DNA of 33,341 nt from Candidatus Roizmanbacteria bacterium GW2011_GWA2_35_19 (GTDB lineage Bacteria > Patescibacteriota > Microgenomatia > UBA1406 > GWC2-37-13): the NCBI GenBank assembly GCA_000990565.1, contig LBQC01000017.1, positions 1 through 33,341 on the forward strand, read 5' to 3'. The notes below the pieces were generated by a model, which saw only the letters and a program-made list of their open reading frames with translations, was not told the origin of the DNA and made no database searches. The position numbers were made by a program, and so were the translations under genes. Shown in pieces: positions 1 through 33,341 of this stretch (position 1 is its first letter; each line of letters starts with the position of its first letter).

Positions 1-1
1 C

Positions 2-118
2 CGTTTACCAAGACTAAATGAATTTAAAAATTGGCAAAGAAAAACAATACTGTCTCAAATTTTCAAAGTACCGCAAACAAAAACTAGCAGAATTCAATTT
101 TATACGAAGAATATATAA
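2..118 (+). CDS. C-terminal fragment of an unknown protein (5' end outside window)
   Basis: An open frame runs from the window edge to TAA at 116-118 and would encode about 38 residues, starting RLPRLNEFKNWQRK. It is basic and polar and has no recognisable motif. It ends 16 bases before the stop of the convergent mreB-like gene, which fits the tight gene packing elsewhere in the window. I do not recognise the family, and a chance open frame of this length in AT-rich DNA is possible. It would need the sequence to the left of the window to judge. Confidence 0.35.
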   Translation, partial: RLPRLNEFKNWQRKTILSQIFKVPQTKTSRIQFYTKNI

Positions 119-134
119 AAATCAACAACAATAA

Positions 135-1190
135 TTATCTTATTATCAACTTCTCTAATTGTTCTTCGTTAGCTCCTAATTTCATGAGCCCCGAGACGGT
201 TGCCCACTCGGAATTTGGGTTAATAATAACATCAATTTTTATGTCTTCTGCGATGAATTTATCAAGCCCTGGAATTTTAGAGAGGCCTCCAGTTAAAATG
301 ATCCCTCTTTGTAATACTTCATCAACAATTTCAGGAGGTGAGGATTCAATAAGCTCTTTTATACTATCAACGATTGAATTAAAAGAGGTAAGGAGTGCTT
401 CTTTAATATCTGAGCTTTTTACTCTGACAGTTTTAGGTAAGCCTGACTCAAGTGACTTTCCGCGGATTGTTAAAATTTTCTCTTCGTTGGTAAAATTCAG
501 CAGAGAGATTTTTAAATTCTCGCAACTGGCGTCTCCCAAAATTATTCCATATTTCAAATAAATGTAGTTATAAATAATTTTATTCATATGATCACCCGCA
601 TTCTTTAAAGTTTTTTGAGATACAATTCCACCGCTACCAACTATTGAAAGCTCGATCAATCCTCCGCCCAAATCAGCAATAAGCGTTGGCTGGTGAGAAA
701 AAACGTTTAAGTCACATCCCGCGGCTGTTGCAAGGGGTTTTTCGACCAGAATTACTTGTGACATACCGATTTTATAAAGCGCCTCTTCAACCGCTTTTTG
801 CTCAATTTCAGTCGCATTACTTGGTACTGATGCGATCCCCCTAAGGGTTGGCTTTATCCAATTATTTGAAAAATACAAATACGCAGACCGCTCAAGGAAT
901 TTTGATAACAAGGCAACTTCAGCGTCAAAATCAGAAATAACGCCAGCGACGACTGGTCTAATAATTTTTATAAAATCCGGGGTCTTGCCGACGATTGATT
1001 TAGCTTCCTGTCCAAAAAATAGGTATTCTTTAACTTTTTGATTTATTCCAAGATATGTTGCCTCACGCAAAATTACGCCCTTATCTCTTATTGCAATTTT
1101 TGTGACCGAGGTACCAAGGTCGAAGTAAATTTCGAAATTATGCAAAAAAGGAAGCTTGATTTTTTTGATCACATCAATTAAATTTATCAT
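135..1190 (-). CDS. mreB: MreB-like actin-family cell-shape protein
   Basis: This is a bacterial actin homologue expected to polymerise under the membrane and guide cell-wall elongation. The actin-fold signatures appear in order: phosphate-1 loop FDLGTSVTKIAI near residue 24, an MreB-type IRPVVAGVISDFD stretch near 80, phosphate-2 loop ADLGGGLIELSIV near 170, and the adenosine motif ILTGGLSKIPGLDKF near 300. Length (about 350) is normal for MreB, but the sequence is divergent; for example REATYLG replaces the usual NEPSVVA-like segment. The ORF track starts at a TTG (1202). The in-frame ATG at 1190 is preferred and lies back to back with the ATG of the divergent ligase gene at 1192, so each promoter would have to lie inside the other gene. 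A close MreB paralogue such as Mbl cannot be excluded. Confidence 0.85.
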   Translation of the reverse strand: MINLIDVIKKIKLPFLHNFEIYFDLGTSVTKIAIRDKGVILREATYLGINQKVKEYLFFGQEAKSIVGKTPDFIKIIRPVVAGVISDFDAEVALLSKFLERSAYLYFSNNWIKPTLRGIASVPSNATEIEQKAVEEALYKIGMSQVILVEKPLATAAGCDLNVFSHQPTLIADLGGGLIELSIVGSGGIVSQKTLKNAGDHMNKIIYNYIYLKYGIILGDASCENLKISLLNFTNEEKILTIRGKSLESGLPKTVRVKSSDIKEALLTSFNSIVDSIKELIESSPPEIVDEVLQRGIILTGGLSKIPGLDKFIAEDIKIDVIINPNSEWATVSGLMKLGANEEQLEKLIIR

Positions 1191-1191
1191 T

Positions 1192-3318
1192 ATGTTTGAC
1201 AAAGTTATAAAGTACTTATATTACTCTCTTTTTCTTTTCACGCCTCTTATCATGATTCCGGTTACTTCAGAGCTTTTTGAATTTAACAAAATGTTATTTA
1301 TCTATTTATTTACTTCACTTATCGTGTTTTTTTGGGTTCTAAAATCAATCGTTAATAAAAAAATTATACTCAAAAAATCTTCCCTAGACATACCAATAGG
1401 ATTGTTTTTATTAAGTCTCGTAGCCTCTTACTTTTTTTCGATCGATAAATCAACTTCTTTTTTTGGTTACTATGGTCGATTCAACGGAGGCTTAATTTCA
1501 ATTATAAGTTATATTCTTTTATATTACGGGTTTATTTCAAATTCAATCAATATAAACGGTCTTTTAAAGACATCGCTTCTCTCCTCTTTATTGGTTATGC
1601 TTTGGGGGATTCCTGGAAGATTAGGTCATGACATGACTTGTTTTGTAATCACGAAACAGTTTAACAATTCATGCTGGTCAAAAGAGACTAATATATTTGA
1701 TCCCGCTGCCCGGATGTTTTCAACAATTGGTCAGCCTAACTGGCTAGGAGCATTCCTCGCAATTAATTTTTTCATCGCCCTATATTTTTTTATTAAGAAT
1801 TTAAAAAATACTAAATACTTTATACTGAATACTCTATACTTAGCCCTCAATTTCTCCTGCATTTTATTCTCCCGATCCCGCTCGGCCTTTGGAGCAGTCC
1901 TCGTCGGCCTACTCATTTATTCAATCTATCACTACATTTTTATTAAAAAGGGATTTAGGAAAGCATTAATTACTTTGTTGGTAATTACAGTTTTCCCAAT
2001 TTTATTTTTTAAAACAGGAATCGATAAAATAGACAACTTGTTATCAATGTCAAATCTCAAATCACAAATAACAAATGAATATCAAATCACAAATAAAAAA
2101 AATCAAAACAAAACTGTCTTAGATAATTCAGATACTAATTTAGGAGTGACGGACTCTTTAGATATCAGAAAAATTGTCTGGAAGGGAGCAATTGATCTTG
2201 GATTTAAATACCCGTTATTTGGGACGGGGCTTGAAACTTTTGCATTTAGTTATTATTTTGTAAGGCCAGTTGCTCATAATTTAACGAGCGAATGGGACTA
2301 TCTTTATAACAAAGCCCATAATGAGTATCTAAACTATTTTGCAACAACAGGCTTTACAGGCCTCATCGCGTACATGGTACTTATAGGAGGTTTTTTATTT
2401 TATGCCTTTAAAATATCAAATATCAAATATCAAATATCAAATAAATATCAAAATCCAAAATCTAAAAAAGATTACCAAAAAAGTGATTTATTAAAGGAAA
2501 AATTAAACAAGCAGTTGCTTGTAGTAACTTTAAGTCTTGCGTACTTAACGATTCTGATTACTAACTTCGTTGGTTTTTCGACAACGACAATTAATTTATT
2601 TTTCTACTTAATTCCGGCAATTATTTTTACCCAATTCGCAAGTAACGATGAAAAAAACTCTAAATTTGATTTTCATGAATTAAACAGGATGCAATGGCTT
2701 TTGATTATTTTTTATACCGTCTTTGAGATTTATATCATATTTTCGATTTCTGTATATTTTATGGCTGACTATTATTATGCAAGGGCAATTGGGTATTCGA
2801 ATCCAAAAGTTAATGATTTTCAAAAAGCGGCTGGTCTTTATGAAAAAGCAATCAATCTTCGGCGAGAGACGGCGTATGAGGACAAATTTTCGTATTCCTT
2901 GGCGTATCTCTCAGGAATTGCATCGTATCAAAAAAATCCTGACTTGGCCAAAAAATTTATGGAAGCGTCTGAATTTTACAATTTGAAAAGTCTAAAGAGC
3001 TCGCCTAAAAATGCATTATATTGGAAAACCCGAGCTAAAAATAAATATTTGTTTTATTTAGTAGACCTAAATCAGAATGAGCTTGAAATGGGAATTGAAG
3101 CGTTAATGAAAGCGCAAGCGCTCTCGCCTACTGACCCAAAAATTCCATACAGTCTTGCTGTATTTTACTCAATTATGGCTGACGCTCAAAAAAACATTAA
3201 GGATAAGAATTTGTATATTGCAAAATCATTTGAGTCAGTAGACGAAGCATTAAATCTTAAACCTAATTTTCAAGACGCAATCGATCTTAAAGCTCAACTT
3301 CAAGCTAAATATGAATAA
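1192..3318 (+). CDS. O-antigen ligase (Wzy/WaaL) family membrane protein with C-terminal helical repeats
   Basis: This polytopic membrane protein probably transfers or polymerises surface glycans on the outer face of the membrane. About ten hydrophobic segments fill residues 1-520. The family signature lies near residues 345-400: PLFGTGLETFAFSYY followed by KAHNEYLNYFATTGFTGL, the large periplasmic loop of the Wzy_C/O-antigen ligase family. The last about 170 residues are soluble and TPR-like (AAGLYEKAINLRRETAYEDK, then SPTDPKIPYSLAVFYSIMAD). The start is taken as ATG 1192, because the track start at 1156 is a TTG inside the divergent mreB. Three stretches are built from heptanucleotide tandem repeats that match intergenic repeat words; they encode segments such as NTKYFILNTLYL, SNLKSQITNEYQ and SNIKYQISNKYQ. 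The substrate cannot be predicted. Confidence 0.85.
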   Translation: MFDKVIKYLYYSLFLFTPLIMIPVTSELFEFNKMLFIYLFTSLIVFFWVLKSIVNKKIILKKSSLDIPIGLFLLSLVASYFFSIDKSTSFFGYYGRFNGGLISIISYILLYYGFISNSININGLLKTSLLSSLLVMLWGIPGRLGHDMTCFVITKQFNNSCWSKETNIFDPAARMFSTIGQPNWLGAFLAINFFIALYFFIKNLKNTKYFILNTLYLALNFSCILFSRSRSAFGAVLVGLLIYSIYHYIFIKKGFRKALITLLVITVFPILFFKTGIDKIDNLLSMSNLKSQITNEYQITNKKNQNKTVLDNSDTNLGVTDSLDIRKIVWKGAIDLGFKYPLFGTGLETFAFSYYFVRPVAHNLTSEWDYLYNKAHNEYLNYFATTGFTGLIAYMVLIGGFLFYAFKISNIKYQISNKYQNPKSKKDYQKSDLLKEKLNKQLLVVTLSLAYLTILITNFVGFSTTTINLFFYLIPAIIFTQFASNDEKNSKFDFHELNRMQWLLIIFYTVFEIYIIFSISVYFMADYYYARAIGYSNPKVNDFQKAAGLYEKAINLRRETAYEDKFSYSLAYLSGIASYQKNPDLAKKFMEASEFYNLKSLKSSPKNALYWKTRAKNKYLFYLVDLNQNELEMGIEALMKAQALSPTDPKIPYSLAVFYSIMADAQKNIKDKNLYIAKSFESVDEALNLKPNFQDAIDLKAQLQAKYE
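1807..1841 (+). repeat. Heptanucleotide tandem repeat (AATACTN x5) inside the ligase gene
   Basis: There are five consecutive 7-base units: aatacta, aatactt, tatactg, aatactc, tatactt. They lie in the coding sequence of a hydrophobic segment of the ligase. The word aatacta recurs in the intergenic repeats at 13700 and 28376. Confidence 0.75.
2051..2096 (+). repeat. Heptanucleotide tandem repeat (CAAATNN x6) inside the ligase gene
   Basis: The units caaatct, caaatca, caaataa and caaatga are followed, after four bases, by caaatca and caaataa. The same heptamers occur at the recG upstream gap (18411 onward). They encode a hydrophilic loop (SNLKSQITNEYQITNKK). Confidence 0.75.
2413..2463 (+). 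repeat. Heptanucleotide tandem repeat (ATATCAA x4 plus variants) inside the ligase gene
   Basis: There are four perfect copies of atatcaa in tandem (2413-2440), followed by aatatca, aaatcca and aaatcta-type units. They encode a polar loop between two hydrophobic segments. Confidence 0.75.
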
Positions 3319-3819
3319 TTAAGGACTTTCATTAGTGCTTGATGTCCCCCATACACATTGATATGCAGTTCCGGCTTGATCTTTACAAGTATTTGTACAA
3401 GGATAGATGATGGTCATATTAAGTGGGCTTATATAGGGTAAAATTTGTTGTTTATTTTCAAGGCAGGCGTACAGTCGATAATATGTCCCACCAGTCTCAA
3501 CTTCATATCCATAACTTAGTCCGGTAATTGGGTCGCCGGGGATTTTTTGCATGTATATTTTAGTTGAGTCTGGGTCGGTAAGTGGTTCATTAACAGTAAG
3601 TTCAGCCGGGTATGCTCGTTTATCTTCATAATACATCTCAAGTGCGCGCTTAATCTGCTCAAGATCCCCTTTTCGCCGGGCGTCTCTACCCTTTTTAAGA
3701 GAAGTAATAAAATTACCAGAAATTAAGGCAGCAAGGATCCCTAGGATAACAATGACAATAATTAATTCAATTAAAGTAAACCCCTTCGGCGAGCTCAGGG
3801 CAAGCCCTTTCTTTTTCAT
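3319..3819 (-). CDS. Type IV prepilin (GspG/PilE-like pseudopilin)
   Basis: A prepilin whose leader would be removed by PilD-type peptidase at the G^FTLIE site; the mature protein inserts by the following hydrophobic helix (IIVIVILGILAALISGNFI). After the helix comes KKGRDARRKGDLEQIKRALEMYYEDKRAYP, the conserved pseudopilin alpha-1 region typical of GspG-like proteins. Four C-terminal cysteines could form disulfides. The start is taken as the Met of MKKKGLAL (3819) rather than the upstream Met at 3837. The leader is unusually long because GLALSSPK precedes GFTLIE; these codons are a REP-like sequence (see repeat 3782-3804). The stop abuts the ligase stop from the opposite strand. Confidence 0.88.
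   Translation of the reverse strand: MKKKGLALSSPKGFTLIELIIVIVILGILAALISGNFITSLKKGRDARRKGDLEQIKRALEMYYEDKRAYPAELTVNEPLTDPDSTKIYMQKIPGDPITGLSYGYEVETGGTYYRLYACLENKQQILPYISPLNMTIIYPCTNTCKDQAGTAYQCVWGTSSTNESP
3782..3804. repeat. REP-like half-element in the prepilin leader
   Basis: The bases cccttcggcgagctcaggg match the left half of the REP-like element found inside recG (cccttcgtcaggctcaggg at 17792). Read on the minus strand they encode ALSSPKG just before the prepilin cleavage site. Confidence 0.6.
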
Positions 3820-3841
3820 ATTATAAATATAATACATTTTA

Positions 3842-3873
3842 TAAAAAAAGGAGGCAGCATTCGCCGCCTCCTT
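3842..3873 (-). terminator. Intrinsic terminator downstream of prepilin 3890-4417
   Basis: An 8-bp perfect stem (aaggaggc / gcctcctt, 3848-3855 with 3866-3873) with a 10-base loop is followed on the minus strand by a run of T. It lies 17 bases after the stop of the prepilin gene. Confidence 0.85.
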
Positions 3874-3889
3874 ATTAATTATGTTTGAC

Positions 3890-4417
3890 TTACTTTACGC
3901 ACCAAAAACATGTGGCCAGGTTGCCAACCGCACAAACAGTTTCAACCCCTGATGCGTCATATTTGCTATTAGGATCTGCTAAAAATGACTTTGAGGTTGG
4001 TCTGTAACACACTGCTACTGTTGCCGTTGCGTCATCTCCTGTGACGAATATCTTTGCCAAAGTTGCATCACCTGCTAAATCCTCGAAGTCTGATTTTAGT
4101 TCACCGGTTGTAATAACTTCTGCAATAGTATTTGGTAATAATGATATTTGTGTCCCAGCAGGAGCGGCTGTGTCTCTAAACGTTGCACAACTGCCATCTG
4201 CAGCTAGCTCAGAACACCAAGGCATCATATTTTTTATACCATAGTATCGAATAATTGCACCTTGAACTTCAGACACTGTGTTTCTTACGCCAGTATCTGT
4301 ACCCTTTTTCAATTGCTCAAAAGGGTCAAGCGCGGCAAGTAGCCCGACTGCAAGAGCACCAAGCAATGCGATCACAATTAGAAGCTCAATAAGAGTGAAA
4401 CCCTTGAAGTTTTTCAT
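3890..4417 (-). CDS. Type IV prepilin, probable major-type pilin
   Basis: The short leader MKNFKG is followed by FTLIELLIVIALLGALAVGLLAAL, the class III signal and hydrophobic alpha-1 helix of type IV pilins; Glu5 of the mature protein is present. The globular domain is 140 residues and contains several cysteines (WCSELAADGSC, and a C-terminal CFWC pair) that may form stabilising disulfides. The gene has its own strong promoter (TTGACA-18-TATATT) eight bases before ATG and its own terminator. That suggests high, independent expression, as expected for a major pilin, while the other prepilins sit in long operons. The assignment as major pilin is inference. Confidence 0.88.
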   Translation of the reverse strand: MKNFKGFTLIELLIVIALLGALAVGLLAALDPFEQLKKGTDTGVRNTVSEVQGAIIRYYGIKNMMPWCSELAADGSCATFRDTAAPAGTQISLLPNTIAEVITTGELKSDFEDLAGDATLAKIFVTGDDATATVAVCYRPTSKSFLADPNSKYDASGVETVCAVGNLATCFWCVK

Positions 4418-4425
4418 ATAATTTA

Positions 4426-4455
4426 AATATAAGATATTTCTTTTATGTTTGTCAA
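4426..4455 (-). promoter_or_regulatory. Sigma-70-type promoter for the prepilin at 3890-4417
   Basis: On the minus strand there is TTGACA (4450-4455), 18 bases, then TATATT (4426-4431), with ATG 8 bases further. The mRNA would be nearly leaderless. The -35 box overlaps the -35 of the divergent rpmF promoter. Confidence 0.75.
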
Positions 4456-4477
4456 GAGGTAATTAATCTGTTATACT
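4449..4477 (+). promoter_or_regulatory. Sigma-70-type extended -10 promoter for rpmF
   Basis: TTGTCA (4449-4454), a 17-base spacer, then TGT-TATACT (-10 at 4472-4477). The -35 shares five bases with the -35 of the divergent prepilin promoter. The transcript would have a leader of about 65 bases containing the CACTAGT tandem repeat. Confidence 0.7.
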
Positions 4478-4516
4478 TTTCTCTAATTTATAAATTAAAA
4501 GTAACTAGTAACTAAT

Positions 4517-4544
4517 CACTAGTCACTAGTCACTAGTCACTTGT
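4517..4544 (+). repeat. Heptanucleotide tandem repeat (CACTAGT x3, plus CACTTGT)
   Basis: There are three exact copies of cactagt in tandem (4517-4537) and a one-mismatch fourth copy, preceded by looser taactag copies. It lies in the predicted 5' leader of rpmF, ending three bases before the ATG. Confidence 0.8.
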
Positions 4545-4547
4545 CGT

Positions 4548-4697
4548 ATGGCTCCACTACCAAAACGTAAATTTTCGACCCGAAGGACTGGCAAAAGAAA
4601 TGGATCTAATGCAAAGTCACTGCCAAAATTGGTTAAATGTAAAAATTGCAGTAAAACCAAGCTCCCCCACAGGATGTGTAAGTATTGTAATAAATAG
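4548..4697 (+). CDS. rpmF: 50S ribosomal protein bL32
   Basis: This 49-codon gene is absent from the ORF track because of its size. It starts MAPLPKRKFSTRRTGKRNG and has two zinc-knuckle pairs, CKNC and CKYC, as in zinc-binding (C+) forms of L32. The last residues are CKYCNK before TAG. Length is slightly shorter than the usual 55-60. It is followed by nusB, rnc and rpsP in the same direction, which makes a translation and RNA-processing cluster. No clear Shine-Dalgarno sequence precedes the ATG. Confidence 0.93.
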   Translation: MAPLPKRKFSTRRTGKRNGSNAKSLPKLVKCKNCSKTKLPHRMCKYCNK

Positions 4698-4773
4698 ACG
4701 GTAGATAGTAGAAGATTGGGGATGGTTATTTGAGGATGGAACCATCCTCCATTTACTAATTTCTATCGTCTAA
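4696..4773. repeat. Intergenic imperfect inverted repeat between rpmF and nusB
   Basis: The outer arms (agacggtagatagtag / ctaatttctatcgtct) are imperfectly complementary and 7-base phased (gtagata, gtagaag; tttacta, atttcta, tcgtcta). Inside, two mutually exclusive 8-bp stems are possible: ggatggtt with aaccatcc, or gaggatgg with ccatcctc. No U tract follows, so it is not a standard terminator. Confidence 0.6.
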
Positions 4774-4778
4774 AAAAT

Positions 4779-5129
4779 ATGGATCCTCGACACAACGCCC
4801 GGGTAAAAATTGTTCAAGAACTTTTTTCTTTAGGTTTTGCAAAGCAAAATAAACTCGATGCTAAAACAACGCTTATTGTTAAAAATCAACAAACAATAGA
4901 AGAAGCGATTAAGAAGCACGCACCAAAATTTCCAATCGATAAAATTGCAAAAGTAGATCTTGCCATATTGAGTTTGGCTGTATATGAGCTCATAATAGAA
5001 AAAAAAGAGCCGCCAAAAGTGATTATAAATGAGGCCGTAGATCTTGCGCGCGAAATGGGAAGTAATAAAGCTTATGCATTTGTAAATGCGGTTTTAGGAA
5101 AGATTTATAATGAATCAATTAAGTCTTAA
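4779..5129 (+). CDS. nusB: Transcription antitermination/rRNA processing factor NusB
   Basis: NusB binds boxA RNA with S10 and supports antitermination in rRNA transcription. The protein starts MDPRHNARVKIVQELFSLGF, matching the N-terminal helix of NusB. It has the conserved IAKVDLAILSLAVYEL segment (residues 62-77), then PPKVIINEAVDLAREMGSNKAYAFVNAVLGKI (84-115), the most conserved part of the family. At 116 residues it is somewhat shorter than the usual 130-150. The 3' end overlaps the preferred start of rnc by 20 bases, so translational coupling is likely. Confidence 0.93.
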   Translation: MDPRHNARVKIVQELFSLGFAKQNKLDAKTTLIVKNQQTIEEAIKKHAPKFPIDKIAKVDLAILSLAVYELIIEKKEPPKVIINEAVDLAREMGSNKAYAFVNAVLGKIYNESIKS

Positions 5130-5835
5130 AAATCTTATGACAAACAAATTTACGCCTCTTGAGAAAAAAATAAACATAACTTTTAAAAATAGGGATCTAT
5201 TAGAAAATGTGTTTATTCATAGATCTTATCTTAATGAGCACAAAAGTTTTAAGCTTCCTTCAAATGAAAGGCTCGAATTCTTAGGTGACAGTGTTTTATC
5301 CCTCATAACCTCAGTTTATCTATTTAAAAATTATCCTAAGCTCAAAGAGGGAGACTATACTGAGATAAAGTCGGCGATAGTTAAAACGGAGAGCTTAGCG
5401 GAGGCGTCCGCAAATTTAGGATTAAACGAGTATCTGATGCTTTCCCGCGGCGAAATAAAAGGTGGAGGTAAAGATAACCACAATATGTTAGCGGATTGTT
5501 TCGAAGCGCTGATAGGGGCTATATTTTTAGACCAGAGTTTTGAAAAAGCCTATAAATTTGTGTGCGATTTTTTATTTAAAGACAAGCTTGATTATATTGT
5601 TAAAAACGATCTCTATTTATCAGCAAAGAGCAAATTGCAGGAAATAATTCAGGGAAGATATAAGATGACGCCAACTTACAAAGTACTTGAGGAGAAAGGG
5701 CCTGAGCACAAGAGGGTTTTTAAGATAGGGGTTTACTTTAATAATAAGCGCTTAGGACTAGGGGTTGCTATGTCAAAAAAAGAAGCTGAGGAGAAAGCGG
5801 CCAATAATGCTTTTGAAAATTTAGATTCGCTATGA
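5110..5835 (+). CDS. rnc: Ribonuclease III
   Basis: This is the double-strand-specific endoribonuclease that processes rRNA precursors. The catalytic signature NERLEFLGDSVLSL lies near residues 56-69, and the second acidic cluster (DCFEALIGAIFLD) near 130. A C-terminal dsRNA-binding domain follows (SKLQEIIQGRYKMTPTYKVL... then GLGVAMSKKEAEEKAANNAF). Length of 241 is typical. ATG 5110 is preceded by AGGAAAG at a suitable distance, so I keep it although it lies inside nusB. An in-frame ATG at 5137 is the alternative. Confidence 0.95.
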   Translation: MNQLSLKNLMTNKFTPLEKKINITFKNRDLLENVFIHRSYLNEHKSFKLPSNERLEFLGDSVLSLITSVYLFKNYPKLKEGDYTEIKSAIVKTESLAEASANLGLNEYLMLSRGEIKGGGKDNHNMLADCFEALIGAIFLDQSFEKAYKFVCDFLFKDKLDYIVKNDLYLSAKSKLQEIIQGRYKMTPTYKVLEEKGPEHKRVFKIGVYFNNKRLGLGVAMSKKEAEEKAANNAFENLDSL

Positions 5836-5849
5836 TATCATGAACTCTT

Positions 5850-6101
5850 ATGGCAACAACATTAAGACTATTTAAAATTGGAAAAAAAGGCTATCACACA
5901 TTTAAAATTGTGGCCGTCGATCGTAGATATAAAGCAGATGGCGACTATATTGAGGCACTCGGAGCCTATAATCCAAACGTTGATCCAGTAGCCTTTGAGC
6001 TCAAAAAAGAAAGATTTGAATATTGGACTAATAAAGGAGCAATAATTTCAGAAGGTCTCGGAAAACTTCTTAAAAATAAAGACATTAAAAAAAAGCTTTA
6101 A
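5850..6101 (+). CDS. rpsP: 30S ribosomal protein bS16
   Basis: This is a small-subunit assembly protein. The sequence (MATTLRLFKIGKKGYHTFKIVAVD, then DGDYIEALGAYNPN) matches the bS16 family, and the length (83) is typical. The residue after KIGKKG is Tyr, where many homologues have Lys or Gln before P. It lies 14 bases after rnc. Its stop codon overlaps the stop of the convergent pilO-like gene (shared ttaa). Confidence 0.95.
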   Translation: MATTLRLFKIGKKGYHTFKIVAVDRRYKADGDYIEALGAYNPNVDPVAFELKKERFEYWTNKGAIISEGLGKLLKNKDIKKKL

Positions 6102-6784
6102 AAAGGATTTGATTTCCTTGGATATGAGGTATCTACTACTTCTTCACCTGAATCTTTGTAAGAATATTCAACCTTTTCTTTAAGTTTTGTTATTTCTTCA
6201 ATTGTTTTTTCATCTACATCAAATTTACTTCCATAATCAAGGGTATTTTTTTTATTATAAAATGATAAATCAATTTTTATTTCCCCAGAAATCTGTGGAT
6301 TTAATTCGATCTTATCAGAAGTAATTAGTCTATCCCCAAAATAATTATATTTTTCCAAAAAGTTCATAAAAGTAGTTGTATCACCTGATCCTGTGATTGA
6401 AAGCCTTAATTTTGTTGAGGTAGATTTATTCATATCAATAGTGTATGAAGTGACTATAAATCCTGTTTTTTGTGAAAGCTTATCAAGTGAATAAATTATA
6501 GAAAAATAATCTTCAGAGTTAGGGATTAAGCTATTTAAAAAATGAATGTTTTCTTCTAAAACTTCAGAGGATGGGACTTTAGTATTAAGAAGATCATATT
6601 TTGTTTGAAGTTCCTGTACTTCGGCCGTTAATACTAAATTTTTTTGCTTCATACTAAGGTTTTTATCAATACCAATCTTTAAAACAACTCCAATTAAGAT
6701 AATCAAAATTACGTTAGTGGCAATATAAAGAACGTTTTTTTTAACAAGTTGAAATATATAAGGCTTAACTCTTTTTTTACTCAT
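6098..6784 (-). CDS. PilO-like type IV pilus alignment protein
   Basis: A bitopic membrane protein with a short basic cytosolic tail (MSKKRVKPYIF), one transmembrane helix (residues 18-36), a coiled-coil stretch (MKQKNLVLTAEVQELQTKYDLLN) and a ferredoxin-like periplasmic domain. This is the architecture of PilO/GspM-like proteins that link the inner-membrane platform. It ends with a charged tail (EEVVDTSYPRKSNPF). It overlaps the upstream pilN-like gene by 8 bases and follows pilM, so gene order (M, N, O) supports the call more than sequence does. Confidence 0.7.
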   Translation of the reverse strand: MSKKRVKPYIFQLVKKNVLYIATNVILIILIGVVLKIGIDKNLSMKQKNLVLTAEVQELQTKYDLLNTKVPSSEVLEENIHFLNSLIPNSEDYFSIIYSLDKLSQKTGFIVTSYTIDMNKSTSTKLRLSITGSGDTTTFMNFLEKYNYFGDRLITSDKIELNPQISGEIKIDLSFYNKKNTLDYGSKFDVDEKTIEEITKLKEKVEYSYKDSGEEVVDTSYPRKSNPF

Positions 6785-7361
6785 AATCGCCCTCCTTTAA
6801 TTGAATAAATTTTCCAATAAAACTTAATTCATAGTTTTCTTTCTTTTCAACATTACCGATAACGGAAAAGCTTTTTAAAGATATATTTTCAAAATTTTTT
6901 ATAAAAGTTTCAGACTCAATAAACTTAAAAAAGTTTACCAGTTGAGGAAATCCAGTAAACGCAATTGTAAAAGCTACTTTTCGATCTTTATTTATTTCAA
7001 ATGATTCAAGATTGGAAGATTCAGTACTTTCTTTCAAAGCGGAAGTTAGCAATTTGTAGTATGGTGCCGAGAAAGCATCATCTTTCAAGAAAGTCTTTAA
7101 GTCGGCATATTTTTTTTGCATGTAAAAAATTTTAGCCTCATCGCCTTTTTTTTCCTGTAAGGCGGTTAAATAAAATTTTTTTTGATCTGTCAATCTATTA
7201 AAAACCTTATTTTCATTATTTAGAATTATAAAAAAACTCACAAATATAACTAAGAAGATAAAAATTAAAATAAAAATAAGTATTTTTAAAGAATAAAAAA
7301 AACCTTCATATTTTTGATAGTCTTCACGACTGATTATTAAATTTATCTTTGTTTTTTGCAT
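6777..7361 (-). CDS. PilN-like type IV pilus inner-membrane protein
   Basis: It has a short cytosolic N-terminus (MQKTKINLIISREDYQKY), a very hydrophobic helix at residues 26-50 (LKILIFILIFIFLVIFVSFFIIL), a coiled-coil segment (FYLTALQEKKGDEAKIFYMQKKYADLKTF) and a compact C-terminal domain. PilN normally binds PilM through an INLL-like N-terminal peptide; here INLI at residues 6-9 could serve that role. It lies 4 bases after pilM and overlaps the pilO-like gene. Sequence similarity to PilN/PilO families is weak, so the assignment rests on topology and gene order. Confidence 0.68.
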   Translation of the reverse strand: MQKTKINLIISREDYQKYEGFFYSLKILIFILIFIFLVIFVSFFIILNNENKVFNRLTDQKKFYLTALQEKKGDEAKIFYMQKKYADLKTFLKDDAFSAPYYKLLTSALKESTESSNLESFEINKDRKVAFTIAFTGFPQLVNFFKFIESETFIKNFENISLKSFSVIGNVEKKENYELSFIGKFIQLKEGDYE

Positions 7362-7365
7362 GAGT

Positions 7366-8379
7366 TTATCTTAAATTACCTCCAAAGCTAGAAGCATACA
7401 AAGAAAGCTCAAATTTAGCTGCATCAGCGGTTGGAGTTTTTATTATAAACGGATAAGGATCAAGTATTTTAGTTGGAATTCCTACGGTCTGAGTCACAAA
7501 GCTACATAAGGCAGGGAACAAAAATATTTGGTTAAAAATATAAATAACAGAAATCTTTTTATCGGCTACAAAGCGCTTGACTTCGGATGTAAATTCGCGG
7601 ATCAACGGACCGGTAATTTTCTCAACTGGATATGTAGAATTACTTTTATTATCGAAAACCCGTAATATTTCTAATGATTTTTTTTCATCAGTATCCGCGT
7701 TAACACTGATCTCTTTCAAAAAAAGATGATAACCTACCGAAAAATTATGACTTTCTTTAATGTTAGAACTAATTGGGTCAAAATAGGCAAGTGTAGTTGA
7801 ATTAAGTCCAAAATTTGCAACCATCACTCCTCCTTGATCGGGTAGGAAAAATTTCTTATTAAATTGGCTTATTAATCTGGATGAGGCGCTTAATTCGTTT
7901 TCTATAGACTCAGGAATAAAGCCCGCATATTCAATGGTGGTTTGAATTTTTTCGATCAATTTTTTGGGCGCCGCCACAATTAAAATCAAAAGCTTCTTTT
8001 CGGTCTTTAATTCTTCTATTATCTCAAGGTCGATATTCGTCTCTTCAATCGGCATAGGAATAAATTGATCAGCTTGATATTTGATTGCTGATACTAACTC
8101 TTTTTCATTTAATTGAGGCATGACAAGTATTTGACTGTATGTAAAACTTCCAGGTACAACCACGTTGACATTTTTTTTTGTAATTTTAAGTGAGTTAACA
8201 AGCTTTTTAATTTCAAGAGCATGCTCTTCAGCGCTTTTTTCAAGATCGGAAATATAAAAACTTGTACCAGTATCGATTTTTCCAAGTGCATTTATCTGAA
8301 GGGTGTCATCAACTTTTTTAGCATCGCTTACTTTAGTATATTTTTCGCCTATATCAATACAAAAATTATTATCAGCCAT
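7366..8379 (-). CDS. pilM: Type IV pilus assembly protein PilM (actin-like ATPase)
   Basis: A cytoplasmic actin-fold protein that docks on PilN. The actin motifs are CIDIGEKYTKV at residues 6-16 and the second phosphate loop region GGVMVANFGLNSTTLAYFD near residue 185. The conserved PilM segment is seen in ELVSAIKYQADQFIPMPIEE (family pattern: KYEAEQYIPFDIEEV). Length of 337 is typical. It heads the minus-strand M-N-O run and has its own promoter (8386-8414), with six bases between the -10 and ATG. Confidence 0.9.
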   Translation of the reverse strand: MADNNFCIDIGEKYTKVSDAKKVDDTLQINALGKIDTGTSFYISDLEKSAEEHALEIKKLVNSLKITKKNVNVVVPGSFTYSQILVMPQLNEKELVSAIKYQADQFIPMPIEETNIDLEIIEELKTEKKLLILIVAAPKKLIEKIQTTIEYAGFIPESIENELSASSRLISQFNKKFFLPDQGGVMVANFGLNSTTLAYFDPISSNIKESHNFSVGYHLFLKEISVNADTDEKKSLEILRVFDNKSNSTYPVEKITGPLIREFTSEVKRFVADKKISVIYIFNQIFLFPALCSFVTQTVGIPTKILDPYPFIIKTPTADAAKFELSLYASSFGGNLR

Positions 8380-8385
8380 AATTAC

Positions 8386-8414
8386 AATATAAAGTATTTG
8401 ATGGTGAGTATCAA
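8386..8414 (-). promoter_or_regulatory. Leaderless-type promoter for pilM
   Basis: On the minus strand, TTGATA (8409-8414), a 17-base spacer and TATATT (8386-8391) are followed after six bases by the pilM ATG. Heptamer repeats (agtatca, agtatct) overlap the -35 region. Confidence 0.7.
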
Positions 8415-8426
8415 GTATCTAAAAAA

Positions 8427-8996
8427 TCAATAGTTTCTAAGCTTGATTTTTGTCTGATAATACATGGTCGCCGTCTCTTCAGGGCGTGTTGAGGTACAGC
8501 TTCCAAGGGATGTTTTGTAGCAAATTTCAAATGAAATAGAGACGGTCGGCCCCGAATAGGTCGAAGCCCTTTCACAGCCGATCGAAAAATTCTCAATAAT
8601 TGCATTGCTTGAGTTTAGGTTGACTGAAGAAGCGGTAAAAGAAGAATAGGATGCTATAACGTTTGATGACCAGAGGATACGGAACCAATTATTTTCAGGA
8701 TCAGTGAAGAATATGCGGTCATTAGACGAAGTAAACTCATCGTCTGATATAGCGCAGACCTGATTAATCTCAGTAGGTGGATTAGCAGAATGAATTGTGA
8801 TTGCCCTACTTTTTATTAAATTTGAGATATTGTTTAGGATAAAATCGCCCTCTTTTTTTATTATTGAAAGCCGGTAAATTTTAGTCTGCTCTCTCATTAT
8901 TCCGAAAATAATTACAAAGATTGAAGGGACTACAAGAATTACTACTCCGATTACGACTAACATTTCAATCAGTGTAAATCCAGTCTTTTTTTTCAT
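8427..8996 (-). CDS. Minor prepilin, PilW/PilJ-like
   Basis: The leader MKKKTG is followed by FTLIEMLVVIGVVILVVPSIFVIIFGIM, a class III signal with Glu5. The domain after the helix (QTKIYRLSIIKKEGDFILNNISNLIKSRA) resembles PilW/GspJ-type minor pilins, where a long helix precedes a beta-rich domain. Six cysteines are spread over the C-terminal half. It is the last gene of the prepilin run and lies 4 bases from the preceding PilV-like gene. Confidence 0.85.
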   Translation of the reverse strand: MKKKTGFTLIEMLVVIGVVILVVPSIFVIIFGIMREQTKIYRLSIIKKEGDFILNNISNLIKSRAITIHSANPPTEINQVCAISDDEFTSSNDRIFFTDPENNWFRILWSSNVIASYSSFTASSVNLNSSNAIIENFSIGCERASTYSGPTVSISFEICYKTSLGSCTSTRPEETATMYYQTKIKLRNY

Positions 8997-9000
8997 TTAA

Positions 9001-9459
9001 TTACTCTAAAACTTTCAAAGTCGTATTTATTGGTATTGAAAGCGTGGTTCCGCCTTCAATCCAAGATACCGCCATTGTTACATTGACCTGAGTTACAGGG
9101 TTTCCCACCTGATTAATTAGATTTACTTCCCTCTTAAAAATTGGAGGTATTCCAAGTTCAAAATTTGTTCCACACTCTGTAGCCGTTGACCAATTTAGAC
9201 CAATTAAACAATAGGTTATGCCCGTACCTGTTGCTCCCCGATCTGTGAATTGACCCCAATCATCTTCCTTTTCTGATCGTACCCATTCAAGTCCCTCTTC
9301 GGTGTAATGTGAAGCGAGTATTTTATGTTGGTTGATTTTCATATTTCTTAGTGAATAGGTTGCAATTGCCATGGCCGCAACAAAAAAAAGCGAGAGGATG
9401 GTCACAAAAACCAATACTTCAATCAAAGAAAACCCTAATTTGATCTTCATAAAATTCAA
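9001..9459 (-). CDS. Minor prepilin, PilV/GspI-like
   Basis: The class III signal (LGFSLIEVLVFVTILSLFFVAAMAIATYSLRNM) has Ser at position 2 of the mature protein, as often seen in PilV/GspI proteins. The sequence after it, HYTEEGLEWVRSEKEDDWGQF, resembles the A.EGLE..R segment of that family. There are two candidate starts: MNFMKIKLG (9459) and the internal Met (9450). It probably forms a tip complex with the neighbouring PilW- and FimT-like prepilins. Length of 152 is ordinary. Confidence 0.83.
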   Translation of the reverse strand: MNFMKIKLGFSLIEVLVFVTILSLFFVAAMAIATYSLRNMKINQHKILASHYTEEGLEWVRSEKEDDWGQFTDRGATGTGITYCLIGLNWSTATECGTNFELGIPPIFKREVNLINQVGNPVTQVNVTMAVSWIEGGTTLSIPINTTLKVLE

Positions 9460-9468
9460 TATATAAAA

Positions 9469-9948
9469 TTATAGACAGCTATCGATGTTGCCGGTTTCTA
9501 AAATTCCATTAGTAGTAATAGATATTTCAAGGCATTGATTAAGACTAGAATTCTTTAGCCGGATGGCTCCAATCGCTATATTTGTACCTATTCCTAGAGG
9601 CTTAAAAGTAAAATTTCCTGTTCCTGAAATAACACTAATATTAGTCGGAAAGTTATAGGTTTGGACGTTTTGATAAACACCAGCGCACCCAAACCGAAAA
9701 GAATAGTTATCAGCGTTGATGATTATTTTGTAGCCGGAAAAGTTATCGCAGCTTTGGTACAAGTCAGAAGATATGGCCTTTTTTTTCGCCAGCTCAATCA
9801 CGCTGATCAATTTCTTTACCTCATTTTGTAGTTTAATTTCCTGGCTATACTTATTGTAGTAAGGCAAGCTAATACCTGAAAATATGAGTATAATCGAAAT
9901 CGAGATGAGCAATTCAATTATTGTGAAGCCAAATTTATTTTTCACCAT
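9469..9948 (-). CDS. Minor prepilin, GspH/FimT-like
   Basis: The leader MVKNKFG is followed by FTIIELLISISIILIFSGISLPYYNKYSQ. The region after it (LQNEVKKLISVIELAKKKAISSD) matches the GspH/FimT pattern, in which the helix ends with a L..A...A...... stretch. Start ATG 9948 is preferred to the track start at 9960; the ATG overlaps the end of the upstream prepilin gene by 14 bases, indicating coupling. Confidence 0.83.
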   Translation of the reverse strand: MVKNKFGFTIIELLISISIILIFSGISLPYYNKYSQEIKLQNEVKKLISVIELAKKKAISSDLYQSCDNFSGYKIIINADNYSFRFGCAGVYQNVQTYNFPTNISVISGTGNFTFKPLGIGTNIAIGAIRLKNSSLNQCLEISITTNGILETGNIDSCL

Positions 9949-10354
9949 ATGGTCCAGCACAATATGTGCAATTACTGACGCATTGAGTAGCCAGAGATTG
10001 ACATGTTACAGTATCTGTCTCCAAATGGGTTGCCAATGTGTAGTCTGTGCCGTCTGAACTTGTGTAATAATAAGTAAAGGTCGGATTTTTTGGATCACTT
10101 GGTAAAGATTGGATATAAATGGTTGGCGAGGATAAAACGTTTAATGTTGTACCCCAATTTGATCCTACAGGATAAGCATCCTCATTACTTCGATACATCT
10201 CAAGGGCCGCTCTTACTTGCTCAATGTCAGTTTTCCGCTTGGCGTCTCGAGATTGCTTGCTTAACTGAGAATACGAAAGCGAGGCTGCCGCAGCTAAAAG
10301 AGCGATTATTGTTGAAACGACGAGAATTTCAATAAGGGTAAATGACTTTTTCAT
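9935..10354 (-). CDS. Type IV prepilin (GspG-like)
   Basis: The leader is MKKS with cleavage before FTLIEILVVSTIIALLAAAASLSYSQLS; Ser replaces the usual Gly at -1, which is tolerated by some prepilin peptidases. QSRDAKRKTDIEQVRAALEMYRSNEDAYP is the conserved GspG-like segment, followed by SLPSDPKNPTFTYYYTSSDGTDY. The four clustered C-terminal cysteines are CQSLATQCVSNCTYC. Its ATG (10354) shares the A of the upstream gene's TAA stop (TAATG), so the two are translationally coupled. Confidence 0.88.
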   Translation of the reverse strand: MKKSFTLIEILVVSTIIALLAAAASLSYSQLSKQSRDAKRKTDIEQVRAALEMYRSNEDAYPVGSNWGTTLNVLSSPTIYIQSLPSDPKNPTFTYYYTSSDGTDYTLATHLETDTVTCQSLATQCVSNCTYCAGPYGEK

Positions 10355-10731
10355 TATTGTTGGTTCGAAATACAATAATTGCTTGGAGTTTCAGATTCAA
10401 GCGTTGTACAAACAGTATAGGCCGCTGTAGAGCAGGGACTACAAGGATAAGGAGTAATTGTCTTAGGGTCATTTGGTACGACAGGCATAATGCCAATAGT
10501 TGGGCTAGCGCAATAAATATTAGTGCCCAGTGAAGCCGGATACTCGTATCCGCATATTGAATAATACTGCTCCATTGCACTTTGAATTGTTTTTAAATCA
10601 CTCTTTCTTTTGGCGTCTCTGGCTTTTTTTTGAACTGTTGAATACGATGAGATTCCAACCGATACTAGGACAGCAATAATTCCTATGACGACCAACATCT
10701 CAAGCAAGGTAAAGCTTTTTTTAATTTTCAT
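10354..10731 (-). CDS. Type IV prepilin (GspG-like)
   Basis: The leader MKIKKS is followed by FTLLEMLVVIGIIAVLVSVGISSYSTVQKKARDAKRKSDLKTIQSAMEQYY, again with Ser at -1. The globular part carries CGYEYP, a proline- and cysteine-rich segment (YPCSPCSTAAYTVCTTLES) and a terminal NYCISNQQ. It is a paralogue of the flanking prepilins, with the same domain plan (helix, DAKRKSDL, PxDPK, CLE-like end). Its stop overlaps the start of the next gene. Confidence 0.88.
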   Translation of the reverse strand: MKIKKSFTLLEMLVVIGIIAVLVSVGISSYSTVQKKARDAKRKSDLKTIQSAMEQYYSICGYEYPASLGTNIYCASPTIGIMPVVPNDPKTITPYPCSPCSTAAYTVCTTLESETPSNYCISNQQ

Positions 10732-10755
10732 TGAATTTATTTTATTGATTATTAA

Positions 10756-11208
10756 TTAAGGCTCTTTAACTGTATAACAAGGACCTGTAGTACAAGTACT
10801 GCATACTGCACAATCAGATGCTTTATCAGGATCAGCTTCATTTTCCAAGCAAGTGCAAATGGTATAAGTTAAAGCACTGTTATTGACACTGTAATAATAT
10901 TGATTTTCAGAGATTGGATCATCAGGAAACTTATTCATGTAGATGTTGCCAGAGCAACTACCGCTTGACCAACAAGCTCCTGCCGATATCGGAAAACTAT
11001 TACCTGCACCCTGCGAGAGGAAGGCGGGTGGAGATTGATCTTGTTTATACATTTCCAAAGCTTTCTGAATCTGTTTTAAATCTGATTTTCTCTGACTATC
11101 GCGCGCGCGCTCACGAGCACCCATAAAGTTAGGTAGCAACATGGCGGATAAAGAACCAATAATAGCAATGACTACCAACAACTCAATTAAAGTAAAAGCA
11201 CGCTTCAT
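10756..11208 (-). CDS. Type IV prepilin (GspG-like), first gene of the prepilin run
   Basis: The leader MKRA is followed by [54 protein letters not shown]. The residue before the cleavage site is Ala. The C-terminal domain has many cysteines, ending [19 protein letters not shown] and CTTGPCYTV. It shares the conserved [17 protein letters not shown] segment, equivalent to the calcium-loop region of GspG. The upstream gap holds 9-base-phased repeats, and no convincing promoter was found there. Confidence 0.88.
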
Positions 11209-11215
11209 ATAATTT

Positions 11216-11305
11216 CTAATTTACCTAATTAACCTAAAAAAATATCAAATCCCAATTGGTAATTGGTTATTGTTTAGGTCAATTAGAATAATTAGATCAA
11301 TTAGG
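11216..11305. repeat. Intergenic 9-base-phased inverted repeat
   Basis: The left part reads taatttacc, taattaacc. The right part reads aattagaat, aattagatc, aattaggtt, aattaattt. The two parts are partly reverse-complementary, so the gap between the first prepilin gene and the holB-like gene can fold into a long AT hairpin. Confidence 0.65.
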
Positions 11306-11309
11306 TTAA

Positions 11310-11948
11310 TTAATTTATAGTATATCTTTTCATTATGTAAATCAAGATGTGATCGATTGTTAGCTGCGGGTTAAGATTATTATTAGCAATTAAGGATTTT
11401 AGCCGAATGATTTCTTTAATAATTTCTCCCGATGCGCAATCTAGTAATAATCTTTTTCGAAAAAAATTAATAATCCGGTCAATCAGTAAATCGACACTTT
11501 CTTTGTCTACTTTATTGAATGGTTTTTTGTTAAAAATACTTCTATCTTTTTCTTTTATAAAATTTTCTAACAAGCTTTCCACCTCCCCATCTTCTTTTAA
11601 AGTTTTGCGTGTTAAATTAATTACCTTACATCGTGAAACTACTGTAGGTAGAAGTTTTTCTACAGTATTGGTTGTCAAAATTATCTGTACGTTGGAGGGC
11701 GGCTCCTCAAGAATTTTTAAAAATGCATTTTGAGCTGGAAGTGAAGATATATGAAAATTTGGAAGATAATAAAGCCTTTTCTGACGATAAAAAATCTTGG
11801 TTTCCGAAATTATATTCTTGATCTCGTTTATAGAATATTCAGTTTTTTCAGGAGTTATTTCAAAAAAAATATCATCTTTATTTTTTACAGTTGTTAAAAA
11901 ATCTTTTAACTTTTTATTATCGTTTGTGACGAGAAGTAGTGGGATCAT
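11310..11948 (-). CDS. holB: DNA polymerase III delta'-like clamp-loader subunit (short form)
   Basis: The conserved clamp-loader AAA+ core is visible: QNAFLKILEEPPSNVQIILTTN followed by LLPTVVSRCKVI, the sensor-1 and SRC motifs. No Walker A motif is present; the protein begins directly with IPLLLVTNDNKKL, so the N-terminal P-loop region is degenerate, as is usual for short delta' forms. Length is 212 from the preferred ATG at 11948 (the track start at 11975 is upstream of the HHMIPLL segment). It is divergent from pilB, with only 13 bases between starts. Confidence 0.75.
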   Translation of the reverse strand: MIPLLLVTNDNKKLKDFLTTVKNKDDIFFEITPEKTEYSINEIKNIISETKIFYRQKRLYYLPNFHISSLPAQNAFLKILEEPPSNVQIILTTNTVEKLLPTVVSRCKVINLTRKTLKEDGEVESLLENFIKEKDRSIFNKKPFNKVDKESVDLLIDRIINFFRKRLLLDCASGEIIKEIIRLKSLIANNNLNPQLTIDHILIYIMKRYTIN

Positions 11949-11961
11949 ATGATGGTTATGA

Positions 11962-13692
11962 TTGCATTTTATCAAATATCTAACTATATTTAAAATAGAC
12001 AGTAAAAATAAAAAATTGGTGATAAATAATCAAATTACAGACGCAGAATCAGACAGATTTGAAGTAGAAAGTCTTAAAAAAGACATGGGGATTGATAAGT
12101 ATCTATATCAGTATTCAGCTGTACCGAAGATAGAGGTTATAAAGGCCGTTTCCCAAATTTTAGGATTCCCGTATGTAGATTTGGCAAATTCACCTATTGA
12201 TTCTCAAGCGGTTGGTTTTATTCCCGAATCTATTGCCCGAAGATATCAAATTATTCCTTATCAATATAATTTAAAGGAGGGGTCAATATTTTTAGGTACT
12301 ACTGATCCATTAAACACCTCAATAATCGATTTCTTGGAAAAGAAAACGGGAAAAAAAATAATTCTTGCGCTAGCCGAAGCATCTCAAATCAGCAAAATGA
12401 TTGACATGGCTTATAGTCAAGGCCTGTCACCTGAAGTGAGAGATGCTTTAAAGGAATATTCACCGGCTGACTCAATGAAAAAATTAGAGTTAACCCGAGG
12501 ATCAATCCAAGAAGCACCGATCGCTAAAATTGTTTCAACAATTCTTGAGTTTGCAATAAAAAGCCGAGCATCTGATATTCATATTGAGCCAGAAGAAGCA
12601 AGAACCAAGGTCAGATATAGAATAGATGGAATTCTTCATGAGAAGCTTTCCCTCCCGAAATCAATTCACGATGCTCTTATTTCAAGGATAAAAATTCTAT
12701 CTGAAATGAAAATTGATGAAAAACGAGTGCCTCAAGACGGCCGCTTTACTTTTAAAATTCAAGACGAAGAGGTAGATTTAAGAGTCTCTACACTACCAAC
12801 AGTCAATGGTGAAAAAATAGTCATGAGATTACTTAAAAAAACGGGTGGAATTCCAAGTCTTCTTGATTTGGGTCTTAAAGGTCCGCAACTTAAAGATATT
12901 GAAGAGGCAATTACAAAGCCATATGGAATTATACTAATAACAGGTCCAACAGGCTCGGGAAAAACTACGACTCTCTATTCAATTTTATCGAGATTAAATA
13001 AGCCAAGCGTCAACATATCAACTTTGGAGGACCCGGTTGAGTACCAGATTCCAGGTATTAACCAAGTCCAGACTAACCCAGCCGCTGGGCTTACATTTGC
13101 CAATGGTTTAAGAGCGTTTCTTCGCCAAGATCCGAATATAATTTTAGTAGGTGAGGTAAGAGACAGAGAGACGACTCAGCTTGCAATCCAAGCCGCCTTA
13201 ACTGGACACTTGGTTTTCTCTACCCTCCACACAAATGATGCGTCGACGGCAATTCCAAGATTGATAGATTTAGGAGCGGAAAATTTTCTGATTGCCTCAG
13301 TCCTTGCCGCTGTCGTTGCTCAGCGCATTTGCCGCCAGATATGCCCTGACTGTAAAACTTTTTATGAGCCAATAACAAAGGTTCAAGATAATGTCAAGTT
13401 AGTTTTGGGTCCATTGCTCCCCAAGATTTATCAATCTAAGCCAATTAAGTTGGCTCGGGGTACTGGCTGTAATCGTTGTAATCAGACCGGTTATCTTGGT
13501 CGAATTGCAATTTTTGAAGTATTAAAAATAACATCAACTATTAACCGGATGGTGATTCAGTCATCATCAGGCAAGGAGATTGAAGAGCAGGCCCGAAAAG
13601 AAGGATTGATTATGATGAAACAAGATGGATACTTGAAAGTTTTAGACGGAGTCACTACTATTGAAGAAGTGCTTAGAGTCGCAGAAACGTAA
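11962..13692 (+). CDS. pilB: Type IV pilus assembly ATPase PilB (GspE family)
   Basis: The hexameric motor for pilus extension. An N-terminal MshEN/T2SSE_N domain (SQILGFPYVDLANSPID, residues about 60-80) precedes the ATPase. Walker A GPTGSGKTTT lies near residue 328, the Asp box EDPVEYQIPG near 355, Walker B ILVGEVRDRETTQLAIQAALTGH near 395, and the His box LVFSTLHTND near 415. A tetracysteine zinc site (CRQICPDC and CNRCNQTGY) near 455-510 is typical of PilB. The track start is a TTG. A GTG at 12019 is an alternative start; neither has a clear Shine-Dalgarno sequence. Confidence 0.95.
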   Translation: MHFIKYLTIFKIDSKNKKLVINNQITDAESDRFEVESLKKDMGIDKYLYQYSAVPKIEVIKAVSQILGFPYVDLANSPIDSQAVGFIPESIARRYQIIPYQYNLKEGSIFLGTTDPLNTSIIDFLEKKTGKKIILALAEASQISKMIDMAYSQGLSPEVRDALKEYSPADSMKKLELTRGSIQEAPIAKIVSTILEFAIKSRASDIHIEPEEARTKVRYRIDGILHEKLSLPKSIHDALISRIKILSEMKIDEKRVPQDGRFTFKIQDEEVDLRVSTLPTVNGEKIVMRLLKKTGGIPSLLDLGLKGPQLKDIEEAITKPYGIILITGPTGSGKTTTLYSILSRLNKPSVNISTLEDPVEYQIPGINQVQTNPAAGLTFANGLRAFLRQDPNIILVGEVRDRETTQLAIQAALTGHLVFSTLHTNDASTAIPRLIDLGAENFLIASVLAAVVAQRICRQICPDCKTFYEPITKVQDNVKLVLGPLLPKIYQSKPIKLARGTGCNRCNQTGYLGRIAIFEVLKITSTINRMVIQSSSGKEIEEQARKEGLIMMKQDGYLKVLDGVTTIEEVLRVAET

Positions 13693-13795
13693 AAATTCTA
13701 AATACTAAACAGTTTAGTATTTAAGATTTAGTTATTATTTGCCTGCCGGCAGGCTGGGTTGTTAGTAATTAGAATTTAGTATTTGGTATTTTATT
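13693..13795. repeat. pilB-pilT gap: heptamer repeats around a 14-bp palindrome
   Basis: Left: aattcta, aatacta and a perfect 11-bp inverted repeat (aaatactaaac / gtttagtattt, 13700-13722). Centre: the perfect 14-bp palindrome gcctgccggcaggc (13741-13754). Right: 7-base units taattag, aatttag, tatttgg, tatttta. The arms are partly reverse-complementary. Confidence 0.75.
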
Positions 13796-14860
13796 ATGGA
13801 TTTACATAAACTATTACAGTTGGTGATTGATAAAAACGCCTCAGATCTTCATTTGTTGCCAAAATATTATCCAACTATTAGAGTATCTGGCGAGCTTTAT
13901 CAGATGACGACATTGCAGATGGTCGCTGAAGAGGAATCGACAAAAATGCTACTTTCCATTTTAAACGATGAGCAAAAAGAAAGCCTTTTAGCAAATCGGG
14001 AGATGGATATAGCATATGCGTATTCTGATTACCGCTTCAGGATTAACATGTATTTTGCTCAAGGCTCATTATGCGGAAGTTTCAGACTTATTCCGTCACG
14101 GATAAGGACTATAGAGGAACTAAATATTCCAGCGTTTTTAAAACAATGCGTCGATTTTAGGCAAGGCTTAGTCCTTTTAACCGGACCAACTGGAGAAGGT
14201 AAATCTACTACACTTGCGGCCATAATAAATGAGATTAATAATAAATATGCAAAACATATAATTACGGTTGAAGACCCCGTTGAATATGTCTATCCAAAGT
14301 CAAAATCAATCATTTCCCAGCGGGAGCTTCACCAAGATACTCATTCATGGCCAATGGCACTGAAATCTGCCCTCCGTGAGGATCCTGATGTGATTCTGGT
14401 TGGAGAGATGCGAGATTTTGATACGATTTCACTTGCCTTGACTGCTGCCGAAACTGGTCATTTAGTGTTCTCAACCTTACATACTAATTCAGCTCCAGAG
14501 TCTATAGATCGTATTATTGATATTTTTCCGCCTCATCAGCAAAATCAAGTCAAAAATCAACTCTCGACGGTTCTGCGGATGGTTATCACTCAAAGATTAC
14601 TACCAAGGCAAAATAAAATTGATCGAGTTCCTGCGGTTGAAATTTTGGTTAATAATACCGCGGTTGCAACCACAATACGTGAAGGTAAGACATATCTAAT
14701 CAGCAATATTCTTGAGACAACTGAGGGCGAGGGAATGCTGCTTTTTGAAAAACATCTACTTAGTTTACATCGAGCAGGCATGATTACAAAAGAGACAGCG
14801 TATTCATACGCTATAAGACCAAAGGAATTAGAGAGGTTTATTAAGATAAATAGAGTTTAA
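13796..14860 (+). CDS. pilT: Twitching-motility retraction ATPase PilT
   Basis: The motor that depolymerises pili. The N-terminal PAS-like region has the PilT signature KNASDLHLLPKYYPTIRVSGEL (residues 13-34). Walker A is GPTGEGKSTT near residue 131, the Asp box is EDPVEYVYPKSKS near 160, Walker B ILVGEMRDFDTISLALTAAETGH near 200, and LVFSTLHTNSAPESIDRIID near 222. AVEILVNNTAVATTIREGKTYLI at 280-300 is the PilT C-terminal segment (AIREGK-like), which distinguishes it from PilB. No zinc cysteines are present. It lies between pilB and pilC. Confidence 0.95.
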   Translation: MDLHKLLQLVIDKNASDLHLLPKYYPTIRVSGELYQMTTLQMVAEEESTKMLLSILNDEQKESLLANREMDIAYAYSDYRFRINMYFAQGSLCGSFRLIPSRIRTIEELNIPAFLKQCVDFRQGLVLLTGPTGEGKSTTLAAIINEINNKYAKHIITVEDPVEYVYPKSKSIISQRELHQDTHSWPMALKSALREDPDVILVGEMRDFDTISLALTAAETGHLVFSTLHTNSAPESIDRIIDIFPPHQQNQVKNQLSTVLRMVITQRLLPRQNKIDRVPAVEILVNNTAVATTIREGKTYLISNILETTEGEGMLLFEKHLLSLHRAGMITKETAYSYAIRPKELERFIKINRV

Positions 14861-14894
14861 TAAGAAGTTAGGCAATAGGTTTAGAAGCGAGTTA

Positions 14895-14983
14895 AAAAAA
14901 TTGAAGCTGGAAGATGGTTTTACCAAATTTCTATTTTCAAATATCTTAACCCGTTTTCAGACCAAGCTTCCAACTTCCAAGTT
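14895..14983. repeat. pilT-pilC gap: heptamer-phased imperfect inverted repeat
   Basis: Units gaagctg, gaagatg on the left and aagcttc, caacttc, caagtta on the right are partly reverse-complementary. A TATAAT at 14983-14988 lies 3 bases before the pilC ATG, but no matching -35 was seen. Confidence 0.55.
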
Positions 14984-14991
14984 ATAATACT

Positions 14992-16194
14992 ATGTTTTTC
15001 AAATACAAGGCTTTAAAAGGAACAAAAACAGTTGAGCGGCAAATTGAAGCAGCTTCTTCAGCTGCTGTTATTGATTACCTTCAAAAGAATGACTATTTTC
15101 CCATTTCAGTCAAAGAAGTGAAAGAAGAAAGTACTGATTTTTTTGCTTTTCTTAATCAGACAATTACTTTTAATGAAGTAGTTGACTTTACAAGACAAAT
15201 TGCGATCATGCTTAATGCTGGACTTACTCTAATTGACTCACTTGACATATTAAAGAAACAACTGACTAAATTAAGTTTAAAAAAAATGATTAATGATATT
15301 GACTCGTCGATTAAAGCCGGTGAGCCATTTTCATCAGCCCTCAAAAAATATCCAAGCTCTTTTTCCAATCTTTATATTGCTTTAGTTAAATCGGGAGAGG
15401 CCTCTGGGAAACTTGGTGAAATCCTTTTGCGTTTAGCTGATAACTTAGAAAAAGAAAGAGAGTTCAAAAGCCGCCTTAAAGGAGCGCTAGTCTATCCAAT
15501 AATAGTTGTAGTCGCCATGATCGGGGTTATGTTTGTCATGATTACTTTTGTCATTCCCAAACTACTTGGACTTTATGAAGATTTTAATATTGAGCTACCA
15601 TGGACGACTAAACTTTTAATTGCGATCTCATCATTCTCAACTAAATTTTGGCCGCTTATCATTTTAGCGGTTTTTGGAGGTTGGTTTTTTCTTAAAAAAT
15701 ATTTCGCCACAAAAGAAGGCAAAGAACTCTATGATAGCTTTTCTTTGAGAATTCCGGTAATGGGGAAAGTAATCAAAATTTCCTCTCTCGTTGACTCTAC
15801 CCGGACGCTTGCAATCCTTATTGGTGCTGGAGTTTCAATACTTGATGCATTAAATATAATTATCGAAACTACTAACAACGCAGTTTATCAGAAAGCATTT
15901 ATTAACGTCTCCAGAAAAGTCGAGAAAGGTCAGTCACTAGGGGTTTCGCTTGACCAGGAAGGAATATTTCCACCAATATTAGTTCAGATGAGCCAAGTTG
16001 GTGAGCAGACCGGGAACCTTGATGATACCCTTCTTCGACTATCAAAGTATTTTGAGATGGAATCAGAAATTGCCATTAAGGGAATGACGACGATGATCGA
16101 GCCCCTAGTATTAGTCGTCCTTGGCGTTGGAGTTGGGTTCTTAGTACTTTCTGTTATTACTCCTATATATAATTTAACGAGTTCATTTAAATAA
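14992..16194 (+). CDS. pilC: Type IV pilus inner-membrane platform protein PilC (GspF family)
   Basis: Platform protein through which PilB and PilT act. There are two GspF domains: residues about 60-185 (FTRQIAIMLNAGLTLIDSLDIL then LYIALVKSGEASGKLGEILLRLA) and about 265-390 (DSTRTLAILIGAGVSILDALNII then LVQMSQVGEQTGNLDDTLLRLS). Hydrophobic helices follow at about 165-190, 215-235 and 370-395. Length (400) is typical. The gene order pilB-pilT-pilC is the usual one. Confidence 0.94.
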   Translation: MFFKYKALKGTKTVERQIEAASSAAVIDYLQKNDYFPISVKEVKEESTDFFAFLNQTITFNEVVDFTRQIAIMLNAGLTLIDSLDILKKQLTKLSLKKMINDIDSSIKAGEPFSSALKKYPSSFSNLYIALVKSGEASGKLGEILLRLADNLEKEREFKSRLKGALVYPIIVVVAMIGVMFVMITFVIPKLLGLYEDFNIELPWTTKLLIAISSFSTKFWPLIILAVFGGWFFLKKYFATKEGKELYDSFSLRIPVMGKVIKISSLVDSTRTLAILIGAGVSILDALNIIIETTNNAVYQKAFINVSRKVEKGQSLGVSLDQEGIFPPILVQMSQVGEQTGNLDDTLLRLSKYFEMESEIAIKGMTTMIEPLVLVVLGVGVGFLVLSVITPIYNLTSSFK

Positions 16195-16197
16195 AGT

Positions 16198-16228
16198 CAA
16201 AAGTCAAAATTTTGCCTTTTGACTTTTG
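16198..16228. terminator. Bidirectional hairpin terminator between pilC and recG
   Basis: A perfect 12-bp stem (caaaagtcaaaa / ttttgacttttg) with a 7-base loop, four bases after the pilC stop and three before the recG stop. Flanking A/T runs could terminate both convergent transcripts. The arms are two copies of the heptamer GTCAAAA, so it also belongs to the heptamer repeats. Confidence 0.7.
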
Positions 16229-16230
16229 AA

Positions 16231-18405
16231 TTAATCTTTCGCAATTCTTTTTCCTTGGTATTTTCCCAATCTCTCTTTAAGAATCCTAAATTGCTTTAAG
16301 TCAAAGTGATTTCCGAAGTATTCGACCGCTTTTTTGGTTTTGGTTATTAATTCGTAGTCGGAAAGAGACGCTATCTTTAAGGTTGAAAAACCATGTTGCT
16401 CCAAACCAAAGATATTACCAGCTCCGCGAATAAGTAAATCCTTTTCAGCAAGTTCATTTCCACTTTGAGTTTTGCTGAAGAAATTTAATCTTTGGGAAAT
16501 TCGAGCATTTTCAATTTCTGAAAATACTAAACAATATGACTGCTTTTCTCCTCGTCCTACCCTTCCGCGAAGTTGATGAAGCTGCGCTAATCCAAATCTT
16601 TCAGCTCCCTCAATCATCATAACAGTTGCATTTGGTATATCAATCCCAACTTCAACAACTGGAGTAGAAACTAAAATATCTATTTTATTATTTTTAAAGT
16701 TGTCCATAATTTTATCTTTTTCAAGAGATTCTAACCTGCCATGTAGTAATCCCAATTTGAAATTAGAAAATATTTTTTTTAAATTTTCAAATTCAACAGT
16801 CGCTGCCTTTATAGCTTTTAAAGTTTCAGACGTCGATTCCTCAATCAATGGGCACACAACAAATACTTGGGATTTTAGATTTAAGATTTTGGATTTTATC
16901 CAGTTATAAGCAGACTGTCTTTTAATTTTTGGAACAAAAAAAGTTTTTACAGGCAGTCTATTTTTTGGCATTTCATCAATCACAGAAAGATCAAGCTCGC
17001 CATAAATAGTCAAAGAAACGGTCCTTGGGATTGGTGTTGCCGTCATTGTTAAGAGGTGAGGATTTTGACCCTTAAGTTTAGCCTCTGCTCTTTGCGCGAC
17101 CCCAAATCTGTGTTGTTCATCAACTATCACTAAGCTAACTTTTTTATAGTTATATTTTTTTGAAATTAATGAGTGAGTGCCGATTATAATATCGGAATTA
17201 AGATCGGGAATTTTTGTAGATCCAGTTATCAAACTTACTTTGGGTTGAGAATTTCTGAAATTATGATGAGAAGACGAAGTCGCCGAAGAAGTAATTTCAC
17301 TTTGTTTGAATAACTGAACTATCGTTTTATAATGTTGCAGAGCAAGGATCTCAGTTGGCGCCATAAATAATGTCTGGTAGCCATTAAGATATGACAAATA
17401 CGCAGCAAGTGCTGCGACGACCGTTTTTCCCGACCCTACCTCTCCCTGAAGCAGCCTATTCATTGGTTTTTTCTTAAGAAGATCCTCCAAAATTTCCAAC
17501 CAAACTCGGTCTTGTGCTTTCGTTAACTCAAATGGCAAGTTACTTTTCAATCGTTTAATCGATTGTAATATTTCATCATTATATTCAAATTTTTTTGTTA
17601 CTTTAACTTTTTCCCACTCTTTTCTTACCATCAAAGATGACAATTGAATCGTGAATAATTCATCAAATGCTAGTCTATTTTTAGCTTTTTCTGCCATTTC
17701 TTGGGAATCTGGGAAGTGAATTTGCTGATAAGCAGCTTCCTCGTTCATCAGATTATTAAAGGATATGATTTTGTCAGGTAATAATTCTTTACCCTTCGTC
17801 AGGCTCAGGGTGACACTATTGTCATGGTGAGCTCGACGAACCATGGCACTTGACAAAACAATAAATATTTTTTCTCTAATTGTCTTTGAGGATAAACCTT
17901 TTTTTTCTGGATAAATTGGAACGATTCGACCAGTATGTTTTAACGAGGTTTTAAAAAGCGAAGAGGCAGACTGCCGATGAGTTTTTTCAAAACCGATCGT
18001 TTCTGAATAAACAATCTCATACTCCAAGGGTTTAAGCGAAAGTTTTTTTCCATATCGCTCAACCACTCCTGCAACACTTAATGTCATGTCCTTTTTAATG
18101 ACTCTTAGCAAATATGGTTGATTGAAAAAGCCAATCTCTATTTCACCCGTACCATCGTTTAGTTTAAATACCTGAAGTTGTAGCCCGGTCCTTGTTATCT
18201 GGAATTTAGAATCGACTATTTTTCCAACTACAGTCACCGTCTCCCCTGGCTGAGCGTTTTCAACTTTTGAAATTACCGAGTAATCTTCATAACGGGAAGG
18301 AAAATAATTTAAGAGATCAAAATAAGTATTTATTCCAAGTGCTTTTAACTTACGAATCGTGATAGAACTGGTTTTAGGAAGAGAGTCAATAGGAGCATCA
18401 GTCAT
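16231..18405 (-). CDS. recG: ATP-dependent DNA helicase RecG
   Basis: Superfamily-2 helicase that remodels stalled replication forks. The N-terminal wedge/OB domain (PGETVTVVGKIVDSKFQ near residue 55) leads to Walker A (LLQGEVGSGKTVVAAL, near 310), the DEQH box (VIVDEQHRFGVAQR, near 415), TMTATPIPRT, and motif VI (GLAQLHQLRGRVGRGEKQSYC). The ATG at 18405 is preferred over the TTG at 18420. Two insertions look repeat-derived: about 19 residues near 200 (MVRRAHHDNSVTLSLTKGK) are encoded by a REP-like palindrome, and KSKILNLKSQ is encoded by heptamer repeats at 16867-16894. Both keep the frame. Confidence 0.95.
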   Translation of the reverse strand: MTDAPIDSLPKTSSITIRKLKALGINTYFDLLNYFPSRYEDYSVISKVENAQPGETVTVVGKIVDSKFQITRTGLQLQVFKLNDGTGEIEIGFFNQPYLLRVIKKDMTLSVAGVVERYGKKLSLKPLEYEIVYSETIGFEKTHRQSASSLFKTSLKHTGRIVPIYPEKKGLSSKTIREKIFIVLSSAMVRRAHHDNSVTLSLTKGKELLPDKIISFNNLMNEEAAYQQIHFPDSQEMAEKAKNRLAFDELFTIQLSSLMVRKEWEKVKVTKKFEYNDEILQSIKRLKSNLPFELTKAQDRVWLEILEDLLKKKPMNRLLQGEVGSGKTVVAALAAYLSYLNGYQTLFMAPTEILALQHYKTIVQLFKQSEITSSATSSSHHNFRNSQPKVSLITGSTKIPDLNSDIIIGTHSLISKKYNYKKVSLVIVDEQHRFGVAQRAEAKLKGQNPHLLTMTATPIPRTVSLTIYGELDLSVIDEMPKNRLPVKTFFVPKIKRQSAYNWIKSKILNLKSQVFVVCPLIEESTSETLKAIKAATVEFENLKKIFSNFKLGLLHGRLESLEKDKIMDNFKNNKIDILVSTPVVEVGIDIPNATVMMIEGAERFGLAQLHQLRGRVGRGEKQSYCLVFSEIENARISQRLNFFSKTQSGNELAEKDLLIRGAGNIFGLEQHGFSTLKIASLSDYELITKTKKAVEYFGNHFDLKQFRILKERLGKYQGKRIAKD
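16867..16894 (-). repeat. Heptamer repeat inside recG
   Basis: Four 7-base units on the plus strand: ttgggat, tttagat, ttaagat, tttggat. They encode KILNLKSQ, next to the VCPLIEE helicase segment. Confidence 0.65.
17792..17842. repeat. REP-like palindrome inside recG
   Basis: The left arm cccttcgtcaggctcaggg and right arm tggtgagctcgacgaacc are imperfectly reverse-complementary around the core tgacactattgtca. Read through, it encodes VRRAHHDNSVTLSLTKG between the N-terminal domain and the helicase core of RecG. Confidence 0.75.
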
Positions 18406-18410
18406 AATTT

Positions 18411-18538
18411 CAAATGACAAATAACAAATCTACAAATCAAACTCAAATAACAAATGTTAAATTATTAAACATTTATAATCTACTATTTATTATTCGATAT
18501 TTATTATTCAATTGTTATTTAATATTTGTTATTTGTTA
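18411..18538. repeat. Heptamer repeats and inverted repeat upstream of recG
   Basis: Units caaatga, caaataa and caaatct begin at 18411; a reverse-complementary stretch (atttgttatttgttatt) ends the gap near 18540. It overlaps the upstream edge of recG. The plus-strand ORF 18414-18674 is built from these repeats and is not called. Confidence 0.7.
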
Positions 18539-18649
18539 TTACTTTAAAAATAAAGGTGCCATTGACGTCAAAATAAGCAAAACCGAAGACACGATCACAA
18601 TTACTTTCCAGATACTATCTCTTTTTACCTTTTTTCCAAATATCTTCAT
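18539..18649 (-). CDS. Small single-pass membrane protein (36 residues)
   Basis: This short gene is not in the ORF track. It has a basic N-terminus (MKIFGKKVKRDSIWK) followed by one hydrophobic helix (VIVIVSSVLLILTSMAPLFL) and a terminal Lys. The charge pattern predicts N-in, C-out. It sits between recG and the nuclease gene in the same direction; a copy of the AT palindrome (18654-18677) lies just upstream. No Shine-Dalgarno sequence is visible. I do not recognise a named family, and function is unknown. Confidence 0.5.
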   Translation of the reverse strand: MKIFGKKVKRDSIWKVIVIVSSVLLILTSMAPLFLK

Positions 18650-18653
18650 ATGT

Positions 18654-18677
18654 TTTAATTATTTAATTAATTAAAGC
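18654..18677. repeat. AT palindrome, copy A
   Basis: tttaattatttaattaattaaagc, identical over 24 bases to copies at 19401 and 30900. It lies 4 bases from the stop of the nuclease gene and 4 bases from the ATG of the 36-residue gene. Confidence 0.75.
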
Positions 18678-18681
18678 AAGG

Positions 18682-19371
18682 CTACGGGCAATCTTTCGAT
18701 TTTCTAAATCCTGCTTCCTCAGCTTCATCTTCCGTACAAAACCAACGGTCGCTCGTTCCTGGCTTAATCGTAATTTTATCATAGTTAAAACAATCAGGAG
18801 TGTGATAAATTCTTGAATTGGAAGCCTCACGGTAATTTCCCTTTATTATACAACCTTCTTTTTTTGTCTCGCAATATGAAGACCAGACTCCTCGACCTGC
18901 AAGCTTTGCTTTATCTTGAATTTGTTCTAATATGAGAGAGCTTTTAGTCATCGTCACTCCTTTGAAATAAACGGCCAATCCTTCTTCCAGCATTAATTCA
19001 TTTACTGATAAATTAGAAACATACAAATACGCCAAAGTTCTTCCAAAATTATCTTTACCGATTCTTTCGACTGAAATTATTTTATTTAATACAAGATCCT
19101 CAAGTCGGGACTTAGCGTCAATTCCAAGACATCCTTTGGGGTACTCTGGAGAATTAATTTCATATAGCCGTATTCTCTCCCCGCCTTCAACATCCAAAGT
19201 GTCTCCGTCAATCACCCGAATTACATTTGCTTTTAGTAATTTATTTTTAGCTTTACTAAAAAAGCCGTTTTTCGAAATATGATAAATATTAAATAAGATT
19301 GAAATAAACAATAAAACAAGTATCCAAAAAAAACTTAATGAAAATCTTTTTTCAAAACGATTTATTTTCAT
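18682..19371 (-). CDS. Membrane-anchored or secreted thermonuclease (SNase) family protein
   Basis: A predicted extracellular Ca-dependent nuclease. One N-terminal hydrophobic helix (residues 10-30, SFFWILVLLFISILFNIYHI) anchors or exports it. The SNase core follows: VIRVIDGDTLDVEGGERIRLYEINSPE (with the Asp and Arg of the active site), VERIGKDNFGRTLAYLYV and NELMLEEGLAVY. The C-terminal about 55 residues (GNYREASNSRIYHTPDCFNYDKI, then WFCTEDEAEEAGFRKSKDC) form a small cysteine/histidine domain of the Ada-like metal-binding type often fused to SNase. A TATAAT (19383-19388) lies 11 bases before ATG. It could serve DNA uptake together with the type IV pilus, which is inference. Confidence 0.88.
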   Translation of the reverse strand: MKINRFEKRFSLSFFWILVLLFISILFNIYHISKNGFFSKAKNKLLKANVIRVIDGDTLDVEGGERIRLYEINSPEYPKGCLGIDAKSRLEDLVLNKIISVERIGKDNFGRTLAYLYVSNLSVNELMLEEGLAVYFKGVTMTKSSLILEQIQDKAKLAGRGVWSSYCETKKEGCIIKGNYREASNSRIYHTPDCFNYDKITIKPGTSDRWFCTEDEAEEAGFRKSKDCP

Positions 19372-19400
19372 TATTAATTTTTATTATATTACATTTTCCC

Positions 19401-19426
19401 GCTTTAATTATTTAATTAATTAAAGC
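19401..19426. repeat. AT palindrome, copy B
   Basis: An imperfect 26-bp palindrome beginning gctttaattatttaa. It is identical to copy D at 30900-30925, including the preceding ccc. It is 7 bases from the stop of the TrpR-like gene and overlaps the expected -35 position of the nuclease promoter (-10 TATAAT at 19383-19388). Confidence 0.8.
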
Positions 19427-19433
19427 AGAGAAT

Positions 19434-19871
19434 TTACATTCCGTAGTTTTTTTCCCTGTCCCTTTCAAATTTGTTTTTCCAGGCAGTTTTCCAATCAACA
19501 CGGTATGCACCCGGTGGATAAATAGAATTATGTATATCTTTCAGGAATCCTTTTATTTTTTCATTTCTTAACATACTTCTAAAACTAGGAACAATTCCTT
19601 GGCTTTTCTCCATGAGGAGTGAAAATTTAGCGACCGTGGCTGAGGAAACTTTTAGGACCTCACAAATATTCCTATGTTCAATTTTTTTAAGTAGCAGGTA
19701 AATAATTGCAATCCTTTTGGCGATCATTATCCTTTCAACCGTAGATAGTAAATCGACAATTACTTTTCTAAATTCCTCCTTATCTTCAGTGTTCCCGACG
19801 ATTTCAAAAAAAAGATCAAAAAGTTTCCCCAGTTTTTCTTCACTCAATGGGTATTGTGATATTCTCGCCAT
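19434..19871 (-). CDS. TrpR/YerC-like helix-turn-helix transcriptional regulator
   Basis: A predicted DNA-binding protein of the Trp-repressor superfamily. The signature region is LLSTVERIMIAKRIAIIYLLLKK (residues 42-64), followed by the HTH IEHRNICEVLKVSSATVAKFSLLM (65-88), where YerC/TrpR proteins have R.I...L.VS..TI.R. The N-terminal 40 residues (SEEKLGKLFDLFFEIVGNTEDKEEF) form the helical dimerisation part. The C-terminal tail (PPGAYRVDWKTAWKNKFERDREKNYGM) is unusual and basic. An AT palindrome lies in its own upstream region (19876-19896), between a TTGACT -35-like box and the ATG, so autoregulation is plausible. Target genes are unknown. Confidence 0.78.
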   Translation of the reverse strand: MARISQYPLSEEKLGKLFDLFFEIVGNTEDKEEFRKVIVDLLSTVERIMIAKRIAIIYLLLKKIEHRNICEVLKVSSATVAKFSLLMEKSQGIVPSFRSMLRNEKIKGFLKDIHNSIYPPGAYRVDWKTAWKNKFERDREKNYGM

Positions 19872-19875
19872 ACAT

Positions 19876-19896
19876 CAATTATTTAAATAATTAAAG
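19876..19896. repeat. AT palindrome, copy C (possible operator of the TrpR-like gene)
   Basis: It contains the perfect 16-bp palindrome aattatttaaataatt (19877-19892). Read on the minus strand it begins gctttaattatttaa, identical to the first 15 bases of copies B and D. A TTGACT lies directly upstream on the minus strand. Confidence 0.65.
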
Positions 19897-19976
19897 CGAA
19901 GTCAATAGACTATATGCTACAAACGGTCGACATTGGCTCATATTAACAATAGATTTACTTCGATATACCAATTTAT

Positions 19977-20531
19977 TTATCGATCTCGGTTTACCGGAGT
20001 TGGCGTTAAGGTTGACTTAGGAGTAATAGTTGGAGTGATCCAATCTGGAGGCTTACCGGCAAAAGTTCCTTGACCTGGTTTTATCCCTGTTACTTTTTGA
20101 ATCCATGGTAAATATTCATATACATTCTTGTAGAAAGCCTTATAATTAGTCAAATCCGATATAAAATCACCACCCACACTGATTCCGGTTAAATAATATT
20201 TTCCGCTTTGATAAAAGAATAATGGTCCGCCAGAGTCTCCACTATTTACAATTTGACCAGTATCGTTATAAAAACTCATTAAATATGTTTTGTAGAATTT
20301 ATCACTATTTAGAGAGACTACATTTTTAGAAAACTCCTTTATTATAACTTTACCTTGTTGCAAAACATCAGGAGACGTATTTTTTAAGTCCGTGCTTCCC
20401 CATCCTAAAATTAAACCATTTTTATTCAAAATGTTTTTATAAGTATTTTGATCAATTAACGATAAATATGGTAGGTTAATATTCTCAGTTAATTCAATAA
20501 GTCCAATATCATTAGCATCAAACTCACACAA
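19977..20531 (-). pseudogene. Trypsin-like serine protease, C-terminal part after an in-frame amber stop
   Basis: This frame continues exactly in phase from the 20532-21011 fragment after one TAG codon. It carries the catalytic Asp (FDANDIGLIEL, the NDIALL motif of S1 proteases) and catalytic Ser (NSGDSGGPLFF), with the usual ILGWGSTD segment between. The tail is Pro/Thr-rich (ITPTITPKSTLTPTPV), similar to the tail of the nearby PBP. Without the N-terminal part it lacks the signal anchor and catalytic His, so alone it cannot be an active protease. The track start (TTG) is probably not used. Readthrough, a nonsense mutation, or a base-call error (CAG to TAG) could explain the split. Confidence 0.8.
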
Positions 20532-21011
20532 CTAACCTTCTTTACATTCAGAAATTACTTTTACAATTTCCTGTGGCTCTATTAAGTAGGTGTTTTTTAC
20601 TTTTGGAAAAATTAATGAAACATTTTTTTTATTATTGTTATCACTTAGTTTATACAAATTTAAAACTACGCGTAAATTATATGGACTTACCTTATATTTC
20701 ATTTCTACATCAAATGTTAAGCAATGTCGGGCTGTGATTATCCATTTCGGTGAAATTAAAGCCCCACCGCAGTATACTCTAGAAATTCCAAAACTAGCAT
20801 TGTGTTGGATATACACCATAAAAGGCCATTCGCCGGGATCTGCTGGGTGTCCTCCAATTATTGGCTGCACAGTCTCCGCTTTTGTAATTGTAGTTTTTTG
20901 GTTGCTGTTAATTTTGATTGCTACTATGAAGAATAAAAAAATTGTGATAAATAAAATTGCTGCAAAGAAAATCTGTTTTGAAAAACAAAATTTATCAACG
21001 AATTTAGACAT
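20532..21011 (-). pseudogene. Trypsin-like serine protease, N-terminal part ending at an amber stop
   Basis: A hydrophobic helix at residues 13-32 (IFFAAILFITIFLFFIVAI) predicts a membrane anchor or signal. The mature S1 fold starts at PIIGGHPADPGEWPFMVYIQ, with IIGG as the activation-type N-terminus. The catalytic His lies in CGGALISPKWIITARHC (ARHC in place of AAHC). The frame ends ECKEG-TAG, and the same frame continues as LCEFDANDIGL with the Asp and Ser residues. It is transcribed divergently from the PBP gene from a leaderless-type promoter. Whole-protein length without the stop would be about 343 residues, normal for a secreted S1 protease with linker. Confidence 0.82.
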
Positions 21012-21017
21012 AAATAA

Positions 21018-21026
21018 ATTATAGCA
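21018..21026 (-). promoter_or_regulatory. Extended -10 promoter for the protease gene (leaderless)
   Basis: The minus strand reads TGCTATAAT, six bases before the ATG at 21011. No clear -35 is present, as allowed for TGn-extended -10 promoters. Confidence 0.65.
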
Positions 21027-21049
21027 GTATATCTTTGATATTTGATCTT

Positions 21050-21058
21050 TGGTATAAT
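21050..21058 (+). promoter_or_regulatory. Extended -10 promoter for the PBP gene (leaderless)
   Basis: TGGTATAAT is followed after six bases by ATG 21065. This fixes the likely start at 21065 rather than the TTG at 21035 in the track, which lies upstream of the promoter. Confidence 0.65.
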
Positions 21059-21064
21059 TGGGAG

Positions 21065-23113
21065 ATGTATCAATCGCGTCGCTTACGCTTCCGGTCCCAA
21101 TATTTAAAGCAAAGACTACTTTATTTTTTCCTCATTGGCGCGACTGCTTTTATAGTCCTTGGATTTATTTTTTCATTTTTAATTTTTGCTTGGTATGCAA
21201 AAGATCTTCCTTCCCCTGCTAAACTTTCTCAATCATCCGGTAATTCAACCGTATTTCAGGATCGTGATGGTAAAGTGCTTTATGAAATGTATAAAGATAA
21301 AAATCGAGTGCCTGTCACATTTGAGGAAATACCTGATTATCTAAAGCAGGCAACGATTGCGACTGAAGATAAGAATTTTTATAAACATCAGGGCATATCC
21401 CAGTTTGGAATTATAAGAGCCGTGTTTAATATGCTTGCAGGCCGCGGTCTTCAGAGTGGATCGACAATTACTCAGCAACTTATAAAAAACGCCCTTCTTA
21501 CATCCCGCCAAACAATTACTCGAAAAATTCAAGAAATGATTTTAGCTATCGAAGTCGAAAGGCGATATAAAAAAGATGAAATTCTCCTCATGTATCTTAA
21601 TGAATCTCCATATGGCGGATCTTTTTGGGGGATCGGTACGGCCGCTAAAGGATATTTTGATAAAAACCCAAAAGATTTAAATTTGCTTGAAAGTGCATTT
21701 CTTGCAGGACTTCCTCAGAGTCCTTCGCGCTATTCGCCCTTTATTGGGAAAGAAGGCGCTTGGAAATCCCGAACAACCGATGTCTTACGTCGAATGCGAG
21801 AAGATAAATATATAACTTCTGCTCAAGAAAAAAAAGCTTTAGCAGATATAAAAAATCTCACCTTTTCGAAAATCAGAATGCCAATAAATGCGCCCCACTT
21901 TGTTTTCTATACCAAAGATAATATTGTTGCGGAATATGGTGAAAAAATAATTGATCAGGGAATAAAAGTAAAGACGACGCTTTCTGCTAAAGTCCAGGAA
22001 ATGGTCGAGAAAATAGTCCGCGAAGAAATTGAAAAATTAAAAGATTATAATGCGACCAATGCAGCAGTTGTAGTCCTTGACACAAAAACCGGTGAGATTC
22101 TTTCAATGGTCGGATCATATGACTACAATGACGAAAAATTCGGAAAGTTTAATGCGGCTCTAGGTCTTCGTCAGCCCGGATCAGCGATCAAGCCGATTAC
22201 TTATGCGACTGCTTTTGAAAAAGGCTACACACCAGCGACCGTCCTCATGGATGTCTCGACTGAGTTTGGTAATTCAACTACAGAAAAGCCATATACTCCT
22301 GTTAACTATGACGGGAAGTTTCGTGGTCCTATGCAAGTCAGGTTTGCTCTTGGAAATTCAGAGAATATACCGGCAGTAAAAATTCTCGCCATGGTCGGTA
22401 TCCGTGATTTTCTTCAGAAAGCGTCAGATATGGGTTTAAGCCAATTTGCCCCAACTGATAAAAATCTCAATCGCTTCGGTCTTGCGGTTACCTTGGGTGG
22501 TGGCGAGACGACGCTACTTGACCTGACCTCCGCCTTTTCTGTATTTGCCTCAGGCGGTCTTAAAAGGGAAGTTTCATCAATTGCTGAAATTCGAGATTTT
22601 AAAAATAAGTCAATCTACAAAAAGGTACGAATTAAAGAAAAATCAGTTCTAACACCCGAGGTTTCATTTTTGGTTTCCCATATACTCTCAGACAACAATG
22701 CCCGCCTTGAAGTCTTTGGTCCAAATTCTTATCTTAATATTCCGGGTAAAACGGTCGCTGTCAAAACAGGTACTACCGATGATAAGAGGGATAACTGGGC
22801 GGTTGGATACACTAAGGGCGTGACAGTCGGCGTCTGGGCTGGGAATAATGACAATTCACCGATGAATGCCAAGATTGCATCAGGTGCAACCGGCGCCTCT
22901 TCTATTTTTTATAGAGTTATAAGAGAGCTTCTGAAAACCTACGACGATGGGATAATTGAAAAACCGGACAAGGTAAAAGCGGTCACGATCGATTCCTATT
23001 TAGGTGGAATACCGAAAGAAAAACTGGTAACTTTGAAGAAAAAGAATTCTTGGTTTTTACAGAAGATGACCCGGTCTCGACTGACGGTAAAAACCGTTGG
23101 CAGGAGGCGATAG
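21065..23113 (+). CDS. Class A penicillin-binding protein (PBP1A-like), main frame
   Basis: Bifunctional peptidoglycan synthase. A basic cytosolic tail and one transmembrane helix (about residues 20-42) lead to the GT51 glycosyltransferase domain (ATIATEDKNFYKHQGI, then GSTITQQLIKNALL and ERRYKKDEILLMYLNE). The transpeptidase domain follows with SAIK (SxxK; RQPGSAIKPITYATAFEKG), SEN (SxN) and KTGTTDDKRDNWAVGYT (KTG). The frame ends LVTLKKKNSWFLQKM...GRRR, which is not PBP-like; the proper C-terminus continues in the -1 frame (23050-23526). Adding one A to the A5 run at 23019-23023 would join them as IPKEKTGNFEEKEFLVFTEDDP. All catalytic motifs lie before the shift, so the truncated form might still work. 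Confidence 0.92.
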   Translation: MYQSRRLRFRSQYLKQRLLYFFLIGATAFIVLGFIFSFLIFAWYAKDLPSPAKLSQSSGNSTVFQDRDGKVLYEMYKDKNRVPVTFEEIPDYLKQATIATEDKNFYKHQGISQFGIIRAVFNMLAGRGLQSGSTITQQLIKNALLTSRQTITRKIQEMILAIEVERRYKKDEILLMYLNESPYGGSFWGIGTAAKGYFDKNPKDLNLLESAFLAGLPQSPSRYSPFIGKEGAWKSRTTDVLRRMREDKYITSAQEKKALADIKNLTFSKIRMPINAPHFVFYTKDNIVAEYGEKIIDQGIKVKTTLSAKVQEMVEKIVREEIEKLKDYNATNAAVVVLDTKTGEILSMVGSYDYNDEKFGKFNAALGLRQPGSAIKPITYATAFEKGYTPATVLMDVSTEFGNSTTEKPYTPVNYDGKFRGPMQVRFALGNSENIPAVKILAMVGIRDFLQKASDMGLSQFAPTDKNLNRFGLAVTLGGGETTLLDLTSAFSVFASGGLKREVSSIAEIRDFKNKSIYKKVRIKEKSVLTPEVSFLVSHILSDNNARLEVFGPNSYLNIPGKTVAVKTGTTDDKRDNWAVGYTKGVTVGVWAGNNDNSPMNAKIASGATGASSIFYRVIRELLKTYDDGIIEKPDKVKAVTIDSYLGGIPKEKLVTLKKKNSWFLQKMTRSRLTVKTVGRRR

Positions 23114-23526
23114 ATAACTGGCTTAAGGACCAAAAAGATGACAAATATCATCCCCCTACCGAGGTGTCAGACGCATCTGCTGACAGCGTTGTTGTCTCAA
23201 TAAAAAATCCTCAAGGACAAACAACAATATCGTCAGGTAATGTAAATATTAAGGTGAAAATAACCAGCGTTAAGAAGCTGAAAAATGTGAAAATTAAACT
23301 TAACGGAAGTGAGATAAAAAACTATAATGAAGATAAAAGAGAGGTTGATGAAACAATTTCAATCACAACTGATGGGGTCTATGAGCTACAAGTAAGTGCA
23401 GTCAATGAAGATGATAAGACCGGAGAATCCACCATCAAATTCGGAGTCAATAAACCATGGGATTATGTTACTCCTCTCTCCGCGACTCCTACTCCAATCT
23501 TTTCCCCCACCCCAACGCCTATCTAA
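23050..23526 (+). pseudogene. C-terminal part of the PBP after a one-base frameshift
   Basis: The open frame overlaps the main PBP frame by 64 bases. It encodes VFTEDDPVSTDGKNRWQEAIDNWL, a typical segment after the transpeptidase domain, then an Ig-like extracellular domain (SVVVSIKNPQGQTTISSGNVNIKVKI... DGVYELQVSAVNEDDKTGEST) and a Pro/Thr tail (TPLSATPTPIFSPTPTPI). The TTG at 23050 has no ribosome site, so independent translation is unlikely. The domain probably binds wall or positions the enzyme. It is either a real frameshift or a homopolymer consensus error. Confidence 0.8.
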
Positions 23527-23538
23527 AATCGATTAATG

Positions 23539-25446
23539 TTAATTCAATTTTTCAAGTTCTTTTTTTGCTTCTTCCTCGGTTATGTTTCTCTCTGGAGATG
23601 AATAATAAAAACGAAGTGTTAGCCTGTTTTTATATAAAGTCAAAACTTCGATATTTTGCAGTAGTTTAGATTGTTGTGCCACCTTCAAAATGACCTCGTA
23701 GGTCAGACGCGGCGAGAGGTCAAAGGTCTTATCGAGCTTAATCACCGCGTATGGATGAATGTGTATATAATCAGGAACTACTCGGGAATTTTCAATAAAC
23801 AACTTTAAATCAATTTCGATCATATATATTCCATCTTTTTCTTGGATAGAATCTTTATCAAAAATTGACTTGGAAATATTTAATTCTCGACATAATCCTT
23901 CAACTATTCCTTTCAGGTCCAAATAATCTGTGCTTACCGCAATTCCGAGTCTATATATTTCATCAGGCAAATCGCCTTTTTTTGGTAAATAAACTTTGGC
24001 AATTTCAAAGAATTTAAGAATTTCTTTACGACCAGAATTATCTTTAATATTTTTATATAGTGATGGGAGCAAGCTAATCCTTAAAAACTCTATATCCGTC
24101 GAAATACTATTTGAAAGTCGGAGGTGATCTTCAATTTTAAGTCCCGAGTCTAAAATTAAGTTTTTCGAAATCATTGAATAATTAATTACTTCATTAAGAC
24201 CCAGATGTTTAAGAAATAATTTAGTTTTATTTTGAAAAACAAAAAGATCTTCCATATCCTTTGGCTGATCTACAAATACTGATGGTTGTAATACTGAGGG
24301 GATATTGTGATATCCATAAATTCTTGCGACCTCTTCAACTAAATCCTCGGGAATTGAAATATCATATTTTCGATATGATGGCGCTTCGACACTAATTACA
24401 TTTTCACGATCGTGAAGGAGATAATTTATTTTGAAACCCAGACTTTCTAAAATTTGATTTATTTTTTTTCTATCAATCTTTATTCCAATAAGTTTGTCAA
24501 ATAAATCATATTTCATCACTAATTTCTTTCCTTTGAAAGGGGCTGGATAAATATCATATATATTAGAAGCAATTTTTCCTCCAGCATATTTTTGAAGGAG
24601 CTCTACTCCGTAAGCAGTAGTTGCTTCGACTCTTTCCTCATCAAGCCCTTTTTCAAAATAAGTGGCCGCGACCGTCCTCACTCCGGTTGTCATGACGGTC
24701 TTCCTTATTTTTTCTTTGTTATATGTTTGGACAAAAAGAAGAACTCTTCTAGTTGAATTTGAAATGGCTGAATTGGCTCCCCCCATAACTCCACAAAGAT
24801 CAATTATCGTGCCCGTCCCATTCTCAATCACAATGTCTCCACCTGGTAAAGTTACTTCCTTATCATCAAGAGTGATAATTTTTTCTCCTTTTTTAGACTC
24901 CCTCATAGTCATTACCCCATCTTTTATTTTGTTAAAATCAAAAGTGTGGACAGGCTGGCCAAGTGCAAGCATTAAATAGTTTGATATATCAACAACATTA
25001 TTGATAGATTTAATTCCTGATGCAACTAGTCTCTCTGTTATAAATTTAGGCGAGGGTCCAATTTTAATATTGTCAATTACAACTGCAGTAAATCGAGAGC
25101 AAAGATCAGGATTAAGAATTTTTACTTTTAAAAAATCTTGAGGAGGAATCGGAGATGACGACGAAAAGATTTGGTTAAATTTATATTTAACTAACGGATT
25201 TGTTTTTAATTTGGCTTTTTTTCCAAACATTGGTAAAATTGCGACTGCTTCTTGAGCGATACCTAAAACAGAAGCATAATCGATTCGATTTGAAATTATT
25301 TCTATATCATAAACATAGTCGTCTCCTACTTTATTAACCGATTCTATTGATGGTCCGCAAAGAGACAGATAATCGCGGATTTCATTCGGGGTAGCGTCCG
25401 TATCTAAATATTCCAATAGCCAGTTATGAGTTATTTTGATATTCAT
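23539..25446 (-). CDS. pheT: Phenylalanyl-tRNA synthetase beta subunit (short form)
   Basis: Beta subunit of the alpha2-beta2 PheRS. It starts MNIKITHNWLLEYLDTDATPNEIRDYLSLCGPSIESV and passes directly to DYVYDIEIISNRIDYASVLGIAQE, so the EMAP/OB tRNA-binding domain normally inserted there is missing. B3/B4 editing-domain sequence follows (VDISNYLMLALGQPVHTFDFNKI), then B5 (KLIGIKIDRKKINQILESLGF) and the catalytic-like core (SIPEDLVEEVARIYGYHNIP). A short FDX-ACB anticodon-binding domain ends the protein (FDLSPRLTYEVILKV... LTLRFYYSSPERNITEEE). At 635 residues it is well below the usual about 800, as in CPR-type proteins. It follows pheS after a repeat-filled gap. Confidence 0.93.
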   Translation of the reverse strand: MNIKITHNWLLEYLDTDATPNEIRDYLSLCGPSIESVNKVGDDYVYDIEIISNRIDYASVLGIAQEAVAILPMFGKKAKLKTNPLVKYKFNQIFSSSSPIPPQDFLKVKILNPDLCSRFTAVVIDNIKIGPSPKFITERLVASGIKSINNVVDISNYLMLALGQPVHTFDFNKIKDGVMTMRESKKGEKIITLDDKEVTLPGGDIVIENGTGTIIDLCGVMGGANSAISNSTRRVLLFVQTYNKEKIRKTVMTTGVRTVAATYFEKGLDEERVEATTAYGVELLQKYAGGKIASNIYDIYPAPFKGKKLVMKYDLFDKLIGIKIDRKKINQILESLGFKINYLLHDRENVISVEAPSYRKYDISIPEDLVEEVARIYGYHNIPSVLQPSVFVDQPKDMEDLFVFQNKTKLFLKHLGLNEVINYSMISKNLILDSGLKIEDHLRLSNSISTDIEFLRISLLPSLYKNIKDNSGRKEILKFFEIAKVYLPKKGDLPDEIYRLGIAVSTDYLDLKGIVEGLCRELNISKSIFDKDSIQEKDGIYMIEIDLKLFIENSRVVPDYIHIHPYAVIKLDKTFDLSPRLTYEVILKVAQQSKLLQNIEVLTLYKNRLTLRFYYSSPERNITEEEAKKELEKLN

Positions 25447-25450
25447 ATAT

Positions 25451-25583
25451 TTTAATTTTCAATTTTCAGTTCTCAATTTTCATTGAATTTTCAATGAATC
25501 AGTTTTCAAACTGTAAATTGTCTAAATGAAAATTTATTGAAAAATGCCTGCCTGCCGGCAGGTAAATTGATAATTGAAAATTG
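25451..25583. repeat. pheS-pheT gap: heptamer repeats with CCTGCCGGCAGG palindrome
   Basis: Units aattttc, aattttc, agttctc, aattttc, aattttc on one side and aattgataattgaaaattg on the other are partly reverse-complementary. A 12-bp GC palindrome cctgccggcagg (25551-25562) lies near the pheS end. The same palindrome core occurs in the pilB-pilT gap. Confidence 0.75.
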
Positions 25584-25901
25584 CTAGAACTGTTCCAGGA
25601 AACGAATGTCTCCTGAATAATAATTTCTAATATCATCAAGTCCATATTTCATCATAATTACGCGCTCTATACCGAATCCAAAAGCCCAACCAGAGTATTT
25701 TTTTGGGTCAATCCCGCCATCTTTCAAAACATTAGGGTGGACCATACCAGTCCCACCAAGTTCAAGCCATCCAGACTTGCAGACTTTACATCGGACACCC
25801 TCAGGGTGACCATTCTGCCTCTGGTCACCCTGAGGGTGTCCAGAAAAGCCAGTTCCCTTGCAAACAGTGCAGGTAATATCAACCTCAAATGAAGGTTCGG
25901 T
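25584..25901 (-). pseudogene. pheS: PheS C-terminal part, out of frame with the N-terminal part
   Basis: Starting right at the junction, this frame reads [11 protein letters not shown] and ends [12 protein letters not shown], exactly 105 residues. It carries the conserved GMVHPNVLK and [17 protein letters not shown] (class II motif 3) of PheS. Between two CxxC pairs (CTVC and CKVC) the loop [18 protein letters not shown] is encoded by a perfect 20-bp-arm palindrome. It has no start codon or ribosome site of its own, so it should be read together with 25902-26530. It is -1/+2 relative to the upstream part. Confidence 0.85.
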
Positions 25902-26530
25902 AAGCCTTCAAATTGGTGAAACATCGGGGTGTGGGTGGCATCCCAGTTTGGCCGATAGCACTTGGAAATATTAATCATTCTAATTGGTGGCTGACCCACT
26001 CTTTTCATTTCTCTATTCTGGCCGTTTGAAGTATGAGGAGTTAAGACCATTCGGTCAAATTTTGGGTGGGCAGGAGCATTAATATATGATGTTTCAAAAT
26101 CATCTCTCGCTGGGTGGCCTTTTGGCATATTTAAAGACCCAAAAGCTCCCCATTCCCAGTCAACTTCTGGGTATGAAACTCTAATAAAACCGATTTTCTC
26201 AAAAATTTTGGTAATTTCTTCGACAGCTAAAGAAACAATGTGCAAGCTACCCCTCGGATAGATTTTACCAGGAAGTGTTGAGTCAAAGAATTCATCTGTT
26301 GTTTTACCCCTTAATTCTTTTCTCCTTACTTCGATTAATCGAAGTACATCGTTTTTAATCTTATTTACTTTTTGGCCATACTCGCGTTTTTCTTCGTTAG
26401 GAGTGTCTTTGATAGCCGAAAGTAACTTATTTATTTCACCATTACGGCCTAAATACTTTATTTCAAGTTGATTAATTTCTAGTAATGATTTAGAACCATT
26501 AATTTCAGTTTTATATTTTTTGGAATCCAT
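25724..26530 (-). pseudogene. pheS: Phenylalanyl-tRNA synthetase alpha subunit, N-terminal part with frameshifting internal deletion
   Basis: Residues 1-209 are normal PheS: an N-terminal coiled coil (NQLEIKYLGRNGEINKLLSAIK), then PRGSLHIVSLAVEEITKIFEKIGF, YPEVDWEWGAFGSLNMPKGHPARD, LLTPHTSN-like VLTPHTSNGQNREM and [20 protein letters not shown]. The 38 residues that normally follow (ending with the RPSxFPF part of motif 2) are missing, and the frame shifts at 25901-25903. From there this ORF reads an unrelated [10 protein letters not shown]... tail. The real C-terminus is in the frame 25584-25901. The loss, estimated from homologue length, is about 115 bases. A functional PheRS is essential, so assembly error must be considered. 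Confidence 0.88.
25793..25841. repeat. REP-like palindrome inside pheS
   Basis: Perfect 20-bp arms: ggacaccctcagggtgacca (25793-25812) and its exact reverse complement (25822-25841), with a 9-base loop. The core CTCAGGGTGAC also occurs in the recG element. Confidence 0.85.
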
Positions 26531-26541
26531 AGTATGTTGAA

Positions 26542-26570
26542 ATTATAAAACAAAAAAGTATTATTGACAA
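26542..26570 (-). promoter_or_regulatory. Promoter for pheS
   Basis: The minus strand has TTGTCA (26565-26570), a 17-base spacer and TATAAT (26542-26547), with ATG 11 bases further. The -35 overlaps that of the divergent gene. Confidence 0.8.
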
Positions 26571-26593
26571 TCAATAATCTTTTAAGTTATCAT
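26564..26593 (+). promoter_or_regulatory. Leaderless promoter for the hypothetical membrane protein at 26600
   Basis: TTGACA (26564-26569), 18 bases, TATCAT (26588-26593), then six bases and ATG 26600. The ORF-track start (TTG 26564) is actually part of the -35 box, which supports ATG 26600. Confidence 0.78.
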
Positions 26594-26599
26594 TTATTA

Positions 26600-28018
26600 A
26601 TGAATGAAAATAAGTTCTGTATTTCAAAAAGAAGTATAGGGATCCTGTTTATATTTGTTTTTTTGCTCATTTTTATTTTCGGCATAAATATAATTGTTAA
26701 AACAAGATATTTACGGAATTCAAAAGCCGTAGAGGCTTCATCTACTGCCTACTCAAGTTTTAATACTGATACAGAAGTTAAAACCGTCACAACTTCATCA
26801 ATGTTTAAAAAATTTAAATATAACTTATTTAAAGGGAGACTAGACAGACAAAATCAGTACTTTTTTATGGCAAAAATCATTGCATATATAAAGCCAGTGT
26901 CGCAATCTACATCACTAAGTATTATAAATTCTCTTTATAGTAATTTTTACTATTTAAACAAAACTTCATCCGATGCATTTAATAATTTAATAAACAAAAA
27001 TTATAAATTACCAAAAAATATAAGTAATTTATTATTTTCAACGGTCCTCATTGAAAAAACTGATTGCGATAGTTTTTGGTATTGGTTATTTCATATCAAG
27101 TCTTGCTATTGTCAAGGACTAATGACAATCAATCCTCCATGGTTTTGCACATCTGATGCAGGACTCATTCCTGATCCGGTAGCTGAGGCACAAAAAATAG
27201 CATTAAATAACGTATATTTCGGAGGACCATCTATTGATCCGAAACTAGTAAAAATCGTAAACGACTCTTTTAAAATATTCAACTTACTCAAGACGATTTC
27301 AGCACTAACAGGGACTGGAAATACTTCTGATCCTGGTGAAAATTTGTTAGGATTTGATACATCAACTTTGTCTTCAACAGAAAGAAACGACCTAATAGAT
27401 ACACTAGTTACTCAAGCTAATAGTCAGCAAATTCCGATTGAAGTAGAAATAGGATTTGGATCGGGTGACTTTTATAACGTTTGCCAAGAAAATTTTCTCT
27501 GCCTTAAATTTGACTTAAAAGCTGATGCTTTAAGCCAATACACTGTCGATCCAAATGCTAATTATGGTATTTCTTACTATTTTCACGATGATTTCTATTC
27601 AACTGCCGTACATTCAGCTGATAGAATATTTTTAGTATCACCATATCCTCATGATCCAAATCCAATTTTAAACGATCCTTATTTGTACAATACTAATACA
27701 GTTAATTTAATTAAAAATTCTTCAACAAAAATAAAAGTAGGTGGGTATGTATTTGTTTTATTAGATCCGTATTATAATGCTGATTTTTCTACACCTCCAC
27801 CATCAGGTTTTGACAACGAACAAATTCTTAACAAAATTAGATCAGATTATGCAGGGAATTTAGATTACACAGTCGATAGCTTTCGACTTGGAAAAATACC
27901 AAGTCAATATAAAGGGATGAATATACCATGGTTATCAGACCCAAAATCTAGATTTTTTGATAAAATGGACACTTTTTTTAAAGATGTATGGGTCCTAGTG
28001 ATTAAAAGAGTTGAATAA
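26600..28018 (+). CDS. Membrane-anchored protein with methyltransferase-like C-terminal half, unknown function
   Basis: A basic N-terminus (MNENKFCISKRS) and a hydrophobic helix at residues 12-33 predict N-in, C-out anchoring. Residues 35-270 are unassigned, with a cysteine-rich part (DCDSFWYWLFHIKSCYCQG). Residues about 285-400 resemble a Rossmann methyltransferase: VEIGFGSGDF (motif I-like), FDLKADAL (acidic end of beta-2), ADRIFLVSPYP (motif IV-like) and KIKVGGYVFVLLD. If the fold is right, the domain would lie outside the cytoplasm, which is odd for a SAM enzyme. The start is taken from the promoter (ATG 26600). It is divergent from pheS and ends two bases from rplT. No named family is recognised with certainty. 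Confidence 0.7.
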   Translation: MNENKFCISKRSIGILFIFVFLLIFIFGINIIVKTRYLRNSKAVEASSTAYSSFNTDTEVKTVTTSSMFKKFKYNLFKGRLDRQNQYFFMAKIIAYIKPVSQSTSLSIINSLYSNFYYLNKTSSDAFNNLINKNYKLPKNISNLLFSTVLIEKTDCDSFWYWLFHIKSCYCQGLMTINPPWFCTSDAGLIPDPVAEAQKIALNNVYFGGPSIDPKLVKIVNDSFKIFNLLKTISALTGTGNTSDPGENLLGFDTSTLSSTERNDLIDTLVTQANSQQIPIEVEIGFGSGDFYNVCQENFLCLKFDLKADALSQYTVDPNANYGISYYFHDDFYSTAVHSADRIFLVSPYPHDPNPILNDPYLYNTNTVNLIKNSSTKIKVGGYVFVLLDPYYNADFSTPPPSGFDNEQILNKIRSDYAGNLDYTVDSFRLGKIPSQYKGMNIPWLSDPKSRFFDKMDTFFKDVWVLVIKRVE

Positions 28019-28019
28019 A

Positions 28020-28361
28020 TTAACTTACCTTTTCGACGATTTTTTTGAAGACTTCTGGGTGTTCAACTACGATCTGAGAAAGGACTTTTCTATCTAATTC
28101 GATTTTTTTCGTTGACAAAAGATTAATAAATTTTGAGTATGTTAAGCCAAGCTCTCTTAATGCAGCGTTAAGTCTAATAATCCAGAGTGTCCTAAAATCT
28201 CTTTTTTTAAGTTTTCGACCGGCAAAGGCATATTCTCCAGCGTGAAGGACAGCCTCTTTGGCTTTTTTAAACTGCTTGTGGCGCGTCATCCAATAACCGC
28301 TCGCCAGCTTCAATACTTTTTTATGTTTTCTTCTTGTATCTACTCCTGATTTGACTCTCAT
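28020..28361 (-). CDS. rplT: 50S ribosomal protein bL20
   Basis: rRNA-binding assembly protein, and in other bacteria a translational repressor of its own operon. The sequence MRVKSGVDTRRKHKKVLKLASGYW, then KKRDFRTLWIIRLNAALRELGLTYSKFI, matches bL20 throughout. Length of 113 is typical. The last gene of the thrS-infC-rpmI-rplT run, the same order as in E. coli. The rpmI-rplT gap contains heptamer repeats. Confidence 0.95.
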   Translation of the reverse strand: MRVKSGVDTRRKHKKVLKLASGYWMTRHKQFKKAKEAVLHAGEYAFAGRKLKKRDFRTLWIIRLNAALRELGLTYSKFINLLSTKKIELDRKVLSQIVVEHPEVFKKIVEKVS

Positions 28362-28370
28362 ATTATTTAA

Positions 28371-28420
28371 AAATTCTAAATACTAAATTCTAAGATCCAA
28401 ATAAACCTTAAATTCTAAAT
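28371..28420. repeat. Heptamer repeat between rplT and rpmI, running into the rpmI 3' end
   Basis: Units aattcta, aatacta, aattcta, agatcca, aataaac in 7-base phase. The repeat family continues into the last codons of rpmI (aattctaaatc, and aagtttagtatttt at 28434-28447). Confidence 0.7.
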
Positions 28421-28558
28421 CATAAACAATAGGAAGTTTAGTATTTTGAATTTTCTTAAATGGCGAAATCCCTGCCCTCGATGGAGGATTTCGCCAGTAC
28501 CGGTTACTTTAAACCTCTTAACCGCTGATTTTCTAGATTTTTGCTTTGTTTTCGCCAT
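28415..28558 (-). CDS. rpmI: 50S ribosomal protein bL35 with atypical C-terminus
   Basis: A 47-residue gene missing from the ORF track. The N-terminal 36 residues are bL35 (MAKTKQKSRKSAVKRF, then KVTGTGEILHRGQGFRHLRK). The ATG is preceded by GGAG at 8 bases. The normal basic C-terminus (TKKSSKRKR-like) is absent; instead the protein ends FKILNFLLFMI, a hydrophobic tail encoded by repeat-like DNA. The coding sequence also holds an 11-bp perfect inverted repeat (tggcgaaatcc / ggatttcgcca). It lies between infC and rplT as in other bacteria. Confidence 0.85.
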   Translation of the reverse strand: MAKTKQKSRKSAVKRFKVTGTGEILHRGQGFRHLRKFKILNFLLFMI

Positions 28559-28574
28559 TATTACTTCTCCTGTC

Positions 28575-28616
28575 ATTCCCGCGAGCCAAAGGCTTCCCTT
28601 TGGGAAAGGCGGGAAT
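28575..28616. repeat. REP-like element between infC and rpmI
   Basis: Outer arms attcccgc / gcgggaat (28575-28582, 28609-28616) and an inner 7-bp stem ccaaagg / cctttgg with loop cttc. It sits in the infC-rpmI gap, about 17 bases upstream of the rpmI ATG, near its ribosome site. Confidence 0.75.
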
Positions 28617-28681
28617 CCAAATATTATAACATAAAGACTTTTAGATTTTAAACTAGATCTTAAATCTTTAATAAGTAGACA

Positions 28682-29218
28682 TCATTTTCTTTTTGCAACT
28701 ACAGCCCTGATCACTCTTCCCTCAAGGCGCGGGGGCTTTGATACATTGACTTCTCCGAGGCTTCCTATATATTTGTTCATCAAGTCAAATGCCATCGGTT
28801 TTTTCATTACTTCTCGGCCTTTAAGAAGCATATTCACTCGCACTTGGTAGCCTTCTTTTAGGAACTCCTTACCTTTATTTTCAAGACGTTCAAGGTCAGC
28901 TACTCCGATAAATAAAGACAAAGATATATCCTTAGACCCGCTTTTCTTAATCCCCTTTTTTGCCTCTTTTTCCTTCTTCTCTTCTTGATAAAGGAATTTT
29001 TTAAAATCTATAAGTTTTGCAACTGGGGGTTTAGCGTGTTGGGCAATCAAAACAAGGTCGACATACTTTTCTTGAGCTAATCTTAATGCTTCTTGTTTCG
29101 AAATTACTCCTATTTGAGCGCCTTTATCATCTATAACACGCAAAGTAGGCGCTTCAATACGGTAATTTGTAATGTAATACTTCCTTGGTTTGTAGCTTGG
29201 TCTATGAAAACTTCTCAA
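28682..29218 (-). CDS. infC: Translation initiation factor IF-3
   Basis: IF-3 proofreads initiator tRNA on the 30S subunit. The N-domain begins YYITNYRIEAPTLRVIDDKGAQIGVISKQEALRLAQ (residues 14-50). The linker (KLIDFKKFLYQEEKKEKEAKK) and C-domain (KDISLSLFIGVADLERLENKGKEFLKEGYQVRVNMLLKGRE) are complete, although many homologues have IKEIRL at the position of SKDISL. Length of 178 is normal. The start overlaps the end of thrS by 17 bases. In E. coli infC starts with AUU; here an ATG is used. Confidence 0.95.
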   Translation of the reverse strand: MRSFHRPSYKPRKYYITNYRIEAPTLRVIDDKGAQIGVISKQEALRLAQEKYVDLVLIAQHAKPPVAKLIDFKKFLYQEEKKEKEAKKGIKKSGSKDISLSLFIGVADLERLENKGKEFLKEGYQVRVNMLLKGREVMKKPMAFDLMNKYIGSLGEVNVSKPPRLEGRVIRAVVAKRK

Positions 29219-30473
29219 TTTCTTCTTTTAATTTTAAAATAAATTCACTAACTGCTAATTGTCCTAAATCCTTTCCCTCTCTGGTTCTTACACTGACTTT
29301 ATAGACTTTATGGACTTTATAACTTTCGACTTCCTTATCTCCAATTATAACGAGATAAGGAACCTTTTGCAACGTTGCTTCTCTGATTTTTGCCCCCAGG
29401 GTTTTATTATCCGAATTTAACTCAGCTCTGATTCCTGCTAATTTTAACTCTGCCAAAACCTTAAGACTGAAATCTTTTTGTTTCTCAGAAATTGGTAAAA
29501 CAGCCACCTGAACCGGCGAAAGCCAAAGCGGGAAAGCACCGGCATAATGCTCGATCAAAAATGCCATTGTTCGCTCAAAGGCGCCAAGCGAAGCCCGGTG
29601 AATAACGACCGGCTCTTCTTCCTGACTTTCTTTGTTGATGAACTTAAGCCCAAATCGTTTAGGCATAACAAAATCGTACTGAACAGTAAATGCCGTGTCT
29701 TCTTTTCCGTTTACATTCTTCATTTGGACGTCAATTTTAGGACCATAAAAGGCTGCTTCATTTTCCGCTTCGTAATAAGGCACAGCCTGATTTTTCAGAA
29801 CCTTACGTAAAACATTCTCAGCATAATCCCACATTTTATCGTCCTTATAATATTTTTTAGAATCAGTTCTTGACCCGAGTGATAGTCTAAAGCGGAAATC
29901 AGTACCGGCCTTTAATCCAAAAGCTTTATTTATATAGCTTATAAGGTCAAGGACTTTATTAATTTCGCTTTCGGCCATTTTTTTAGGAGTTATGATATGG
30001 GCATCGCTTAGCAGAAATGTCCTGACCCTTATTAATCCAGTTAGTTCTCCGCTTTTTTCATATCTAAACTGTGGAGAAATCTCGGCGTACCTAATTGGCA
30101 TTTCGTGGTACGAATGAGGTTGAGTTTTATATAGGGCAAAATGATGAGGGCATGTCATTGGTCTCAAAATCAGCTCTTCATCATCTACAATCATCGGTGG
30201 ATACATTGTGTCTTTGTAATAAGGATAATGACCCGATGTCCGATATAGATCAACTTTAGCAATTGGAGGTGTTGAAACATGCTCATAATCCCGCTTTAAT
30301 TCTTCATCGACTATAAATCTTTCAAGAATTCTTTTAATCGTTGCGCCTTTACCAGTTAAAAGTGGTAATCCTTTTCCGACCATATCTGAGAAAGCAAAAA
30401 GTCCGAGATCTTTTCCAAGTTTCCTGTGATCTCTTTTTTTGGCCTCCTCAAGTCTTTTCAGATGTTCTTCCAA
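29202..30473 (-). pseudogene. thrS: Threonyl-tRNA synthetase, catalytic and anticodon-binding part (out of frame with its N-terminus)
   Basis: This frame carries LEEAKKRDHRKLGKDLGLF, the class II core (YRTSGHYPYYKDTMYPP, LRPMTCPHHFALYKT with zinc Cys, RYEKSGELTGLIRVR as motif 2, HRASLGAFERTMAFLIEHYAG as motif 3) and the anticodon-binding domain (LSPVQVAVLPISEKQKDF). It is preceded in its own frame by GTKEE, which joins onto the N-terminal fragment 30458-30850 at about 30488. The track start is a TTG without a ribosome site. About 35-42 residues of the editing-domain end are missing at the junction. Next gene infC overlaps its end. Confidence 0.92.
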
Positions 30474-30850
30474 TTCTTCTTTTGTCCCATCTTGCAGAGA
30501 TCTAAAAAGTCCCCAGGATCATTAGTCTGCAATTTTTTTCCTTCTTTCGCAAATTTTTCGGCCATTTCAACCTTATATTTATTATCTTTGAATAACTTTT
30601 TTGCTTCTTGCAGAGTTATTTCTTTGAATGAAAATTTTTGCCACTTTGGAAGAATCTCCCTCATTTTAGCTTCAATTTTAGGAAAATCCGCTTCAGAAAT
30701 ATTCCATTTACCCATATCGAAGTCCTGGTAAAAACCGTTTTCGATCGAAGGTCCAATTGCATTTAGTGCCCCTGGGTATAATTGTTTTACGGCGTGAGCG
30801 AGCAAATGTGCGCATGAATGTCTTAAATTATCCAAATTTTTATTTTCCAT
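30458..30850 (-). pseudogene. thrS: Threonyl-tRNA synthetase, N-terminal (editing) part ending in a frameshift
   Basis: The protein starts directly with the SAD editing domain (MENKNLDNLRHSCAHLLAHAV), with the HxxxH metal motif (HSCAH); the TGS domain is absent. IGPSIENGFYQDFDM and FAKEGKKLQTNDPGDFLDLCK are family-typical. After DLCK the normal GGH...AGAYWRGD...IYGT stretch is absent, and the frame runs into MGQKKNWKNI-TGA while the true continuation (GTKEELEEHL) is in another frame. The second editing motif (CxxxH) loses its His. A TATAAT (30860-30865) lies 9 bases before the ATG. Confidence 0.9.
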
Positions 30851-30899
30851 ATTTGTTTAATTATATAATTTTTAATAACAAAAAACTGATATTTCTCCC

Positions 30900-30925
30900 G
30901 CTTTAATTATTTAATTAATTAAAGC
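30900..30925. repeat. AT palindrome, copy D
   Basis: 26 bases identical to copy B (19401-19426), starting gctttaattatttaa, including the preceding ccc. It overlaps the stop codon of the creatininase gene and lies about 50 bases upstream of thrS. Confidence 0.8.
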
Positions 30926-31740
30926 GATTTAATATTAGCAATTGGCCCTTTGTATTTTTTCAACCAACTTATAAAGTCTACCAAAACGTTTACCATATAA
31001 TCATGGTACTCTTTCCCTTTCTTCGGTGAGGCCTTTGAGGAATTGGAAAAAGATCCATCAGGAGCAAACGCTTTTTGTTCGTAACTATTCCAGGGGATAT
31101 CGATTACTTCTCCCGACTTTCCAAAAAGATCATACTGTGAATACTTCGAAAAAATCTTTTCATAATCTATTCCTTTTTTGGTCAATTTATCCTTTTTTAT
31201 TAAATGAGGATATTTATACCAAATATGAGACACTTCAAGTTCTCCCACGTGATGTTCTATATTATCCTTAATCTTTGAGGCGATTCCTTTAGCAATTTTC
31301 ATCGGATCGGCTATTGCAAAGAATACCTGAGGTAACTTGAATTCATGCAAATTTTTAACAGCAGAAAGGAGCGCTGGCAAGTTGGCACTTTTATGACCAT
31401 TGATTATGAGTATTTTTTTTACTCCGTTTCTAGCTAAGCTTTCGCTGATATCTTCAATGACGGATATAAGTGTTGAGGTTTTAAGTGACATAGTTCCGGC
31501 AAATCCAAGATGATGGCTTGAGTCTCCATACCATAAAGGCGGAGCAACAAGTACTCCGGTTTTTTTGGCCACATCCTCAGCTAATGCAATCGCGGCATAA
31601 CTATCAAGGCCCAAAGGACCAGTCAGTCCGTGTTCCTCTGTACTGCCAACTGGCAATATAATGATATTTTCTTTCTTGAGATAATTATTAACATCCTCCC
31701 AAGAAAGCTCATTGATCCAAACTGATTTTAGTTTATTCAT
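30919..31740 (-). CDS. Creatininase-family amidohydrolase/peptidase
   Basis: Metal-dependent hydrolase of the creatininase family (creatinine amidohydrolase, ArfB, and the mycofactocin peptidase MftE). Metal-binding and structural motifs are present: PVGSTEEHGLTGPLGLDSYAAI (residues 30-51; E, H and D ligands), the segment PPLWYGDSSHHLGFAGTMSL, IINGHKSANLPAL, and the late Glu in HHVGELEVSHIWY. Length of 273 is typical. It lies 16 bases after the unknown 263-residue gene and upstream of thrS. The substrate is unknown; a peptide or cyclic amide is possible. No riboflavin or creatine pathway genes are nearby. Confidence 0.85.
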   Translation of the reverse strand: MNKLKSVWINELSWEDVNNYLKKENIIILPVGSTEEHGLTGPLGLDSYAAIALAEDVAKKTGVLVAPPLWYGDSSHHLGFAGTMSLKTSTLISVIEDISESLARNGVKKILIINGHKSANLPALLSAVKNLHEFKLPQVFFAIADPMKIAKGIASKIKDNIEHHVGELEVSHIWYKYPHLIKKDKLTKKGIDYEKIFSKYSQYDLFGKSGEVIDIPWNSYEQKAFAPDGSFSNSSKASPKKGKEYHDYMVNVLVDFISWLKKYKGPIANIKSL

Positions 31741-31756
31741 ATATAAAAATTAATTT

Positions 31757-32548
31757 TTAATCATCTCTAAACCATGGTGGTGGTAAGATCATATTTCTAT
31801 TTAATTCGCGACTTTTATGACCGCCATGATGTCTTGTGTCATACCAATACATTTGAGCAATAGATTGTGGAAAAGTGTGTTCGGCTAATTCTCTTGATCC
31901 GTTAATAATAAATAAGAAGTCCCGCCAGTCAGGAATAAAAATTTGATCTTCAAGTTTTCGCATTAAGAAATAATAAAAAGCATTTAGAATACCATTAGAC
32001 TCATCATCTTCAATAGATACATCTGATTTATTGTGTCTTCCAGCCTGTTTTATTAAATCGCCTCTTATTTGATTAGGGATACGCATCCATTCATCAAATT
32101 CTACACCTTGTTTATGGTATAGTTGTTTTGAAGCCTCTGTCCAGGTAGGTAAAATCAATCTTTTTTCTTTATATAGATCTGATAATAAAACCCAATTAAA
32201 ACCCTTCGATGTTCCTTCATTTTGCATTAAATCCAAATATCCATGATCAGGCATACTGTTTGACAACCCATGAATATCCGCTCCAATTAGTGAAACTTCC
32301 ACACCAAATGGATAATTTTTAAGTAATTCATTTTGAACTTGTGCATATCTAGCCAGTAAAGCAATATCGCTTTTCCCTAAGTGATTTTTTCCACCTTGTC
32401 CAATAAATCCTGCTATTTGGATAGGTAATCCTTTTGAATGATTTTTCAAAATAGCACGTTCAAAAAGATTTCTATCATTAATACCTCCCTTTGTGACAAA
32501 AGGAATAATCCTATCTACGGTTTTTTGTAGACTAAATTCTGCATTCAT
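31757..32548 (-). CDS. Unknown 263-residue protein, weakly reminiscent of PvcA/DIT1 isocyanide synthases
   Basis: No family is recognised with confidence. A weak resemblance to the isocyanide synthase family is seen in order and spacing: KSDIALLARYAQVQNELLKNYPFGVEVSLIGADIHG resembles pD.aE..AL..L......YpPGA.v.i.sDG, and near the end FPQSIAQMY... HHGGHKSREL... ILPPPWF resembles the FP..irlsiH...gK..i.L...TPWH tail. It is rich in conserved-looking His, Trp and Asp residues. The ATG 32548 is preferred to GTG 32557 because of a strong AGGAGGTG eight bases upstream, rare in this window. It follows the attenuator-like leader and precedes the creatininase gene. It has no signal or membrane segment. 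Confidence 0.6.
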   Translation of the reverse strand: MNAEFSLQKTVDRIIPFVTKGGINDRNLFERAILKNHSKGLPIQIAGFIGQGGKNHLGKSDIALLARYAQVQNELLKNYPFGVEVSLIGADIHGLSNSMPDHGYLDLMQNEGTSKGFNWVLLSDLYKEKRLILPTWTEASKQLYHKQGVEFDEWMRIPNQIRGDLIKQAGRHNKSDVSIEDDESNGILNAFYYFLMRKLEDQIFIPDWRDFLFIINGSRELAEHTFPQSIAQMYWYDTRHHGGHKSRELNRNMILPPPWFRDD

Positions 32549-32572
32549 ATTTTTCACCTCCTTTCCATAAAA

Positions 32573-32600
32573 CGCCCTCCTTCGCTAAAGCTTCGAAGGG
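32573..32600 (-). repeat. Hairpin between the leader terminator and the 263-residue gene
   Basis: The minus strand reads gcccttcg ... cgaaggagggc with loop aagctttag. It resembles the REP-like halves elsewhere (cccttcg). It lies just upstream of the AGGAGGTG ribosome site, so it could influence translation. Confidence 0.6.
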
Positions 32601-32601
32601 C

Positions 32602-32629
32602 AAAGAAAAACCCCGCTCTGGGCGGGGTT
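32602..32629 (-). terminator. Strong intrinsic terminator after the Thr-codon leader ORF
   Basis: 8-bp perfect stem AACCCCGC / GCGGGGTT (32622-32629 with 32609-32616 on the minus strand), loop CCAGA, followed by TTTTTCTTT. It lies 25 bases after the stop of the 21-residue ORF and about 60 bases before the next gene. Its 5' arm and loop can alternatively pair with the end of the leader ORF. Confidence 0.9.
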
Positions 32630-32686
32630 GATTTTTTAAATTTTTAATCCATTCTAACCACCGCCCAAAGTCATAGGGGTTGTGGT
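32616..32686 (-). promoter_or_regulatory. Attenuator: alternative antiterminator and sequestering helices
   Basis: Region 2 (CUUUGGGCGG, minus strand of 32661-32670) pairs with region 3 (CCGCCCAGAG, minus strand of 32616-32625) over 10 bp with one G-U pair, which would disrupt the terminator. Region 1 (ACCAC and CCC within the Thr-Pro codons, 32677-32686) can instead pair with region 2 (GGG and GUGGU, 32657-32666), leaving the terminator free. This is the 1:2, 2:3, 3:4 logic of amino acid attenuators. Confidence 0.65.
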
Positions 32687-32719
32687 AGTACAAACATTAT
32701 TATGATAATTTTTATCCAT
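32654..32719 (-). CDS. 21-residue Thr-rich leader peptide (or RiPP-like precursor)
   Basis: A short ORF too small for the track. It begins MDKNYHNNV, continues with one Cys and four Thr codons in a row (ACT ACC ACA ACC), and ends PMTLGGG-TAG. A GGAGGG lies 13 bases upstream, as part of a terminator-like hairpin. The strong terminator follows the stop. Size, Thr run, terminator and alternative pairing all resemble the E. coli thr operon leader, so a Thr-sensing leader peptide is my preferred reading. The alternative is a precursor for a modified peptide made by the next two genes. A Thr-responsive control would fit thrS lying downstream. Confidence 0.65.
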   Translation of the reverse strand: MDKNYHNNVCTTTTPMTLGGG

Positions 32720-32720
32720 A

Positions 32721-32748
32721 TAAAAACAAAATCCCTCCTTTCGGAGGG
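32721..32748 (-). terminator. Second hairpin with U-rich tail, before the Thr leader ORF
   Basis: Perfect stem CCCTCC / GGAGGG with a GAAA tetraloop (minus strand), followed by ATTTTGTTTTT. It could terminate upstream transcription, and its 3' arm contains the GGAGG that might serve the 21-residue ORF. Confidence 0.7.
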
Positions 32749-32759
32749 GTAAATTTTAC

Positions 32760-32789
32760 AAAAAAAACACCCTCCGTCAGGCGGGAGTG
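32760..32789 (-). terminator. First hairpin with U8 tract, overlapping the end of the 15-residue ORF
   Basis: An imperfect stem (CACTCCCGCC...CGGAGGGTG on the minus strand) followed by eight T. The 5' arm is formed by the last codons and stop of the 15-residue ORF, so a ribosome there would block folding. Confidence 0.65.
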
Positions 32790-32824
32790 GTGCAAGCGCA
32801 AATTAAGATTCTTTCTATTTTCAT
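32777..32824 (-). CDS. 15-residue leaderless leader peptide
   Basis: MKIERILICACTTPA-TGA. It has two Cys codons around Ala, then Thr-Thr-Pro, echoing the CTTTTP of the 21-residue ORF. The ATG lies 7 bases after a good extended -10 box, so translation would start at the mRNA 5' end. Its last codons lie in the terminator hairpin 32760-32789. Such an ORF is small enough to occur by chance; promoter placement and the overlapping terminator are the reasons to list it. Confidence 0.5.
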   Translation of the reverse strand: MKIERILICACTTPA

Positions 32825-32831
32825 AATTTTG

Positions 32832-32859
32832 ATTATATCACCAATTTTTATAAAATCAA
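32832..32859 (-). promoter_or_regulatory. Promoter for the leader region of the unknown protein-creatininase cassette
   Basis: The minus strand has TTGATT (32854-32859), a 16-base spacer and TGA-TATAAT (-10 at 32832-32837), seven bases before the 15-residue ORF. It starts at the very end of the coiled-coil gene (stop at 32856). Confidence 0.75.
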
Positions 32860-33188
32860 ACGTTGATTGGAAAAACTTTTTCCTCAAGTTTTCCGATCCG
32901 TTTATTGTGATCGTTAATAGAATTATCATCGGTTTTAAGCTGATCTAATACTTTATCTATTTTATCACTTAATTTTTCGTCGACCTTATCAATCTTATCA
33001 ATTAATTTCACCTCAACCTTATCAATCTTGTCACTTAATTTTTCGTTGACTTCCTTTATATAAGAATTACTTGCTGTGAATAAACCAACCATTTCTTTTA
33101 TGAGAATTTTATTATTTTTAACTAAAGCGCCACTTATAGCTTTGCTGACTGTGCCAGAAATATATTTTTTATCATCTTTTGTAAGCAT
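32856..33188 (-). CDS. Coiled-coil protein with hendecad repeats, unknown function
   Basis: A small cytosolic protein of 110 residues. The N-terminal part (MLTKDDKKYISGTVSKAISGAL) is helical and mildly basic. Residues 53-88 contain three 11-residue repeats of the pattern EKLSDKIDKVE, VKLIDKIDKVD, EKLSDKIDKVL, which predicts an 11-periodic coiled coil. The tail is KRIGKLEEKVFPINV. Repeats are also clear at the DNA level. Similar short coiled-coil proteins are frequent in CPR genomes, but no function is known. It is followed by the leader-region promoter. Confidence 0.75.
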   Translation of the reverse strand: MLTKDDKKYISGTVSKAISGALVKNNKILIKEMVGLFTASNSYIKEVNEKLSDKIDKVEVKLIDKIDKVDEKLSDKIDKVLDQLKTDDNSINDHNKRIGKLEEKVFPINV

Positions 33189-33341
33189 GGCTTAATTCTA
33201 ATTCTTACGGTTTCTCTTGTCAAATTTATTTATACGGAATTCTGAGCAGAGGTCAGCGGATGGTATACACTTTTTAGGATTTAACTATAGCGGATACCGT
33301 GACGAGTGTCTAAAATTATTCGATCTAGAATATTACAAGTT
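33189..33341. other. Right-edge segment without a confident gene
   Basis: No promoter, RNA gene or clear ORF was recognised. A plus-strand frame is open from about 33199 to the window edge (reading NSEQRSADGIHFLGFNYSGY, then RDECLKLFDLEYYK), with only a TTG as a possible start. It may be the beginning of a gene that continues outside the window, or chance. Confidence 0.3.

Follow-up and report, generated by a model that had tools for sequence, protein, structure and literature searches.

What is the role of two adjacent genes, a pair not described so far, placed between a very short peptide-coding sequence and a threonyl-tRNA synthetase gene (thrS)? The question is raised by a 33,341 nt stretch of Candidatus Roizmanbacteria DNA (contig LBQC01000017.1), referred to here as the window, and by homologous loci in other genomes, indicated by our own handles (G007, G021 and so on). 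The initial annotation had proposed a minimal RiPP-like cassette, with a 21-residue peptide as precursor and the two enzymes acting upon it. Taking all evidence together, the best explanation, which we consider likely, is an amino-acid-starvation operon, where tandem attenuators control the expression of gene 1, gene 2 and thrS.

Organization of the locus

The elements reported by the initial annotation, namely the 21-residue peptide, a terminator, a 263-aa ORF and a creatininase ORF, can all be confirmed and lie on the minus strand. Further upstream is another leader ORF, endowed with its own terminator, which had not been included in that annotation. In order of transcription, the features are:

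32832..32859, minus strand: predicted sigma-70-like promoter, TTGATT-16-TATAAT, 10 of 12 consensus matches
32777..32824, minus strand: leader peptide 1, MKIERILICACTTPA and stop, with counterparts in five other genomes
32769..32776, minus strand: 5' arm of predicted antiterminator 1, CGGAGGGT, complementary to ACCCCTCCG (32750-32742)
32733..32748, minus strand: predicted terminator 1, CCCTCCGAAAGGAGGG-ATTTTGTTTT
32654..32719, minus strand: leader peptide 2, MDKNYHNNVCTTTTPMTLGGG and stop, the 21-residue peptide, with counterparts in G007, G021, G026, G032 and G057
32661..32666, minus strand: 5' arm of predicted antiterminator 2, GGGCGG (the Gly codons of leader 2), complementary to CCGCCC (32625-32620)
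32609..32629, minus strand: predicted intrinsic terminator 2, AACCCCGCCCAGAGCGGGGTT-TTTCTTT
32562-32554, minus strand: ideal Shine-Dalgarno sequence of gene 1, AGGAGGTGA
31757..32548, minus strand: gene 1, 263 aa, probably a remote DIT1/PvcA (isocyanide synthase superfamily) protein
30919..31740, minus strand: gene 2, 273 aa, creatininase-family metal-dependent amidohydrolase (PF02633)
29202..30850, minus strand: thrS, threonyl-tRNA synthetase, the single copy found in the genome

In the window, the ATG of leader 1 lies only 7 nt downstream of the -10 hexamer, so that a leaderless or nearly leaderless transcript may be translated; a -10-like hexamer is also found 6-8 nt upstream of the leader 1 ATG in G007, G021 and G026. 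The GGAGGG sequence in the 3' arm of terminator 1 may double as the Shine-Dalgarno sequence of leader 2. The window thrS is split by a gap of about 118 bp near 30484, relative to G007; this and a gap within pheS are possibly assembly errors.

Tandem leader peptides

Both leaders carry Cys and Thr codons: leader 2 has, within its 21 residues, a single Cys, four consecutive Thr and a Gly3 end. Such tandem leaders precede the gene pair in six genomes, the leader 1 counterparts in the other five being MKIKFILICTCTTTL, MKKQIVVSNCTCTTRL, MNKQMAVLSCTCTTFL, MIKNLFVNNTTTTAS and MKIYLVFSNCTTTTPQ; a single leader is found in G683 (MNKFSQTCSTTTTTLNKGGFVV) and in G120, where about 500 bp separate it from gene 1. 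Among 2000 shuffled versions of the window sequence, none had a run of at least four Thr in a short ATG-initiated ORF upstream of gene 1; for the homologous loci, the frequency was 0.1% or lower. Cys accounts for 22 of the 268 residues of 14 leaders, as compared to 0.56% in long ORFs. The Cys-Thr run is the only feature common to all 14 leaders, the rest of the peptide being variable, and the Thr or Cys meaning of its codons is kept across genomes while third positions change. Conservation restricted to this run largely contradicts the role of RiPP precursor initially assigned to the 21-residue peptide.

Terminators and antiterminators

Downstream of each leader, two mutually exclusive hairpins are predicted, an antiterminator and a terminator. 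Five terminator-like sites were found in the region, against 0.4 +/- 0.8 in shuffled sequences. The antiterminator 2 duplex (-21.3 kcal/mol) is better than those of shuffled sequences (p = 0.002), as are, more generally, the duplexes associated with leaders 2 and with the G683 leader, where the scan located the terminator (p 0.002-0.008), and the one of G120 (p 0.004); pairing of the antiterminator 1 type also occurs in G026, G032 and G057. The paired arms covary between genomes (GGGCGG/CCGCCC, GGGAGG/CCTCCC, GGCGGG/CCCGCC), RNA pairing being conserved along with the Cys-Thr run.

No leader model was matched by an Rfam scan at gathering scores; a lax scan is therefore used as support only. Over 32712-32602, it reported Trp_leader (E 0.0012) and Thr_leader (E 0.04; RF00506, 23.7 bits against a gathering cut-off of 55), both below gathering scores, and the Leu and Phe leader models also match the same stretch. 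The features expected of an attenuator, that is, a run of sensor codons, a downstream terminator, an antiterminator exclusive with it and genes related to the same amino acid, can all be recognized in the sequence, and the leader elements almost certainly constitute a ribosome-mediated transcription attenuator.

Association with synthetase genes

The gene downstream of the pair is thrS in four cases (the window, G007, G057 and G683) and cysS in G120, where both leader and synthetase have changed to Cys; no synthetase follows the pair in G026 and G559. Elsewhere, thrS features a Thr leader of its own at 9 of 33 loci, as compared to 1.2% of shuffles, and in relatives lacking both enzymes similar Thr leaders lie directly upstream of thrS. 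No leader was found directly upstream of thrS at the loci where the pair precedes it. In G021 and G026, thrS is located apart from the pair and has its own leader, and the pair keeps its tandem Thr/Cys leaders. Thus, as judged from the sequences, the tandem leaders probably switch on the pair, usually along with the cognate synthetase, when the sensed amino acid is short. The thrC gene, a sign of threonine prototrophy, passed the cut-off in just two genomes, G559 and, by a small margin, G000, a distribution which, the genomes being incomplete, is not decisive.

The pair might, in principle, have landed by chance behind a thrS attenuator, having no function related to threonine. In G007, attenuator and pair are indeed located between kbl and thrS, adjacent in several relatives, an arrangement that an insertion at thrS would produce. 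Persistence of the tandem leaders where thrS lies elsewhere, and the joint switch to Cys in G120, make however such an origin very unlikely.

The same data bear on the RiPP cassette, in which the 21-residue precursor would be modified by the gene 1 product and cleaved by the creatininase, similarly to the role of MftE in mycofactocin. Cys and Thr are residues modified by RiPP enzymes, genes 1 and 2 are strictly linked, and the creatininase is weakly similar to MftE. The latter similarity, however, misses the MftE cut-off (78.9 bits against 172), and two different short peptides are found in series, each with its own antiterminator and terminator. Peptide tails follow the terminator arm and not a protein-level constraint: the Gly3 end, originally listed as a peptide feature, corresponds to Gly codons forming the antiterminator arm, which change together with the terminator. 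No radical SAM or other maturase was noticed among the window ORFs, read by eye, and genes 1 and 2 matched no RiPP maturation family (radical SAM, cyclodehydratase, lanthionine synthetase). At no locus with available upstream DNA do the enzymes occur without a leader, an observation in line with the RiPP proposal, but also fitting an attenuator. Since leaders of the same kind precede thrS in genomes without the enzymes, the RiPP reading is improbable; with the RNA-level constraint on the tail and the missed cut-off also considered, we rejected it as extremely improbable.

The enzyme pair

Gene 2 matches PF02633 with 190.9 bits (gathering cut-off 31.3) and contains the metal-site motifs GSTEEHG, GLD and NGH typical of the family, which includes creatininase, MftE, the ArfB deformylase and IolN. 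Its score falls below the cut-offs of the curated subfamilies, not only of MftE, but also of creatininase (102/235 bits), IolN (111/245) and ArfB (14/180). Out of 72 genomes, genes 1 and 2 occur in the same ones, and they are always found together where both could be checked. On the sequence evidence, they are an undescribed enzyme pair, and the initial annotation was right in pointing to them as worth attention.

The weak PvcA/DIT1-like features it had perceived in the 263-residue protein also find agreement, in both profile comparison and fold models. In profile-profile comparison with isocyanide synthases included, PvcA ranks first (P 6e-5), followed by archaeal-type TyrRS (0.003). AlphaFold models were obtained for two gene 1 homologues, 24% identical to each other; for both of these low-confidence models (pLDDT 62 and 64, three sequences each), the top PDB matches are PvcA (3e59) and PIsnA (9dh4/9dhm), with E 1e-4 and 5e-6, probability 1.00 and TM about 0.5, ranking before TyrRS/TrpRS and cyclodipeptide synthases. 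A core motif can be aligned, including a hydrophobic strand, Lys, Asp, YxxG and (S/A)D.H. With respect to the FPxKS, PDxxE and SDG motifs of the superfamily, the Asp residues of SDG and of PD are kept and the Lys is plausible, while the PDxxE Glu is absent. Gene 1 is, moreover, shorter than DIT1/PvcA proteins and below the Pfam cut-off: against the PF05141 profile, the best homologue, in G021, reaches 14.7 bits (cut-off 26.4), and the window protein is not listed up to E 10. Fold and profile, taken together, suggest that gene 1 is probably a remote member of the DIT1/PvcA superfamily. Direct PDB sequence searches with gene 1 or its profile returned nothing meaningful. Isocyanide-synthase-like proteins are known for producing natural products and precursors of the spore wall.

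A scan of genome contigs detected just two loci, both also found as G021 and G026, and no gene 1 relative was found in viral contigs. A more distant DIT1-like group (G026, G065, G059, G228 and G367) does not align with gene 1 (P 0.14-0.19). The distribution of gene 1 is patchy. When the window is compared with a congener, both flanks are 80-83% identical, yet gene 1 shows no similarity at the DNA level; homologues share 25-45% identity with the window protein, as compared to 68-93% for the creatininase. Gene 1 has thus apparently been swapped in place. Such swapping would be uncommon in an enzyme with a housekeeping supply function, and fits resistance or antagonism better.

Proposed mechanism and function

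Sequence comparison supports the leaders, terminators and antiterminators and the way they are conserved, as well as the link to thrS/cysS and the joint presence of genes 1 and 2; the order of events and the induction by starvation are what we infer. Transcription would begin just upstream of leader 1. When threonyl-tRNA, and probably cysteinyl-tRNA too, is scarce, the ribosome would stall at the Cys/Thr codons of leader 1, leaving the antiterminator arm free to pair with the 5' arm of terminator 1. Sequestration of this arm would, as proposed, allow RNA polymerase to continue, so that leader 2 is synthesized; another stall, at its Thr run, would likewise open terminator 2, the serial leaders acting as a double check. 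Gene 1, gene 2, coding for the metal amidohydrolase, and thrS would then be expressed. With ample threonine, the ribosome would reach the stop codons and mask the antiterminator arm, and both terminators would fold.

As to the function of the pair, we tentatively suggest that gene 1 acts on Thr/Cys or a conjugate, and that the amidohydrolase opens the amide of its product or substrate, helping to acquire or salvage the scarce amino acid.

The pair could, instead, belong to a resistance cassette: a ThrRS/CysRS inhibitor would raise the level of uncharged tRNA and open the attenuators, more synthetase would be made, and the pair would inactivate the inhibitor. Predicted co-expression with thrS or cysS, the patchy distribution of gene 1 and its divergence, at both DNA and protein level, between conserved neighbours are in favor, as are the parallel PvcA-family genes upstream of trpS described below. 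However, thrS is regulated alike without the pair, and to our knowledge no protein of the PvcA superfamily acts in detoxification; on balance, we regard resistance as unlikely.

Alternatively, starvation might induce a small molecule aimed at neighbours or at the host cell: gene 1 would convert Thr/Cys, or their tRNA esters, to a product of isocyanide, formyl or cyclic type, and the amidohydrolase would serve for tailoring. The nearest folds, PvcA/PIsnA followed by TyrRS/TrpRS and cyclodipeptide synthases, and the apparent swapping of gene 1 agree with this idea; cyclodipeptide synthases, structurally similar, use tRNA esters. Neither an exporter nor a PvcB-type oxygenase was seen in the cassette, however, gene 1 is missing the PDxxE glutamate of PvcA, and using up an amino acid just when it is lacking would be uneconomic, all of which leaves this a rather doubtful proposal. 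Yeast Dit1 itself appears not to make isocyanide (PMC7345447).

Comparison with known systems

The predicted starvation operon resembles enterobacterial thrL (RF00506) and other ribosome-mediated attenuators in its short peptide rich in the regulatory amino acid, alternative hairpins and U-run terminator. It differs from thrL in that two leaders follow one another, Cys codons accompany the Thr run, and thrS and the enzyme pair are the output in place of thrABC, and in its lineage, Patescibacteria (Roizmanbacteria-like). Tandem attenuators are described for Salmonella mgtCBR (PMC3641672); structural genes and codons are different there, while both leader ORFs of the window feature Cys/Thr codons and two serial terminators are present. 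Among open-licence full texts, we found no paper on single or tandem attenuation by leader peptides in Patescibacteria, nor any linking PvcA with tRNA synthetases or creatininase with isocyanides.

True PvcA-family genes were found upstream of trpS in three other Patescibacteria genomes. In G070 the order is trpR, two pvcA-like genes, trpS and arginase-family genes; in G629 and G682, pvcA is followed by editing-domain/TrpRS genes. A GGGTGGCAC motif and a terminator are visible upstream of the latter operons; no Rfam T-box model matched there, and a T-box is thus unproven. LeuRS and PheS genes beside pvcA-like genes in G010 and G018, being divergent neighbours, were left out of the count. In these trpS loci, as in the window, a PvcA-superfamily gene adjoins a synthetase gene, and they accordingly point to an undescribed theme, a PvcA-superfamily enzyme associated with the cognate synthetase under amino-acid-responsive control. 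They differ from the window in coding for true PF05141 members, in being related to Trp and not to Thr/Cys, in their control by TrpR (G070) or an unclassified leader, and in having arginase-family hydrolases, or none, in place of the creatininase, which in turn replaces the PvcB oxygenase as partner of the PvcA-like enzyme. It is possible, though less than even odds would be fair, that Patescibacteria harbour a family of amino-acid-specific operons, combining an exchangeable PvcA-fold enzyme with the cognate synthetase and responding to starvation or synthetase inhibitors, with tandem Thr/Cys leaders where thrS/cysS and creatininase are involved, and TrpR or an unclassified leader at trpS.

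In these ultra-small bacteria, most of them auxotrophs, distant and true members of the superfamily thus lie next to ThrRS, CysRS and TrpRS and are probably regulated together with them, a placement pointing to a role, not recognized so far, in the response to a shortage of amino acids or to inhibition of synthetases. Since the effector amino acid can be predicted from the attenuators, the function of the unannotated pair becomes directly testable.

Layout of the locus

The locus lies on contig 17 of a draft genome of 1.12 Mb, and the named records with homologues are Candidatus Roizmanbacteria. Two short Cys/Thr ORFs, each followed by a hairpin, precede a gene pair and thrS.

Features of the locus in the window
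32859-32832, minus: promoter-like site
32824-32777, minus: leader ORF 1, MKIERILICACTTPA, stop
32748-32733, minus: hairpin with U-run, after leader 1
32719-32654, minus: leader ORF 2, MDKNYHNNVCTTTTPMTLGGG, stop
32629-32609, minus: second terminator
32548-31757, minus: gene 1, 263 aa
31740-30919, minus: gene 2, creatininase (PF02633, 191 bits)
30850-29202, minus: thrS, with infC and rplT downstream

The ATG of leader 1 stands 6-8 nt after a -10-like box (the two together at 32822-32837), as in the compared genomes G007, G021 and G026, so that, judging from this spacing, translation of leader 1 may start on a leaderless mRNA. A small coiled-coil ORF is found upstream of the attenuator (32856-33188), and similar ORFs occupy the corresponding position in G013 and G057 (stretches L078 and L017, the latter near 5060-5180); a Thr run closes some of these ORFs (VFITTTSS, VYSTTT). 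Elsewhere, at 19977-21011, a trypsin-like protease frame is broken into adjacent ORFs, 21011-20532 and 20531-19977.

Leader peptides

The 21-residue product of leader ORF 2, alternatively read in the initial annotation as the tiny peptide of a RiPP-like cassette with an unknown enzyme and a creatininase-family peptidase, is a leader peptide. Within the window's own taxonomic family, homologues of gene 1 were found in G007, G021, G026, G032 and G057, and in all five two short upstream ORFs occur in constant order: MKIKFILICTCTTTL / MSKNNLNKVCTTTTRLVLGGG; MKKQIVVSNCTCTTRL / MEKIILNNCCTTTTRLLWEDW; MNKQMAVLSCTCTTFL / MKKIILNICCTTTRFYGR; MIKNLFVNNTTTTAS / MSNIYIFKQLSCTTTTALPWAEL; MKIYLVFSNCTTTTPQ / MRNKINLNLACLTTTTCFLAGSL. 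G683, of a different taxonomic family, has one leader only, MNKFSQTCSTTTTTLNKGGFVV. The third base of the leader Thr codons varies between loci, and comparison of the peptides revealed no conservation in their remainder. A four-Thr run in such an ORF arises in at most 0.1% of shuffles. Cys accounts for 22 of 268 residues in 14 leaders, while its share in long ORFs is 0.56%. The binomial P is 6e-19, a figure which ignores the relatedness of the leaders; Cys thus belongs to the conserved signal.

RNA pairing

The tail codons of leader 2 are complementary to the terminator's 5' arm: GGGCGG to CCGCCC (window, G007, G026, G032), GGGAGG to CCTCCC (G021, G683) and GGCGGG to CCCGCC (G057). The Gly3 end noted initially is indeed present, and its codons are the antiterminator arm which pairs with the terminator. 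For leaders 2 and for G683, at the loci whose terminator was found by automatic scan, duplex energies are better than those of shuffled tails (p 0.002-0.008); the scan overlooked some terminators, such as that of G007 leader 2, visible by eye. For G120 the value is p 0.004. The layout at leader 1 is that of leader 2. A lax Rfam scan over leader 2 returned Trp_leader (E 0.0012), Thr_leader (0.04), Leu_leader and Phe_leader, none reaching the gathering score.

Nature and exchange of gene 1

The weak DIT1/PvcA-like features initially ascribed to the 263-residue protein were borne out by profile comparison and two AlphaFold models. The G021 homologue is a weak hit to PF05141 (DIT1_PvcA; 14.7 bits, E 0.009-0.022), while hhalign of 8 gene 1 sequences against 12 Patescibacteria PvcA-family sequences gave P 6e-5 (probability 65%). 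The second-best family was archaeal-type TyrRS (0.003); fam15 and fam18 (0.008-0.009) are PvcA members themselves, and unrelated families scored 0.04 or worse. For both modelled proteins, that of the window and the G026 homologue (24% identical; pLDDT 62 and 64, three sequences per model), the top PDB hit is PIsnA/PvcA (E 1e-4 and 5e-6), with TyrRS/TrpRS and cyclodipeptide synthases next. The Asp residues of the PvcA motifs SDG and PD are kept, but the Glu of PDxxE is not. On these models and profiles, gene 1 is regarded as a remote superfamily member, and we do not call it an isocyanide synthase.

From thrS through gene 2, DNA identity between the window and G007 is 83%, and in the attenuator it is 80%, while BLASTN gave no match between their gene 1 copies: similarity ends at 32602 and restarts at 31761, at the gene 1 stop. 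The two gene 1 proteins share 33% identity and the gene 2 proteins 93%, and the closest gene 1 to that of the window is in G032 (45%). From these alignments, gene 1 looks as if it had been swapped in place between congeners; extreme divergence in place of replacement is a possible alternative.

The gene pair and its possible function

Among the 72 genomes searched, those that carry gene 1 are also those that carry this creatininase (E <= 1e-20), the G032 locus ending at a contig end. The pair was also found in G683 and G559 by class search and in G120 by phylum search. In G120 it is followed by cysS and preceded by the leader MFMLLTSSTCTACDTAENCWEVGVIG, which has a terminator and an antiterminator of its own. 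Since leader composition and synthetase changed together, this arrangement argues that the pair is part of the amino-acid response itself. We favour a possible role in acquisition or salvage of the scarce amino acid; resistance to synthetase inhibitors and production of a starvation-induced metabolite are both serious rivals. No publication joining these parts was found in the open-licence full texts searched.

True PvcA genes with trpS

In other Patescibacteria, some loci with true PvcA genes parallel the Thr/Cys cassettes, trpS lying directly downstream in 3 of about 11 over-cut-off PF05141 loci examined. In G070 (L063) trpR (PF01371, 78 bits) lies upstream of two pvcA-like genes, which are followed by trpS and an arginase-family gene. 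In G629 (L127) and G682 (L128) a pvcA gene precedes an editing-domain/TrpRS fusion, with a tRNA-binding-domain protein directly next in the former and, by eye, a few genes further in the latter; in G629 a tRNA-Trp gene additionally separates the leader region from pvcA. Before both operons (L127 about 5580-5880, L128 about 6150-6580, both minus) lie a GGGTGGCAC motif and a terminator. These leaders resemble a T-box; the Rfam T-box model gave no match to either, even at E 10 for L127.

thrS and its surroundings

thrS is single-copy in each pair genome where it was found (none was found in G032, and those of G559 and the window are in pieces). Among the family and its relatives, a Thr leader (e.g. 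MKNNIVITTTTDSC or MNKYILINTTTTFSC) precedes thrS in 9 of 33 upstream regions, versus 20 of 1650 shuffles. In G021 and G026 thrS has such a leader, and the pair, located elsewhere, retains its own; in G007, G057 and G683, where the pair precedes thrS, no leader lies immediately before thrS. The thrS-only leaders of L084, L086, L089, L101 and L071 end in T-run-x-S-C-stop, Cys thus following the Thr run, whereas in pair leaders it precedes it.

Five relatives have a threonine dehydrogenase gene a short distance before thrS, and a glycine C-acetyltransferase-like gene separates the two. The G007 attenuator and pair are located between this second gene and thrS. In L007 both genes stand beside thrS at 7189-9370; their place in the genus of the window suggests a threonine-glycine gene cluster.

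The window's thrS has an internal gap of about 118 bp relative to that of G007, with the frame shifted (30470-30500), and its pheS (about 25724-26530) has an internal gap relative to G007, breaking after FEGL. Real damage is possible; the occurrence of gaps in two essential genes suggests assembly errors.
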